Below the pieces are notes generated by a model. That model saw nothing but the letters and a program-made list of their open reading frames with translations, ran no database searches and had not been told where the DNA came from. Positions 1 through 64,000 of a stretch of 64,000 nt of DNA are shown here, one piece after another (positions within the stretch are counted from its first letter, which is position 1; each line of letters starts with the position of its first letter). The stretch lies in assembly GCF_035917335.1 (NCBI RefSeq), contig NZ_CP109067.1, positions 6,943,001 through 7,007,000 of the forward strand. The letters run 5' to 3'. A program made the translations under genes and the position numbers. The stretch comes from Micromonospora sp. NBC_01813. GTDB taxonomy: Bacteria > Actinomycetota > Actinomycetes > Mycobacteriales > Micromonosporaceae.

Positions 1-129
1 GCCTGGCGGTGGGGTGCGACCCGCGAGCGGCTGGCGGCGGTCAAGGCGGCGTACGACGTGGTGGTCGGCCGGGATCCGGCGCTGCTCGGCCCCCGCGAGA
101 CCAGCCTCGACGATGCCCTGCACGACTGA
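1..129 (+). CDS. C-terminal end of a gene cut by the window edge
   Basis: Frame 1 is open from the first base to TGA at 127-129 and gives 42 residues ending TSLDDALHD. The piece is rich in Ala and Arg and looks like a normal soluble C-terminus (ERLAAVKAAYDVVVGRDP). No family can be recognised from so short a tail. The only support is the open frame and actinomycete-like third-position GC. The next gene starts 76 bases downstream on the same strand, so the two are probably separate units. Confidence 0.45.
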   Translation, partial: AWRWGATRERLAAVKAAYDVVVGRDPALLGPRETSLDDALHD

Positions 130-205
130 CGGCATATGTCGGCTTTGGGGTGCACTTTTTGCGCTTGCGCGCGATGCTGATGGTCAGAGACCGTGAAGGA
201 GGGCC

Positions 206-667
206 ATGAACGGGGATGCGATTGTGCCCGGTCTGGACGAGCGCGCGGAGCTGACGCGGCTTGCTGACCTGCTCGAGACGGCCAAGGGACGTGAGCTCGC
301 GTTGGTTCGCGACGGCATCGAGACGGAGCTTCCCGCGTCGGTGCGTGAAGTATTCGCGCGTCTGGTGCAGGTGCTCGCCTCGGGCAGGGGCGTGGCAATC
401 GTGCCGGTCGACCAGGAGCTGACCACAAGAGAAGCAGCTGAGCTGCTCGGTGTGTCCCGGCCGACTCTCATCAAACTGCTCGACGATGGGGAGATCCCCT
501 ATTCCAGGCCCAACTCGTCCCGGCGGATTCCGCTAAGTGGTCTGCTCGCCTACAAGCAGCAGCGGAGCCACTCGCGACGCCAACTGCTGGCCGAGATGAC
601 CGCGGACGCGGTGGATTCCGGAATGTACGGCACTCCGGCAAACTCTGACGAGCGTGACGTCGCGTAG
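206..667 (+). CDS. Excisionase-type HTH protein, probable antitoxin
   Basis: A 153-residue soluble protein. Residues about 75-125 form a MerR/excisionase-like helix-turn-helix (LTTREAAELLGVSRPTLIKL) followed by a wing (GEIPYSRPNSSRRIPLSGL). The N-terminal half is helical and acidic, as in antitoxins that sequester a PIN partner. The ATG at 206 has a strong ribosome site, GAAGGAGGG, nine bases upstream. The 3' end overlaps the downstream PIN gene by 14 bases, the usual order of antitoxin then toxin. It probably binds its own promoter between 130 and 205 and represses the pair. The HTH is clear; the antitoxin role is inferred from context. Confidence 0.8.
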   Translation: MNGDAIVPGLDERAELTRLADLLETAKGRELALVRDGIETELPASVREVFARLVQVLASGRGVAIVPVDQELTTREAAELLGVSRPTLIKLLDDGEIPYSRPNSSRRIPLSGLLAYKQQRSHSRRQLLAEMTADAVDSGMYGTPANSDERDVA

Positions 668-1034
668 CGTGCCACTCACCGCCGTCCTGGACGCCAACGT
701 CCTCATCCCCAATGCCCTGTGTGATCTGCTGCTCCGGCTCGCGGAGGAAGAGCTCTACGTCCCGCGTTGGTCGCACCTGATCCTCGATGAGGTGCGCCGG
801 AACCTGCCGATGCAGCCGCCGGACGCGGTCGAGCGTCGAATCGCCTTCATGAACGCCGCATTCGGCGACGCAATGGTGCGAGATTTCGAGCAGTTGATAC
901 CGGCGATGACGAACGATCGCAAGGACCGGCACGTTCTGGCTGCGGCGGTTGCCGCCGACGCCGATCGGATTCTCACCTGCAACTTCGTCGAGGCTGTCCG
1001 ACCGCATCTGCCGAAGGCCGATGAGCCGGTGTAG
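654..1034 (+). CDS. PIN-domain protein, probable VapC-like ribonuclease toxin
   Basis: A 126-residue PIN-fold protein. Acidic positions expected to hold the catalytic metal are visible: Asp in AVLDANVL near residue 14, Glu in ILDEVRRN, and Asp in NDRKDRHVLAAAV. Family members cleave tRNA or other RNAs until the antitoxin blocks them. GTG at 654 lies inside the antitoxin gene, and GTG at 669 is an alternative. The protein ends soon after the last strand (RILTCNFVEAVRPHLPKADEPV), where relatives I recall carry some 40-50 further residues, so this copy may have a shortened C-terminus. Whether it is still active cannot be told. Confidence 0.8.
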   Translation: MTSRSVPLTAVLDANVLIPNALCDLLLRLAEEELYVPRWSHLILDEVRRNLPMQPPDAVERRIAFMNAAFGDAMVRDFEQLIPAMTNDRKDRHVLAAAVAADADRILTCNFVEAVRPHLPKADEPV

Positions 1035-1055
1035 ACACTGGCGGGTACGGCGCGG

Positions 1056-1382
1056 TCAGGCTCCAGAGTGGTGAGATTCCGCGTCGGGTGGGCCGGGGTC
1101 GGCGGGTCGGTCGTCGCGTCGGGTGACGGCACCGGGGCCTCTCAGCGCCGAGGCCCGCACGGTGACCATCATCATCTGCCCCTCGGCCTCGCCGTGCAGC
1201 CGGTAGCCGAGCAGGTGGATCCACTCGATGTTCGGGTGGTTGGCGTCGTGTCGTACGTGCAGCACCCGCAGGCGTAACGGTCCGTCGCCGTTGAGCCAGT
1301 CCTGGCAGCCGATCGAGATCACGTCCCAGGCGGCCACCAGCGGTGCACCGGGCGGCTGGTCGTCGGGGGCCATCGCGTTCAC
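1056..1382 (-). CDS. Hypothetical protein, translationally coupled to the gene before it
   Basis: About 108 residues with a convincing globular core (VAAWDVISIGCQDWL, then NIEWIHLLGYRLHGEAEGQ) and an Arg/Pro/Asp-rich tail. No family recognised. GTG at 1380-1382 overlaps the TGA of the upstream gene in a GTGA junction, so translation is probably coupled; ATG at 1373 is the alternative start. Together with the gene before it, it forms a two-gene unit divergent from the XRE-DUF5753 regulator at 1874, an arrangement I recall near other actinomycete DUF5753/DUF397 loci. Function unknown. Confidence 0.6.
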   Translation of the reverse strand: MNAMAPDDQPPGAPLVAAWDVISIGCQDWLNGDGPLRLRVLHVRHDANHPNIEWIHLLGYRLHGEAEGQMMMVTVRASALRGPGAVTRRDDRPADPGPPDAESHHSGA

Positions 1383-1717
1383 CGCCGGACCGGCGCGGCG
1401 GGCAGCGCGACGCCGGCCGATTCGAGGAGTTGGCGCAGCGTACCGGCGGTTTCCCGGTCGTGCCGGTCGAGGTGCGCGAGGGCGAAGTCGAACCGTGCGC
1501 ACAGCGGTTGGCCGACGCAGACCGGGCAGCCGTCGACCGGGTCCGGCAGGTGGATCGCGGCCAGGTGGCGGACCCGGGCCAGGCCCGGATTCCCGGTGTA
1601 CGCGGGACGCCGACTGCCGACGGGCACCGAGTGTCGGCCGATCCCGCTGGGGCGTGGCCGGTCGGGTCTGGCCGGGCAGAAGCGGTACGGCGTACTGAAT
1701 CCGGAGTTCCATCCCAT
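1379..1717 (-). CDS. Hypothetical Cys-containing small protein
   Basis: About 112 residues starting MGWNSGFSTPYR. GGAG stands seven bases before the ATG at 1717, which fixes the start. The middle carries DPVDGCPVCVGQPLCARF, a CxxC plus a third Cys that could bind a metal. The C-terminal helix reads DFALAHLDRHDRETAGTL. No known family recognised. It is first in a coupled pair with the gene ending at 1056 and is divergent from the XRE regulator at 1874, so about 155 bases serve both promoters. Confidence 0.6.
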   Translation of the reverse strand: MGWNSGFSTPYRFCPARPDRPRPSGIGRHSVPVGSRRPAYTGNPGLARVRHLAAIHLPDPVDGCPVCVGQPLCARFDFALAHLDRHDRETAGTLRQLLESAGVALPAAPVRR

Positions 1718-1873
1718 CACCGTGCTCCGATCTTTTTCGCTTCGAGGTATTGGCAGTCTGCTGTGGATGCGGTGTAGTGGGAATGTCTCCCGGCTCGCCA
1801 AGGGGAAGTTGTCGGGCCGCGCCAACTGGATCTTCGGTGATGTGGAATCGCGAAGATCAAATGTGGAAGGAGT

Positions 1874-2689
1874 GTGGAACGCGTGCCGCTTTCACCATCG
1901 GAGTTCCTGGTCCGCGAGCTGCGCCGGCGGCGGCTCGCCGCTGGCCTGACCCAGGACGAGTTGGGGGCATTGATCAACTGGTCGGGCACCAAGGTCAGCG
2001 CGATCGAGTGCGGCTCCCGGCCGCCGAAGCCCGAATACCTGTCGGCGGTGGACACCGCGATCGACACCACCGGGTTCTTCATGCGCGACTGGCACGAGTT
2101 GATCGAGGGCAGCCAGGATCCGCGCGTCTGGCTGCGCGAGTGGATCGCGTACGAGCAGCAGGCGACCGCGCTGCGCTGGTACGAACTGGCCTGGGTCCCC
2201 GGCCTGCTACAAACCGAGGCGTACGCGCAGGAGGTCTTCGCCGCAGACCGCCGCCGCCCCGCCGAGCTGGTTCAGGAGAAGGTCGCCGCCCGACTCGAAC
2301 GGCAGCGCTTCCTCTTCGGTGACAACCCACCGCTACTGATCGCGGTGCTGGACGAGTCAGTGCTGCACCGCCCGATCGGCGGGCCGGCGGTGATGCGGGA
2401 GCAGCTGTTCCACCTGGCCCGGCTCAACACCGAGCAGCGGCGGATTCGCATCCACGTGGTGCCGTCGTTGGTCGGCGCATACGTTGGTCTTGACGGCGCA
2501 TTCGTGCTTGCTACGCTTCCAGAAGGCGACGAGGTCGCGTATCTGGACAACCGGCTGCAGGGCCAGTTGGTGGAGCATCTGGACGCACTCAAGGACGTGC
2601 GGGGACAGTGGGAGGCGATCCTGGCCGAGGCACTGACTCTTTCGCAGTCCACCGAGTTGATCACGGAGGTGGCGAAGACATGGACGTGA
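1874..2689 (+). CDS. XRE-family regulator with DUF5753 domain
   Basis: A 271-residue actinobacterial regulator. The N-terminal 70 residues are a Cro/C1-type HTH (LTQDELGALINWSGTKVSAIE). Residues about 95-265 are DUF5753, recognisable from WVPGLLQTEAYAQEVF and from ending with YLDNRLQGQLVEH. The 3' end overlaps the DUF397 gene at 2680 by 10 bases, the typical pairing; in Streptomyces such pairs affect development and antibiotic production and have been described as toxin-antitoxin-like. GTG at 1874 lies only two bases from AAGGAG, so GTG at 1883 may be the true start. Cellular role here unknown. Confidence 0.88.
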   Translation: MERVPLSPSEFLVRELRRRRLAAGLTQDELGALINWSGTKVSAIECGSRPPKPEYLSAVDTAIDTTGFFMRDWHELIEGSQDPRVWLREWIAYEQQATALRWYELAWVPGLLQTEAYAQEVFAADRRRPAELVQEKVAARLERQRFLFGDNPPLLIAVLDESVLHRPIGGPAVMREQLFHLARLNTEQRRIRIHVVPSLVGAYVGLDGAFVLATLPEGDEVAYLDNRLQGQLVEHLDALKDVRGQWEAILAEALTLSQSTELITEVAKTWT

Positions 2690-2868
2690 CCGAGGCCCGG
2701 TGGCGCAAGAGCAGCCGCAGTGGCACCAACGAGGGCGCCTGCGTCGAGGTCGCCGACAACCTGCCGGGCCGCGTCCTGGTCCGCGACACCAAGGACCGAT
2801 CCGGCGGTACGCTGACCTTCAGCCCTGCCGCCTGGCGCTCCTTCGTGGACCTCGCCCGCACCAGTTGA
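2680..2868 (+). CDS. DUF397 small protein, partner of the XRE-DUF5753 regulator
   Basis: A 62-residue protein with the full DUF397 signature: ARWRKSSRSGTNEGACVEVA, then VLVRDTKDRSGGTLTFSPAAWRSFVD. ATG at 2680 overlaps the end of the upstream regulator, so the two are translated together. DUF397 proteins occur almost only in actinomycetes beside DUF5753 regulators. Their biochemical activity is unsettled. Two more copies occur here at 36784-36987 and 36550-36747. Confidence 0.9.
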   Translation: MDVTEARWRKSSRSGTNEGACVEVADNLPGRVLVRDTKDRSGGTLTFSPAAWRSFVDLARTS

Positions 2869-2894
2869 CGCTCGTGCCGTCCGGGTGGTGACCT

Positions 2895-3839
2895 CTAGCG
2901 GAGATCCCCGACCCCGACGCCGCGACGGCGCTTGATCAGCCCGCGCAAGGTGCTCGCTGACTGGTAGCCCACCGCGTTGGCGATCACCTCGGTGCTCATC
3001 CGGGTCGTCCGTAGCAGGAACAGCGCGTGATCGAGGCGAACCTCCTGGGCGAACTCGACGGGTGAGAAGCCGAGAGCCGCCGAGGTGGCCCGTTGCAGGG
3101 TCCGCTCGCTCACGCCGATGTGCTGTGCTGCCCTGCTCAGGCGCAGTGGCTCGGCCAGGTGGTCCCGTAGCCAGCGTTCGAACGCGAGGACGATCGGGTC
3201 CTGTGCTGCCAGGGCCGCCGGGATGGCGTAGATGGCCTGGGTCGGCCGGTCGTCGATGAGCAGGTAGCGGGCGACCAGGGTGGCGAGCGCGGGGCTCTGC
3301 CGTCGCACGATGGCGAGTGCGAGGTCGATGTGCGCGAACGCTGCCCCTGCGGTGAGGACCCGCTGGTCGTCGGCGGTGGTGCAGCTCTCGTCGAGGTCCA
3401 CGCGGGGATACCGGGATCGGAAGGCTCGCCCGAGCCACCAACTCGTGGTCGCGGTCACTCCATCCAGGACGCCGGCTTCGGCGAGGAAGAACGTGCCGCT
3501 GCACGCTGCCGCGAGGGGGATTCCCTGGTTGTGGAAGTTGGTCACCCACTCCAGTGCGGCGTGGCCGCGTACCGCGTCGATCACCTGGTCCGGGGGCCTG
3601 AACCCGACAGCTGACATGATCACAAGATCGAGGGCTCTGTCCATGTCTGCGAGCGGGGTGACCGCCAGGCGCATGCCGTGGTGGGTCGTCACAGAATCGC
3701 CGACGCCGACGGGCACGACATGGAATGCCGCTTCGACACCGGTTTCCGCGCGGAGTGCGTTGGCCGTGGCCAGGATGTCCAGCACGGCCGTCAGGCCGGA
3801 GTCGAACAGTCCGTCCACCGCCAACAGGGCGATCTGCAT
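2895..3839 (-). CDS. GlxA-family AraC-type transcriptional regulator
   Basis: A 314-residue two-domain protein. Residues 1-190 are a DJ-1/PfpI-like domain (MQIALLAVDGLFDSGLTAVL, with the AACSGTFFLAEAG elbow), normally a ligand-sensing relic rather than an enzyme. Residues about 215-310 are an AraC double HTH (LSRAAQHIGVSERTLQR and the second helix set ending RRRGVGVGDLR). It is divergent from the small monooxygenase gene at 3946 with 106 bases between them, so it most likely controls that gene and itself. The inducer cannot be told. Confidence 0.88.
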   Translation of the reverse strand: MQIALLAVDGLFDSGLTAVLDILATANALRAETGVEAAFHVVPVGVGDSVTTHHGMRLAVTPLADMDRALDLVIMSAVGFRPPDQVIDAVRGHAALEWVTNFHNQGIPLAAACSGTFFLAEAGVLDGVTATTSWWLGRAFRSRYPRVDLDESCTTADDQRVLTAGAAFAHIDLALAIVRRQSPALATLVARYLLIDDRPTQAIYAIPAALAAQDPIVLAFERWLRDHLAEPLRLSRAAQHIGVSERTLQRATSAALGFSPVEFAQEVRLDHALFLLRTTRMSTEVIANAVGYQSASTLRGLIKRRRGVGVGDLR

Positions 3840-3945
3840 GCCGGAAACGGTATCAAAGTTGTCGTTTCTGGCTCGTCTGTCGGGCTCCCGAGCATTTTAA
3901 GGTTCATGGCGTAGTTCCTGGTCCGTACCACACTGTGAGGGCATC

Positions 3946-4242
3946 ATGACGATCGACAGAGGACTGCTCGCGCTGCTCGAGGCCAAGCCGGGCAAGGGTG
4001 ACGAGCTCGCCGCGTTTCTCGAGAAGGGCAGGGAGCTCGCCGCCGCCGAGGAGGAGACCGCGACCTGGTACGCCTTCAAGGTCAGCGAAACCACCTACGG
4101 CATCTTCGACACCTTCGGCGACGAGGCGGGCCGGCAGGCTCACCTGTCGGGTGCGATTCCCCAGGCGCTGGGCGCGGTGGCGGCCGATCTGCTCGCGGCG
4201 GACCCCGATATCCGCACGATCGACGTGATCGCGACCAAGTAG
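3946..4242 (+). CDS. Antibiotic biosynthesis monooxygenase (ABM) fold protein
   Basis: A 98-residue single-domain ferredoxin-like ABM protein: start GLLALLEAKPGKGDELAAFL, middle TWYAFKVSETTYGIFDTF, end DIRTIDVIATK. Members are small cofactor-free oxygenases or heme/quinone-handling proteins, and the fold alone does not tell the substrate. GAGGG lies seven bases before ATG 3946. The divergent neighbour is a GlxA-type regulator, suggesting an inducible response gene. Nothing downstream is in an operon with it; about 200 bases follow before the GDSL gene. Confidence 0.85.
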   Translation: MTIDRGLLALLEAKPGKGDELAAFLEKGRELAAAEEETATWYAFKVSETTYGIFDTFGDEAGRQAHLSGAIPQALGAVAADLLAADPDIRTIDVIATK

Positions 4243-4392
4243 CTCAAGGGGTATCCGCTCGGACGATTCCCGCCGCTCGACCAGGAGGTGGAGCGGCTGG
4301 AATCCGTTTCTGCTTTCTCGCTGCGCTGTGCCGCTCGGCGCAGGGTGCCGGCCGTTCGTCGCCGGGGATCCGGGGAGCATCGCGGCAGTGGG

Positions 4393-4432
4393 CCAAGAAA
4401 CATCTACATTCATTGTTGTAGATGTTTCTTGG
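4393..4432 (+). promoter_or_regulatory. Perfect 16-bp inverted repeat at the GDSL gene start
   Basis: CCAAGAAACATCTACA (4393-4408) and its exact reverse complement TGTAGATGTTTCTTGG (4417-4432) flank the 8-base loop TTCATTGT. The element is AT-rich against its surroundings. Its last two bases touch the ribosome site GGAGGGAG (4431-4438), and ATG 4446 follows. It could be an operator or an mRNA hairpin controlling access to the ribosome site. No U-tract follows, so terminator function is less likely. Confidence 0.75.
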
Positions 4433-4445
4433 AGGGAGATCGTCC

Positions 4446-5564
4446 ATGACCTTGACCATCCGTCGATGTATGGCGGTGCTGGCGGCGGCGGTGCTGGTGG
4501 CGGCCACGCTGGTGGTCGGCAACAGCGTGCACGCCCAGTCGACCACCCCGGTGCGGGTGATGCCGCTCGGCGACTCGATCACCGATGGCTTCAACGTGCC
4601 CGGCGGCTACCGCATCGGCCTGTGGCAGAACTTCCTGTCCGGCGGGCAGAATGTGGACTTTGTCGGCTCCCAGTCCAACGGGCCGGCCAGTCTCGGTGAC
4701 CGGGACCACCAGGGCCACTCGGGCTGGCGGATCGACCAGCTGGACGCCAACATCAACAACTGGATCCGTACCTACACGCCGCGTACCGTCCTGCTGCACA
4801 TCGGCACCAACGACATCACCCAGAACCGTGACCTGCCGAACGCGCCGAACCGGCTCGCCGGCCTGATCGACAAGATCCTCGCGATCGCGCCAAACACCTA
4901 CATCTTCGTGGCCACCATCATTCCGGCCGGCTTCAGCGACGCCCAGATCCGCAGCTACAACGCGGCCATCCCGCAGATCGTGCAGAGCCGGGCGAACGCC
5001 GGCCGCAACGTGTTCCTGGTCGACATGTACGCCGCGCTGACCACAGCCGACCTCGCCGATGGCGTGCACCCCAACGCGACCGGGTACGGCAAGATGGCCA
5101 CCGCCTGGTACAACGCCCTGGTCCGTACACCGGGAAGCCTGCTCGGGGGTGGCGGCAATCCGGCACCGACGTCGACACCGGGACCGACCGTCACGCCGTC
5201 GCCGACGGGCACGCCGAACACGTCACCCTCGCCGACCACGCCACCGCCGGTCACGACGCCACCGCCGGGTGGTGGCGGCTGTACGGCGGCCGTGACGCTC
5301 AACCAGTGGAACGGCGGCTTCGTGGCCACCGTACGGGTGACGGCCGGATCGGCCGGCACGAACAGCTGGACCGTCGGGATGACCCTGCCCGGCGGCGCCA
5401 CGGTCACCAACGCCTGGAACGCCGACCGCAGTGGCAACAGCGGCGCGGTGCAGTTCCGTAATGTCAGCTACAACGGCCGGATCGCCGCCGGGCAGTCGAC
5501 CGAGTTCGGCTTCCAGGGCACCGGCAGCGGGTCGGGTATCGCCCCGTCCTGCACCGCTGGCTGA
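4446..5564 (+). CDS. Secreted SGNH/GDSL hydrolase with C-terminal CBM2
   Basis: A 372-residue exported enzyme. Signal peptide about 1-33 ([19 protein letters not shown]). SGNH hydrolase about 38-230: block I MPLGDSITDG with the nucleophile Ser, block III LLHIGTNDITQN, block V DGVHPNATGYGKMA with Asp and His of the triad. A Pro/Thr/Ser linker (about 235-277) leads to a CBM2 of about 95 residues starting with Cys and ending SCTAG. Such enzymes deacetylate or de-esterify plant polysaccharides, and the CBM2 holds them on cellulose or xylan. An in-frame ATG at 4422 would add eight residues but lies inside the hairpin; GGAGGGAG supports 4446. Confidence 0.9.
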   Translation: MTLTIRRCMAVLAAAVLVAATLVVGNSVHAQSTTPVRVMPLGDSITDGFNVPGGYRIGLWQNFLSGGQNVDFVGSQSNGPASLGDRDHQGHSGWRIDQLDANINNWIRTYTPRTVLLHIGTNDITQNRDLPNAPNRLAGLIDKILAIAPNTYIFVATIIPAGFSDAQIRSYNAAIPQIVQSRANAGRNVFLVDMYAALTTADLADGVHPNATGYGKMATAWYNALVRTPGSLLGGGGNPAPTSTPGPTVTPSPTGTPNTSPSPTTPPPVTTPPPGGGGCTAAVTLNQWNGGFVATVRVTAGSAGTNSWTVGMTLPGGATVTNAWNADRSGNSGAVQFRNVSYNGRIAAGQSTEFGFQGTGSGSGIAPSCTAG

Positions 5565-5566
5565 GC

Positions 5567-6079
5567 TCAGTAGTAGCCTTTCCGGCCGTCCAGCAGTTCC
5601 CGGATGACGTCGAGGTGACCGGCGTGCCGGCCGGTCTCCTCGACCATGTGGATCAGCATCCAGCGCAGTGACGCCGCCGCCGAGCGGATGTCCGGATGGC
5701 GGCCGGTCTGTTCCAGGGGATGCGCGGCGATGATCTCGTTGGAGACAGCGCACTGCCGCTGGTAGTCGGCGAGCAGCTGGGCCAGCGGCATACCGTCGAC
5801 CCGCATGTCGGCGTCCTCGACGGTCTCGTCGAACTGCGGCCCGTCGGCTGGGCCGCCGAGGAACACCACCTCGAACCAGGTGTGTTCCACCCAGCGCAGG
5901 TGCGACACGATCCCGGCGACGGTCATCAGTGGCGAGGACGGCAGCAGTACGCGGTGGGCGTCGACGTCCGACAGCCCGTCGCACTTGAAGTGCACGATCG
6001 CACGTTGCATGTCGAGCCAGCCGACCAGTTGGGTGCGCTCGTCAGCGTCGAACGGTGGGCGGATCCGGTCGGGCGTCAT
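5567..6079 (-). CDS. DinB/DUF664-family metal-binding protein
   Basis: A 170-residue four-helix-bundle protein. The three His of the metal site are seen in HLRWVEHTWF (about 60) and HMVEETGRHAGHLD near the C-terminus. Members include mycothiol- and bacillithiol-dependent transferases; DUF664 proteins of this length are common in actinomycetes and mostly uncharacterised. Its stop lies two bases from the stop of the GDSL gene on the other strand, so the pair is convergent with no room for a terminator. The start at 6079 is chosen because family members begin MTPDR.. close to the first helix. Confidence 0.85.
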   Translation of the reverse strand: MTPDRIRPPFDADERTQLVGWLDMQRAIVHFKCDGLSDVDAHRVLLPSSPLMTVAGIVSHLRWVEHTWFEVVFLGGPADGPQFDETVEDADMRVDGMPLAQLLADYQRQCAVSNEIIAAHPLEQTGRHPDIRSAAASLRWMLIHMVEETGRHAGHLDVIRELLDGRKGYY

Positions 6080-6189
6080 GGCCGCGAGGCTAGCCGCGGG
6101 CCGGTCGATCCGCACGGCGATTTCTCAACGGCAGGTCGGGGTCGTACGTCACCGAGCGTACGACCCCGAGTCTGCCGGAGACCGACGGA

Positions 6190-7770
<1,581 letters not shown>

Positions 7771-8022
7771 TGACATTCCCTTCTCGAGGTGTCGGCGAAA
7801 TGCCGACCTACCTTTGCTGCGGTTTTCCAACCGAAGGCAGGAGCGGGCCAGGTGACTGGGTCGCACGTGGCCACGAACTGCTGAGGGGAAAGCGGTCAAG
7901 AATGCATTGCTTTGATGCTGGTCACTGCCGCAAGGCAGATTATCGCAGGCCGCCATCGATGTCCAGGGGCGAGTACATGGTGGATGGTCTGAAATGGAAC
8001 GAATGCGCAACTCGCTGGGTGG
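7771..8022. other. Intergenic region, promoter of the S8 protease
   Basis: About 250 bases between the protease start (7770) and the end of the esterase gene (8023), both on the minus strand. The stretch near 7900-7950 is AT-richer than its flanks and may hold the protease promoter. No clear palindrome, terminator or coding frame was seen. Confidence 0.4.
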
Positions 8023-9015
8023 TCAGCCGAGCAGGGCGCGTAGCCAGCGCAGTTGCCGGCGGACCTGTTCCGCCTCGCCCCCTTCGTGACCGTTGAACGG
8101 ATAGACGTGGATTTCCCGCTGCGGCGACTCCGGTCGGCCATTTCCGGCACCGTAGTGGTTGTACGCGGCGAAGACGGTGCTCGGTGGGCAGACGGTGTCG
8201 CGCAGCCCGACGCCGAAATGCGCCGGTGCCATCGCCCGCTTGGCGAACGTCACCCCGTCGAAGTAGGACAAGGTATTGCGTACCGCTGATTCGGCGCCGC
8301 GGTGCACGGCCAGGTAGCGGGCGACGTCGCCGTAGGGCTCGGCGTCGGTGATCTCGATCGCCCGCTGCCAGTGGCACATGAACGGCACGGTGCTGATCAG
8401 CGCGGCGAGGTCGCCGACCAGTCCGGCGACGGCGAGGGCGAGCCCGCCGCCCTGGCTGTTGCCGGCCGCGACCACCCGGGTCGGGTCCACGCCGGGCAGC
8501 GCCCGGACCGCCGCGACCGCCCGTACCGCGTCGGTGATCAACCGGCGGTAGTAGTACCCGGCCGGGTCGGCGATGCCCCGGGTCACCGGGCCGGGTCCGC
8601 CGACCGCCGCGACGTGCGGATCCGGGGTGTCGCCGCCGTTGCCGTACTGGTCACCCTGGCCACGGGAGTCCATCAGCAGATGGGCGTAGCCGGCGACAGG
8701 CCAGGTCAGCCGGTCGTGCGGCAGGCCCCGGCCACGTCCGTAGCCAAGGTATTCGACGACCGCCGGCAACGCGGTGTCGACCCCGACCGGCCGGGTGTAC
8801 CAGGCGTTGACCGGGTCGCCGCCGAAGCCGGCGAAGCTGACCTGCCAGGTGTCGACCAGCCGCAGATCGGTCGGCTCCGGCCGGACGTCGACGAGGACGT
8901 CCCGACCCGCCGCCGCGTCGAGGGTGGACTTCCAGAAGACGTCGAAGTCCGCCGGCTCGGCCACCGCCGGGGCGTACGTCTCCAGTTGCGGCAACGGAAG
9001 GTCGAACAGGGCCAT
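8023..9015 (-). CDS. Acetylxylan esterase / cephalosporin-C deacetylase, family CE7
   Basis: A 330-residue intracellular alpha/beta hydrolase with no signal peptide. CE7 marks are clear: the RGQGDQYGNGGDTPD loop after the oxyanion region, the nucleophile elbow GNSQGGGLAL (Ser about 188), Asp in GLRDTVCPP and His in FNGHEGGE. CE7 enzymes strip acetyl groups from xylo-oligosaccharides after uptake. It lies 13 bases downstream of the LacI gene on the same strand, so the two are one transcript divergent from the sugar ABC transporter operon. That fits processing of imported acetylated oligosaccharides. ATG 9015 has GGATCC/GGAGG-like bases upstream. Confidence 0.92.
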   Translation of the reverse strand: MALFDLPLPQLETYAPAVAEPADFDVFWKSTLDAAAGRDVLVDVRPEPTDLRLVDTWQVSFAGFGGDPVNAWYTRPVGVDTALPAVVEYLGYGRGRGLPHDRLTWPVAGYAHLLMDSRGQGDQYGNGGDTPDPHVAAVGGPGPVTRGIADPAGYYYRRLITDAVRAVAAVRALPGVDPTRVVAAGNSQGGGLALAVAGLVGDLAALISTVPFMCHWQRAIEITDAEPYGDVARYLAVHRGAESAVRNTLSYFDGVTFAKRAMAPAHFGVGLRDTVCPPSTVFAAYNHYGAGNGRPESPQREIHVYPFNGHEGGEAEQVRRQLRWLRALLG

Positions 9016-9028
9016 GGATCCTCCGAGT

Positions 9029-10114
9029 TCAGTGGGGTGGGGGCGGGGCGGTGCTCTCCCGGATCACCAGTTCGGTGACCAGGTCGATTCTGCTGGTCGA
9101 CAACTCGGCGCCGCGGGCCAGGTCGAGCAGCATCTGGGCGGCGGTGCCGGCCATGTCGCGCAGCGGCTGGTTGACGGTGGTCAGCGCCGGCATCGTCCAG
9201 GCTGCGACCGGCACGTTGTCGTACCCGATCACCGACAGGTCGTGCGGGACGTCGAGGCCGAGTTGCCGGGCGGCCCGCAGCACCCCCAACGCCTGCATGT
9301 CCGACCCGGCGAAGATCGCGGTGGGCCGGTCCGGGCGGTCGAGCAGCGCCATGCCGTGTGAGAAGCCGGCGTCCACGTAGAAGTCGCCGTGTCGGATCAG
9401 GTCGGTGGCGACCGGCAGGCCGGCTTCGTCGTGTGCCGACCGAAATCCGGCGGTACGGGCCTGAGCGCACAGCACGTCGCGCGGGCCGGAGATGATCGCG
9501 ATCCGCTGGTGGCCGAGTTGCAGCAGGTGCCGGGTGGCGATCAGCCCGCCGTTCCAGTTGTTCGAGCCGACTGTCGGCACCAGCGCCGAGGTCGCGCTGT
9601 CGGTGTCGATCACCACGAACGGGATGAGCTGGCGGGCCAGCAGATCCCGCTGCTTCTCGGTCAGGTGACAGAGTACGAAGAGGACACCGAGCGGGCGGCG
9701 GGTCAGCGTCGCGTCCAGCCAACTCTGCGGTGGGCTGTGCTGGCCGTCGAGCTGACTCAGGTGCAGGCCGATCCCGGCGGCGCTGGCGACCGTCTCGACC
9801 GCCTTGATGATCTCCATCGCCCAGAGCGAGTCGAACTGGTGGAACACCAGGTCGATCTGATCGTGCCGGATCGGTGGCCGGCGGGCGCGTCGGCGGTACT
9901 GGTGGCGGTCCAGGCTGGCTTCGACCCGGGCCCGGGTCTGCGGTGCCACATCCGCCCGTCCATTGAGAACCTTGGATACAGTGGTGACCGAGACGCCGAC
10001 CTCGTCGGCGATGGTGGCGATGGTGGCCGGCGACGGTTGCTCGGTCACGTGGGTGGGGGTCGGGGGTGGCTGGCCGGCGGAGTGTGGTGGGACGAGCGGC
10101 GGTGCCTCTGACAT
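9029..10114 (-). CDS. LacI-family repressor of the hemicellulose locus
   Basis: A 361-residue LacI/GalR regulator. After a Pro-rich N-terminal extension of about 28 residues comes the HTH and hinge (ATIATIADEVGVSVTTVSKV, then NGRADVAPQTRARV), followed by a periplasmic-binding-protein-like sensor domain (VGSNNWNGGLIATRHLLQLG, TAIFAGSDMQALGVLRAARQ, SVIGYDNVPVAAWTMPAL). It is divergent from the ABC transporter operon, and candidate operators of the CGAAA-N-TTTCG type lie at 10136 and 10324. I infer a substrate-relieved repressor of both flanking units, probably responding to a xylo-oligosaccharide. Confidence 0.92.
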   Translation of the reverse strand: MSEAPPLVPPHSAGQPPPTPTHVTEQPSPATIATIADEVGVSVTTVSKVLNGRADVAPQTRARVEASLDRHQYRRRARRPPIRHDQIDLVFHQFDSLWAMEIIKAVETVASAAGIGLHLSQLDGQHSPPQSWLDATLTRRPLGVLFVLCHLTEKQRDLLARQLIPFVVIDTDSATSALVPTVGSNNWNGGLIATRHLLQLGHQRIAIISGPRDVLCAQARTAGFRSAHDEAGLPVATDLIRHGDFYVDAGFSHGMALLDRPDRPTAIFAGSDMQALGVLRAARQLGLDVPHDLSVIGYDNVPVAAWTMPALTTVNQPLRDMAGTAAQMLLDLARGAELSTSRIDLVTELVIRESTAPPPPH

Positions 10115-10135
10115 GCGTACCTCACGAAAGGTTAC

Positions 10136-10146
10136 CGAAACTTCCG
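10136..10146. promoter_or_regulatory. Candidate LacI operator, proximal to the repressor gene
   Basis: CGAAACTTCCG lies 22 bases upstream of the LacI start. It differs by one base from a perfect CGAAA-C-TTTCG operator. A further half-like site CGAAAGG is at 10125. I recall that actinomycete xylan regulators of this family (BxlR type) bind CGAA-N-TTCG elements. The position suits autoregulation. Confidence 0.5.
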
Positions 10147-10323
10147 GAGCTTATCCCGCTGGTGGGCTCGGTTCAGCTGGCTTCTGGGCGTGGTGTGCAG
10201 GCGACACGGGGAACTCCCGGGCGGCGCCGCGCACACTCTATGCAGTTGAAGGTCGGCATCGATGACCCTTGACACAACGATGCCGGGGAATTTAGGTTCC
10301 CCGCAAGGTAACGCACTTATTTC

Positions 10324-10334
10324 CGAAAGTTTCG
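10324..10334. promoter_or_regulatory. Candidate LacI operator, proximal to the ABC operon
   Basis: CGAAAGTTTCG is a perfect 5-bp inverted repeat around a central base, 78 bases upstream of the first permease gene. It matches the CGAA-N-TTCG type of operator expected for LacI-family xylan regulators (from memory). A nearly identical element stands next to the repressor gene at 10136. Confidence 0.6.
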
Positions 10335-10411
10335 AGGCTTGTGTCGCGTCGATGGGTTCCCTGCTGCCCGCGGAGCTCACGACCGGCCCGACATGAGGGG
10401 TGGCGACCGGG

Positions 10412-11410
10412 ATGAGCACACCCAGCACGGTCGATGCGTCGCCGCAGGCGCAGGTGCCGCTGCCGCCCGTCGACAACCTGCCTCGACGGGGCCGGAGCCG
10501 GCCCCGGTCGCGGACCTGGCGGCGAGCGCTACGGCGTGACTGGCAGCTCTACTCGCTGGTGGTCCTGCCGCTGGTGTTCTTCCTGATCTTCCGCTACCTG
10601 CCGATGCTCGGCAACGTGATCGCGTTCCGGCGGTTCCAGCCCGGCGGCAACGTCTTCGGCGAGTACTGGGTCGGGCTGCGCTACGTCCGGATGTTCTTCA
10701 CCGACTCGACGTTCTGGCAGGTCTTCACCAACACCCTGGTCCTGGGCACCCTGAGCCTGGTCGTTGTCTTCCCGCTGCCGATCGTGCTCGCGCTGCTGCT
10801 CAACGAGGTACGGGCCCGGCGGATGAAGCGCTTCGTCCAGTCGGTGTCCTACCTGCCGCACTTCCTGTCGATCGTGATCGTCGCGGCGATGGTGATGCAG
10901 ATCCTCTCCGTCGACGGCACCGTCAACTCGATCATCCGGGGACTCGGCGGCGACGCCATCCCGTTCCTGCAACAGCCCGGCTGGTTCCGCACCATCTACG
11001 TCTCCTCCGAGGTGTGGCAGACCGTCGGCTGGGGGACGATCCTCTACCTCGCCGCGCTCACCACGATCGACGAGGATCTCTACGAAGCGTCCCGGATCGA
11101 CGGCGCCAACCGGTGGCGGCAGACCTGGCACGTGACCCTGCCCGGCATCCGACCCACCATGGTCACGCTGCTGATCCTGAACATCGGCACCTTCATGGCG
11201 GTCGGCTTCGAGAAGATCCTGCTGCTGTACAACCCGCTGACCTACCCGACGGCGGACGTGATCTCCACGTACCTGTACCGGATGGGCGTGGTCTCCAGCA
11301 ACTTCAGCTACGCGGCCGCCATCGGTCTCTTCGAAGCGGTGATCGGGCTGACCCTGGTGCTGTCCGCCAACATGATCGCCCGCCGCGCAGTAGGGACGAG
11401 CCTGTGGTGA
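10412..11410 (+). CDS. Sugar ABC transporter permease, LplB/YtcP-type
   Basis: A 332-residue inner-membrane subunit with six predicted helices (first YSLVVLPLVFFLIFRYLPML) and the EAA loop EDLYEASRIDGANRWRQTWH that contacts the ATPase. It belongs to the CUT1 subgroup with an LplB-like partner used for oligosaccharides from plant polymers. ATG 10412 is preferred over the GTG at 10400 because GAGGGG lies at suitable distance. The gene ends in a GTGA overlap with the second permease. No ATPase gene is in the operon, as usual for CUT1 systems that share one MsiK-type ATPase elsewhere (inference). Confidence 0.92.
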   Translation: MSTPSTVDASPQAQVPLPPVDNLPRRGRSRPRSRTWRRALRRDWQLYSLVVLPLVFFLIFRYLPMLGNVIAFRRFQPGGNVFGEYWVGLRYVRMFFTDSTFWQVFTNTLVLGTLSLVVVFPLPIVLALLLNEVRARRMKRFVQSVSYLPHFLSIVIVAAMVMQILSVDGTVNSIIRGLGGDAIPFLQQPGWFRTIYVSSEVWQTVGWGTILYLAALTTIDEDLYEASRIDGANRWRQTWHVTLPGIRPTMVTLLILNIGTFMAVGFEKILLLYNPLTYPTADVISTYLYRMGVVSSNFSYAAAIGLFEAVIGLTLVLSANMIARRAVGTSLW

Positions 11411-12333
11411 CCGTCGACTCCTCCCGCAAGCTGCTCGCGCCGTCCCGCCGCGCACCCCGCCGGCCGGACGACACCCGTGGCTACCGGATCTTCCGCGCCG
11501 TCAACGGGTTCATCCTGACCGCGGTCGTGATCGTCACGCTCTACCCATTCGCCAACATCATCGCCCGCTCGCTCAGCGAAGAGGGCTACATCCGGTCCGG
11601 ACAGGTCAGCATCTTCCCGCGAGGGTTCAACCTGGACACCTACCGGTTGGTGATGTCCGACTCGATGTTCTGGACCAACTACCGCAACACGATCGTCTAC
11701 ACCGTGGTCGCCACGATCATCTCGATCATCCTCACGACCTGCTACGCCTACGTGCTGTCCAAGAAGGATCTCAAAGGGCGCGGCGCGCTGGTCGGCATCG
11801 CCGTGTTCACCATGTTCTTCTCCGGCGGACTGATCCCAAACTACGTGCTGATCACCAGCCTCGGGCTGAAGAACAGCCTCTGGGCGATCGTGCTGCCCAA
11901 CGCCATCAACGTCTTCAACCTGCTGGTCATGAAGGCGTTCTTCGAGAGTCTGCCGACCGAACTGGAAGAAGCGGCCGCCGTCGACGGGCTCAGCACGTAC
12001 GGCATCCTGTGGCGCATCGTGATCCCGCTGTCGAAGGCGATCATCGCCACGATGGTGCTCTTCTACGCGGTCTCCTTCTGGAACTCGTGGTTCACCGCGT
12101 TCCTCTACATGGACCGCTCCGAACTGTTCCCGGTGACTGTCTACCTGCGGAACCTGATCGCCGGGGCCACCACCGCGACCTCCACCGGCAGCAGCAGCGA
12201 CAGCCTCGCCCAGGCTGCCGCGAACATCCAGTCCGTCACCATCATCCTGACCGTACTGCCGATCATCATGGTTTATCCCTTCATCCAGCGCTATTTCGTG
12301 TCCGGCATCATGCTCGGCGCGGTCAAGGGATAG
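11407..12333 (+). CDS. Sugar ABC transporter permease, LplC/YtcP-type
   Basis: A 308-residue inner-membrane permease, the partner of the preceding gene. Six helices begin with NGFILTAVVIVTLYPFANII; the EAA motif reads ELEEAAAVDGLSTYGILWRI. GTG 11407 overlaps the upstream stop (GTGA), so the two subunits are made in equal amounts. A long Ser/Thr/Ala-rich periplasmic loop (about 255-275) precedes the last helix, as in YtcP relatives. The binding-protein gene follows after 58 bases containing a small palindrome, GCGGAC-AG-GTCCGC (12338-12351). Confidence 0.92.
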   Translation: MTVDSSRKLLAPSRRAPRRPDDTRGYRIFRAVNGFILTAVVIVTLYPFANIIARSLSEEGYIRSGQVSIFPRGFNLDTYRLVMSDSMFWTNYRNTIVYTVVATIISIILTTCYAYVLSKKDLKGRGALVGIAVFTMFFSGGLIPNYVLITSLGLKNSLWAIVLPNAINVFNLLVMKAFFESLPTELEEAAAVDGLSTYGILWRIVIPLSKAIIATMVLFYAVSFWNSWFTAFLYMDRSELFPVTVYLRNLIAGATTATSTGSSSDSLAQAAANIQSVTIILTVLPIIMVYPFIQRYFVSGIMLGAVKG

Positions 12334-12391
12334 CGCTGCGGACAGGTCCGCCCCATTCATTCGAATGCCTTCCGCACCGAAAGGAAGTCTG

Positions 12392-14041
12392 ATGTTCCAA
12401 CGATCCCGGCGCCGCCACGCGGCGGTCGCCGCCGGCGTCCTTGCCCTTTCGCTCAGCGTCGCCGCCTGCGGCAGCGACGAGGAGTCCGACTCCGAGGACC
12501 TGGACGGCAACAGGGTCGGCGCCATGGAGAGCTACGGCGTCGGTGACCAGTTCACCGCCACCGAGGCGCTGACCTTCTCCATGCTCTACAACAATCACCC
12601 CAACTACCAGATCGACAAGGAATGGCTCTTCTGGGACGAGCTGAGCAAGCGGACCAACATCTCGATCGACTCGGTCGAGGTGCCGCTGAGCGACTACGAG
12701 CAGAAGCGCGGCCTGCTGATCGGTGCCGGTGACGCCCCGTTCATCATCCCGAAGACCTACCCCGGCCAGGAGTCGGCCTACGTCGCCAGCGGTGCGATCC
12801 TGCCGGTCAGCGACTACATCGACCTGATGCCGCACTTCCAGGACAAGGTCGCCAAGTGGGGACTGGAAGGCGACCTCAACTCGCTGCGCCAGGAGGACGG
12901 CAAGTTCTACCTGCTGCCCGGCCTGCATGAGGACGTCTGGACCGACTACACCATCGCGGTACGCACCGACATCCTCGCCGAACTCGGCCTCGAGGAGCCA
13001 GCGACCTGGGACGAGTTCCGGGAGATGCTGCGGGCGATGAAGGCGGCCTACCCGGACGTCTACCCGATGAGTGACCGGTGGAGCGTCCCCACCCCGCTCG
13101 GTGCGCTGCAGAACATCATCGGCCCGTCGTACGGCTACGACACGATGGGCGGCTGGGGTTACCAGAACGCCTCGTTCAACCGGGACGCCCAGGAGTTCGT
13201 CTTCACCGGCACCATGCCGGAGTACAAGGAGATGGTGGAGTTCCTGCACTCCCTGGTCGACGAGGGCCTGTTCGACCCGGAGAGCCTGACCCAGGACGAC
13301 GACACGGCGATCCAGAAGCTCGCCACCGGCAAGTCCTTCGTGATCAGCACCAACGCGCAGACCCTGGTCAACGACTACCGGCCGGCGCTGGCCCAGAACA
13401 ACCCCAACGCCACCATCGCCAAGATCACCCGGCCGGACAGCCCGGTCGGCTCGGTGAAGGCCGGCTCCCGGCTGGAGAACGGCATCATGATCTCCAGCGA
13501 CGCCCGGCAGAGCGAGAACTTCGTCGCGATGATGCAGTTCATCGACTGGCTCTGGTACTCCGACGAGGGCCAGGAGTTCGCCAAGTGGGGCGTCGAAGGC
13601 GTCACCTACACCAAGGACGCCGACGACAGGTGGATCCTGGACTCCGACATCGACTTCATCGGAATCAACCCGGACGCCAGCAAGCACCTGCAGAAGGACT
13701 TCGGCTTCAGCAACGGCGTCTTCGCCTACGGCGGCACCACCGACCTGCTGCAGTCCACCTTCTCCGAGGAGGAGTTGGAGTTCCAGGAGGCGATGGGGCA
13801 GAAAGAGACCCTCGCGGTCTCCCCGCCACGGCCGTTCAACGACGAGGAACGCGAGCAGGCCACCCTCTGGGAAACCCCGCTGAAGGACTACGTCCAGCAG
13901 CAGACCCTGCAGTTCATCCTCGGCCAGCGGGACCTGTCCGAATGGGACGCCTACGTCGCCGAGGTCGAAGGCAAGAACGCCCAGCAGTACATCGACCTGG
14001 TCAACGGCGCGTACCAGCGCTACCAGGAACAGCACGGCTGA
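12392..14041 (+). CDS. Extracellular sugar-binding lipoprotein of the ABC transporter
   Basis: A 549-residue solute-binding protein. The signal peptide ends in the lipobox LSVAACG, so Cys is lipidated and the protein is held on the outer membrane face. It is longer than typical CUT1 binding proteins (400-450), as in the LipO/YtcQ group. Recognisable segments include LNSLRQEDGKFYLLPGL and MSDRWSVPTPLGALQNIIG; many Trp and Tyr could stack on sugars. AAGGAAG seven bases before ATG 12392 fixes the start. A hairpin after the gene probably protects its mRNA and gives more binding protein than enzymes. Confidence 0.92.
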   Translation: MFQRSRRRHAAVAAGVLALSLSVAACGSDEESDSEDLDGNRVGAMESYGVGDQFTATEALTFSMLYNNHPNYQIDKEWLFWDELSKRTNISIDSVEVPLSDYEQKRGLLIGAGDAPFIIPKTYPGQESAYVASGAILPVSDYIDLMPHFQDKVAKWGLEGDLNSLRQEDGKFYLLPGLHEDVWTDYTIAVRTDILAELGLEEPATWDEFREMLRAMKAAYPDVYPMSDRWSVPTPLGALQNIIGPSYGYDTMGGWGYQNASFNRDAQEFVFTGTMPEYKEMVEFLHSLVDEGLFDPESLTQDDDTAIQKLATGKSFVISTNAQTLVNDYRPALAQNNPNATIAKITRPDSPVGSVKAGSRLENGIMISSDARQSENFVAMMQFIDWLWYSDEGQEFAKWGVEGVTYTKDADDRWILDSDIDFIGINPDASKHLQKDFGFSNGVFAYGGTTDLLQSTFSEEELEFQEAMGQKETLAVSPPRPFNDEEREQATLWETPLKDYVQQQTLQFILGQRDLSEWDAYVAEVEGKNAQQYIDLVNGAYQRYQEQHG

Positions 14042-14056
14042 CCGCCCCTGGTGGAG

Positions 14057-14093
14057 GTGCCGGTCGCGTCCGTGGCAGGGACGCGCCCGGCAC
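14057..14093 (+). terminator. Intercistronic hairpin after the binding-protein gene
   Basis: GTGCCGG-T-CGCGTCC (14057-14071) pairs with GGACGCG-C-CCGGCAC (14079-14093) over 15 positions with one mismatch and a 7-base loop. No U-tract follows. It lies in the 84-base gap between the binding-protein gene and GH39, where a processing or attenuation hairpin would raise binding-protein yield above that of downstream genes. Confidence 0.6.
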
Positions 14094-14125
14094 ACCCCGG
14101 CAGCACTTGCGAGAAGGAGCTACGG

Positions 14126-15649
14126 ATGTCCCGGATCGTCGTACCCGAGCAGAGCACCGGCGAACTGCCGGACGCCTGGCGGGCCTGCGTCGGCACCGGC
14201 CGGCTGGAACTCGCGCTGCGCCGCGACTACCAGGAGTCCCTCGCGCTCGTCCAACGGGAGATCGGCTTCCGGCACATCCGGGGGCACGGGCTGCTCAGCG
14301 ACGGCATCGGCATCCACCGCCCGTACGAACACGCCGGCCGGTCCGGCGTCCACCACAGCTTCACCTACGCGGACCAGATCGTCGACGCGTACCTCGAACT
14401 CGGTATCGCACCCTTCATCGAGCTGGGCTTCATGCCCGAAGCGCTCGCCTCCGGCGACCAGACCGTCTTCTGGTGGCGCGGCAACGTCACCCCGCCCCGC
14501 TCCGAATCCGAGTGGGCCGACCTGGTCCGCGCCACCATCGGCAACCTCGTCGACCGCTACGGCCTCGACCAGGTCCGCGACTGGCCGATCGAAGTGTGGA
14601 ACGAACCCAACCTGGACATCTTCTGGCAAGGCGCCGACCAGGCCGCCTACCACCGGCTGTACGAGGTGACCGCGCACGCCGTCAAGGACGTCGACGCCAG
14701 CCTGCAGGTCGGCGGGCCCGCCATCTCGCCCGGCGCCGACGAATGGCTGGTGCCGTTCGCCGAGTACGTCACCGAACGCGGCGCACCCGTCGACTTCGTC
14801 AGCCGCCACGCGTACACCTCCGGGCCGGCCCAGCACGTGCCGTTCGGCACCCACCAGACGCTGATGCCCGCCGACCACCTGCTGGAACAGTTCGCCAGCC
14901 CGCGCAAACACCTCGCCGGTACCGCCCTGGCCGACCTGCCGGTGCACATCACCGAGTTCAACTCCTCGTACCGGCCGGACAACCCGATCCACGACACCGC
15001 GTTCCACGCCGCGTACCTGGCCCCGGTCGTCGCGGCCGGCGGCGACCTGGTCGACTCGTTCTCCTACTGGACGTTCAGCGACGTCTTCGAAGAGGTCGGC
15101 ATCCCGGCCGCGATCTTCCACGGCGGGTTCGGCCTGCTGACCCACCGACAGATCCGCAAACCCACCTACCATCTGTACGCGTTCATGGCGAGGATGGGCC
15201 GCCAGGTGCTCGCCCGGGGCACCGACCACCTGGTCACCCGCGCCGACGATGGCCGGATCACCGTGCTGGCCTGGGCGCCCGTCGACGTCACCGACGTCAC
15301 GGCGTCCCCGCAGCGGCACACCGTCGCCTTGTCGATTCCGGTTGCCGCCCCAGCCCGGTCGGCGTACCTGAGCCGCTCGTCGGTCAGCGACGACGCCGGC
15401 AACGCCTGGCAGGCCTGGGGCGAGCTGGGCCGGCCCCGGTCGCCGCGCCCGGCACAGCTCGACGCGCTGCGCGAAGCGGCCGAACCGGCCCGCAGCCACC
15501 GCGCCGTGGCGGTCGTCGACGGCCGGGCCGACGTCGACCTGACCCTGGCCCGGCACGAGGTCACCCTGGTCGAGATCACCCCGGTGGTCGACGAAACCCC
15601 ACCCTGGTGGGACGAGCGGCGACTCCTCGGCCGAGGGCAGCCGACATGA
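14126..15649 (+). CDS. Glycoside hydrolase family 39 (beta-xylosidase type)
   Basis: A 507-residue cytoplasmic enzyme without signal peptide. A (beta/alpha)8 barrel holds the acid/base Glu in WPIEVWNEPNLDIFW and the nucleophile Glu in VHITEFNSSYRP; FRHIRGHGLLSD is the typical N-terminal strand-loop. A beta-sandwich follows from about residue 370. GH39 includes beta-xylosidases and some arabinopyranosidases; the locus favours xylose-containing oligomers. GAGAAGGAG before ATG 14126 sets the start. The stop overlaps the next gene (ATGA), so the enzyme is coupled to the DUF624 protein. Confidence 0.9.
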   Translation: MSRIVVPEQSTGELPDAWRACVGTGRLELALRRDYQESLALVQREIGFRHIRGHGLLSDGIGIHRPYEHAGRSGVHHSFTYADQIVDAYLELGIAPFIELGFMPEALASGDQTVFWWRGNVTPPRSESEWADLVRATIGNLVDRYGLDQVRDWPIEVWNEPNLDIFWQGADQAAYHRLYEVTAHAVKDVDASLQVGGPAISPGADEWLVPFAEYVTERGAPVDFVSRHAYTSGPAQHVPFGTHQTLMPADHLLEQFASPRKHLAGTALADLPVHITEFNSSYRPDNPIHDTAFHAAYLAPVVAAGGDLVDSFSYWTFSDVFEEVGIPAAIFHGGFGLLTHRQIRKPTYHLYAFMARMGRQVLARGTDHLVTRADDGRITVLAWAPVDVTDVTASPQRHTVALSIPVAAPARSAYLSRSSVSDDAGNAWQAWGELGRPRSPRPAQLDALREAAEPARSHRAVAVVDGRADVDLTLARHEVTLVEITPVVDETPPWWDERRLLGRGQPT

Positions 15650-16335
15650 ACGACCTGGTGGCCGCGCAGCGGCAGTTCGGCACCGGACCGCTGTCGCGGG
15701 TGGCGGCGATCGTCTACCGGCTGATCGTCGTCGAACTGCTGCTACTGGCCTGCGTGCTGCCGGGCCTGGTGCCGGCCCTGCTACTGGCGCGCGACGCCAG
15801 CAACCTCCCGCTCTACGCCGTCTGTGCGATCCCGCTCGGCCCGGCACTGTCCGCCGCCCTGTACGCCATCGGCCAGCACCGCCCCGACCTCACTGACCTC
15901 AACCCGGCCGTCGACTTCTGGCACGGCTACCGGGCCAACCTCGGTCCGGTGCTGCGGATCTGGCTGCCGCTGCTGGCCGGCCTGACGATCGTCGCGGTCA
16001 ACCTGGCCTACTTCGGTGCGGCGGGCGTGCCCAGCTGGTGGGCGGCGCTGCTGGTGCTCATCGCGGTCACGGCGGCGGTCTGGGGCGGCAACGCCCTGGT
16101 GATCACCTCGGTCTTCGCGTTCCGCACCCGCGACGTGGCCCGGCTCGCCGCGTACTTCCTGACCCGTACCCCCGGCGCCGCCCTGGGTGTCCTGGCGCTG
16201 CTGGTGGTGGCGGCCGGAATCACCGCGTACGCCTCCGAAGCGGTGCTGGCGCTGGCCGGTTCGGTGCTGGCGCTGCTGCTACTGCGCACCACTCGACCGA
16301 TGACCTCGGCGATCGAGAAGGAGTTCACCCAGTGA
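15646..16335 (+). CDS. DUF624 (YesL-like) membrane protein
   Basis: A 229-residue membrane protein with about five to six helices (LIVVELLLLACVLPGLVPAL and others), a polar DUF624-like loop (FWHGYRANLGPVLRIWLPLL) and a short cytoplasmic tail. YesL proteins accompany YtcP/LplB-type sugar transporters in pectin and hemicellulose operons; their role is unknown, perhaps as an extra transporter component. It overlaps GH39 upstream by four bases (ATGA) and GH42 downstream by four bases (GTGA), so the three are translated as a block. Confidence 0.85.
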   Translation: MNDLVAAQRQFGTGPLSRVAAIVYRLIVVELLLLACVLPGLVPALLLARDASNLPLYAVCAIPLGPALSAALYAIGQHRPDLTDLNPAVDFWHGYRANLGPVLRIWLPLLAGLTIVAVNLAYFGAAGVPSWWAALLVLIAVTAAVWGGNALVITSVFAFRTRDVARLAAYFLTRTPGAALGVLALLVVAAGITAYASEAVLALAGSVLALLLLRTTRPMTSAIEKEFTQ

Positions 16336-18368
16336 CGCTGCCGGCCGTCGTGAAGATTCCCTACGGCGGGGACTACAACCCCGAGCAGTGGCCCGAGGAC
16401 GTCTGGAAGGACGACTACCGGCTGTTCGAGACAGCCAGGATCGACACCGTCACCATCGGGGTCTTCACCTGGGGACTGATCCAGCCCAGCCCGGGCATCT
16501 ACGACTTCTCCGCGTTGGACCGCATCGTCGAGCGGGCGGTCGCCGAGGGGCGGCAGATCTGCCTGGCCACCGGCACCGCCGCGCATCCGGCCTGGATGCC
16601 CCGCGCCCACCCCGACGTGACCCGCGTCGACTTCGAGGGCCGCCGGCACCGTTTCGGCCAACGGCACAACTCCTGCCCCTGCTCGCCGACGTACCGCCGG
16701 CTCTCCACGGAGCTCGCCCGCCGCGTCGCGCAACGCTACGCGCGGACGCCCGGCCTGGTCGCCTGGCACGTCAACAACGAGTACGGCGGTGCCTGCTACT
16801 GCGAGCTGTGCGCCGCGAACTTCCGGCTCTGGCTGCGTGAGCGCTACGGCAGCCTCGACGCGCTCAACGAGGCCTGGTATACGACCTTCTGGTCGCACAC
16901 CTTCACCGAGTGGGGGCAGATCGAGCCGCCGTCGGCGTTGACCGAACACTGGCGCGGCCCCGACCACACCGCCTTCCAGGGCATCACCCTGGACTACCTG
17001 CGGTTCATGTCGGATGCGATGCTGACCAACTTCGTCGACGAGAAGGCGGCGATCCGCGAGTCCAGCCCGGACATCCCGGTGACCACCAACTTCATGGGCA
17101 TGTACCGGCCGATCGACTACCACCGTTGGGCCGAGCACCTGGACTTCGCCTCCTGGGACAACTATCCGCCGGACGACCGGTCGGCGGCCCGGATGGCGCT
17201 CACCCACGACCTGATGCGCGGGCTCAAGGGCGGCCAACCGTTCTGGCTGATGGAGCAGACGCCGAGCGTCACCGCCAGCCGCGACGTCAACCCGCTGAAG
17301 CGGCCCGGGATCATGCGACTGTGGAGCTGGCAGGCGGTGGCGCACGGGGCCGACGCGGTGCTGTTCTTCCAGCTGCGGGCCGGCCGGGGGGCCAGCGAGA
17401 AGTACCACGGCGCGGTCATCGGCCACGCCGGCCGCGCCGACACCCGCGTCTTCGGTGAGGTCGCCGAGCTCGGTGCCGAGCTGGAGCGCCTCGGCGGCGT
17501 GTCGCTGGGTGCCCGTACCCCCGCCCGGGTGGCGATGCTGTTCGACTGGGACAGCTGGTGGGCGCTGGAGATTTCCGACGGGCCGTCCCGGTTGGTCCGT
17601 TACCAGCAGGTGGTGCTCGCCTACCACCGGGCACTCTGGGAGGCCGGGGTGGACGTCGACGTCGTCCCGGTCGCCGCCGACCTGTCCGGCTACGACGTCG
17701 TGGTCGCTCCGGCTCTGCACATGGTCAAGGAGGATCTGGCGTCCCGCCTGGAGACGGTCGCCCAGCAGGGTGGCACCGTGCTGGCAACGTACCTCTCCGG
17801 GCGGGTCGACCAGTACGACCAGGCGTTCCTGGCCGACGTGCCAGGGCCGTTGGCGCCGCTGATGGGCATCCGGATCGACGAGTGGGACGCCCGGGAAGCC
17901 GACGTGGTCAACCCGGTGACCCTGACAGCGGACGGGTCCGAGCCGACGGTCGCCGACGCCACGCTGCTGTTCGAGCTGGTCATCCCGCAGGGCGCCGACG
18001 TGGTCGGCACCTACCAGGCCGACTTCTACGCCGGCACCGCGGCGGTCACCCGTAACTGGTTCGGCGCCGGGCAGGGGTGGTACGTCGCCGCCGGGCTCGA
18101 CCAGGTCGGCGTCTCCTGGGTGGTACGCCGCATTCTCGACCGGCACGGCCTGCTCGGCCCGTACGCCCACCTGCCGGACCTGGAGTCGACGGTGCGGGTC
18201 ACGCCGGACGGTACCCGGCTGCGGTTCCTGCTCAACCACGGCGAGGAGCCGGTCGAACTGCCGGCCTGCGCCGCCGGGGTCGAGCTGCTGACCGGGGTAC
18301 GGGTCGCCGCCGGCGCGCCGCTGCACCTGGACCGGTACGGCGTCCTCGTGCTCCGCGAGGACAGCTGA
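16332..18368 (+). CDS. Glycoside hydrolase family 42 (beta-galactosidase type)
   Basis: A 678-residue cytoplasmic enzyme. The GH42 opening GGDYNPEQWPEDVW is plain; the acid/base Glu is in VNNEYGGACYCELC and the nucleophile Glu in FWLMEQTPS. The Cys cluster CYCELC with an upstream CPC matches the zinc site of GH42. A trimerisation domain (about 390-600) and a small beta domain follow. The family cleaves beta-galactosides, and some members cleave alpha-L-arabinopyranosides, so here it may trim side chains of imported hemicellulose or pectin pieces. GTG 16332 overlaps the DUF624 stop. It is the last gene before a strong terminator. Confidence 0.93.
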   Translation: MTLPAVVKIPYGGDYNPEQWPEDVWKDDYRLFETARIDTVTIGVFTWGLIQPSPGIYDFSALDRIVERAVAEGRQICLATGTAAHPAWMPRAHPDVTRVDFEGRRHRFGQRHNSCPCSPTYRRLSTELARRVAQRYARTPGLVAWHVNNEYGGACYCELCAANFRLWLRERYGSLDALNEAWYTTFWSHTFTEWGQIEPPSALTEHWRGPDHTAFQGITLDYLRFMSDAMLTNFVDEKAAIRESSPDIPVTTNFMGMYRPIDYHRWAEHLDFASWDNYPPDDRSAARMALTHDLMRGLKGGQPFWLMEQTPSVTASRDVNPLKRPGIMRLWSWQAVAHGADAVLFFQLRAGRGASEKYHGAVIGHAGRADTRVFGEVAELGAELERLGGVSLGARTPARVAMLFDWDSWWALEISDGPSRLVRYQQVVLAYHRALWEAGVDVDVVPVAADLSGYDVVVAPALHMVKEDLASRLETVAQQGGTVLATYLSGRVDQYDQAFLADVPGPLAPLMGIRIDEWDAREADVVNPVTLTADGSEPTVADATLLFELVIPQGADVVGTYQADFYAGTAAVTRNWFGAGQGWYVAAGLDQVGVSWVVRRILDRHGLLGPYAHLPDLESTVRVTPDGTRLRFLLNHGEEPVELPACAAGVELLTGVRVAAGAPLHLDRYGVLVLREDS

Positions 18369-18424
18369 GCACACCGCCCGGCCTGTCGGCGGGTACGGGT
18401 CGCCGCAGGGCGCGGCGGGTCGAA

Positions 18425-18462
18425 GGTGGTGCACCCTACCGCGCCAGCTAGGGTGCACCACC
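18425..18462. terminator. Bidirectional terminator between GH42 and the propeller gene
   Basis: GGTGGTGCACCCTA (18425-18438) and TAGGGTGCACCACC (18449-18462) form a perfect 14-bp stem with a 10-base loop between convergent genes. It has no T-tract, as is common for actinomycete terminators. Confidence 0.85.
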
Positions 18463-18508
18463 CTCCACCCGCCGCGCCAGCGCCGCCCAGCCCGGGGATC
18501 GGCCGTGG

Positions 18509-19840
18509 TCAGCCCACGCTGACGCGTCGTGTCGTGCCGTGTCGCAGGTCGTGAACGAAGACGTCCCGGTGTCCGTTGCTGTCATCTTCGACGAGGTTGG
18601 TGGCGATCGACGCGAAGGCGACGAAGCGCCCCCGTGCGGAGATGAACGCGGCGAACGAGTGCCCGTCGGCCTGGGCTCCGTCTGAGGCGACGCTCACTCG
18701 TCTGGTCGCGCCCGAGTGTCTGCGATCGCGTACGAATACGTCCTGGTGACCGTTGGTATCGCTGGGGACCAGGTTGGTCGCGGAGGATGTGAATGTCACG
18801 TACCGGCCGTTGGCACTGATGCTGCCCGGGCCGGCCGACGACTCCGCGTCGGCCGGGCTTCCGTCGTGCGCGACGCTGACCAGCGTGGTGCTACCTTGCC
18901 TGCGGTCACGGACGAACACATCCTGGCGGCCGTTAGTGTCCCCGCTGACCAGATTCGACGCGGTCGCTCTGAGGAGCACGAATGCCCCGGCAGGACCGAC
19001 GGCGACTGCGTAGGTGGCGTGATTCGCCGGGGTGCCGTCGGTCGCGACGCTGAGTGTCTCTGTGGCACCGGTCTGCATTTCACGGATGACGCTGGTGAGT
19101 CTCGACACCCCGTCCGGTCCGGGCAACTGGAAGTCGTAGGTGATGAACCGCCCGTCCGGGCCGGCGGTGAAGCTCCAGAACGGGCCGTACGAGGTCGGCG
19201 GGATTTCGAGGACGATCTCGGTGGTCTGCAGGAGGCGGTCCCGTACGTAGATGTGGCGTGCCTGGGGCGTGGTGCCGCCGGGGACCAGGTTCGTCGCGTG
19301 TGAGTGGAAGAAGACGTATCTGCCGTCGTCGCTGACCCCTGCCGGTACGGACCAACTGTTGGCCTGCGTACCGGTCGTCGAGATGGTGACCAGTTCGGTG
19401 GTCTGTTGGTCCATGTCCCGGACGAAGATGTCGGCGATGTGGTTCCGATCGCTCGCTACGAGGTTGTTGGCGGTGCTGTAGAAGGCCGCATACCGGCCAT
19501 TCGCGCTCGTGACGGCTGCAGGACCTGCCGACGAGTCGACTGTTCCATTCGGTGCGCCGCCAAGGTGCGAGATGTCGACCAATTCGGTGACGGTGTTCCG
19601 TAGGTCCCGCCGGTACAGGTGATTGCCGCTCGTGACTCCCGGCATCAGATTCGTGGCCGAGCTCAGGAAGTAGACGTATCGTCCATACTTGCTGATTCCC
19701 ACCGGATTGGAGAGCCCGTTGGACTGGACGGCACTGGGTGGGGTGGCACTCGCCGGGGAAAGGGGCCAGCCTGTACTGGCGACGAGGGCCACGGCTGCCA
19801 GCGTGCTTGTGACAACTTGCCTGCAGGACGGGAGTGGCAC
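18509..19840 (-). CDS. Secreted beta-propeller (PD40/TolB-like) protein
   Basis: About 443 residues. Signal peptide to PASA (about residue 32). The rest is a run of about seven propeller blades of 55-60 residues; the last blades are nearly identical (SATNLVPSDTNGHQDVFVRD, then the same with EDDSNGHRDVFVHD). Each blade has the pattern DGRYVxFxSxATNLVxxDTNGxxDVFVRDR. Such proteins are secreted scaffolds or binding proteins without a known reaction. GGAGG before GTG 19840 suggests that start; the in-frame ATG at 19852 overlaps the ribosome site. It is divergent from the flavoprotein at 20134 with about 290 bases between. Confidence 0.85.
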   Translation of the reverse strand: MPLPSCRQVVTSTLAAVALVASTGWPLSPASATPPSAVQSNGLSNPVGISKYGRYVYFLSSATNLMPGVTSGNHLYRRDLRNTVTELVDISHLGGAPNGTVDSSAGPAAVTSANGRYAAFYSTANNLVASDRNHIADIFVRDMDQQTTELVTISTTGTQANSWSVPAGVSDDGRYVFFHSHATNLVPGGTTPQARHIYVRDRLLQTTEIVLEIPPTSYGPFWSFTAGPDGRFITYDFQLPGPDGVSRLTSVIREMQTGATETLSVATDGTPANHATYAVAVGPAGAFVLLRATASNLVSGDTNGRQDVFVRDRRQGSTTLVSVAHDGSPADAESSAGPGSISANGRYVTFTSSATNLVPSDTNGHQDVFVRDRRHSGATRRVSVASDGAQADGHSFAAFISARGRFVAFASIATNLVEDDSNGHRDVFVHDLRHGTTRRVSVG

Positions 19841-20133
19841 GAAATCCTCCATAGTAGAAGACGTGTCGCGTGCGTCCGCAACATTACCCTGAGATTCAGA
19901 TTGATCACTGTCCGCTATTTGTCGGACTACTCGCCGATCGAGGTGCCCCGACCGCTGACGGGCGTCGCCGCCGGTAGCCGTCGGTCACGGATGTCGAGCG
20001 GGTTTGGGTACACCGGTCGGGTGACGTGTGGCAGCCGGGGCTGGCGGGACGGCTGGCCGGTGGCAGGGTCGGTGCGGTAGCCGGGGCAGTAGCGACCGGC
20101 GGGACCGGATGGTGCCAGCGGGGGAGTACGACC

Positions 20134-21828
20134 ATGGTGAGCAGACGTACGGCGTTGCGGGTGGGTGCGGTCGCCGGACTGGTGCCGGCGGTCGGGTTGA
20201 CCGGCCGGCCCGCCTCGGCCGCACCGACCCCGGCCGAACAACCGTCGCAGGTCAGGCCACAGGATCCGGACATCGGCCCGACCCGCGGCCCGGAGCCTCC
20301 CGACGCGCCCTGGTCGGAGTTGCCGGACAGGCAGTGGGCGGCGCTGCAGCGGCGGCTGTCGCCCGCCGCCACCCTCTACCGGCAGGGCGGGTCGAGCTAC
20401 GAGGCGCTGAGCATCCCGTTCAACCACCGGTACGCCAACGTGCGACCGGCGGCGATCCTGGCAGCTGGCACGCCGGACGACGTCGCGGCGGCGGTCAGCT
20501 GGGCGCGCGACGTCGGGATGCCACTGGTTCCCCGGTCGAGCCTCGGCCACAACTACGCCGGCTACTCGACGACCCCCGGACTGCTGCTGGTGATGAGCCG
20601 GCTGCGCGGCATCACCGTCGCGCCGAATCCGTCACCCCCGCCACCGCAGCGGTACGGCCCGGTCGAGGTCTTCTCGGACGCCGGGATGCTGACCGTGGCG
20701 GCCGGGGTGGTCAACGCCGACCTGCGGCCACTGCTGCAACAGCAGGGCATCTTCGTGCCGGCCGGACGCTGCCCGACGGTCGGGGTGGCCGGGCTGGTGC
20801 TCGGCGGCGGCATCGGCTTCAGCGACAAGATGTTCGGCCTGACCTGTGACCGGCTGGTGTCGACCGACGTGGTGCTGGCCGACGGCTCGCGGACCCGGTG
20901 CGACGAGACCAGCGACCCGGACCTGTTCTGGGCCTGCCGCGGCGGTGCCGGCAACAACTTCGGCGTCAACACCGCCTTCACCTTCCGGTACGTGCGGCTG
21001 CGGGGCGAGGTGACGTACTTCCAGCTCCGCTGGGGTGCCGACACGATGGTGGCCGCGCTGGCGGCGATGCAGCAGGTGGCCGCCGCCCAGGTCGCCGACC
21101 GGCGCTTCGACTGCCGCATCGGTGCCGGCACCACCCTCGCAGAGGGCGGGCGGCCGCAGGTGTACGCCGACGCGCTCGGCCAGTTCTACGGGTACGCCGA
21201 CGAACTCGTCAGTATTCTCGGGCCGGCGTTGGCGGTCGGCACCCCGGCCGAGCGGCGGGCCAACCGGGACAGCATCCGGCAGGTCACCCCGGCCGAGGCG
21301 GCGGCCCTGTTGTCCGCGACCACTCCGGTGCAGCAGTTCGCGGTCAAGTCGGCGGTGCTGCGCGCCCCGCTGGACGCGGGACGGTTGCTGGCGCTGGTGG
21401 CCGGGCTGCGTCGGTGGCCGGGCAGCCGCAACCCGGACGGCGCCGGGATCGCGTTGTTCGCCATGGGCGGCCGGATCAACGACGTACTGCCGGACGCCAC
21501 CGCGTTCGTGCACCGCGACGCCCTGTTCATCATGGCCGCCGAGGCGAGCTGGGCTGACGACGATCCGCCGGCCACCGGGGTGGCGAGCGTCAGTTGGCTG
21601 ACCGAGTTGTACGACGAACTGCTCGCCGGTCAACCGCCGGTGGGGGCGTACCAGAACTTCCCGGACCCGAACCTGGCCGACTGGCGGCGGGCCTATTACG
21701 GCGGCAACTACCAGCGGCTGGTCGAGGTGAAACGCAAGTACGACCCGACCGACTTCTTCACCTATCCGCAGGGCGTCGGCTCGTGTGGATCCGTCGACGG
21801 CTACGCCAACCGCTGGTGCCCCCGGTGA
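20134..21828 (+). CDS. Tat-exported FAD oxidoreductase, berberine-bridge-enzyme type
   Basis: A 564-residue vanillyl-alcohol-oxidase-fold enzyme. A Tat signal starts RRTALRVGAVAG. The FAD domain carries His139 in RSSLGHNYAGYS and Cys213 in AGRCPTVGVAGLVLGGG, the pair that binds flavin covalently at two points. The C-terminal BBE segment YYGGNYQRLVEVKRKYDPTD ends the fold. Relatives oxidise sugars (oligosaccharide oxidases) or natural products; with polysaccharide hydrolases nearby, a secreted carbohydrate oxidase is plausible but unproven. GGGGGAG sits before ATG 20134. A strong hairpin ends the transcript. Confidence 0.9.
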   Translation: MVSRRTALRVGAVAGLVPAVGLTGRPASAAPTPAEQPSQVRPQDPDIGPTRGPEPPDAPWSELPDRQWAALQRRLSPAATLYRQGGSSYEALSIPFNHRYANVRPAAILAAGTPDDVAAAVSWARDVGMPLVPRSSLGHNYAGYSTTPGLLLVMSRLRGITVAPNPSPPPPQRYGPVEVFSDAGMLTVAAGVVNADLRPLLQQQGIFVPAGRCPTVGVAGLVLGGGIGFSDKMFGLTCDRLVSTDVVLADGSRTRCDETSDPDLFWACRGGAGNNFGVNTAFTFRYVRLRGEVTYFQLRWGADTMVAALAAMQQVAAAQVADRRFDCRIGAGTTLAEGGRPQVYADALGQFYGYADELVSILGPALAVGTPAERRANRDSIRQVTPAEAAALLSATTPVQQFAVKSAVLRAPLDAGRLLALVAGLRRWPGSRNPDGAGIALFAMGGRINDVLPDATAFVHRDALFIMAAEASWADDDPPATGVASVSWLTELYDELLAGQPPVGAYQNFPDPNLADWRRAYYGGNYQRLVEVKRKYDPTDFFTYPQGVGSCGSVDGYANRWCPR

Positions 21829-21842
21829 CCGGGGCATGACGC

Positions 21843-21884
21843 GACGCGGCCCGGCCAACCAGCAGTGGTTGGCCGGGCCGCGTC
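21843..21884. terminator. 19-bp bidirectional terminator hairpin
   Basis: GACGCGGCCCGGCCAACCA (21843-21861) pairs perfectly with 21866-21884 around the tetraloop GCAG. It lies between the convergent flavoprotein and katG genes and should stop transcription from both sides. Confidence 0.93.
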
Positions 21885-21904
21885 ACATCAGTACAGGGGC
21901 AGGA

Positions 21905-24675
<2,771 letters not shown>

Positions 24676-24824
24676 TACGGAGTGCCGCCGGCCTGCTGCC
24701 TCCCGGTAAACCCGCAGGTCAGGCAGGGGATGGGTGGGACGGCGTCGGGATCGACGGACGCGGCGGACCCAGTCCGGATCGCTGATGGGCGATCCGCGGG
24801 TCCGCCGCGCCTAGATGGTGCCTG

Positions 24825-27604
<2,780 letters not shown>

Positions 27605-28069
27605 GTGACCGACGATCGTTCAGCCGACCCGCCCGGGCACGTCGAAGCACTGGTCAATCGGTACCTCAACGAGCGTGAGCGCCGCCGCCCAGCGGCCCGG
27701 ACCAACGGCAGCGGGGACGGTCCGGGCGGGATCGACAACCTGCCGGACTGGTTGCGGTACGACCGGCGTGGCCGGTACACGCTGCATCTGACGTTCGCCG
27801 CCGTCGACTTCGACACCGCGCGCGAGCAGGCCGTCGCGTACGCCGAAGGGCTGACCATCCTGTGCCCGGAGCTGGGCGAGTTCACGCCGCTGCTGTCGCG
27901 GGCGGAGGCGTGGAACTTCAACGAGCCGCTTTTCTGCGGCGTACGCGGACCGGACGGTGAGGCGTGTGCGGAGATCCGCTACCACGCGGGGCCTCACCGG
28001 CCGGCAGGTCGTGGCGGGTTGGACTGGGGCGACGGCGACGCCGACCTCACCGTCCCGCCGGCCGCCTGA
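27605..28069 (+). CDS. Hypothetical protein with a Trp/Gly/Asp-rich C-terminus
   Basis: A 154-residue soluble protein, family not recognised. Visible: a helical charged N-terminus (HVEALVNRYLNERERRR), a middle beta region (GRYTLHLTFAAVDFDTAREQ), a Cys-containing segment (PLFCGVRGPDGEACAEIRYH) and an end GGLDWGDGDADLTVPP. GGAGG stands seven bases before GTG 27605. A diverged piece of the C-terminal third is repeated at 37750-37959, so this gene has a broken paralogue 10 kb away. The Cys and His (CxxxRYHxGPHR) might bind a metal; that is only a guess. Confidence 0.65.
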   Translation: MTDDRSADPPGHVEALVNRYLNERERRRPAARTNGSGDGPGGIDNLPDWLRYDRRGRYTLHLTFAAVDFDTAREQAVAYAEGLTILCPELGEFTPLLSRAEAWNFNEPLFCGVRGPDGEACAEIRYHAGPHRPAGRGGLDWGDGDADLTVPPAA

Positions 28070-28106
28070 CCCATTCAGCTACTGCGGACAGCCCGACAGT
28101 CGTACC

Positions 28107-28703
28107 TCACTCTGCGGCGGACGTGGCTCGTACGGCGTACCTCTGCAAGATGACGCCATGCTCGAAGGCGCGGTGCTCAAGCAGGTCGAGCTCGACCGGG
28201 GCATCGTGGTCGTCGAACAGTGGCCGGCCGGCGCCAAGGACCACCGGGTGAACGAAGAGCATCAACTCGTCGAGCAGACCGGCCCGCAGCAGTTGCGTCG
28301 CGACGGTGGCGCCACCGACGCCGATGTCACCCTCGGCCTGCGCCCGCAGCCGGGCGAGCGCTGCCACGGCATCGCCGTCCCGACCGACGACACGGGTGTC
28401 GTACCCGGCGTCGACGCGGGTCCGCGACACCAGCACCTTGGGGGTCGACGTCCAGATCTCGCCGTACTCGCGCAGGAAGTCAGGCAGCGACGTGTCGTCG
28501 CGCGCACCCGGCCAGAACCCCTCCATGATCTCGTAGACCCGGCGTCCCTGGACCATCTGGGACAGTGCCCGCGCCCGCGCGTTGAACTCCCGGTGCAGCG
28601 ACTCCCCGATGCGCATCCAGTTGCCGCCGCCATCCTCACCCGGGGCGTGCTCGATCAACAGATCCACGGACACGTTCATCCAGTACACGAAGCGACCCGG
28701 CAT
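28107..28703 (-). CDS. Dihydrofolate-reductase-like (RibD C-terminal) protein
   Basis: A 198-residue cytoplasmic reductase of the DHFR/RibD superfamily: opening FVYWMNVSVDLLIEH, NADPH-site part VQGRRVYEIMEGFWPG, and the second glycine motif DIGVGGATVATQLLRAGLLD. Family members reduce pterin- or flavin-precursor-like compounds, but most short actinomycete copies have no known substrate. It is convergent with the gene at 27605 and separated from folD by the riboswitch region. The start at 28703 has GGGGGACAC before ATG. Confidence 0.88.
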   Translation of the reverse strand: MPGRFVYWMNVSVDLLIEHAPGEDGGGNWMRIGESLHREFNARARALSQMVQGRRVYEIMEGFWPGARDDTSLPDFLREYGEIWTSTPKVLVSRTRVDAGYDTRVVGRDGDAVAALARLRAQAEGDIGVGGATVATQLLRAGLLDELMLFVHPVVLGAGRPLFDDHDAPVELDLLEHRAFEHGVILQRYAVRATSAAE

Positions 28704-28845
28704 GTGTCCCCCTGGTGATCAGCGGTACGCGACTGTCCGCACAGAAACTAACTTGTCTCGACCCGCGCTGATGGGTGGGCCGCGCTGATAGCAGGTCACG
28801 CGGTCGGTGGCGGATGAGTACGCAGGCGGGCGGCGTCGGTATCCT

Positions 28846-28939
28846 CGTCGTCAGTGCGACTGGCGGCAGGGGGATGGTGGACCATCGGGGAGCCGGCCAC
28901 GGGAGTCGACCGCCTGGGCTCCCGTCCGAGAGGACTCCC
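28846..28939 (+). ncRNA. ZTP riboswitch (pfl motif) upstream of folD
   Basis: The leader shows the conserved blocks of the ZTP class in order: GTGCGACTGGCGG (28855-28867), then GGTGGACCATCGGGGAGCCG (28876-28895), then CCGCCTGGGC (28910-28919). ZTP riboswitches sense the purine intermediate AICAR/ZTP and switch on folate one-carbon genes, and folD is a classic target. GGGAGTC (28901-28907) can pair with GACTCCC (28933-28939) right before the ATG, which offers a simple way to close the start site when ligand is absent. Confidence 0.9.
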
Positions 28940-29803
28940 ATGCCCACGAGCGCCCGACTTCTGCCCGGTGCGCCGGTCGCCGACGCCGTACTCGCCGACG
29001 TCACCAGGCGGGTGGCCGCCCTGCGCGAACGCGGTGTCACGCCCAGCCTCGCCACCATCCTGGTCGGCGACGACGACGCCAGCGCCGGCTACATCCGGAT
29101 CAAGCAGCGACAGGCCGCCGAGCTGGGCTTCGCCTCGCCGCACCGGCATCTGCCCGACGACGCTACCCGGGACGACCTGCTTGATGTGATCGCCGGATTC
29201 AACGCCGACCGCCGGGTGCACGCCGTCCTGATCCAGTACCCCATCCCGGGTCACCTCGACTACGACGCCGCGCTGCAGAGCCTCGACCCGGACAAGGACG
29301 TCGACGGGATGCACCCGCTCAACATGGGTCGTCTTGCCGTCGGCCTGCCGGGACCTCTGCCATGCACCCCGGCCGGGATCGAGGCGTTGCTGGCCCACCA
29401 CGAGATCCCGGTCGCCGGCCGCGAGGTGGTCATCCTCGGCAGGGGCGCCACCCTCGGCCGGCCATTGGCCATGCTGCTGGCCCAGAAGCGGCCGACCGCC
29501 AACGCCGCAGTCACCGTGGTCCACACCGGAGTGGACGACTGGCCCCGCTACACCCGCCGGGCCGACATCCTGATCGCGGCGGCCGGCGTGCCGGGCGTCA
29601 TCCAGCCGGAGCACGTCCGGCCCGGAGCGGTGGTGATCGGCGCCGGTGTCCGCTACGCCGGCCGCCGCCTCCTGCCGGATGTGGATGAGGCCTGCGCCGA
29701 GGTGGCCTCCGCGATCACCCCACGGGTCGGCGGCGTCGGACCGACCACGGTCGCCATGTTGTTCCGCAACGCCGTGCACAGCGCCGAACGGGCAACCCGG
29801 TAG
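28940..29803 (+). CDS. folD: Methylenetetrahydrofolate dehydrogenase/cyclohydrolase FolD
   Basis: A 287-residue cytoplasmic enzyme that interconverts 5,10-methylene-, methenyl- and 10-formyl-tetrahydrofolate, feeding purine and methionine synthesis. The catalytic region SAGYIRIKQRQAAELG carries the Tyr-x3-Lys pair; DPDKDVDGMHPLNMGRL and the NADP loop ILGRGATLGRPLAM are typical, as is GGVGPTTVAML near the end. ATG 28940 follows the ZTP riboswitch directly. Actinomycetes often carry two folD genes; this one has the riboswitch-controlled type of leader. Confidence 0.95.
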   Translation: MPTSARLLPGAPVADAVLADVTRRVAALRERGVTPSLATILVGDDDASAGYIRIKQRQAAELGFASPHRHLPDDATRDDLLDVIAGFNADRRVHAVLIQYPIPGHLDYDAALQSLDPDKDVDGMHPLNMGRLAVGLPGPLPCTPAGIEALLAHHEIPVAGREVVILGRGATLGRPLAMLLAQKRPTANAAVTVVHTGVDDWPRYTRRADILIAAAGVPGVIQPEHVRPGAVVIGAGVRYAGRRLLPDVDEACAEVASAITPRVGGVGPTTVAMLFRNAVHSAERATR

Positions 29804-30030
29804 GAGCCGGCCCAGCCCGCTGTACAGGCTGGATAATAAATCGATCCGACCCCATTGGCGAACCTCAGCCCAGGCCGGGACCCAATGATCGTCGAGCAAG
29901 GACACCCAGTTTCCTGATTCGCCGTACGAAGGCGTTGATCCCGCTGGCCAGATAGGCGATGGCCGGCGGGATTCACCATGGGTAAGGTCGGTCGCCTTGT
30001 GGCAGGTGGTGGATCATCGGAGGGCCGGAG

Positions 30031-31707
30031 ATGTCGACGTATCGTTTCAACACGCCGCCCGGCTGGCCTGTACCGCCGCCGCAATGGGTGCCACCGGCAG
30101 GGTGGAAACCCGATCCGACATGGCCTGCCGCGCCGCTGGGCTGGAACTGGTGGATCCCAGCGGAGACGCCGACAGGGCAGACCAAGGACATGCCGCTGGC
30201 GGGCCCTTCGGCCGCGCATCCGCCGGTCATTCCCGGGCCTGCGACAACAACCGCCACACCGGCGTACATCGACCACTCCGCGTCGGTCGAGTACCCTGCC
30301 CGGGCTGGCCTGTCGACCTACGCCGGCCGCGTGGCCGCCGAACCGCCAGTGGTCGTTCCCCCAGCGGCGATCGTGGCTGTGCCTTCGGTGTCGACGGGCA
30401 CCGGACCGAACATCATCCGGCCGGTGCAACGAAGCGGCCGAGGCGGCCTGTTCGGTGGGAAGAAGCAACTGGAGGAGGAGAACGAGGAACTACGTCGACA
30501 GCTGACCACGTTGCTCGGGCTTGACCCCACCGCCGTGGCCAACGAGGCATCCGCGCTGCAGACTCAGGTGCAGCAGCTTCAGGCCGAGCAGCGCATGCTG
30601 CATGGTCAGCTCGCTCGGCTGCGCGCCGAACTCGTCCGCACCTCAGAGGAGGCCGAACTCCAGGAGGTCGGCATCTACCAGTATCGGCATCCACTGGCTA
30701 ATGCACTGGCCTATAAGGCCCAACTCGCGGATCTGTCGGACCGGATCAAGTCGATGGCCCGCGGCGGTACGGCGGTGCAGGCGAACAACGGCTGGACGGT
30801 GAACGGCTCAGCTGCCGAGGGCCGCAAGATGGTCCGCGAGTACACCAAACTGATGCTTCGCGCGTACAACGCCGAGGCGGACAGCTGTGTATCGCGAGTG
30901 CAGCCACATCGACGTCACGCGACCGTCGAGCGTCTCGACAAGGTCGCCAATACGATCGCCAAGCTCGGCAAGACCATGGGGATTCGAATTGACCCAGAAT
31001 ATCACCGGCTGCGCGCGTACGAGATCGACCTGACGGCCGACTACCGCGCCAAGCTGGAGGAGGAGAAGGAACGTATCCGCGAGGAACGCGAGCGGCAGCG
31101 GGAGGAACGGGCGGCGACCGCCGAGTTGGAACGCGAGAAGGCGCGCCTGGCGAAGGAGCAGTCCCACTACCAGGCCGCGCTCGCCAAACTGCAGGCGAAG
31201 GGCGACGATGCGGGGGTCGCCGAGCTGGCGGCAAAACTGTCCGAGATCGACGAGGCGATCGCCGGGGTCGAAGAACGCGCTGCGAATGTACGGGCTGGCT
31301 ATGTCTACGTCATCTCGAACATTGGCGCGTTCGGGCCGAGGATGGTCAAGATCGGAATGACTCGGCGCCTTGACCCCGAGGACCGGGTCCGAGAGCTCGG
31401 CGACGCCTCAGTGCCGTTCAAGTTCGACACCCACGCGCTGATCTTCAGCGAGGACGCGGTCGGGCTGGAGGCCAAGCTGCACAACGCACTGGCCGAGCAG
31501 CGGGTCAACAAGGTGAATCACCGTCGCGAGTTCTTCTACGCCGACCCAGCGCAGGTCCGCGACCTGCTGCAGGAGATCGCCGGCCAGCACCTGCTGGCCT
31601 ACCACGAGCGTGCCGAAGCACTCGAATGGCGGGCCAGCGGCGCACACCAGCAGCAGACCCAGCCGGTGGCCCATCATTCCTCGCCCCTGACGCCGGTCGC
31701 CGGCTGA
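30031..31707 (+). CDS. DUF4041 and GIY-YIG (T5orf172) protein, SNIPE-like
   Basis: A 558-residue protein. Residues 1-40 are a Pro/Trp-rich stretch (PPGWPVPPPQWVPPAGWKPD) seen at the start of actinobacterial membrane-associated proteins. A coiled coil lies at about 145-215 (KKQLEEENEELRRQLTTLLG). DUF4041 at about 215-345 includes MVREYTKLMLRAYNAEADSC. A second, Glu/Arg-rich coiled coil spans 345-425. A GIY-YIG nuclease-like domain ends the protein (GYVYVISNIGAFGPRMVKIG, RVRELGDAS, EAKLHNALAEQRVNKVNHRR). DUF4041 plus GIY-YIG defines the SNIPE antiphage protein, which attacks phage DNA at entry. A DUF4236 membrane protein follows after seven bases. A defence role is inferred from domain order. 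Confidence 0.85.
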   Translation: MSTYRFNTPPGWPVPPPQWVPPAGWKPDPTWPAAPLGWNWWIPAETPTGQTKDMPLAGPSAAHPPVIPGPATTTATPAYIDHSASVEYPARAGLSTYAGRVAAEPPVVVPPAAIVAVPSVSTGTGPNIIRPVQRSGRGGLFGGKKQLEEENEELRRQLTTLLGLDPTAVANEASALQTQVQQLQAEQRMLHGQLARLRAELVRTSEEAELQEVGIYQYRHPLANALAYKAQLADLSDRIKSMARGGTAVQANNGWTVNGSAAEGRKMVREYTKLMLRAYNAEADSCVSRVQPHRRHATVERLDKVANTIAKLGKTMGIRIDPEYHRLRAYEIDLTADYRAKLEEEKERIREERERQREERAATAELEREKARLAKEQSHYQAALAKLQAKGDDAGVAELAAKLSEIDEAIAGVEERAANVRAGYVYVISNIGAFGPRMVKIGMTRRLDPEDRVRELGDASVPFKFDTHALIFSEDAVGLEAKLHNALAEQRVNKVNHRREFFYADPAQVRDLLQEIAGQHLLAYHERAEALEWRASGAHQQQTQPVAHHSSPLTPVAG

Positions 31708-31714
31708 TCCCGGG

Positions 31715-32794
31715 ATGACCATGAGTATCTATCTGCGTACCAGCCTGAAAGCCGGGCCGTTCCGATTCAACCTCTCCCCGTCCGGGATCGGAGTCTCGGT
31801 CGGCGTCCCCGGGTTCCGGGTCGGTTCCGGGCCGCGCGGCAACTATGTGCGGATCGGCGGGCGTGGCGTCCACTATGCCGCCGCCCGACAGCCGGCCCGG
31901 CGACCTCCAGCGATGGTCCACCAGGCCGGTCACGGCCTGACCGAGGCTCCGCCGCCAGGGTCATCGCCAGCCGCGGCGGTCGCGATGCAGGACCTCAGTG
32001 GCGCGCCGGTCCAGCAACTCGTCGCCGTACACCCCTCCGAGTTGGTCGCGCAGATCGCCGCCGCCCAACGCCGTGTCGCACTCTGGCCGTACGCCGCCTG
32101 CCTGATCGGCCTCGTGGCACTGCTGACGATGCCGTTCGGGCTTGGACTGCTGCTGATCGGCGCGCCCGCTGTCGTATGGATCTACCTGCGCGACGCCGCG
32201 CGCCGTGCAGTCGTCACCTTCTACCAGGTCGACGACCAGCCGGCCGTCCGGTTCGGTGCGCTGACCGCTGCCCACGCATACGCCGCTCAGTCACACGGCC
32301 GTTGGCATGTGGCGGCGCAGGGGAGTCTGGTCACGTCGTACCAGCGGAAGGTCAACGCCGGTGCCGGCAGCCTTATCCAGCGCAGCCCCGCCGGGCTGAC
32401 TGTCGCCGGTCCACCGGTCCTGGTGACCAACATCGCCGTACCGACGCTGAGCAGCGGAAGCCGTGCTGTGCACTTCCTGCCGGATCGGGTCCTGATCCGT
32501 GACGGCAGCCGGTACGCCGAACTGCCGTACCCGATCCTGCAGGTGCGCGCGCAACAGCAGCGGTTCATCGAGGACGGGCCGGTCCCCGGCGACTCACGGA
32601 TGATCGGTACCACCTGGCAGTACGCCAACGTCAAGGGTGGCCCCGACCGACGCTACAAGGACAACCGTCAACTGCCGATCATGCTGTACAGCCGCCTCAC
32701 GCTCAGCAGCCCGTCCGGGTTGCTCATGGTGTGCGACTTCTCCCGACCGGACACAGCCGGAGTTCTCGCCGGTGCCCTCGCCGCGATGCGGTAG
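31715..32794 (+). CDS. DUF4236 membrane protein, partner of the SNIPE-like gene
   Basis: A 359-residue protein. The first 50 residues are DUF4236 (LKAGPFRFNLSPSGIGVSVG, then RGNYVRIGGRG). Two closely spaced helices lie at about 122-155 (ALWPYAACLIGLVALLTM, GLGLLLIGAPAVVWIYLR). The C-terminal half is a cytoplasmic beta-rich domain with YAELPYPILQVRAQQQRF and a long YANVKGGPDRRYKDNRQLP loop. It starts seven bases after the SNIPE-like gene, so both are one operon. DUF4236 has no known reaction. A membrane platform or sensor for the nuclease partner is a reasonable guess; ATG 31721 is an alternative start. Confidence 0.8.
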   Translation: MTMSIYLRTSLKAGPFRFNLSPSGIGVSVGVPGFRVGSGPRGNYVRIGGRGVHYAAARQPARRPPAMVHQAGHGLTEAPPPGSSPAAAVAMQDLSGAPVQQLVAVHPSELVAQIAAAQRRVALWPYAACLIGLVALLTMPFGLGLLLIGAPAVVWIYLRDAARRAVVTFYQVDDQPAVRFGALTAAHAYAAQSHGRWHVAAQGSLVTSYQRKVNAGAGSLIQRSPAGLTVAGPPVLVTNIAVPTLSSGSRAVHFLPDRVLIRDGSRYAELPYPILQVRAQQQRFIEDGPVPGDSRMIGTTWQYANVKGGPDRRYKDNRQLPIMLYSRLTLSSPSGLLMVCDFSRPDTAGVLAGALAAMR

Positions 32795-32818
32795 CCAGGT
32801 TCTGGTTCGGTCCGACCA

Positions 32819-33417
32819 CTACTGAGCCGGTTGACACCGCATCGGCGGGACGTAGATCTCCGGGATCTCATCCATGATCCGCTGTACGGACTCGGCAACG
32901 TCCAATGCGGTCGTGTCGATGCCAATGTAGCGGTAGTCGGCGTCGAGAGCCTCGCGCATGGTCCGATCTTCCGGGATCAGATCGACCCGGTCGCGCCATC
33001 GCTGTGTCGTCCGCTTCGCCCGGGTGAGCCGGCGCTGGTCGCGTACGGCTCGGTCGACCAGCAACTCGACCAGGAACACCGCCGTCTGAGGCGGCAGGAG
33101 TTGACGGAACGCACGATAGTCGTCGTGGTCGCGCAGGAAGCTGCCGGTGAGGACATTGACATAGCCGGCAGCCCAGAAGTTTGTCACCAGAGCTGCGATG
33201 TTGCGTCGGAGCAGATCGAAGAACCCGTCGTCCATTGGGCAGGGTTGGTCTGCCCGATGTCTTCGGCGTCGACCCGCGTGCCGTCAGTCGTGTAGGGGAG
33301 CAGCGCACGCAGGATCGTCGATTTGCCGGCACCCTCCTCGCCGGTGACGAGGACGATGTTGTTGACCACCGTGGCAGCCGGATCCGCTGATCGCTGCATG
33401 GCAGGCAGGGACGTCAT
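32819..33417 (-). pseudogene. Frameshifted P-loop ATPase/kinase-like gene
   Basis: Two frames together make one protein of about 198 residues. The first (from ATG 33417) has a Walker A motif VTGEEGAGKSTILRALLP and runs to VDAEDIGQTNPAQW near 33235; the second continues MDDGFFDLLRRNIAALVTNF to RCQPAQ. A single base is missing where the frames meet (about 33230-33237). ATG 33417 overlaps the stop of the ADP-ribosylglycohydrolase gene (ATGA), so it was the third gene of that operon. The likely function was a small-molecule or nucleic-acid kinase-type ATPase. A sequencing error at this one base cannot be excluded; if so the gene is intact. Confidence 0.7.
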
Positions 33418-34310
33418 CGGCGTACAGGGTTGGGGAGCGGCTCGCGGCGGGCCAGCCACTGCGCCGGGATCCCGCCCGGGCCGGAGCCGGTGTACGCGGC
33501 CACGACGCCCCCGACGATCGCCGCGGTGGTGTCGACGTCACCGCCGGCCTCGACACAGGCGTGGATCGCCGCCGGGTAGTCGTCGAGCCGGGTCGCGGCG
33601 ACCCACAGCGCGAACGGAACGGTGTCGAAGGCCAGCACCTGCGACCCGTTGCCCAACTCGTACGCCGCCTCGGCGACGTCGACCCCCAACAACCGTTTGG
33701 CCCGGACGATCCCTGCGTGCAGCCGGCCGTCGATCAGGTGGGCCAGCACCACGTCGAGCAGTTCGGCCGGTTCGGGCCGCGACCGGGTCAGCCGGGACCA
33801 GCCGGCTTCGGCCGCCGCGACGGCGACCGCCACCGCACCCAGGATGGCGTCGGGATGGGCGTGGGTGACCTCCGCCGACCGCCAGGCCTGCAGAGCGGCG
33901 GTACGGTTGTCGCCAGCGTGGAACGCGCCGAGCGGGGCGACCCGCATCGCCGCGCCGTTGCCCATCGACCCCTGACCGTCGAACGCCGCACTGGCGGCGT
34001 CCCGCCAGGGAATGCCCTGCCGGACCTGGCGCAGCAGGACCACCGCGCCGGCACCGTAGCCACGGTACGGCTCGAAGTGTTCGGCGAACCGGGCCGCCAG
34101 GCTGTCCTGCTCGATGCTGTCGTGCTCGCGCAACTCGGCGACGATCGAGCAGGCCATCTCGGTGTCGTCGGTCCACGGCCAGGGGCCGGCCGGCGGGTCC
34201 CCGTCGAGCAAGGCGGCAAGACTGGTGCCGGGGACGAAGAACTGGGCGCCGAGGGCATCACCGACGGAAAGCCCGGCAAGACTGTCGTAGCAGAGGTTGA
34301 GAAACGTCAT
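33414..34310 (-). CDS. ADP-ribosylglycohydrolase family protein
   Basis: A 298-residue DraG-type hydrolase that removes ADP-ribose from proteins, nucleic acids or small molecules. Metal-site motifs are intact: WPWTDDTEMACS in the first third, AFDGQGSMGNGAAMRVAPLG in the middle and GGDVDTTAAIVGG near the end. It sits between a nucleotidyltransferase (84 bases upstream) and a P-loop ATPase gene that it overlaps (ATGA). The trio suggests an RNA or ADP-ribose metabolism module; the target cannot be deduced. Confidence 0.92.
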   Translation of the reverse strand: MTFLNLCYDSLAGLSVGDALGAQFFVPGTSLAALLDGDPPAGPWPWTDDTEMACSIVAELREHDSIEQDSLAARFAEHFEPYRGYGAGAVVLLRQVRQGIPWRDAASAAFDGQGSMGNGAAMRVAPLGAFHAGDNRTAALQAWRSAEVTHAHPDAILGAVAVAVAAAEAGWSRLTRSRPEPAELLDVVLAHLIDGRLHAGIVRAKRLLGVDVAEAAYELGNGSQVLAFDTVPFALWVAATRLDDYPAAIHACVEAGGDVDTTAAIVGGVVAAYTGSGPGGIPAQWLARREPLPNPVRR

Positions 34311-34394
34311 GTCAGGACACGACTCTGCCAGCTGCGTCCGTATTCTGGAAGTGGCCTTGTGCCTACGGGCACGCCGAGGGTGTCAGCTCGGTGG

Positions 34395-35069
34395 TCACGC
34401 CAAATTCCTTTCCCGTACGGCGATGAGCAGCCGGTCGACGGCGGCCCGGTCGGGTTGCTCCGGCAGTGCGGTGCCGGCCGCCGCGTCGTCGAGCTCGACC
34501 AGCAGGTCTGCCGCCCAGCGGGTGACCGCCGGCCACGGCAGTTCGCCGCGTCGGACCGCCAGCAGCCGGTCCCGTAACTGTCCCACGTCGACCAGGACCT
34601 CCCCGGTCCGCAGCACGTGCGTACCGGCGGTCAGCAGCCGGATCATGTGCATCGCCTGCTTGTGGTTCGTCTCGCCGGTGCGTTCGCGGCGGGCCGCGAC
34701 CCGGTCGAGCTGGTCGCGGGCATAGCCGCCGTACGTCTGGGCCAGCCGAGTCGACAGGAACGCATGCCGGGTGGCCAGCAACTGCTCGCCGTCCTCACGC
34801 AGCGTCTCGATCAGCGGCGACCAGAGCACCTCCAGGACGGTCGGATTGCCCTGCAGGGCGAGCGCGCAGAAGCGTTCGAACTCCCAGGAGAACTGCTCCG
34901 GCGCCGGCCCGTCGAGGTGGGTGGGCGGCTTGTCCAGCCGCCAGAACGCCCGGGTCGGGGCCACGTACACGCCGCGCCGGTCGTAGTCGGAGTCCGGCCC
35001 GTGCAGCCCGTACGCCCGGGATCCGACGACGACGGCGAGTACGGTGTGCCGCTCGACAAGGTCCTTCAC
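34395..35069 (-). CDS. Pol-beta-superfamily nucleotidyltransferase
   Basis: A 224-residue protein with the nucleotidyltransferase signature GSRAYGLHGPDSDYDRRG (Gly-Ser, then Asp-x-Asp) and helices RFCALALQGNPTVLEVLWSP and KQAMHMIRLLTAG. Relatives transfer nucleotides to RNA ends, proteins or antibiotics, and this long type often sits beside ADP-ribosylglycohydrolases and RNA-repair genes. It is first in an apparent operon with the glycohydrolase and the frameshifted ATPase. GTG 35069 is chosen because the domain begins MKDLVERHTVLAVVVGSRAY; no strong ribosome site is visible. Its 5' end overlaps the decayed GNAT gene region closely. Confidence 0.85.
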   Translation of the reverse strand: MKDLVERHTVLAVVVGSRAYGLHGPDSDYDRRGVYVAPTRAFWRLDKPPTHLDGPAPEQFSWEFERFCALALQGNPTVLEVLWSPLIETLREDGEQLLATRHAFLSTRLAQTYGGYARDQLDRVAARRERTGETNHKQAMHMIRLLTAGTHVLRTGEVLVDVGQLRDRLLAVRRGELPWPAVTRWAADLLVELDDAAAGTALPEQPDRAAVDRLLIAVRERNLA

Positions 35070-35089
35070 GCCGGGCAGGGTACCGCTGA

Positions 35090-35445
35090 TCAACAGAGCT
35101 GGAGGTAGATATAGCGGGCGTCGCCTGGGCCGGGTCGACATGACCGGCGAAGGCGGGTCCCATCGCCGCGCAGCCGACGACCCGGCTGTCGAGGACAGCG
35201 GCGACGGTGAACAGCTCCGGCGAGGTGACCGCGTTGGCTCAGGCGGTACGGCGTTCGGAGTACGCCTCCGGGGACGACAACGACGGGTCGGCCGGGTCGA
35301 GCCCACCTGCCGCCGTGTAGTAGGTGGTGCGGGCCAGCGTGTGCACCTCGGTCAGCTGATCGACATCGGCGAGCGTGGCTTCGCGTACCGTCACCGCCGG
35401 GCCGGGCTGGCGGGCCGGTAGGTCGGCACCGTCAGGCGGAGTCAA
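35090..35445 (-). pseudogene. GNAT acetyltransferase remnant
   Basis: A GNAT start VTVREATLADVDQLTEVHTL (GTG 35394 or TTG 35445) runs to EAYSERRTA and meets TGA at 35239-35241, where relatives have Trp. The frame then continues recognisably (VTSPELFTVAAVLDSRVVGC), shifts frame near 35125 and ends at TGA 35090-35092 after ARYIYLQLC. The acetyl-CoA-binding core is missing. The gene is therefore broken by a nonsense change, a frameshift and a 3' truncation that abuts the nucleotidyltransferase gene. Confidence 0.75.
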
Positions 35446-35461
35446 CCGGTGTCCCTTCTGG

Positions 35462-35674
35462 TCAGTCAGCGAAGGTGAGGCCGCGTTCGGCCAGCGCGGT
35501 GGCGAGGATGCCGACGGCCTTCGGGCCGACGCCATGCATGGCCAGCAGGTCGTCACGACGGTACGTGGCGACCTCGGCGAGGGTGGTGACGCCGGCTGCG
35601 AGCAGGGCACTGTTGGCGGGCCGCCCGATCGGCGGCAGGTCACCGACCTGCGCGGGCAGATGGCGAGTGCTCAT
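35462..35674 (-). CDS. Small helix-hairpin-helix protein
   Basis: A 70-residue protein made almost entirely of one HhH unit like the RNA polymerase alpha C-terminal domain or DNA ligase repeats: LPPIGRPANSALLAAGVTTL, then LLAMHGVGPKAVGILATALA. It probably binds DNA non-specifically or serves as an adaptor. It is directly upstream of the GNAT remnant on the same strand with 16 bases between, so the two were once co-transcribed. Confidence 0.75.
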   Translation of the reverse strand: MSTRHLPAQVGDLPPIGRPANSALLAAGVTTLAEVATYRRDDLLAMHGVGPKAVGILATALAERGLTFAD

Positions 35675-35718
35675 CCGGCCACGGTACCCCGGCCGGCGTC
35701 ACAGCTGGAGCGCTGCAT

Positions 35719-35776
35719 CGATGTGAGGCTCAGATACCCTACGAGGGCGGTCGTAGGGTATCTGAGCCTCACATCG
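35719..35776. repeat. Perfect 26-bp hairpin (copy A of a hairpin-repeat unit)
   Basis: Bases 35719-35744 and 35751-35776 are exact inverted copies (core GGCTCAGATACCCTACGA) separated by GGGCGG. Fourteen bases further on begins the 44-bp repeat shared with 36127-36170. The stem is AT-richer than its surroundings and could act as a terminator or as the folded end of a lost element. Confidence 0.85.
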
Positions 35777-35789
35777 GCGTGACATTGTC

Positions 35790-35833
35790 GCCGTCGACTG
35801 CGAGCCACTGGCGGACGGTGGAGAAGTCGGCGT
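35790..35833. repeat. 44-bp direct repeat, copy 1
   Basis: It matches 36127-36170 at 42 of 44 positions (shared core GAGCCACTGGCGGACGGTGG). On the minus strand both copies read ADFSTVRQWLA followed by an Asp/Gly stretch, so they may be duplicated 3' ends of one gene. Each copy stands just beyond a long perfect hairpin. Confidence 0.8.
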
Positions 35834-35835
35834 AG

Positions 35836-35975
35836 GACGACGCCGACGAGGCCTACCGGGAGCTGCAGGCCGCCGGGGCCACCTTCTCCAGACCCCCACG
35901 CCGGTGGGCCCGTTCGTCGGCGTGGTCCTCGACGACGCCTGCGGCAACCTCATCCAGCTGGTCAGCCCGGCGTGA
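35836..35975 (+). pseudogene. VOC (glyoxalase-fold) gene remnant
   Basis: The plus strand reads DDADEAYRELQAAGATF, then after a one-base shift near 35889 TPTPVGPFVGVVLDDACGNL and IQLVSPA before TGA 35973-35975. This is the C-terminal third of a VOC-superfamily protein. The upstream part is absent and replaced by the hairpin-repeat unit, so the gene is dead. Confidence 0.7.
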
Positions 35976-36035
35976 GCCCGCATATCGACGCGGCACTCGC
36001 GGGATCAGGCACGGTGGCTACCGGCCGCGACTCAT

Positions 36036-36102
36036 CATGATCAGTTGATGTCCTGCCTGGAGATTGCCGGCGTGTCGTCCGGCAGGACATCAACTGATCA
36101 TG
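36036..36102. repeat. Perfect 22-bp hairpin (copy B of a hairpin-repeat unit)
   Basis: Bases 36036-36057 and 36081-36102 are exact inverted copies (core GATCAGTTGATGTCCTGCC) around a 23-base loop. The stem sequence is unrelated to the hairpin at 35719, but both stand 14-25 bases from a copy of the same 44-bp repeat. Confidence 0.85.
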
Positions 36103-36520
36103 GCACTGGGGAGAGATGGCTTTGCCGCCGTCCGCTGCGAGCCACTGGCGGACGGTGGAGAAGTCGGCGTCGGTGAGGCCGAGACGCCCATGTGGTGAGG
36201 AACGCCGTCTTCCAGTGCATGCCGCGCGGGGGCTCGTCGTCGGAGTCTGGCCACGAGACGACCGGCAGCTCCGGCAGGCCGAGCAGCGGCGCGACGATGT
36301 CGTTCGCCTCGGCCATCCATGTGATCGCCCAGACCAGTTGACAATCGAGCGCCAGCAGCCGGCGTCCGTCCTCCGGATCGAGCCGATCCAGCAGCGGATT
36401 ACCGATGGCCTCAACGTCAGCTGCAACGTGGGGCGACGGCGCCCGGCCAGTGGCACGGGCGGCGAAGGGAATCAGTACGCCGTCGACGTCGAGGAATACG
36501 TACGGGCGGTTGGCGGGCAC
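36098..36520 (-). CDS. HAD-like hydrolase, 3' end probably degraded
   Basis: 140 residues from GTG 36520. The N-terminus NRPYVFLDVDGVLIPFAARA holds HAD motif I with the nucleophile Asp; the segment WAITWMAEANDIVAPLLGL matches the motif II region of an actinomycete family normally about 170-190 residues long. After GMHWKTAFLTTWAS the sequence turns into Arg/Pro-rich, non-conserved residues and the motif IV WVDDD is missing, so the end has probably shifted frame at the 44-bp repeat. Activity is unlikely. Confidence 0.55.
   Translation of the reverse strand: MPANRPYVFLDVDGVLIPFAARATGRAPSPHVAADVEAIGNPLLDRLDPEDGRRLLALDCQLVWAITWMAEANDIVAPLLGLPELPVVSWPDSDDEPPRGMHWKTAFLTTWASRPHRRRLLHRPPVARSGRRQSHLSPVP
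36127..36170. repeat. 44-bp direct repeat, copy 2
   Basis: The second copy of the element at 35790-35833, with two differing bases. It lies within the 3' part of the HAD-like gene on the minus strand, in another reading frame from that gene. Confidence 0.8.
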
Positions 36521-36549
36521 GGGCGTCGTCGGAAGGCAGACCGGTCGGG

Positions 36550-36747
36550 TCAGCGGCTGGACGTCGCGGTGAGGAACGCCGTCCAGGCGTCGGTGGGGAA
36601 GAGAAGCGCGGGGCCGTGCGGGTCCTTGGAGTCGCGTACGCCGATCGTGCCGCCGGCCAGCGTGGCCACCTCGACGCAGGAGCCACCGTTGTCGCCGCTG
36701 CGGCTGCTCTTGCGCCACCGGGCGCGGGACAGCTATGGCGTAGTCAT
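36550..36747 (-). pseudogene. DUF397 gene with amber codon at position 5
   Basis: From ATG 36747 the frame reads MTTP, then TAG (36733-36735), then a complete DUF397 domain: RARWRKSSRSGDNGGSCVEV, TIGVRDSKDPHGPALLFPTD and a normal stop at 36550. Only the fifth codon is broken. Translation could restart at the CTG right after the stop, but no ribosome site supports that. It lies just downstream of an intact DUF397 gene. Confidence 0.75.
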
Positions 36748-36783
36748 GCCACGTCCGTCGGAGGCGGTTGCGCGCAAGCTGGA

Positions 36784-36987
36784 TCAGCCCTTCGCGGACT
36801 CGTAGTCCTTGAGACCGGACAGGAAGTTGGTGAAGGCAGCCGGGCTGAAGATCAGGGCCGGACCGGTGGTGTCCTTGCTGTCCCGTACGCCTACGGCGAT
36901 GTCAAGATCGGCAACCTCGACGCAGTCGCCGCTTCCGCCACCGCTGGACCGGCTGCTCTTTCGCCAGATCGCCTCGGAAAGGTCCAT
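36784..36987 (-). CDS. DUF397 small protein
   Basis: A 67-residue DUF397 protein (IWRKSSRSSGGGSGDCVEVA, VGVRDSKDTTGPALIFSPAA). It once followed directly on an XRE-DUF5753 regulator, as DUF397 genes do, but only the last 52 residues of that regulator remain (37587-37745), and a tnpB remnant now lies between. The gene looks intact, yet its partner and probably its promoter are lost, so expression is doubtful. Confidence 0.8.
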   Translation of the reverse strand: MDLSEAIWRKSSRSSGGGSGDCVEVADLDIAVGVRDSKDTTGPALIFSPAAFTNFLSGLKDYESAKG

Positions 36988-36998
36988 TGCCGCCACTG

Positions 36999-37586
36999 TT
37001 ACCTTTCGGTGAGCAAACGTGACTCATGATTGGCAGTCGTCCGTTGCCGGGCGACGTTGACCGGATGAACCGGTCTTGACGCTTCACGGCCCGCAGCCCC
37101 GCCTGCGGATGCAGGTCTTACGGGTCTTACGTAGGCTCCACGTCCTGTTTTTGCGTCGCCCGGCAACTCCAGGTCGACGTGCCGCACGAGCGCGGCAAGA
37201 TTACGTGCCGCGTTGACGTCCCGGTCCAGGGACAGTCCGCACGCGGTGCAGTGGAACATGCGCTCGGCCAACGACAGCTTGGGTTTCACCGTCTCGCAGG
37301 CGGAGCACGTCTTGGAGCTGGGGTACCACCGGTCGGCGACGTACAGTGTGCTGCCGTACCAGCCGGTCTTGTAGCCGAGGTGCCGGCGCAGCGTCGCCGG
37401 GGCGGCGTCGGTCAGGGACCGGGCCAGCCTGCGGTTGCGGACCATTCCGGCCACGTGGAGGTCCTCGACCACGACGGTGGTGAACTGCTGCGCCAGGCGG
37501 GTGGTGAGGTGGTGCCACGAGTCGGCGCGGACGGCCGAGACCGTGGCGTGCAGTCGAGCCACCGCGTCCTGTGCCCGCCGCCACCC
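36999..37586 (-). pseudogene. tnpB: tnpB (IS200/IS605 family) remnant, C-terminal half
   Basis: About 195 residues remain of a normal 370-420. Visible: the RuvC-II Glu in TTVVVEDLHVAGM, the zinc finger CSAC..CTAC (TCSACETVKPKLSLAERMFH) and the RuvC-III Asp in LDRDVNAARNLAALV. The N-terminal half with the first RuvC Asp is gone, so it cannot cut DNA. The frame opens at 37584, directly after the TAG of the XRE stub. The usual omega-RNA/right-end region would lie near 37000-37077; a small hairpin (37029-37051) is there, but no clear IS end. Confidence 0.85.
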
Positions 37587-37745
37587 CTACTCGATGCTGT
37601 CCCGTGCGCGAGCGATCAATTCCCGTGACTCCTCGACACCGGCTGCCGTCGCGCGTAGGTAGTCGAACGCCAGGCTATACCGCCAGACGTCTCTCTCGCC
37701 CTCCACGTCCAGGTCACCCGTCAGCGTCTCGACGAAGACGACCGA
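37587..37745 (-). pseudogene. C-terminal stub of an XRE-DUF5753 regulator
   Basis: 52 residues, SVVFVETLTGDLDVEGERDV then YSLAFDYLRATAAGVEESRE, ending at TAG 37587-37589. This matches the last part of DUF5753 proteins such as the one at 1874. All upstream sequence, including the HTH, has been replaced by a fragment of another gene beginning at 37750. Confidence 0.7.
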
Positions 37746-37749
37746 GGGG

Positions 37750-37959
37750 TGCGGCGTACGCGGTCCGGACGGTGAGGTGTGCGCGGAGGTCCGACACCAC
37801 CCGGGTTTCCACCGGGCGGCCGGGCTCGGCGGACTGGGCTGGGGCGACGGCGACGGGAGATGGATCCACGCCGACCTGGCGTACGTCTGCCGCGACCGTT
37901 GGGGCGGAATCACCGCCACCGCCGCCGCCCCGGAGCCACCCGGCTGGCGCGTCGATTGA
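37750..37959 (+). pseudogene. Broken paralogue of the gene at 27605
   Basis: The plus strand from 37750 reads CGVRGPDGEVCAEVRHHPGF and GGLGWGDGDG, matching residues about 112-145 of the protein at 27605 (CGVRGPDGEACAEIRYH.. GGLDWGDGD), then continues with a different tail (YVCRDRWGGITATAAAPEPP) to TGA. No start codon or ribosome site precedes the homology, which begins abruptly where the XRE stub ends. It is a recombination fragment; the new tail might come from a longer relative. Confidence 0.65.
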
Positions 37960-37997
37960 GGCGTGGCTCCAGCCGTCACCGGTGGGAGACTGGCGGG

Positions 37998-38555
37998 ATG
38001 GCGACGATGGATTCTCGGCCGATGGTGGTTGCGGTCAGCGTCGACGGCAGGCACCGGTTCAGTAAGCCGGTGGTCGACGAGATCACCCTGCTGGCCGGGC
38101 TCGGTGTGGCAGGTGACGCGCACTGTGGGGTCACCGTCCAACACCGGTCCCGGGTCGCCGCCGATCCGACCCAGCCGAATCTGCGCCAGGTGCACCTGAT
38201 CCACAGTGAGCTACACCACGAGCTGCGGGTGCAGGGCTTCGCCGTCGAGCCGGGCCAGCTGGGGGAAAACGTCACCACCAGCGGTCTGGACCTGCTGGCG
38301 TTGCCCAGGGGTACGCAGCTGAGGATCGGGCCGCACGCCGTCGTCGAGGTCACCGGGCTGCGTAACCCGTGCCAGCAGATCAACACCTTCCGCCCCGGGA
38401 TGCTCAAAGCTGTCGTCGACACCGACGAGGCGGGCAACCTGGTCCGTAAGGCCGGGATCATGAGCATCGTGCTGGTCGGCGGTCCGGTTCGCAGCGGCGA
38501 CCCAATCACCGTCGAGCTGCCGGCGCCGCCGCACCTGCCACTGGACCGGGTCTGA
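37998..38555 (+). CDS. MOSC-domain protein
   Basis: A 185-residue MOSC (MoCo sulfurase C-terminal) protein. Recognisable: the N-terminal strand VVAVSVDGRHRFSKP, VHLIHSELHHELRVQGF, PGQLGENVTTSGLDLL and the conserved Cys in VTGLRNPCQQINTFRPG that holds sulfur for the molybdenum cofactor. Family members reduce N-hydroxylated compounds or deliver sulfur. GGGAG stands before ATG 37998. The first intact gene after the decayed zone; not obviously in an operon. Confidence 0.92.
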   Translation: MATMDSRPMVVAVSVDGRHRFSKPVVDEITLLAGLGVAGDAHCGVTVQHRSRVAADPTQPNLRQVHLIHSELHHELRVQGFAVEPGQLGENVTTSGLDLLALPRGTQLRIGPHAVVEVTGLRNPCQQINTFRPGMLKAVVDTDEAGNLVRKAGIMSIVLVGGPVRSGDPITVELPAPPHLPLDRV

Positions 38556-38735
38556 CCCGACGTAGTTCAACCGCTGTCCGCAGGCTTCGGCAGGTCTGCC
38601 ACTGACCTCGCAACGCGGAAGGTGCGGTGCGCGTGGACCCGATGCGATGGTCATGACGAACCTCGTCAGCTGTGGCGTTGCTGCTGGTGCTTGGCGTCAC
38701 CGCCCCTGACGTCCACCGGAAGATGGAGTCATCGA

Positions 38736-39167
38736 ATGACAACCAGCAACGCCGTAGCGACAGCAGAGCTGTCAGCCGAGGACCAAACGGCAATCGCCGC
38801 CCTGCCAGCGCGACTGGTGGCGGCTTGGGCAGCGCACGACCCGGCGGCCTTCGCCGAGTTGTTCACCGAGGACGGGACCATGATCCTGCCCGGCCTCTAC
38901 AACAAAGGCCGTGCCGCCATCGAGACGTACATGGCTGAGGGATTCGCCAGCCGCTTCCGGGGTACGCGGGTCACCGGGCAGCCGATCGAGCTGAAGCCGT
39001 TGGGCGCTGACGTGGCCGCGCTGATCACCGAGGGTGGCGTCATCGCGGCGGGTGAGTCCGAGCTTTCCGCCGGAGCAGCCATCCGTGCATCATGGATTGT
39101 CGTCAAGCGCGCAGACCAGTGGTTCCTGGCCGTCTACCAGAACTGTCCGCGCGATCCTGCGGCCTGA
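38736..39167 (+). CDS. SnoaL-fold protein of the SgcJ/EcaC type
   Basis: A 143-residue cone-shaped NTF2/SnoaL-like protein: LPARLVAAWAAHDPAAFAEL, FTEDGTMILPGLYNKGRAAI, and a final strand WIVVKRADQWFLAVYQNC. SgcJ and EcaC are named from enediyne and related clusters, but the family is widespread and its chemistry is often unknown (isomerase, cyclase or oxygenase). It precedes the tailoring-enzyme cluster and is closed by a long hairpin at 39214, so it is its own transcript. Confidence 0.85.
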   Translation: MTTSNAVATAELSAEDQTAIAALPARLVAAWAAHDPAAFAELFTEDGTMILPGLYNKGRAAIETYMAEGFASRFRGTRVTGQPIELKPLGADVAALITEGGVIAAGESELSAGAAIRASWIVVKRADQWFLAVYQNCPRDPAA

Positions 39168-39213
39168 CCAGACCTGACCGGCACCGGAGCGGTACGGGCC
39201 GGTTCTGCGAATA

Positions 39214-39272
39214 CCCGGGCACCGAGGAGCACGCCTGCGCCGGATTGGCTGAGGCGAACCTCGGTGCCCGGG
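39214..39272 (+). terminator. Hairpin downstream of the SnoaL-like gene
   Basis: CCCGGGCACCGAGG (39214-39227) pairs exactly with CCTCGGTGCCCGGG (39259-39272); the 31-base loop contains a smaller inner stem (GCCT..AGGC). It probably ends the 38736 transcript ahead of the SDR promoter. Confidence 0.75.
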
Positions 39273-39437
39273 TGCTGGCCAGAGCGGCTTCGACCTGGCC
39301 GGATCCGTCCGCCGCCACCGGGAGGTGCCGCCTGCCGTCCAACTCACCAGATTGTCTCCCTCGGCGCCGCCTGTGCCGTGCCGTTTCGACTCGTTGACCG
39401 TTAGGTCGCGTGGGAAGTTCCTACGAGAGGGAGACAC

Positions 39438-40235
39438 ATGCTGCTGCCAGACAAGACAGCTGTAATTTATGGTGGTGGCGGCGCAATCGGCTCTGCGACG
39501 GCCCGTGCCTTCGCCCGCGAGGGCGCTCAGGTCTACCTTGCCGGACGCACACTGACCAAGTTGGAAGCGGTCGCCGACGAGATCCGCCGAGCTGGCGGGA
39601 AAGCCGAGGTCGCACAGGTCGACGCGATGGACGAGATGGCCGTCGGTGAGCACGCCGACGAGGTTGCCAAGGCCGCGGGTGGCATCGATATCGCACTCAA
39701 CGCGGTGGGCGTCATGCATGTTCAAGGTACGACGTTCGAGCACCTGTCGCTTGCGGACTATCAGCAGCCGATCAGTGCGTACACCCGTACCCACTTCATC
39801 ACGGCCAAGGCCGTGGCGAAACACATGGTCCGGCAGGGTTCCGGAGTGATTCTCATGTTGTCGACGCCGGGGTCGCGCATTCCCGGCACAGGATTCCTCG
39901 GCTTCGGGGTGACGTGCGCGGCGATCGAGACGACGTCGCGCCTACTCGCGGTGGAGCTTGGCCCGAGTGGGATTCGCGTCGTCTGCCTGCGCCCCGATGC
40001 CATCCCCGAGGCGGTCGCCGCCGGCTCGCACAGCCGTGACGTGTTCGCGCCGGCCGCTGCGAAGGCCGGCCTCACCGTCTCGGACATGCTGGCGGGCGCC
40101 GCGGGGAACACCCTGCTCAAGCGCCTTCCCACGCTGTCGGAGGTCGCCGACACCGCAGCCTTCCTGGCCTCTGACCGGGCCTCGGCGATCACGGGCGCGG
40201 TGACGAACGTGACCTGCGGCTCGCTGGTGGACTGA
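39438..40235 (+). CDS. SDR-family protein lacking the usual Tyr-Lys pair
   Basis: A 265-residue Rossmann-fold protein. The cofactor loop GGGGAIGSATARAFA and NAVG motif are present, and the helix after beta-5 leads to LMLSTPGSRIPGTGFLGFGV. Where active SDRs have Tyr-x3-Lys, this protein reads FGVTCAAIETTSRLL, so neither residue is in place. It may be a non-catalytic or re-purposed SDR, or use another proton donor. AGAGGGAG precedes ATG 39438. A terminator hairpin follows directly. It is convergent with the tailoring operon. Confidence 0.85.
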   Translation: MLLPDKTAVIYGGGGAIGSATARAFAREGAQVYLAGRTLTKLEAVADEIRRAGGKAEVAQVDAMDEMAVGEHADEVAKAAGGIDIALNAVGVMHVQGTTFEHLSLADYQQPISAYTRTHFITAKAVAKHMVRQGSGVILMLSTPGSRIPGTGFLGFGVTCAAIETTSRLLAVELGPSGIRVVCLRPDAIPEAVAAGSHSRDVFAPAAAKAGLTVSDMLAGAAGNTLLKRLPTLSEVADTAAFLASDRASAITGAVTNVTCGSLVD

Positions 40236-40255
40236 CGGCGTCGCCACGCCGGAGA

Positions 40256-40289
40256 CGGACGCCCCTGGGATGTACGCCAGGGGCGTCCG
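40256..40289. terminator. Bidirectional terminator between SDR and epoxide hydrolase
   Basis: CGGACGCCCCTGG (40256-40268) and CCAGGGGCGTCCG (40277-40289) form a perfect 13-bp stem with an 8-base loop between convergent genes. Confidence 0.88.
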
Positions 40290-40374
40290 CCCGTGCTCGC
40301 GGCAACCATGGCGGTGAGCTGCGCGTCGGACGCCGGACTGCTCCCGTCGGACACCAGCGGCCGGGCCAGGCGAA

Positions 40375-41547
40375 TCAGATCTGAGCCAGCGCGGGCCGCA
40401 GCGAGCGGTAGAACAGGCGTACGTCGTGAACGAACAGGTCTGGCTCCTCCATCGCGAAGAAGTGGCTTCCCCGGTCGTACTCCTGCCAGTGGATGATCGT
40501 GGGCAGGTCACGCTCGGCGAAGCTGCGTACCGGCGGGGTCACGTCCGGTGTGGCGACCGCCACGCCGATCGGCACGGTGAGGGGTTCCCGTGCACCGGGG
40601 GTGAACCACTTGCCGAGGTACTCGTTCGACTCGTAGTAGAGCTGAGCGGAGGAACCGGCGGTGCCGGTGAGCCAGTAGAGCATCACGTTGGTCAGCAGCA
40701 GGTCCCGGTCGATCGCGTCCTCGGGTACGTTCGACGACTCGGTCCATTCACGGAACTTCTCGATGATCCAGGCGAGCTGGCCGACCGGCGAGTCGTGGAG
40801 TCCGTAGCTCACCGTCTGGGGACGTGTCGCCTGCAACCTCGCGTACCCGGAAAGCTCCGTCTGGTACCGCTCGAGCCGGTCGAGCCGGACTCTGTCGACC
40901 TCACCGAGGTTGTCGAGTTCGGCGGGGTCTCCACTCGTCGGCGTGAGTAGCAGGTTGACGTGCACCCCGGCGACGTGCTGGGGGTCGATCTTGCCCAACT
41001 CGAGTGAGATGAACGAGCCCCAGTCTCCACCCTGTGCGCCGTACGACTCGTACCCGAGGCGGCTCATCAGCACGGCCCAGGCGTGGGCGATACGCGGGAT
41101 GTGCCAACCGGTCTGGTTCAGCGGTCCGGAGAAGCCGTGGCCGGGGATCGACGGCACCACGAGGTGGAACGCGTCCGCCGGGTTTCCGCCGTGTGCGGCC
41201 GGATCGGTCAGCGGTCCGATCGACGGGAGGAACTCGACGATGGAGCCGGGCCAGCCGTGGGTGAGCAGCAGCGGCATGGCGGTGGGCTCGGGGGAGCGGA
41301 TATGCAGGAAGTGAACGTTCTCGCCGTCGATCTCAGTGGTGAACTGGGGGTACGCGTTGAGTTGGTGCTCGGCCTTGCGCCAGTCGTACGTGGTCCGCCA
41401 GTACTCGACGAGTTCCTTGAGGTAGTCCAGCGGCACGCCCCGGCTCCACCCGACGCCGGGCAGTTCGGTGGGCCACCGGGTCTCCGACAGGCGGCGGTGC
41501 AGATCGTCCAGGTCTTTCTGTGGAATGTCGATCCGGAACGGGTACAT
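40375..41547 (-). CDS. Epoxide hydrolase with N-terminal EHN domain
   Basis: A 390-residue alpha/beta hydrolase opening [20 protein letters not shown] (EHN domain). The oxyanion motif HGWPGS, nucleophile Asp in [11 protein letters not shown] and His in [11 protein letters not shown] are in place. It opens epoxides to diols. Twelve bases separate it from the monooxygenase gene upstream, so both share a transcript. Similar enzymes act on epoxides made during polyketide tailoring; a flavoprotein epoxidase-like gene lies 4.3 kb away. Confidence 0.92.
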
Positions 41548-41559
41548 CGTGCCAACCTC

Positions 41560-42732
41560 TCAGATGAAGGGTGTGTTCGGCTCCAGCCCACACAGCACTC
41601 GCCCGTACACTTCGGCGGTCGTATTCGGGTGCATCAGAGCGTGCAGGTTCATGGTCTGCACGTCGCGCTCGATCCGTTGGATCGGAACGCTCTCGTGCAC
41701 CGACGACCCACCGCTTGCCGTATTGAGAAGGTCTACCGCCGACTTGGTGAGTTGAAACGCGCGCCCGGTACTTGCCCGGGTACGTACTCGCTCTTCAAGG
41801 GTCCAGGACTCCTTGGTGTCACACAGTTGTGCCACCCGGCGTGCGTGGAACTCGACTTCGTCGATCAGCAGACTGGCCTGCGCCACCTGGAGGTGCGTTA
41901 TCGGCGCGGTGCTCTGGCTTTCATAGGCGGTGTAGGTGATCCCGCGACTGGGTAGACGCTCGAGGAAGTTGTCTCGGGCAGCCTGGGCCAGACCGACCGC
42001 GGTGCCGATGAACGAGGCGCAGCCGACCGGCATCAACGGCGTCTGGTAAACCGGTCGGTTCGCGTTGGCCACGGACGCGTACTGGTCCTGGAGTACCGAG
42101 ATGGTGGAGAGTAGCCGGTGCTCGGGGACGAACACGTCCTTGGCGACGGTGGTGACGCTGCCGGTGCCCTTCAGACCGGCAACGTGCCAGTCGTCGACGA
42201 TCTCGAGTTCGTCGACGGGTACCAGGCCGAGCATGGGGATCTGGTCCTGCCCGTTCGGTGCCGGGACGAGAGCGACGATCACCTGCCAGTCGCTGTGCAA
42301 CGCGCCACTGACGAAGTGCCAGCTCCCGTTGACTACCAGACCGCCGTCCTTGGGTGTGCCGACCGCCGTCGGGCTCAGGACTCCGCAGACCCGGGCATCG
42401 GGATTGGCGAAAACCTCGTCCTGTGCCTCGTCCGAGAACATGCACGCCATCCAGCCGCACGTGTACCAGACCGACAGGGTCCATGCGGCCGAGCCGTCGC
42501 CGCGGCCGATCGCGGCGCAGACGTCCACCATCGTGCGGGAGTCGCCCTCGTTTCCGCCGTAACGTGCGGGGGCCCGCAGCCGCAGCAGTCCGCTGGCGGT
42601 GAGGGCCTCAAGGGATTCTTCGTGCAGGCGCCGGTTTGCCTCTGTCCAGAGGGAATGATTACGAAGGGTCGGCGCAAGTTCTGTTGCCCGGCGGACGGCT
42701 TCCGTCCGTAACGGTGCCTCTGTTGTCGACAT
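41560..42732 (-). CDS. Acyl-CoA-dehydrogenase-fold flavin monooxygenase (copy 1)
   Basis: A 390-residue protein with the acyl-CoA dehydrogenase fold but the marks of two-component hydroxylases (HsaA/HpaB-like): LRLRAPARYGGNEGDSRTMV, GRGDGSAAWTLSVWYTCGWM, and ELEIVDDWHVAGLKGTGSVT. It would use reduced flavin from a separate reductase to hydroxylate an aromatic or polyketide substrate. A close paralogue is encoded at 47261. ATG 42732 is preferred; GAGGAG lies 14 bases upstream, and ATG 42768 is possible. It starts an operon with the epoxide hydrolase. Confidence 0.85.
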   Translation of the reverse strand: MSTTEAPLRTEAVRRATELAPTLRNHSLWTEANRRLHEESLEALTASGLLRLRAPARYGGNEGDSRTMVDVCAAIGRGDGSAAWTLSVWYTCGWMACMFSDEAQDEVFANPDARVCGVLSPTAVGTPKDGGLVVNGSWHFVSGALHSDWQVIVALVPAPNGQDQIPMLGLVPVDELEIVDDWHVAGLKGTGSVTTVAKDVFVPEHRLLSTISVLQDQYASVANANRPVYQTPLMPVGCASFIGTAVGLAQAARDNFLERLPSRGITYTAYESQSTAPITHLQVAQASLLIDEVEFHARRVAQLCDTKESWTLEERVRTRASTGRAFQLTKSAVDLLNTASGGSSVHESVPIQRIERDVQTMNLHALMHPNTTAEVYGRVLCGLEPNTPFI

Positions 42733-42912
42733 GCGTCGAGGATGCTCCTCGATCGCGATGCGGGTCATCTTTTGAAGTGCTCGAGTTCCGTCGACTGAGA
42801 AGGCGGGTCGATTTCCTGTGGTGCCGCTTCGTCATTCGGTCGTCGGACATGACCTTGACGCGGGTGCCGGTAACGCGACCGGCGCCCGCGACAAGGTGTC
42901 GATCTGGTGGTC

Positions 42913-44370
42913 CTAATCTGTCGCTTGCGCGAGGGCTGGCGTCGGCGTGCCTGCTGGTGATCCCGTTTCCTCCCGTGGAGGGCGTACCAGAAAGATTGCG
43001 AAAAGCATCCCGATGACAGCAAAGGCGACGCAGGCGATAAATGCTGATTGGTAGCCCTCGGTGAGGGCGACTTTGTCCGTCGCGGATCCGGTGACTGCCA
43101 AGGCCACGGTGGAACAGATGGCGACTCCCAGCGCTCCACCGATCTGGAACGACGCCGTGTTGATGCCCGAGGCGAGACCAGCCTCCTGCGCGGCCACGCC
43201 GGTCTGCGAGGCGATCGTCGCCGCGACGTAGCAGCCGCCGAGACCAGGACCGAAGATCAGCAGCGGCAGCAGGATGTCACCCAGGTAGCTGCCGGTCGGG
43301 GAGATCCGGGAGAGCAGCAGGCAGCCCACCCCGAGCAGCGCCATCGAAGCGGCGGCGACCGGCCGGAAGCCGATTCGGGTGACGAACGCCTGTCCGGCGG
43401 CCGACGCGACGACGGTCATGACGGTCATCGCCGCCATGCCCAACCCGAACAGCAGCGCGCTGTATCCGAGGACCTGCTGGGCATACAGGGAGACAAGCAG
43501 CCCCATCCCGAAGCCGATCATGCCGAGAAGCAGCATGACGGTGTTGCCACCGACCAGGATGCCGGACTTGAAGATCCGCAACGGCACGAGTGGCGCCGGT
43601 GAGCGTGACTCCACCGTCAGGAAGACAGCGAAGACCACCGCGGCGCCGACCAGCAGCCCCAGGGTCTGCAGGCTGATCCAGCCGACGGTCGGAGCCTCGA
43701 CGACCGCGTAGACCAGCAGCACCATGGCTATCGTGATGCTGGCCGCTCCGGCGAAGTCGAACGAGCGCGGGCCTTCGATGCGGCTTTCCCGCAGCAGGAT
43801 CGGGCCGAAACCGAGCAGGGCCAACGCGATCGGGATATTGAGGTAGAAGATCCACTCCCAACCCAGCAGGTCCGTGACAGGTCCGCCGACCAGTAGCGCC
43901 GCAGTCGCGCCGAATCCGGCGACGCCGGACCACACGCCGAGTGCCTTGTTTCGTTCGGAGCCTTCTTGGAAGGTCGTGACCAGGATCGACAGCGCCGTCG
44001 GTGCCATCATCGCGGCCGAGGCGCCCTGCAGGGTGCGGGCACCGATCAGGACGGCTCCCGTCCAGGCAAGACCGCACAACAGCGAAGAGATCAGAAACAA
44101 AGAGGTGCCAATGAAGAACATCCGTCGCCGGCCCAGGAGGTCCGCCGCGCGACCGCCGAGCATGAGAAAGCCGCCGAAGGTCAGCAGGTACGCACTGAGC
44201 ACCCATTGCTCCGACCCGGCAGAGAACTCCAGGTCACGCTCGATGGACGGGATCGCCAGCAGGACGATCTGTGCGTCGAGGTTCACTACGAACATCGCCG
44301 TGCACAACAGTGCCAGGGCTTTCCATCGCCGCGGATCAGGGGTCGAACCGACGGCAGCATCAGAGATCAT
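42913..44370 (-). CDS. MFS drug exporter, DHA2 (14-helix) type
   Basis: A 485-residue membrane transporter with 14 predicted helices. Motif A follows helix 2 (GGRAADLLGRRRMFFIG), and motif C, typical of exporters, reads VAGFGATAALLVGGPVTD. QacA/EmrB relatives expel toxic compounds by proton antiport. Lying among tailoring enzymes, it probably exports the cluster product and gives self-protection. The 257 bases upstream (44371-44627) hold an AT-rich stretch that may contain its promoter. Confidence 0.92.
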   Translation of the reverse strand: MISDAAVGSTPDPRRWKALALLCTAMFVVNLDAQIVLLAIPSIERDLEFSAGSEQWVLSAYLLTFGGFLMLGGRAADLLGRRRMFFIGTSLFLISSLLCGLAWTGAVLIGARTLQGASAAMMAPTALSILVTTFQEGSERNKALGVWSGVAGFGATAALLVGGPVTDLLGWEWIFYLNIPIALALLGFGPILLRESRIEGPRSFDFAGAASITIAMVLLVYAVVEAPTVGWISLQTLGLLVGAAVVFAVFLTVESRSPAPLVPLRIFKSGILVGGNTVMLLLGMIGFGMGLLVSLYAQQVLGYSALLFGLGMAAMTVMTVVASAAGQAFVTRIGFRPVAAASMALLGVGCLLLSRISPTGSYLGDILLPLLIFGPGLGGCYVAATIASQTGVAAQEAGLASGINTASFQIGGALGVAICSTVALAVTGSATDKVALTEGYQSAFIACVAFAVIGMLFAIFLVRPPREETGSPAGTPTPALAQATD

Positions 44371-44627
44371 TAACCCTCCCAGATATACGGTGACGGCAAT
44401 CTATAACGGACTCTTCGGAACTGCAACCAGCCTGCCGTCGTTGCGGAGAGTCCCTTGTGTCTGGCTTGGTGACGGTTGGATGCTGTAGGCGCTGAAATCT
44501 GTAGACAGGTGAGAGTGGACACATTGCAATATGGTCAGGACGGGAAGCAGGCACGGCGAAGCGGCCGGGTCAACGGTGCCGGTGCGGCCACCGTCGGCCC
44601 GGCCGCGGGTGCCGGTGTTCCGTCAAG

Positions 44628-45863
44628 TCAAGCCGTTGCCGGCGGGGTCAACCTGACGAGTAGTTCCTTGCGGCCATTCATGATAAAAGTTCCCTGTGGC
44701 CGAACCTCCTGTGGCGCGACGGCGAGGGCAATTTCCGGGAATCGCTGGAACAGCGCCGGCAACGCGAACTCGATTTCCTGCATTGCCAGCGGGTAGCCGA
44801 TGCAGCGGTAGATACCGTGGCCGAAGGACAGATGTTCCTTGTTCGTCCGCGTGGCGTCGAACTGGTCCGCATCCTCGCCGTTGACCGCCGGATCCCGGCC
44901 GATTCCCGCGAAACCGATCAACACCGGTTCGCCCTTGGGAATGGTGACTCCGGCAATCTCGACGTCCTCGGTCGGGAAGCGGAACGGCAGATGCGCCACC
45001 GGTGCCTCGACCCGCAGGGTCTCTTCGATCACGTCTGACCACCCGACGGTTCCGGTGCGTACGAGATCGCGCTGATCGGGCATGGTCAGCATGGCGTGGA
45101 CGGCGTTGACGATGAGGTTCATCACCGGCTCCGTCCCGGTGGCCAGCAGGAGGAACAGCGTGCCGACGAGCTCGGATTCAGTGAGCCTGGAGCCGTCCTC
45201 CTCCTGGGCGGCGATCAGATCCGAGGTCAGGTCGTCGCCCGGGTTGCGCCGCTTGTCCTCGACGAAGGCGTGCATCACCTTGTGCCACTGCTCGATGTTG
45301 GCGGTCACCTCTTCCGGGGTGAGGGTCGTGTCGACGTTCTGCTCGCCGCCACGCAGGACCTCGGCCCGGCTCTCCTCCGGGACACCGAAGATCTCGCAGA
45401 TGACCCGGGACGGAAAAGGGTGCGCGAAGCGCGCCTTGAGATCGATGACCTCGCCGGTGGCGCAGGAACCCAGTTCGTCGAGCAGATCGTTGGCGACACG
45501 CACCACCTTGGCGCGCATCGCCTCGACGCGCCGTGGGCTGAATGCCTTCGCGGTCAGCCGCCGAAGCCGCGAGTGGTCGCGCCCGTACGCGGTCGTCATG
45601 TTGTCCATCAGTGCCCACCCGATGAGTGGGAAATCCTGGCCGATCTCGCCGTTGGCGAAAGCCGTCCAGTGCTTGCGTGGGTCCTTCGAGAACCGCACAT
45701 CGGTCAACGCCCGTGATGCCGCATCGTGCCCGACGATCGACCAGGCCAGGACGCCGCCGGGCAACTCGACCCGTGACACGGGTCCGTTCGCACGGATTCG
45801 GCGGGCCTCGGCGTGGACGTCTTGTCCGGTTGGGTCGATGACTACGGGGCAGCGTTCGTCCAT
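44628..45863 (-). CDS. Cytochrome P450 with Pro in place of the I-helix Thr
   Basis: A 411-residue soluble actinomycete P450. Heme ligand Cys lies in FGHGIYRCIGYPLA; the ExxR pair is in VIEETLRVEAP. The I-helix reads LLLATGTEPVMNLIV: the acidic Glu is kept but the conserved Thr that helps oxygen activation is Pro. Some biosynthetic P450s also lack this Thr and rely on substrate groups. GGAGG precedes ATG 45863, two bases after the stop of the FAD enzyme, so the two are co-translated. The substrate is probably a secondary metabolite intermediate. Confidence 0.93.
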   Translation of the reverse strand: MDERCPVVIDPTGQDVHAEARRIRANGPVSRVELPGGVLAWSIVGHDAASRALTDVRFSKDPRKHWTAFANGEIGQDFPLIGWALMDNMTTAYGRDHSRLRRLTAKAFSPRRVEAMRAKVVRVANDLLDELGSCATGEVIDLKARFAHPFPSRVICEIFGVPEESRAEVLRGGEQNVDTTLTPEEVTANIEQWHKVMHAFVEDKRRNPGDDLTSDLIAAQEEDGSRLTESELVGTLFLLLATGTEPVMNLIVNAVHAMLTMPDQRDLVRTGTVGWSDVIEETLRVEAPVAHLPFRFPTEDVEIAGVTIPKGEPVLIGFAGIGRDPAVNGEDADQFDATRTNKEHLSFGHGIYRCIGYPLAMQEIEFALPALFQRFPEIALAVAPQEVRPQGTFIMNGRKELLVRLTPPATA

Positions 45864-45865
45864 CC

Positions 45866-47245
45866 CTACCTCCCTGGTTGGGCGGCTAGTGGCGCGGAGA
45901 CGCCGGCTGGCGGCCGGGCCGGCAGCCGACGCAGAACCTTGAACATGGTGTTCGGCCGGAACAGTCGCTGTGGTGGATCGACGAGCGCCGCCGTACGCAG
46001 GAAGGCATTGGTCAGCGCGGCGTCGTGCACAGCGGCCCGCTGCAGCCGACCCAGGTAGGCGTTCACCAGCCGGATCCTCGGTGTCCGTCGTCCTTCGACG
46101 CCGGCGTATCCGAGGTCCGACGCGGCCGAGACGTCCCACGGAGCGGCGATGTCGCGCGCGATGTCCCGGAAGTAGTCGGCGGCGGCCGGCACGGCACCGT
46201 TGGCCAGATGCCGTTGCAAGGTGAGCGACTCGAGCGCCGCTGCGGTCATGCCCTGGCCGTAGACCGGGTTGAAACTGCAGACGGCGTCGCCGATCACCAG
46301 ATAGTTCTCCGGAAAGCGGGGCAGTTTGTCGTATCTCCGCCGCATGCTTGCGGGGAACTGGTGTGTCACCGGGTCGTCGATCGGCTCCGCGTCCCTGATC
46401 GCTTCGTACACCGTGCGCACCGGGAGCGATTTCACGAACTCCAGGAACCCGTCGGGGTCGGTGGGCGGGTGGTCGCCGAGGATGCCGGTGAGGGACAGTT
46501 CGATTCGGTTGCCGTCGCCGGGCAGCCGGTAGAAGAACGCGCCTCTCGGCATGGCCGGGGTGGCAACCGGGATGATGGCGATGTCGCTACCGAGTGGATC
46601 GGAGTTCAACCGGTAGTGCCGCGTGGTGTAGGCCAGGCCGATCTTGACCCGGTCCTCCTCGGGGCGGTCGTAGCCCAACTCGTGAAGCCAGGCCGGCGTT
46701 CGCGAACCGCGGCCGGTGGCGTCGACCACCAGGTCCGCCTCGATCACCTCCTCCGTGTCCGAGTCGCGGGCCCGGACCCGCGCTCCGGTGATCCGCGTGC
46801 CGTCGGCCGTCGAGGTGAGCCCGATGATGTCGGTGCGGTCCCGCAGCCGGACCGCGTCGATGGCCTGCACCCGGCCACGCAGGTGGTACTCGAGCACCGG
46901 TCGGGTCGCCGGGATGGACACGAGCCCGGAACGACCAGGCTTGAGCCGTCGCCCGTTGAAGTACCAACGGATGTCGGCGTTCACGTCGCCCGGGGTCACC
47001 CCTGCGGTACGCATCTCGGCCTGCAGACCTGGGAACTGGCGTTCGAAGATCTGCTGCCCCTTGCCGAGCAGACCGTGCGCGTGCCGGCCCTGCGGCACGC
47101 TGCGCCGAGGCTCGGCTACCCCGGTCAGTTCGTCCCGGTCGACGAGCACGACTTCCTTGTAGTGGTCGGCCAGCACCCGTGCGGTCAGCAGTGCCGCCAT
47201 GCTGCCACCGAGCAGCAGCGCTCGATCGCCCAACAACTCGCCCAT
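45866..47245 (-). CDS. FAD monooxygenase resembling MonCI/Lsd18 epoxidases
   Basis: A 459-residue flavoprotein. The FAD-binding start is ALLLGGSMAALLTARVLADH, followed by RRSVPQGRHAHGLLGKGQ, the DATGRGSRTPAWL motif and the second FAD motif YLVIGDAVCSFNPVYGQGMT. This order, and the tail region around YAGVEGRRTPRIR, resemble flavin epoxidases of polyether clusters such as MonCI, though other oxidations occur in the family. It is between the copy-2 monooxygenase (15 bases upstream) and the P450 (two bases downstream) in one operon. An epoxide hydrolase nearby would fit an epoxide product. Confidence 0.87.
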   Translation of the reverse strand: MGELLGDRALLLGGSMAALLTARVLADHYKEVVLVDRDELTGVAEPRRSVPQGRHAHGLLGKGQQIFERQFPGLQAEMRTAGVTPGDVNADIRWYFNGRRLKPGRSGLVSIPATRPVLEYHLRGRVQAIDAVRLRDRTDIIGLTSTADGTRITGARVRARDSDTEEVIEADLVVDATGRGSRTPAWLHELGYDRPEEDRVKIGLAYTTRHYRLNSDPLGSDIAIIPVATPAMPRGAFFYRLPGDGNRIELSLTGILGDHPPTDPDGFLEFVKSLPVRTVYEAIRDAEPIDDPVTHQFPASMRRRYDKLPRFPENYLVIGDAVCSFNPVYGQGMTAAALESLTLQRHLANGAVPAAADYFRDIARDIAAPWDVSAASDLGYAGVEGRRTPRIRLVNAYLGRLQRAAVHDAALTNAFLRTAALVDPPQRLFRPNTMFKVLRRLPARPPAGVSAPLAAQPGR

Positions 47246-47260
47246 TGCGCCATCTCCGCT

Positions 47261-48442
47261 CTAGATGTAGAAGGTGTTGGGCTCCAGTCCGCACAGGATC
47301 CGGCCGTACAACTCGTAGTTGGTGTTGGGGTGCAGGATCGCGTGGAGGCTGAGCGCCTCCATGTCGCGGGCAATCCGCTGGATCGGCACGTGCTGGTAGA
47401 TCGACGACGCCCCACTGGCGTTGCGGTAGATGTCGGTCGCCTCCTTGGCCAGTTGAACCGCGCGACCGAGGTCGGCGCGGACCTGGGCCCGCTCGACGAC
47501 GGACCACGCCTCGCCGGAGACCCCCTTGTCGTCCAGCAGGTCCGCGGCGCGGTAGACGTGAAACTCCGCCTCGTCGATCTTCAGAGCGGCCTCGGCGACC
47601 TGCAGGTGGGTGAGCGGGGCGGCACGCTGGCTGTCGTAGCTCGTGTACGTGATCTTCCGCCCGGGCAGGCGTTCGAAGAACGCGTCCCGAGCGGCCTTGA
47701 CGAGCCCGAGCGCGGTGCCCGCCGTCGTCGTCGCGGCGGTCAGCAGCATAGGCACCCGGAAGATCGGAACATCGGCGTTGAGCTGCGACGCGTACTGTTC
47801 CTGCAGCACCGGCGCCAGCGGCAGGATCCGGTGTTGCGGGACGTACAGGTCCCGTACGGCGGTGGTGACGCTGGCCGTGCCGCGAAGACCGACGGTGTGC
47901 CAGTCGTCGACGATCTGCAGCTCCTTGGTCGGCACCAGCGTCATCACCGGCCACATCTCACCGTCGGGTCCGGGGGCGACGACCACGAGTGAGTTCCAGT
48001 CGCTCTGTGAGGCGCCGGTGTTGAACGCCCACTGCCCACTGACGAGGAGCCCGCCGTCCACCGGCGTGCCGGCGCCACCCGGGCTGAGTAGTCCACACAC
48101 CCGGGCGTCCGGAGTCGCGAACACCTCATCCTGGGCCTCGTCCGGGAACAGCCCCACCAGCCAGGAGCAGATCGTCCACACCGCGGTCGTCCAGGCGGCC
48201 GAACCGTCGCCTCGGCCGACTTCGGTGATGGTGTCGACGACGGTACGCATGTTGGCCTGGTAGCCGCCGTATCGGTGTGCGACCCGGAGCTTCAACAGCC
48301 CGGCACCGACGATCGCGTCGATCGTGTCTTCGTGGAGCCGTCTGTTGTCGTCCGCCCAGGCCGCGTGTTTCGCAATGGTCGGCACAACCTCAGCCGCGCG
48401 CCGGACAATGTCTTCCCGGGACGGCGCCGTGGTCGCTGTCAT
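47261..48442 (-). CDS. Acyl-CoA-dehydrogenase-fold flavin monooxygenase (copy 2)
   Basis: A 393-residue paralogue of the protein at 41560: same landmarks LKLRVAHRYGGYQANMRTVV, GRGDGSAAWTTAVWTICSWL, ELQIVDDWHTVGLRGTASVT and the shared tail YGRILCGLEPN. It should be a reduced-flavin-dependent hydroxylase. GGAGG precedes ATG 48442. It is first in the operon with the MonCI-like enzyme and P450. No flavin reductase is in the window. Two copies in one cluster suggest successive hydroxylations of one scaffold. Confidence 0.87.
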   Translation of the reverse strand: MTATTAPSREDIVRRAAEVVPTIAKHAAWADDNRRLHEDTIDAIVGAGLLKLRVAHRYGGYQANMRTVVDTITEVGRGDGSAAWTTAVWTICSWLVGLFPDEAQDEVFATPDARVCGLLSPGGAGTPVDGGLLVSGQWAFNTGASQSDWNSLVVVAPGPDGEMWPVMTLVPTKELQIVDDWHTVGLRGTASVTTAVRDLYVPQHRILPLAPVLQEQYASQLNADVPIFRVPMLLTAATTTAGTALGLVKAARDAFFERLPGRKITYTSYDSQRAAPLTHLQVAEAALKIDEAEFHVYRAADLLDDKGVSGEAWSVVERAQVRADLGRAVQLAKEATDIYRNASGASSIYQHVPIQRIARDMEALSLHAILHPNTNYELYGRILCGLEPNTFYI

Positions 48443-48602
48443 CGATCCTCCTAGTACGGTCAGCCTCGAACGACCTTGGCATTCCGTTACCCGCCAACGC
48501 ATCTCGCCACTTGCGCTGCCGGTCGGGGGTCGGGTCGGCGGCGGCCGGGAGGCACCCAAACAGGACAGAGCAGTGCCGTACGAGCGGCCCGGGAGGCGTG
48601 TG

Positions 48603-50654
48603 TCAGTAGATGCGACGGCCGCGCGCGTCCGGGACGCCGGACTTGCGGAAGAAGTACGTGTTGATCTGATCGCGCCACTCCCGAGCTGAGCGCACCTGCT
48701 CGTCGAGACGTTCGGCAACCCGCGCGTACAGGGCTGGGTCGAGGCCGGCGTCGGCGAGCCGCTGCCACCGCTCGCGGATGGCCACCGCCTCGTCGGCCCC
48801 GGCGAAGTGGGTGTCGTAGATGTGCTGGATCACCGTCGACCCGCTGTGCAGCAGATGGCCGTACGGCACGTGGTGGAAGAAGAGCAGCAGCTCGTCGGGG
48901 CAGTCGGTGAGCGACTCGTACACGTCCGCCCAGGGTTTCGGGTACTGGCCGGCGAATCCGGTGCCGGTGGCCCGGGTCCGGTCCACGCCGACGCCGTCAC
49001 GGTCGGCGAAGTGGTACGTCCCCCACTGGGAGTACTCGTACCCGTCGACGGCAGGACCGTAGTGGTCGGCAGGGCGGACCATGAAGCCGACGCCGAGCGG
49101 GGCGGTGTACCGCTCGTAGGTGTGCCACGAGCCGTCCATCATCGCGTGCAGGGTCTGCCGCAGCTTGGCCGGATCGCCGACGGAGCCGGCCGGGAAGGTC
49201 AGGTCGATCCACTCGTCGAGCAGCACCGCCGGGTCGGTGGTCGGGTCCCAGCCGAGCCGGCCGAACGCGTACAGGTTGGCCTGGGCCAGCGGATGCCCGC
49301 ACCAGAACGGGTCGTCACCGACGTTCGAGACGGCGGCCAGGGTGCCGCCACGGGCGGCGACCGCCGCGACGGAGGAGCCCAGGTCGCCGTCGTCGTCCAG
49401 GCTGTCGCCGTCGAACCGGAAGCCGAGCACCTCACTCCACAGCGGACCGAGATAGCAGACGTGCCGCTGATGCCCGGTGTACTCCTGGGTCACCTGCAAC
49501 TCGACGGCCAGCCGGGTGGCCGGCATGGCGCCGATCACCGGCGACACCGGTTCGCGGGTCTGGAAGTCGAGCGGCCCGTACTTGACCTGCACGATCGCGT
49601 TGTCGCGGAACTGGCCGTCGAGCGGGGCGAAATGGTCGTACGCGGCCCGCGCCCGGTCGGTGGAGCGGTCCCGCCAGTCCTGCCGGTGGTCGTAGACGAA
49701 CGCCCGCCAGTGCACCACCCCGCCGTGCGGGGCGAGGGCGTCGGCGAGCATGTTCGCGCCGTCGGCGTGGTGGCGGCCGTACGCGAACGGACCGGGCTGG
49801 CCCTCCGAGTCGGCCTTCACGACGTACCCACCGAAGTCCGGCACCGCCCGATAGACCTTGGCGGTGGTGGCCGCCCACCAGTCGCGGACCGCCGGGTCGA
49901 GCGGGTCGGCGGTGGGCAGCCCGCCGAGCACCAGCGGCGCGGCGAACGTCACCGACAGGTGCAACCGGATTCCGTACGGGCGGAAGACGTCGGCGATCGT
50001 GACGACGTCGTCGAGCCGGTCGGTGAGCAGTCGGGCCTCGGTGCGTCCGACGTTGACGTTGTTGATGGTGATCGCGTTGACGCCGCTGGCGGCGAGTAGC
50101 CGGGCGTACGCGCGCAGCCGGCCGAGGTCGGTGGTGATCGCGCCGGCGCGCCAGAAGAGCGACCCGCCCGAGTAGCCCCGCTCGACCTGCCCCATCACCG
50201 GGTGGACGTCGATGTTGTCCCAGTGGTCGAGCATCCGGCGCCGCATCGCCGGCCGGTGCAGCTGGGTGGCGAGGTCGCCGCCGAACGCGGACTCGCCGAG
50301 CCGGATCAGGTGGAACAGTCCGTACAGCAGCCCGGGTGGGGCGTCGGCGGTCACGGTGGTGAGGCCACCGGCGCGGCCGATGGTGTAGCCCTCGTCGCCG
50401 AGGTCGCCAGCGGCGGCGTCGGCGACCCTGCTGGGCGCGGCGCCGGTCAGTGCCAGCAGCAGGTCCGCGTCGCCGTCGACCGACAGGCGGGTCACCGAGC
50501 CACCGAAGCTGGCGCAGGCGGCCCGCACCTCGGCATGGACGGTGTCGACAAGCAGACCGTCACCGGAGATCAGGGTGCGCCGCGATCCGATCGCGCGCAG
50601 CGCTCCGGCCGGCAGCCAGGCTGGATGAACTGTGGTCCGCAGTGCATCGCTCAC
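48603..50654 (-). CDS. Alpha-glucuronidase, glycoside hydrolase family 67
   Basis: A 683-residue cytoplasmic enzyme of normal GH67 length, without signal peptide. It removes 4-O-methyl-glucuronic acid from xylo-oligosaccharides. Typical segments: MLDHWDNIDVHPVMGQVERG at the barrel start, PDFGGYVVKADSEGQPGPF with catalytic acids, and RDNAIVQVKYGPLDFQTREP. GGAGGAG before GTG 50654 fixes the start. It completes the xylan set of this window (GH10, CE7, GH39) but stands alone, 30 kb from the transporter operon. It is divergent from the DUF456 gene. Confidence 0.95.
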   Translation of the reverse strand: MSDALRTTVHPAWLPAGALRAIGSRRTLISGDGLLVDTVHAEVRAACASFGGSVTRLSVDGDADLLLALTGAAPSRVADAAAGDLGDEGYTIGRAGGLTTVTADAPPGLLYGLFHLIRLGESAFGGDLATQLHRPAMRRRMLDHWDNIDVHPVMGQVERGYSGGSLFWRAGAITTDLGRLRAYARLLAASGVNAITINNVNVGRTEARLLTDRLDDVVTIADVFRPYGIRLHLSVTFAAPLVLGGLPTADPLDPAVRDWWAATTAKVYRAVPDFGGYVVKADSEGQPGPFAYGRHHADGANMLADALAPHGGVVHWRAFVYDHRQDWRDRSTDRARAAYDHFAPLDGQFRDNAIVQVKYGPLDFQTREPVSPVIGAMPATRLAVELQVTQEYTGHQRHVCYLGPLWSEVLGFRFDGDSLDDDGDLGSSVAAVAARGGTLAAVSNVGDDPFWCGHPLAQANLYAFGRLGWDPTTDPAVLLDEWIDLTFPAGSVGDPAKLRQTLHAMMDGSWHTYERYTAPLGVGFMVRPADHYGPAVDGYEYSQWGTYHFADRDGVGVDRTRATGTGFAGQYPKPWADVYESLTDCPDELLLFFHHVPYGHLLHSGSTVIQHIYDTHFAGADEAVAIRERWQRLADAGLDPALYARVAERLDEQVRSAREWRDQINTYFFRKSGVPDARGRRIY

Positions 50655-50762
50655 GCGATCTCCTCCCCAGGCTGAGGACATTCTTCCTGATCCGTCGATC
50701 GAGCGCAGCCTTCGGCAGCGCCCGGATTGGCCGTACTGGCGTCCGTCGGTCACCCTGTCAGG

Positions 50763-51263
50763 GTGGATCTCAACGACACGCAGTCCCTGGTCACCCTGCT
50801 CAGCGGGCTGGCCATCCTGGTCGGGCTGATTGGCGTGGTCGTGCCGATTCTGCCTGGGCTACTGCTCTGCTGGGCCGGGGTGCTCGGCTGGGCGATCTTC
50901 AGTGACGCGGGCGGCGGCAAGTGGCTGATCGTTCTGGCCGCCACCGTGGTCACCGTCGGCGGCACGGTCATCAAGTACCTGTGGCCGGGTCGGGACCTCA
51001 AACGGGCCGGCGTACCCAACCAGTCGTTGCTGATCGGTGGTGCGCTGGGGCTCGTCGGCTTCTTCGTCGTCCCGGTGCTCGGTCTGGTCATCGGCTTCGT
51101 GCTCGGGGTGTGGCTCGCCGAGCGGCTGCGGCTCGGTGACTTCGCCGCGGCCTGGCCGGCGACGAAGCGGGCGGTGCTGGCGGTCGGCTTGGCCATGCTG
51201 ATCGAGTTCACCGCCGGGCTGACCCTCGCCGGGCTGTGGCTGCTCGGTCTGTTGACGGCGTGA
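50763..51263 (+). CDS. DUF456 membrane protein
   Basis: A 166-residue membrane protein with about four to five helices (LVTLLSGLAILVGLIGVVVP, WLIVLAATVVTVGGTVIKYL and others). The conserved GVPNQSLLIGGALGLVGFFV and the small-residue-rich helix packing match DUF456. Function unknown; relatives may be channels or lipid-handling proteins. The start GTG 50763 is weakly supported. It is upstream of the metal island on the same strand, but a promoter and operator separate them. Confidence 0.82.
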   Translation: MDLNDTQSLVTLLSGLAILVGLIGVVVPILPGLLLCWAGVLGWAIFSDAGGGKWLIVLAATVVTVGGTVIKYLWPGRDLKRAGVPNQSLLIGGALGLVGFFVVPVLGLVIGFVLGVWLAERLRLGDFAAAWPATKRAVLAVGLAMLIEFTAGLTLAGLWLLGLLTA

Positions 51264-51346
51264 CCGACCGGGTCGGGATGTCGACGGTGCCGGTCTAGGA
51301 CGTGTGTCGAGCCAGACAGGGGGGACCCCTATCGCGACTAGATGAA

Positions 51347-51359
51347 AACGATTATCGTT
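51347..51359. promoter_or_regulatory. Fur/Zur-type operator 1
   Basis: AACGATTATCGTT is a perfect 13-bp palindrome 46 bases before the first anchor-repeat gene. An identical copy lies at 52854-52866. Flanking bases (ATGAA before, GGCAT after) extend the partial symmetry. Actinomycete Zur and Mur sites are AT-rich palindromes of this length in metal-uptake promoters; that this one binds Zur is inferred from the zinc-type neighbours. Confidence 0.8.
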
Positions 51360-51404
51360 GGCATCCGGTGATCCATCAGGGATCGCCGGGAAGGAGTCTG
51401 TCTC

Positions 51405-52091
51405 GTGTTGACCGCAACCCGCCGTCAGGCCACGGCTGCGCTGGTGACCGGTGCCGCGATGATCGCGGCCCTGGTCGTCTCGGCCGCTCCGGCGCAGGCC
51501 CACGGCACGACGTTGCCGGTGGTCCTCTCTGCCGGCCACGTCGATGTGATCGAGGTGGAGTACGAGGACGGCGAGCTGGAGCTCGCTGTCCACGACGACA
51601 CCGTCGAGCCCGGCGTGCACCGCCATCACGAAGACGTGATCTTCGTGGTCAAGCCCCAGGCCAAGACCACTGTCCCCGGTGACCCCGCCTTCGGCTTCCT
51701 CGGCACCGCCGGCTCGCGGGTCTGGGTTCTGCCGCAGGTGGAGAACGAGGACCTGCTCTACGCCGGCATCGCCACCGAGGAGCTGGAAGAGGGCGTCTTC
51801 GAAGGCGACTCGCTCGACCTCACCGTGCAGCAGCTGATCAGTGCCCCCAGCTCCGGCCAGGTGGCGATCTACACCGAGGACCTGTTCGGGCAGCCGACCG
51901 TGCTGGCGAACAGCCGCGACGGCCTGCCGGACGTCGTCGACCTGCCGGTCGGCGACCACCTGCACGCCAACTGGGCCTTCAGCAAGGCCGGTGTCTACCT
52001 GCTCAAGGTCAAGGCCAGCGCCACCCTGGCCGGCACCACGACCGTCGTCGAGTCCGACTCGGTCTTCCTGCGATTCGTCGTCCTGCCGTGA
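51405..52091 (+). CDS. Exported single-repeat choice-of-anchor M protein
   Basis: 228 residues. Signal peptide about 1-33 (AALVVSAAPAQA). One TIGR03769-type repeat makes up the rest: SAGHVDVIEVEYEDGELELA, VHDDTVEPGVHRHHEDVIFV, FGFLGTAGSRVWVLPQ, and the signature DHLHANWAFSKAGVYLLKVK. GHVD and HLHANW supply His/Asp that may bind metal. There is no anchor at its end, so it should be free or bound to partners. AAGGAG precedes GTG 51405, and a Zur-type palindrome lies just upstream. It is followed after 29 bases by a similar protein. Confidence 0.9.
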   Translation: MLTATRRQATAALVTGAAMIAALVVSAAPAQAHGTTLPVVLSAGHVDVIEVEYEDGELELAVHDDTVEPGVHRHHEDVIFVVKPQAKTTVPGDPAFGFLGTAGSRVWVLPQVENEDLLYAGIATEELEEGVFEGDSLDLTVQQLISAPSSGQVAIYTEDLFGQPTVLANSRDGLPDVVDLPVGDHLHANWAFSKAGVYLLKVKASATLAGTTTVVESDSVFLRFVVLP

Positions 52092-52120
52092 ACCGGGCCG
52101 GATCGGAAGGGAGCAGTGTG

Positions 52121-52777
52121 ATGAACCTCCGTACCCGCCGCTGGTCGGCCGGAGTCGCGTCGAGCGTGCTGGCCGCGGTGCTGACGCTTGCCGTGCCTGC
52201 CGCACCGGCACAGGCCGCCATCATCGAGCTGACCAGCGGTCATGTCGACGTCCTTGACGTGGACCATGTCGCCGGTGGGTCGATCGTGGTCAGGGTCGGC
52301 GACGACACCGGCTCGACCACCGTCTACCGGGATCCGTCCACCGTGGTCTTCAAGGTGCCGGCCGCCGCGAACGTCGCGGTGCCGTCCGGCTCGGCCTGGT
52401 CGTTCCTCGGCACCGCCGGCTCCGCCTACGTCCTGCCGCAGACGAACACGGCCGGTCTGCTCTGGGCCGGTTGGGACACCACCGGCGTGGCCAGTGGTGC
52501 CCTGCAGTTCAACCGGGTCGTGTTCAAGCTGACCGACGTGCAGGGGCCGGGCGGGTTCAGCGTCTTCACCGCCTCCGGCGGCACCCCCACCGTGCTGTTC
52601 GACAGCGGCAACGGCCTGCCGGACAGCCTCAACGTCAACCGCAACACCCACGCCCACCTCAACTGGGGCTTCGACGTCGCCGGCACCTACGTGGCGACCT
52701 TCGAGGTCAGTGGCGTGCGTACGTCGAACGGGCAGCCGGTGAGCAGCACCGAGGAGTTCACCTTCGAGGTCGGCTGA
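52121..52777 (+). CDS. Second exported single-repeat choice-of-anchor M protein
   Basis: 218 residues. Signal peptide to PAQA (about 33). One anchor-M repeat: SGHVDVLDVDHVAGGSIVVR, SFLGTAGSAYVLPQ, GPGGFSVFTASGG and THAHLNWGFDVAGTYVATFE. GGAAGGGAG precedes ATG 52121; GTG 52088 overlapping the previous stop is possible. It shares the operon and probably the operator of the preceding gene. A hairpin at 52792 ends the transcript. Together the two are small diffusible versions of the repeat found in the larger surface proteins downstream. Confidence 0.88.
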   Translation: MNLRTRRWSAGVASSVLAAVLTLAVPAAPAQAAIIELTSGHVDVLDVDHVAGGSIVVRVGDDTGSTTVYRDPSTVVFKVPAAANVAVPSGSAWSFLGTAGSAYVLPQTNTAGLLWAGWDTTGVASGALQFNRVVFKLTDVQGPGGFSVFTASGGTPTVLFDSGNGLPDSLNVNRNTHAHLNWGFDVAGTYVATFEVSGVRTSNGQPVSSTEEFTFEVG

Positions 52778-52791
52778 CCCTTCGGTCACCT

Positions 52792-52837
52792 CGTCCAGCC
52801 GGCGTCGATCGTCAGCAAGGTCGGCACCGGCTGGACG
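52792..52837 (+). terminator. Terminator after the two small repeat proteins
   Basis: CGTCCAGCCGG (52792-52802) pairs exactly with CCGGCTGGACG (52827-52837) around a 24-base loop. It separates the first Zur-type transcript from the second operator at 52854. Confidence 0.7.
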
Positions 52838-52853
52838 CCTAAAGCGATATGAC

Positions 52854-52866
52854 AACGATTATCGTT
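52854..52866. promoter_or_regulatory. Fur/Zur-type operator 2
   Basis: AACGATTATCGTT, the same 13-bp palindrome as at 51347, lies 51 bases upstream of the substrate-binding lipoprotein start. Two identical operators before two neighbouring transcripts argue strongly for one metalloregulator of the Fur family. Confidence 0.82.
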
Positions 52867-52916
52867 TGCGTGGTACGGTGCTGCTCGCGGAGTCGTCGAA
52901 GAGGGGTTGGTGCAGC

Positions 52917-54494
52917 GTGCGCGGCGTACGGTGGCTCATCGGGCCGACCCTGCTGGCCGCCAGCCTGACCGGCTGCGCGGCCCCACCGGCGCTGCGCGCC
53001 GACGACGACCGCGTCCAGGTCGTCACCACCACCGGCATCCTGCGCGACCTGGTCGACAACGTCGGCGGGGACCGGGTCGCGGTCACCTCCCTCGTCCCCG
53101 ACGGCGCCGACCCGCACGCCTACGAGCCATCGCTGCGCGACGTGCGCGACGTCGTCTACGCCGACGTCGCCTTCAGCAACTACCTGCTGCTGGAGGAGCA
53201 CGCCATCATCAAGGCCCTCGACGCCAACCTGCCCGATGGCGTGCCGAACATCTCGCTCGCCGAAGGCGCGGTCAAGTACGCCGCCGAGATCATCCCGCTG
53301 GTGGAGAACGTCGCGCTGGACACCATCTGGCTCGGCATGCGGGTACGCGGCACCGGCGCGACGTACGGCGCCGACCGCGCCTCCGACATCCTGCTGCACG
53401 GCACCGCGGTCACCGGCCCCGGCGCGATGACCGCCTACCTCACCGAGTCGTTCGGCAACGCGGCCATCTACCTCGACTCGTCCGACGGCTTCGACGCCGC
53501 CACCGGCTACCGGGACGACACCGCGACCCTGCCCCCCGACGCGCACACCCACATGAGCTGGGCGTTCACCGAGCCCGGCATCTACCGGCTGACCATGGCG
53601 GCCCAGCTCGCGGTCACCCCCGACAGCCGGCCGGTCCGCCTCGGCGAGCAGACCTTCACCTTCGCCGTCGGAGTCGACCCGCACAGCGTGCCGGGCATGC
53701 CCGACGCCACCGTGCTGCGCGGTGGCCACGCCGACGTGACCGTCGACCTCGACGCCGCCGCGCGCGGCGAGTCCCCGCTCTACCTGCTCGCCGACCCGCA
53801 CGGCAGCGGCGACGTCCACCAGGACGTGCACGACCCGGCGGACACGGTGATCGAGGTGCCGAACAAGGCGCTCGCCGAGGTGCCGGCCGGCCCGGCGTTC
53901 CGGTTCCTCGGCCGACCCGGCACCCAGATCCACCAGCTGCCGCAGGCAGTGCTCGGCAAACACGTGCACGGCGAGATCGACCCACACCTGTGGCAGAACG
54001 TCCGCAACGTCATCTCCTACACCGAACTGATCCGCGACACCCTGATCGGCGTCGACCCGGCCGGTGCCGTCGAGTACCGGGAGCGGGCCACCGCGTACAT
54101 CGCCGAGCTGACGGCGCTCGACGACTACGTCCGGGACACCATCGCGCAGATCCCACCCGGTCGTCGGCACCTGATCACCACCCACGACGCGTTCGGCTAC
54201 CTCGGTGCCGCGTACGACGTGCAGATCTCCGGGTTCGTCACCCCGCACCCGGCCGCCGAGCCGAGCCTGGCCGACCGGCGCCGGCTGACCGAGACGATCC
54301 GCAACCTGCGGGTGCCGGCGGTGTTCCTGGAACCCGGCCTGCGGTCCCGGTCGTCGACGCTGACCGAGCTCGCCGATGACCTCGACGTACGGGTCTGCGA
54401 GATCTACGGCGACACCTTCGACGACCGGGTGACCAACTACGTCCAGATGATGCGGTTCAACGCCGAGTCGCTCCGCGACTGCCTGGCACCATGA
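52917..54494 (+). CDS. Metal-binding lipoprotein of ABC transporter with inserted anchor-M repeat
   Basis: 525 residues, about 200 longer than ordinary ZnuA. Lipobox LTGC at Cys20. The ZnuA-like N-lobe (30-130) has VTTTGILRDLVDNVGGDRVA and His67 in DPHAYEP. The C-lobe (350-525) has His357 (IDPHLW), His423 (TTHDAFGYLG) and Asp499 (EIYGDTF), a complete 3His/1Asp site for zinc or manganese. Residues about 135-345 are anchor-M sequence in permuted order: the C-terminal half (AHTHMSWAFTEPGIYRL) comes before the N-terminal half (RGGHADVTVDLD to FLGRPGTQIHQLPQ). It is the TIGR03772 type. GTG 52917 after GAGGGG gives the signal peptide. Confidence 0.92.
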   Translation: MRGVRWLIGPTLLAASLTGCAAPPALRADDDRVQVVTTTGILRDLVDNVGGDRVAVTSLVPDGADPHAYEPSLRDVRDVVYADVAFSNYLLLEEHAIIKALDANLPDGVPNISLAEGAVKYAAEIIPLVENVALDTIWLGMRVRGTGATYGADRASDILLHGTAVTGPGAMTAYLTESFGNAAIYLDSSDGFDAATGYRDDTATLPPDAHTHMSWAFTEPGIYRLTMAAQLAVTPDSRPVRLGEQTFTFAVGVDPHSVPGMPDATVLRGGHADVTVDLDAAARGESPLYLLADPHGSGDVHQDVHDPADTVIEVPNKALAEVPAGPAFRFLGRPGTQIHQLPQAVLGKHVHGEIDPHLWQNVRNVISYTELIRDTLIGVDPAGAVEYRERATAYIAELTALDDYVRDTIAQIPPGRRHLITTHDAFGYLGAAYDVQISGFVTPHPAAEPSLADRRRLTETIRNLRVPAVFLEPGLRSRSSTLTELADDLDVRVCEIYGDTFDDRVTNYVQMMRFNAESLRDCLAP

Positions 54495-54504
54495 GGAGGC
54501 ACCA

Positions 54505-55433
54505 GTGAAGTCGATCGGCCTGTCGGTGGCCGTGTCCGCGCTGCTTGCGATGACGCTGGCGGCTCAACCCGGCTCAACCGACCCGACGTCGAACCAGCCT
54601 GACCCGGCGTTGGACCAGTCGATCGCGCCGGATCAGCCGGTCGCCGACGAACCGGCGGTGCTCGCCGCCGGCCACGTCGACCTCGGACCGCGCTACGTCG
54701 ACGACGAGTGGACCCTGCTGATCCACGACGACGCGGCACAGCCGGTGTGGCGGGACCCGGACCGGACCGTACTGCAGGTCACCGACGCCGCGCTGCAGAC
54801 CGTCCCGGACGACCCGGTGTACGGCTTCCTCGGCGTGCCGGCCGGCACCCAGGTGCACGTGGTGCCGCAGGTGCAGCACCCCGACGTGGTGTGGGTCGGC
54901 TGGAACACCCAGGACCCCCGGGTGATGCAGACCATCGACCGTGGCGTGACCCTGGAACTGGCCGATGTGGACGGGCCCGGCGACGTCACCATGTACCTGC
55001 AGGCCGGCACGTTCAGCGAGCCGCAGGTGCTGTGGCGCTCCACCGAGCCGCCCGGCCAGCCGATGTGGGTGGAGGTCAACACCCACACCCACGCCAACTG
55101 GGTGTTCACCGCCCCCGGGGTGTACCTGGTCGCGGTGCGGGTCAGCGCCGACCTGGTCGGTGGCGCACAAGTCTGGGCCACCCGGCATCTGCGGTTCGCC
55201 GTCGGCGACGCCACCAGCACCGACGACGCGCTCGCCGCCCAGCCCGGCGAGGTCGCGGCCGTGCCGCCGAGCGCCGGGCCGGACGCCGACGAGCCGGGTA
55301 GCACCGGTGGCACCGGGCCGTGGCTGGTCGTCGGCCTCGTCGTGGTCGCCCTCGGCCTGGCCGTCGCGCTGATCGTCGTGGTGCTGCGCGGCCGGGCGGT
55401 ACGCCGCCGCGTGGAGCAGGAGCGTACCCAGCC

Positions 55434-55437
<4 letters not shown>
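54505..55437 (+). CDS. Membrane-anchored choice-of-anchor M protein
   Basis: 310 residues. Signal peptide about 1-20, an acidic Pro/Asp spacer, then one anchor-M repeat (AAGHVDLGPRYVDDEWTLLI, YGFLGVPAGTQVHVVPQ, THTHANWVFTAPGVYLVAVR). The C-terminus has a Gly/Pro/Ser spacer, one membrane helix (WLVVGLVVVALGLAVALIVV) and a basic tail, without a sortase motif. GGAGG precedes GTG 54505, ten bases after the binding-protein stop. Its stop overlaps the ATPase start (GTGA). It probably holds a repeat next to the transporter on the membrane face. Confidence 0.88.
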
Positions 55438-56176
<739 letters not shown>

Positions 56177-56177
<1 letters not shown>

Positions 56178-57067
56178 TGCCGATCACCGACTTCCTCACC
56201 GATCTGGTCAACCCCGATCTCGCCTTCCTGCCGAAGGCGCTGCTGATCGCCGTCATGTCCAGTGTGGTCTGCGGCGTGGTCGGCTGCCATGTGGTGCTGC
56301 GCGGGATGGCGTTCATCGGTGACGCGGTGGCGCATGCCGTGTTCCCGGGGTTGGCGGTCGCCTTCGTGCTGCAGGGCAGTCTGGTGCTCGGCGGCGCGGT
56401 CGCCGGGATCATGACCGCGTTGCTGATCGCGCTCTTCGCCCAGCACCGGCGGGTCAAAGAGGACTCGCTGATCGGGGTCTTCTTCGTGGCCGCGTTCGCG
56501 CTCGGCATCGTGATCATCTCCCAGGCGCCCGGGTACGCCGGGTCGCTGCAGCAGTTCCTGTTCGGCTCGATCACCGGCATCCCGGACCGGGATCTCTACA
56601 CGGTCGGGTTCACCGGGCTGGCGATCCTGGCAGTGGTGTTCCTGCTGCACAAGGAGCTGGTCGCGGTCAGCCTGGACCGGGAGATGGCCCGCTCGGTCGG
56701 ACTGCCGGTGTTCTGGCTGGACATCGCGCTCTACGTCCTGGTCACCCTCGCGGTGGTGATCTCGCTGCAGACGATCGGCAACATTCTCGTACTGGCGCTG
56801 TTGATCACGCCGCCGGCCGCGGCCCGGCTGCTCACCGACCGGCTCGGGCTGATGATGCTGCTGGCGCCGCTGATCGGCGGGTGTTCAGCCCTGGTCGGGC
56901 TCTATCTGTCGTGGAGTTACGACCTGCCGGTGGGCGGGACGATCGTGCTGGTGGCGACCGCAGTGTTCCTGCTCGCCTGGGTGTTCGCGCCACGACACGG
57001 TCTGCTGGCCCGGCGCTGGCGCGACCTGACCGCCCGCCGCCGGCCGGCCGTAGCGGCAATCAAATGA
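56177..57067 (+). CDS. Permease of the anchored-repeat metal ABC transporter
   Basis: A 296-residue inner-membrane protein with eight to nine helices of the ABC-3 (ZnuB/MntB) family: VVLRGMAFIGDAVAHAVFPG near the N-terminus, GSLQQFLFGSITGIPDRDLY in the middle and ALLITPPAAARLLTDRL later. It forms the zinc or manganese channel. ATG 56177 follows the ATPase stop as TGATG. The TIGR03770 subgroup occurs in actinobacteria with anchor-repeat proteins, as here. Confidence 0.95.
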
Positions 57068-57108
57068 TCACGCCCCGCGCCACCTCGGCGCGGGCGAGGG
57101 GAGGAAAC

Positions 57109-58578
57109 ATGAGAACGACAGGTGCCCGCGGTTTCGCGGCCCTGATCGGCGCGGCGGTGGTCGCCGGTGGCGTGCTGCTCGCGCCGACCGCCGCCGCCGC
57201 CCAGGAAAAGGTGGTGCTCGCCAAGGGCCACACCGACGCCATCGACGTCCACTACCACGACGGCGAGCTGTCCCTGGAGGTACACGACGACACGGTCAGC
57301 CCATCGGTCAGCCGGGACCCGGCCGACGTGATCTTCCAGGTGCTGCCCGAGGCCGCCATGGCGGTGCCGGCCGACCCCCGGTTCGCCTTCCTCGGCCCGG
57401 CCGGATCCACGATCTGGCTGCTGCCGCTGACCCAGGACCAGAACCTGCTCTGGCCCGGCTGGAACACCACCACCCTCGGCGCCGGCACCTTCGCCGGTGA
57501 CCAGGTCCAGATCAGCCTCGTCGACGTCGCCGGTCCCGGCACCGTCTCGGTGTTCACCCAGGACAGCTTCGGCAGCCCGCTGATGAAGTTCCGCAGCGAC
57601 GACGGGCTGCCGGACACCATCGACGTGCCGATCCGCACCCACGCCCACGCCAACTGGGCGTTCAGCGCCGAAGGTGACTACACGCTGACCTTCCAGGCCG
57701 ACGCGACGCTGACCGACGGCACCACGGTCAGCACCGGACCGGTCGACTACTCGTTCGTGGTCGGCGAACTCGGCGGCACCGGCCCGGACACCGTGCTGAC
57801 CGTCAGCGGCATGGCCGACGAGTACCAGCCGGGCGACACCGTCACCCTGCAGGCGGTGCAGACCCCGCAGACCGAGCTGGACCACTACCACTGGTTCAGC
57901 CGCTGCCCCGGCTCCGACGATTTCGCCATCATCTCCGGCGAGGTCGGAGCGTCGTACAGCTTCACCGCCACCCGCGAGCTCAACGCCTGCGAGTACCAGG
58001 CGAAGCTCTACGACGACAACCACGCCGTCGTCGCCACCAGCGAAGAGGTCTGGCTCTGGGTGGCGTTCGCGCCGACCGACCCGGGCACGTCGCAGACCAT
58101 CACCGCCACGATCGACCCGACCCAGGGCGCCCTGGTGATCAGCGTCGACCCGAACGACCGCAGCGTCGTCCTGCCGCCAGCGCAGCTGTCCAGCGCCGGT
58201 GACACCTGGGAGAGCAGCGGAAGCCTGCGTCCGGTCACCGTCACCGACACCCGGGCCGGCACCCCCGGCTGGAGCGCCTCCGGTCAACTGCCGGACAACT
58301 TCACCGGGCCGGACGGCGCCACCTTCAGCTCCGGCTACCTCGGCTGGACCCCGCAGGTGGTCGACCAGTCCACCGGCCAGGGCGTCGTCGCCGGACCGGT
58401 CGTCGCGCCGTACGTCGTCGGCGTCGGCGGCGGACTCGGTGCCAGCGCCGTCCTCGGCTCGGCACCCACCGGCTCCGGCCGGGGCACCGCGACCCTCTCG
58501 GCCGGCCTGCGACTGAGCCTGCCGACCGAGACCGCACCCGGCACCTACACCGCGACCCTCACCCTCACCGCGATCTGA
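57109..58578 (+). CDS. Exported anchor-M repeat protein with WxL-like C-terminus
   Basis: 489 residues. Signal peptide about 1-33 (LLAPTAAAAQ). Residues 34-225 are an anchor-M repeat (AKGHTDAIDVHYHDGELSLE, FAFLGPAGSTIWLLPL, THAHANWAFSAEGDYTLTFQ). An Ig-like segment with a Cys pair follows (about 230-330). The last 155 residues resemble WxL-type domains: PVTVTDTRAGTPGWSASGQL, YLGWTPQVVDQ and a terminal beta strand TYTATLTLTAI. No sortase motif or helix at the end. GAGGGGAGG precedes ATG 57109. The next gene encodes a DUF916 protein, the expected WxL partner, so this protein may be held on the wall through it. Confidence 0.85.
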   Translation: MRTTGARGFAALIGAAVVAGGVLLAPTAAAAQEKVVLAKGHTDAIDVHYHDGELSLEVHDDTVSPSVSRDPADVIFQVLPEAAMAVPADPRFAFLGPAGSTIWLLPLTQDQNLLWPGWNTTTLGAGTFAGDQVQISLVDVAGPGTVSVFTQDSFGSPLMKFRSDDGLPDTIDVPIRTHAHANWAFSAEGDYTLTFQADATLTDGTTVSTGPVDYSFVVGELGGTGPDTVLTVSGMADEYQPGDTVTLQAVQTPQTELDHYHWFSRCPGSDDFAIISGEVGASYSFTATRELNACEYQAKLYDDNHAVVATSEEVWLWVAFAPTDPGTSQTITATIDPTQGALVISVDPNDRSVVLPPAQLSSAGDTWESSGSLRPVTVTDTRAGTPGWSASGQLPDNFTGPDGATFSSGYLGWTPQVVDQSTGQGVVAGPVVAPYVVGVGGGLGASAVLGSAPTGSGRGTATLSAGLRLSLPTETAPGTYTATLTLTAI

Positions 58579-58596
58579 CGATCGCGGCGAGAGGTC

Positions 58597-58635
58597 GGGC
58601 CGGGCGATGACACCGTGCCGGCCATCGCCCGGCCC
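58597..58635 (+). terminator. Hairpin between the WxL-like and DUF916 genes
   Basis: GGGCCGGGCGATG (58597-58609) pairs exactly with CATCGCCCGGCCC (58623-58635), loop 13 bases. It may partly end the ABC operon and lower expression of the two genes that follow; no U-tract is present. Confidence 0.65.
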
Positions 58636-58668
58636 TTCCATCCCTTTCGCGAACGGATCACCCCCCGC

Positions 58669-59766
58669 ATGCGTACGCCAACCGCACTGCTCGCCGGACT
58701 CCTGCTCGCCGGCATCGCGCTGACTGCGCCGGCCCCGGCGACCACCCCGGCCGCCGCACAGTCGCTCACCTGGGGCGTGGCCCCGTCCAGCCCGGACGGC
58801 CCGAACGGACGCCCGGCGTTCGAGTACAAGCTCGACCCCGGAGCCACGCTCACCGACTACGTGGCAATCACCAACCACTCCGACCGACCGATCACCCTCG
58901 ACGTGTACGCCAGCGACGCATTCACCACCGAACAGGGTGGCTTCGACCTGCTCGCCGCGACCGAGGAACCGGTCGACGTGGGCTCCTGGATCACCTTCGA
59001 GACCCGTACGCTCACCGTGCCGTCGACGTCGCGGCTGGATGTGCCGTTCAGCATCGCCATCCCCGACAACGCGACACCCGGTGACCACCCGGGCGGGATC
59101 GTCGCCTCCCTCGCCGCCACCGGCACCGACGACGAGGGCAACCAGGTGTCGGTCGACCACCGGGTCGGCTCCCGGATCTATCTGCGGGTCACCGGCGAAC
59201 TGCAACCGGTCCTCGACATCGTGGACCTGTCAGTGACCCACGATGGCAGCTGGCATCCGCTGCGCGGGGGTGCCGTCACCGCCAACTTCACCGTCCGCAA
59301 CACCGGCAACGTCCGACTGACCGGGCAACCGCAGCTTGCCGTCGACGGGCCGCTCGGGCTGGCCCGGCGCAGCGCCGTCGGTGACCAGCTGCCGGAAATC
59401 CTGCCCGGTGACAGCTACCGGACCAGTGTGCGCGTCGACGGCGTACCGCCACTGGTGCGGCTCGGGGTCGGCCTGAGCGTCGAGCCGGCCGCCGTCACCG
59501 ACGAGGTGCTCGACCCGGCACCGGCCGCCGTCACCCGCGAGGTCGACCTGTGGGCCGCGCCGTGGCCGCAACTCGTGATCCTGCTGCTGATCGGCGCGGG
59601 CACCTGGCTGGTCATCGCTGGCCGCCGGCGGCGCCGCCGGCGGCAGGCAGCGCAGCTCGAACATGCCGTGGCCGCCGCCCGCGAAGCGGGCCGGGCAGAA
59701 GGCGCCGCGCGTGCAGAAGACGGCACAGCGGTTGCCGCCCGTGAGCCCGCCCGCACCACCGACTGA
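58669..59766 (+). CDS. DUF916 (WxL-interacting-protein-like) membrane-anchored protein
   Basis: 365 residues. Signal peptide to PAAAQ (about 31). A DUF916-like domain opens SLTWGVAPSSPDGPNGRPAF and contains LTDYVAITNHSDRPITLDVY, DNATPGDHPGGIVASLAATG and VGSRIYLRVTGELQPVLDIV; a second beta domain follows. The C-terminus has a helix (LVILLLIGAGTWLVIAG) and a run of seven Arg residues, fixing it in the membrane. In Firmicutes DUF916 proteins bind WxL proteins and peptidoglycan. ATG 58669 is chosen for the signal peptide; GTG 58615 lies in the hairpin loop. Confidence 0.87.
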   Translation: MRTPTALLAGLLLAGIALTAPAPATTPAAAQSLTWGVAPSSPDGPNGRPAFEYKLDPGATLTDYVAITNHSDRPITLDVYASDAFTTEQGGFDLLAATEEPVDVGSWITFETRTLTVPSTSRLDVPFSIAIPDNATPGDHPGGIVASLAATGTDDEGNQVSVDHRVGSRIYLRVTGELQPVLDIVDLSVTHDGSWHPLRGGAVTANFTVRNTGNVRLTGQPQLAVDGPLGLARRSAVGDQLPEILPGDSYRTSVRVDGVPPLVRLGVGLSVEPAAVTDEVLDPAPAAVTREVDLWAAPWPQLVILLLIGAGTWLVIAGRRRRRRRQAAQLEHAVAAAREAGRAEGAARAEDGTAVAAREPARTTD

Positions 59767-59791
59767 GCATCAAGCCAAGGGGACAGCTCTC

Positions 59792-61360
59792 ATGATCGTC
59801 ATCAGTTCCGTACTGGCGAGACCACGACTTGCGGCAGCCGTCGCGGTGGGTGCGCTGGTCGCCGCCGCGACCGTGCCGGCGCCGGTGTCCGCGGCCCCAC
59901 CCTCGGCGGACACCGCCGCGACTGTGGCCGCGGCCGGTGCCGACCTGCTGGCCGTCGAGCTGGCCGACGGGAAGCTGTCGCTGATCGCCCGCAAGGCGTC
60001 CGTCGACCGCGACGCAGCGCCGGGCCGCAGCCTGGATCCCGCGACGGTGGTCTTCGGGCCGCAGGGCGGCGCGACGGTACGGACACCGGACCATCCGGCG
60101 TTCCAGTTCCTCGGTGGCGGCGGCCGACCGATGTGGGCGGTGACCGGCGGGGACACCGACTTCCCGTACCTGGACACCCGGGCGGTGCCCCGAGGGGCGG
60201 TGCGCGACGACACGATCGAGTTGTCGCTGGGATCGGTCGACGGGCCGGGCGGGTTCGCCGCGTACACCCTCAGTGGGCTCGGCCAGGCCGCTCCGCTGTT
60301 CGGCACGTTCGACGGGATGCCGCGCGCGGCCCGGTTGCCGGCCGCCACCCGGACCGGCGGGCTGGTCTGGCTCTTCGACGCCGCCGGCGAGTACCGGCTG
60401 ACCGTCACCGCGGCGGCGACGCTCGCCAACGGCGACGAGGCGAGAGCGCAAGCCGTCTACCAGGTACGGGTCCCGCAGCTGGGCGCAGTCGCCAGGGCAC
60501 TGCCGGATCCGGATCCGGCACCCGCGCCAGCGATCGACGTCGCGCAGCAGCAGAGCACCCTGGCCGCCGCACCTTTGACGAGCGCATCGCGGGTGGTGAT
60601 CGACGACGGCCACGTCGACATGGGTCCGCAGCTCGACGGGTCCGACCTGACGATCCTGCTCAAGGACGACACGGTCTCGCCGGCGGTGTGGCGCAACCTC
60701 TCCGATGTGGTGTTGCAGGTCAAGGACAACGCGAAGATCACCGTGCCGGACGGTGCCGAGTTCCTCGGATCCAGCGGTGACGAGGTGTGGCTGCTGCCGC
60801 AGGGTCAGCAGTCCGGGATCGTCTGGCCCGGGTGGAACACCCAGCATCCGTCCGTCGTCGCCGGCATCAGTGGGCCGGTGACCTGGACCTTCAAGGGGGT
60901 AACCGGCCCGGGGCGGTTCACGCTGTTCCTCACCGGATCGTTCGGCGAGGCCGAGGTGTTGTTCGACTCCGCCGCCGGCCTGCCGCAGCGCCTGGAGATC
61001 CCGTCGAACACGCACGCCCACGGCAACTGGGCGTTCAGCGAGCCAGGTGTCTACCGGCTGGCTTTCGAGATGTCCGGCACCACGACGACGGGTGCGACGG
61101 TGACGGACACCCGGACCCTCAACCTGGCCGTCGGTGACGGGACCGACCCGGACACCGGGTTCGGCCCAGGCTCCGCTGACGGCGCTGACGGCGCTGACGG
61201 CGCTGACGGCGGTGACGGCTCCGGCGGCGACGGCTCTGGGAGGCTGCCGCTCACCGGATCCTCGTGGCAAGTGCCGGCCACTGGAGCCGTGCTGCTGATC
61301 ACCGGCGCGTTGGTCCTGTTCGCGCTGCGGACCCGACGTTTCGATCAGTGCTCGTCGTAG
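59792..61360 (+). CDS. LPLTG-anchored protein with two anchor-M repeats
   Basis: 522 residues. Signal peptide about 1-34. Repeat 1 (about 40-230) is degenerate: AAGADLLAVELADGKLSLIA replaces GHVD and TRTGGLVWLFDAAGEYRLTV replaces HxHxNW. Repeat 2 (about 265-455) is canonical: DDGHVDMGPQLDGSDLTILL and THAHGNWAFSEPGVYRLAFE. A spacer of DGA units is followed by the sortase signal LPLTG, a helix and an Arg-rich tail, so the protein is linked to the cell wall. AGGGGA precedes ATG 59792. Its last 16 bases overlap the His-rich gene on the other strand. Confidence 0.9.
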   Translation: MIVISSVLARPRLAAAVAVGALVAAATVPAPVSAAPPSADTAATVAAAGADLLAVELADGKLSLIARKASVDRDAAPGRSLDPATVVFGPQGGATVRTPDHPAFQFLGGGGRPMWAVTGGDTDFPYLDTRAVPRGAVRDDTIELSLGSVDGPGGFAAYTLSGLGQAAPLFGTFDGMPRAARLPAATRTGGLVWLFDAAGEYRLTVTAAATLANGDEARAQAVYQVRVPQLGAVARALPDPDPAPAPAIDVAQQQSTLAAAPLTSASRVVIDDGHVDMGPQLDGSDLTILLKDDTVSPAVWRNLSDVVLQVKDNAKITVPDGAEFLGSSGDEVWLLPQGQQSGIVWPGWNTQHPSVVAGISGPVTWTFKGVTGPGRFTLFLTGSFGEAEVLFDSAAGLPQRLEIPSNTHAHGNWAFSEPGVYRLAFEMSGTTTTGATVTDTRTLNLAVGDGTDPDTGFGPGSADGADGADGADGGDGSGGDGSGRLPLTGSSWQVPATGAVLLITGALVLFALRTRRFDQCSS

Positions 61361-61638
61361 TGGTCGCCGTGGGGGGCGTGCCGGTGGCCGGCGTGCACGA
61401 AGTCCTCGTGGTCGCCGTGGGTGACGGCGTCGTGTCCGCAGTTCGGCCCGTGGGTGTGGTCGGTATGTGACTCGGTGGGGACGTGCTGGTTGACCTGGCA
61501 CTCGTCCCAGTGTCCGGAGTGCTCGTGGTGGACGTGCCCGTCGTGCAGGTAGTCGGTGTGCCCGTCGTGGGTGACCGCGGCGTGGCCGCAGGACGAGTCG
61601 TGGGTGTGCACGTGCTCGGTGTGTACGGCGTGGCTCAT
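61345..61638 (-). CDS. Very histidine-rich small protein, probable zinc buffer
   Basis: 97 residues, close to one third His, without signal peptide. Two tandem units of about 40 residues share CGHxAVTHxxHxDxxHxGHxH: SSCGHAAVTHDGHTDYLHDG and PNCGHDAVTHGDHEDFVHAG, each ending near GHWDE or GDHYDE. The composition implies binding of several zinc (or nickel, copper) ions. AGGAGA precedes ATG 61638. The promoter side has the partial palindrome ATGCT..AGCAT (61656-61679), which is not the 51347-type operator. It is convergent with the LPLTG gene. Cytoplasmic storage or chaperone function is inferred. Confidence 0.85.
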   Translation of the reverse strand: MSHAVHTEHVHTHDSSCGHAAVTHDGHTDYLHDGHVHHEHSGHWDECQVNQHVPTESHTDHTHGPNCGHDAVTHGDHEDFVHAGHRHAPHGDHYDEH

Positions 61639-61811
61639 CGAACTCTCCTAATCTCATGCTGATATTGCGATTTGAGCATAACTCATGGGTTGGTCCTGCC
61701 GGTGATCGACGTGGAGATCTCCTCGGCCAGCCACCCGCTCTGGACCGGCCGCCAGCGTTTGCTCTGGTCGGGGCGGGGTAGGACGGAATCGGTGGTCCGG
61801 AGGAGGGGGCG

Positions 61812-62189
61812 ATGGCGGCGATCGGTGCCCGAACCTGGGTGGTTTCTGGCGGGCGGATACCGGCCGACAGCAACGGCGAGGAGCCGGAGTTCACCGGGTT
61901 CGACCAGCTGTGTCTGCTCAACGCCGGCGACTCGGACGCCGAGGCGGAGCTGGTCGTCCACTACGAGGATCAGGAGCCGGTGGGGCCGTACCCGGTGCGG
62001 GTGTGGGCACGGCGAATCCGGCATGTGCGGCTCAACGACCTGGTCGACCCGGAGCCGATCCGGCTTGGTCGACCGTTCGGATGCGTCCTGACCTCATCGG
62101 TGCCGCTGGTGGTCCAGTTCCAGCGCCAGGACACCCGGCTGCCGGGCGTCGTCGCGTTGACCGACGTCGTCGCGTACGCGACGGGGTGA
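61812..62189 (+). CDS. Sensory-rhodopsin-transducer-like (ASRT/DUF1362) protein
   Basis: A 125-residue soluble beta-sandwich protein. The family pattern is clear: TWVVSGGRIPADSNGEEPEF, then TGFDQLCLLNAGDSDAEAEL, VHYEDQEPVGPYPVRVWARR, IRHVRLNDLVDPEPI and VPLVVQFQRQDTRLPG. The Anabaena member pairs with a rhodopsin and can bind DNA and sugar-like ligands; many bacteria have it without any rhodopsin, as in this window. ATG 61812 is preceded by GGAGGAGGG. The stop codon lies inside a strong terminator stem. Confidence 0.87.
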   Translation: MAAIGARTWVVSGGRIPADSNGEEPEFTGFDQLCLLNAGDSDAEAELVVHYEDQEPVGPYPVRVWARRIRHVRLNDLVDPEPIRLGRPFGCVLTSSVPLVVQFQRQDTRLPGVVALTDVVAYATG

Positions 62190-62218
62190 GGTGCGACCGG
62201 CCGCACCTCACCCCGTCG
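62179..62218. terminator. 17-bp bidirectional terminator hairpin
   Basis: CGACGGGGTGAGGTGCG (62179-62195) and CGCACCTCACCCCGTCG (62202-62218) form a perfect stem with a 6-base loop between convergent genes. It includes the last codons and stop of the ASRT-like gene. Confidence 0.92.
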
Positions 62219-62231
62219 GGTGACCCGTCGA

Positions 62232-63782
<1,551 letters not shown>

Positions 63783-63792
<10 letters not shown>

Positions 63793-64000
63793 CGAACCGC
63801 CTGGTACGCCCACAGCGCCCCGACGAGCAGCGCCACCAACCAGGTCACCACCAGCCAGGAACGCCGCGACAACCGGGTGAACAGGACGACGAGCCCGGCG
63901 GCGTAGAGCCCGGCGACGACCACCGTACCGGTGATGGCCACCGGCGTACGGGCGGCCGAGGCGCAGCCCGGCGGAGCCGGCAGGATCGCGGGACAGACGC
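63783..64000 (-). CDS. C-terminal part of a membrane protein, cut by window edge
   Basis: The minus strand is open from the edge to TGA at 63783-63785, giving 71 residues with two helices (TGTVVVAGLYAAGLVVLFTR and SWLVVTWLVALLVGALWAYQ). The first part, CPAILPAPPGCASAA, looks like an extracytoplasmic loop. The family is not recognised. Its end overlaps the TetR gene end by ten bases on the opposite strand. Confidence 0.6.

What the first reader, a model, noticed from the sequence alone, without database searches (positions are those of the whole stretch)
51300..61640. Fur/Zur-type-controlled surface relay: metal ABC importer with seven associated surface or repeat proteins and a His-rich buffer
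Two identical 13-bp palindromes (AACGATTATCGTT) precede two transcripts encoding exported anchor-M proteins and an ABC-3 metal importer. Downstream lie a WxL-like protein, a DUF916 protein, an LPLTG wall protein and a protein close to one third His. Anchored-repeat ABC genes are catalogued as families (TIGR03769-03773 from memory) without a firm substrate. Operators, a complete 3His/1Asp binding site and the His-rich neighbour together point to zinc (or manganese), and the graded anchoring (free, lipid, TM, wall) suggests hand-over across the wall.
Basis: partly seen in the sequence, partly recalled or inferred. Interest (0 to 1): 0.85.

Follow-up and report, generated by a model that had tools for sequence, protein, structure and literature searches.

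The report
Zur-controlled zinc importer with surface proteins
A soil-type actinomycete carries a gene cluster for pulling in scarce zinc, with a membrane pump and several related, probably zinc-binding, surface proteins; the kind of system is already known from Corynebacterium, but I found no description of the way one of its modules is rearranged inside the pump's capture protein.

Summary
The locus is a complete "anchored-repeat" ABC importer (TIGR03770-03773 all above curated cut-offs), of the same make-up as the Zur-repressed znu cluster of Corynebacterium diphtheriae, whose ZnuE/F/G were published in 2025 as zinc-binding. The operators are Zur boxes: TGANAAYSRTTNTCR occurs exactly at four places in the 7.63-Mb genome (reversed control none): the two here, one before a His-loop znuA, one between a COG0523-type GTPase gene and rpmB/rpmG paralogues. 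Two boxes stand at the same places in 7 of 7 genomes of the genus examined. In other genera zinc-starvation genes often flank the cluster. New here: the binding protein contains one whole choice-of-anchor-M domain in circularly permuted order (53 of 53 inserts tested), where the genome's ordinary ZnuA has its His-rich loop; and the domain's HxD and HxH motifs are kept or lost together (401 of 403 domains). The relay across the wall is plausible but untested. The His-rich protein is only loosely linked. A relic of rpmE2 (zinc-free L31) lies beside it.

The parts
51343..51363 (+).
51405..52091 (+). A: exported single choice_anch_M protein, no anchor seen
   Evidence: NF038134 162.5 bits, cut-off 55
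52121..52777 (+). B: exported single choice_anch_M protein, no anchor seen
   Evidence: NF038134 164.8 bits
52850..52870 (+). Zur box 2 (TGACAACGATTATCGTTTGCG; palindrome 52854-52866), before gene C
52917..54494 (+). C: metal-binding lipoprotein of the importer (PF01297 ZnuA family, TIGR03772), 3His+1Asp site
   Evidence: TIGR03772 786.1 bits, cut-off 350.45; PF01297; invariant ligands in 63 of 63
53310..53945 (+). insert in C: one choice_anch_M domain in circularly permuted order (C-half 53319-53669, then N-half 53712-53948 by profile match), at the place of the His-rich loop of the genome's ordinary ZnuA
54505..55437 (+). D: choice_anch_M ectodomain with C-terminal TM (position and architecture of C. 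diphtheriae ZnuE)
   Evidence: NF038134 193.4 bits; a D-type gene is labelled in 79 of 80 named loci, the exception being a 3.4-kb contig
55434..56177 (+). E: ATPase
   Evidence: TIGR03771 374.3 bits, cut-off 268.8
56177..57067 (+). F: ABC-3 permease
   Evidence: TIGR03770 466.1 bits, cut-off 296.8; PF00950
57109..58578 (+). G: choice_anch_M + C-terminal, weakly WxL-like domain
   Evidence: NF038134 191.7 bits; PF13731 sub-threshold 12.7 bits
58615..59766 (+). H: WxL-interacting-protein family (DUF916/WxLIP_PGBD) with C-terminal TM; follows G in 40 of 46 cases
   Evidence: PF06030 47.6 bits
59792..61360 (+). I: wall protein TIGR03773, first domain without ligand motifs, second intact; LPLTG at 61244-61258
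   Evidence: 370.1 bits, cut-off 190.3; four sortase matches over the cut-off in the genome
61345..61638 (-). J: His-rich protein (27 of 97 His); loosely linked neighbour
61642..61788 (+). relic of rpmE2 (zinc-free L31): internal part only, stop inside; intact divergent neighbour of J in the 4 other loci of the genus that were looked at
   Evidence: PF01197 30.7 bits, one stop

Best explanation
A Zur-repressed, high-affinity zinc uptake system of the anchored-repeat type. In zinc plenty Zn-Zur covers both boxes and blocks the A-B transcript and the C-to-I transcript. In zinc starvation the cell makes an ABC importer (C lipoprotein, E ATPase, F permease) plus a set of exported proteins that carry the same ~185-residue choice_anch_M domain with one HxD...HxH metal site: free (A, B), membrane-anchored (D), wall-sorted (I) and, with partner H, probably wall-bound without sortase (G). 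The binding lipoprotein C carries the same domain, circularly permuted, spliced into the position where ordinary ZnuA has a His-rich loop. I infer that the domains catch zinc outside and in the wall, that D and the permuted domain bring it to the 3His/1Asp site of C, and that E-F pump it in. Shown here: gene content, Zur-type operators, ligand conservation, permutation and its place, linkage to zinc-starvation genes. Inferred: zinc as the transported ion in this species (zinc uptake by the like cluster of C. diphtheriae was shown by others), the extent of the two transcripts, wall attachment of G through H, and the hand-over itself.
For: Family membership by curated cut-offs. Operators: four exact consensus sites in the genome, all at zinc genes, none for the reversed pattern; two boxes at like places in 7 of 7 genomes of the genus; box pattern with up to 2 mismatches 77 hits in 46 of 81 loci, reversed control 1 hit in 1 of 81; of the 77, 32 lie before a cluster gene and 26 more before rpmE2, COG0523 GTPase, rpmB2 or J, 19 before neither. 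Linkage within about 10 kb in 80 named loci: COG0523-type GTPase 36 (17 at 50% identity or more), rpmB2 25, rpmG2 25, rpmE2 20; at least one of them at 50% or more in 30 of 80. Ligands invariant in 63 of 63. Permutation: 53 of 53 inserts give two profile pieces in swapped order, and one contiguous match after swapping (mean best-domain score 53.1 against 100.2 bits); 78 of 81 C-labelled ORFs show the order C-half, N-half. His-loop position. HxD/HxH both present in 368, both absent in 33, discordant in 2 of 403 domains. Published: znu of C. diphtheriae is repressed by zinc and Zur, supports growth in low zinc, and ZnuE/F/G shift with zinc in thermal assays (PMC12445094, PMC6711530).
Against: No experiment exists here for this species. 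In C. diphtheriae the ZnuE His-to-Ala variant still shifted with zinc and the ZnuG one was unclear, so the HxD/HxH site is not proven as the binding site; loss of the ZnuF-445 operon did not lower peak density (it lengthened the lag), and over-production lowered growth in a pump-less strain (PMC12445094). 35 of 81 loci show no box with up to 2 mismatches to the single pattern used. The zinc-free nature of the linked ribosomal genes was not checked hit by hit. The core ABC proteins also match Mn-importer profiles.
Confidence: 0.85

Rival explanations
1. Zinc importer as above, but the surface domains are a wall-bound zinc reservoir or scavenging shield rather than a directed relay; C collects free zinc.
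For: In C. diphtheriae ZnuF/ZnuG reduce growth when the pump is absent and their loss does not lower peak density (PMC12445094, part 1 of section 4, and section 12). A and B have no visible anchor, so they could be lost to the medium. The first domain of I lacks the ligand motifs.
Against: A D-type gene (ZnuE) is labelled in 79 of 80 loci and znuE deletion impairs growth in low zinc (PMC12445094); C itself carries the same domain, which a pure store would not need. The longer lag after loss of ZnuF-445 hints at a role in uptake.
Confidence: 0.4
2. Manganese (or iron) importer under a Mur/Fur-type regulator.
For: The core ABC proteins also match Mn profiles (MntC- and MntA-type models); C. glutamicum Zur binds DNA with Zn or Mn in vitro (PMC2823685, passages). 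Five Fur-family genes in the genome.
Against: The only other exact operator matches are at a His-loop znuA and at the COG0523/rpmB/rpmG locus; third ligand His, not Glu as in MntA 5hx7; zinc-starvation genes flank the cluster in many genera; published zinc function of the like cluster.
Confidence: 0.04
3. The choice_anch_M domain is structural or adhesive and the metal motif merely stabilises it; the import function rests on C-E-F alone.
For: 27 of 38 full-length first domains of two-domain I proteins lack the motif; the ZnuE, ZnuG and IutA His-to-Ala variants were thermally less stable (PMC12445094, section 8).
Against: The motif is kept in 368 of 403 domains and lost as a unit; the His residues mattered for ZnuE and ZnuG in growth tests (PMC12445094).
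Confidence: 0.12

Closest known systems
Corynebacterium diphtheriae znu cluster (znuAECB + znuF-znuG-dip0444-dip0445), PMC12445094, PMC6711530
   Same: Binding protein, HxD/HxH membrane protein, ATPase and permease in one operon; further HxD/HxH proteins with and without sortase signal; two Zur-controlled promoters; ZnuA with the motif in reverse order.
   Different: Here one of the two promoters drives two free single-domain proteins (A, B) placed upstream; a G-H pair (weakly WxL-like / WxLIP) is added; the reverse order in ZnuA is explained here as circular permutation of a whole domain (the stem 'permut' is not in that paper's main text).
Anchored-repeat ABC transporter families TIGR03769-TIGR03773 (NCBIfam)
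   Same: All four protein models and the repeat models match above curated cut-offs.
   Different: Nothing that excludes membership; the model descriptions shown give no metal.
Streptococcal Pht proteins with AdcAII (as discussed in PMC12445094, section 12)
   Same: Surface proteins with repeated metal sites beside a zinc importer, proposed to pass zinc on.
   Different: Different domain and motif; no his-triad family among the Pfam matches of the ten proteins.
AztABC(D) of Paracoccus (AztA/B/C profiles; AztD recalled)
   Same: ABC zinc importer with an accessory zinc protein; AztC and AztB are the best non-anchored profiles for C and F.
   Different: AztD is (recalled) an unrelated chaperone fold; no link to choice_anch_M was tested.
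WxL / DUF916 surface complexes of Firmicutes (PMC10599100; only the start of the abstract seen in a search listing)
   Same: H is above cut-off for PF06030; G ends in a weakly WxL-like domain and precedes H in 40 of 46 cases.
   Different: G is below the WxL cut-off, and its cargo domain is a metal-motif domain.

Membership tests
Anchored-repeat ABC transporter (TIGR03770/03771/03772/03773) | Curated score cut-offs for permease, ATPase, binding protein and wall protein | tested here: met
   466.1/296.8, 374.3/268.8, 786.1/350.45, 370.1/190.3 bits
Anchored-repeat ABC transporter (TIGR03770/03771/03772/03773) | choice_anch_M repeats in neighbouring surface proteins | tested here: met
   NF038134 above cut-off in A, B, D, G, I and C; all 8 genome matches lie in this cluster
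Orthologue of C. diphtheriae Znu | Gene order binding protein - HxD/HxH TM protein - ATPase - permease, with Zur boxes at two promoters | tested here: met
   order of the reference from PMC6711530 Table 1 and PMC12445094
Orthologue of C. diphtheriae Znu | Zinc-dependent repression and growth in low zinc | not testable with these tools
   needs culture work
Zur regulon | Operator shared with zinc-starvation genes of the same genome | tested here: met
   4 exact sites, all at zinc genes; reversed pattern 0
Zur regulon | Zn-dependent binding of the strain's Zur | not testable with these tools
   gel shift needed
Mn-type importer binding protein | Glu as third metal ligand (recalled for PsaA/MntC; seen in the 5hx7 alignment) | tested here: not met
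   His404 invariant in 63 of 63
WxL surface complex | WxL domain in G (PF13731) | tested here: not met
   12.7 bits, cut-off 25, E 0.345; WxL not among the matches of the C-terminal part in a Pfam scan up to E 10
WxL surface complex | WxLIP/DUF916 partner (PF06030) | tested here: met
   47.6 bits, cut-off 27.3
Pht proteins | Streptococcal histidine-triad repeat | tested here: not met
   no such family among the Pfam matches of A-J at E 0.01
Sortase-sorted wall protein | LPxTG-type signal, TM, basic tail in I and a sortase in the genome | tested here: met
   LPLTG...RTRR by eye; four PF04203 matches over the cut-off

The most novel reading that the evidence does not exclude
The importer's binding protein has swapped the His-rich loop of ZnuA for a circularly permuted copy of the same zinc-binding domain that decorates the cell surface, so that a zinc ion is passed between like domains (wall protein I, G, membrane protein D, then the permuted domain of C) down to the 3His/1Asp site: a 'bucket brigade' built from one module, with permutation as the way to dock the last bucket onto the pump.
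Probability: 0.35. Interest if true: 0.7.

Novelty: new member of a known kind. Interest (0 to 1): 0.45.

Why it matters
It names zinc and Zur as metal and regulator of an importer class that occurs from Micromonospora to Streptomyces, Solirubrobacter and Microbacterium, not only in a pathogen, and it shows that its surface modules often travel with zinc-starvation ribosome genes. The circular permutation in the binding protein gives a simple structural account of the 'reverse' motif noted in C. diphtheriae ZnuA, and makes the relay question testable: remove or replace one folded domain instead of a floppy loop and measure zinc transfer.

Tried and rejected
Mur/Fur control was considered and set aside because the operator consensus has exact copies only at zinc loci. 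Scoring by offset shows a second, weaker box 6 bp on in all 14 sites (mean 9.9 of 15 against 12.8 for the main one). Part of that is self-overlap of the consensus, so a two-dimer reading is only suggestive. A WxL domain in G could not be confirmed. No solved chain matches choice_anch_M convincingly by sequence profile (best E 0.16). The simple promoter scan gave nothing at the operators. J as a fixed component was rejected: of 20 J-bearing genomes among 101, 6 have it within 10 kb of the importer, 3 elsewhere in a genome with an importer gene, 11 have no importer over the cut-off (searches compared by hand). Scanning only 330 bp before C found boxes in few loci outside the genus, so whole loci were scanned later.

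Rows dropped: 10 of 63 binding proteins were left out of the permutation test because a fixed-text search did not find the insert borders. For alignments A2 and A3 I gave 62 of 79 and 52 of 78 available locus sequences to save length. In the domain count only full-length matches were counted, 403 domains.

They added the exact count for the reversed operator pattern, the split of the 77 box hits, the D count and the identity split of the linked genes. I mended: the statement on how the consensus was chosen, the claim that gene A was seen behind the first box in all seven genomes, the wording on exceptions to the G-H pair, and the published lag phenotype, which I had left out.
Full report
WHAT IS THERE. 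The stretch 51343-61640 holds two operators, nine genes on the plus strand and one on the minus strand. Curated NCBIfam models identify the importer: binding protein TIGR03772 786 bits (cut-off 350), ATPase TIGR03771 374 (269), permease TIGR03770 466 (297), wall protein TIGR03773 370 (190). The choice_anch_M model NF038134 is above its cut-off in A, B, D, G, I and C; all 8 matches in the whole 7.63-Mb genome lie in this cluster. H belongs to PF06030, the WxL-interacting family. J has no match in either library at E 0.01, nor in Pfam at E 10.

OPERATORS. The S. coelicolor Zur consensus TGAAAATGATTTTCA (quoted in PMC2823685, passage), taken as published, with up to 3 mismatches gives 16 matches (control 1). 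Among them are site 1, position 87061 and position 6768052; I did not examine the genes behind the other 13. From the window sites and that list I then drew TGANAAYSRTTNTCR. It has exact matches at four places only: both window sites; 87061, just before a znuA with a His-rich loop, next to a run of znuB, an ArsR-type and a Fur-type gene at 83.6-85.3 kb (the stretch between was not read), which I take as znu-zur; and 6768052, between a COG0523-type GTPase gene and rpmB and rpmG paralogues without the usual second Cys pair (these names are by eye and recall). The reversed pattern has no exact match and 4 with one mismatch. The consensus was fitted to sequences that include all four sites, so it is not a blind test; but the genes behind 6768052 had not been looked at when it was drawn.

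CONSERVATION OF THE OPERATORS. In 7 of 7 genomes of the genus (this one included) two boxes with at most one mismatch stand at like places, about 1.5 kb apart, the second before C. The start of A was seen behind the first box in 5 of the 7; in G114 and G079 my motif search did not show it. In 81 loci (80 named ones plus the window) the pattern TGAWAACSGTTWTCA with up to 2 mismatches gives 77 hits in 46 loci; the reversed pattern gives 1 hit in 1 locus. With up to 3 mismatches the figures are 153 hits in 62 loci against 8 in 7. Of the 77 hits, 32 lie 60-400 bp before a cluster gene, 26 more just before rpmE2, a COG0523 GTPase gene, rpmB2 or J, and 19 before neither. 35 of 81 loci show no hit at 2 mismatches; I tried no other pattern on them.

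LINKED ZINC GENES. By tblastn a COG0523-type GTPase lies in 36 of 80 loci (17 at 50% identity or more, the weakest at 25%), rpmB2 in 25, rpmG2 in 25, rpmE2 in 20, J in 12. At least one of the first four is present at 50% or more in 30 of 80. I did not check the cysteines of each ribosomal hit, so some could be zinc-containing forms. In the window's genome the GTPase, rpmB and rpmG genes lie 0.23 Mb away under the same box.

NEIGHBOUR J AND AN L31 RELIC. In 4 other loci of the genus J faces an intact L31 paralogue without the Cys pairs (rpmE2) across a gap of about 145-170 bp; in 3 of the 4 a Zur box was found in that gap. In the window the rpmE2 start is gone and only an internal piece with a stop remains at 61642-61788 (PF01197 30.7 bits), and no box was found before J; the genome's other L31 match over the cut-off is a four-cysteine form. 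J is present in 20 of 101 family genomes: within 10 kb of the importer in 6, elsewhere in a genome with an importer gene in 3, without importer in 11. In one genome of another genus J follows an ArsR-type gene directly after the importer permease (L184). So J is a zinc-linked neighbour, not a fixed part.

THE BINDING PROTEIN. Its site residues (H48, H338, H404, D480, mature numbering) are invariant in 63 of 63 sequences, as are H191, H193, H252 and D254 of the inserted domain. In the solved Mn protein 5hx7 the third position is Glu; here it is His. NF038134 matches the insert in two pieces, profile 77-184 first and 1-73 after it. To test permutation I built a profile from 57 unpermuted domains and scored 53 inserts (10 of 63 left out because their borders were not found by a fixed-text search). 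All 53 gave two pieces, and the six printed show them in swapped order, about 84-192 and then 4-80 of 196. After exchanging the halves all 53 gave one contiguous match, best-domain mean 53.1 against 100.2 bits. In a separate scan 78 of 81 C-labelled ORFs show the order C-half, N-half; 2 show one piece and 1 shows two C-pieces. With the insert left out, C aligns with the genome's own ZnuA (32% identity over 280 positions), and the insert falls where that ZnuA has its His-rich stretch before DPHLW. The C. [quoted passage not shown] the stems 'permut' and 'insert' do not occur in its main text, and a search for 'circular permut' + 'substrate-binding protein' + 'ZnuA' found no paper in the held library. 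Searches for the family names found 3 papers, for 'anchored repeat' 9, for 'choice-of-anchor M domain' 4; of these I opened only PMC6711530, in passages. Subscription papers are not covered.

THE SURFACE DOMAINS. In 403 full-length domains of the 81 loci HxD and HxH are both present in 368, both absent in 33, discordant in 2 (Fisher p about 4e-46, which ignores shared descent). The motif-less ones are mostly the first domain of two-domain I proteins (27 of 38 full-length ones), as in this window. This supports one joint site and suggests a non-binding domain in I. A D-type gene is labelled in 79 of 80 loci. H is found in 46 of 81 loci; G precedes it on the same strand in 40 of 46, and 3 of the 6 exceptions are at the edge of the fetched locus. 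G's end is below the WxL cut-off. PMC12445094 reports that ZnuF reaches the wall without a known sortase; a G-H pair would be one way to do this here, but that is conjecture.

DISTRIBUTION. A binding protein over the TIGR03772 cut-off is found in 47 of 150 genomes of the family, 7 of 7 of the genus among them, and in 27 of 394 genomes drawn from the class; occurrence is patchy. The 80 named loci kept (of 292 relatives) include Micromonospora, Salinispora, Actinoplanes, Jiangella, Streptomyces, Actinophytocola, Lentzea, Microbacterium, Leucobacter, Solirubrobacter and Conexibacter.

MECHANISM AND RIVALS. Zinc import under Zur is well supported. Relay against reservoir is open: in C. diphtheriae znuE is needed for growth in low zinc, while ZnuF/ZnuG lower growth when the pump is gone, and loss of their operon lengthens the lag without lowering peak density (PMC12445094; read: abstract, sections 3, 8 and 12 and the first of four parts of section 4). 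The same paper could not tie zinc binding to the HxD/HxH residues in vitro. My own evidence (like domains at every station, a permuted copy on the binding protein, co-loss of the motifs) fits a relay but does not show it.

VERDICT. The finding is real, rightly read as to metal and regulator family, and a member of a known, recently characterised kind. What is new, as far as the searches named above go, is the circular permutation at the loop position, the unit behaviour of the motif, the G-H addition and the link to zinc-starvation ribosome genes.

Noticed in passing
window 61642-61788 (+): Relic of a zinc-free ribosomal protein L31 gene (rpmE2), intact beside J in the 4 other loci of the genus looked at; this genome seems to have lost the gene and the box beside it.
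   Followed up: yes
G034, G079, G093, G105 (L198, L196, L197, L194), 1.4-1.6 kb before the first box: A third box-like site (TGAAAACGGCTTCCG type, 2 mismatches) in 4 of 7 genus genomes; none at that setting in window 48501-51300. Gene behind it not determined.
   Followed up: partly
G057:C1:557594-559038 and G001:C1:2775105-2776561: Binding-protein gene split over two ORFs in two genomes; could be decay or sequencing error.
   Followed up: no
G010: Two full-length paralogues of the anchored-repeat binding protein in one genome.
   Followed up: no
window 24256-24600 (-) (L006): A further Fur-family gene lies 27 kb upstream in the window, near what looks by eye like a secreted hydrolase with a carbohydrate-binding end. 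Its targets were not examined.
   Followed up: partly
G000:C1:6803204-6803560 (L176): The genome's one above-threshold WxL match lies elsewhere and has a stop in the matched stretch.
   Followed up: no
window 61639-61700, upstream of J: A loose inverted repeat (TGCTCAAATCG...CAATATCAGCA) just before J resembles ArsR/SmtB-type sites by eye; in another genus J follows an ArsR-type gene (L184).
   Followed up: partly
19 of 77 box hits, listed: Zur-box-like sites in the named loci that stand before neither a cluster gene nor one of the four zinc genes tested; they may mark further Zur targets or be chance.
   Followed up: no
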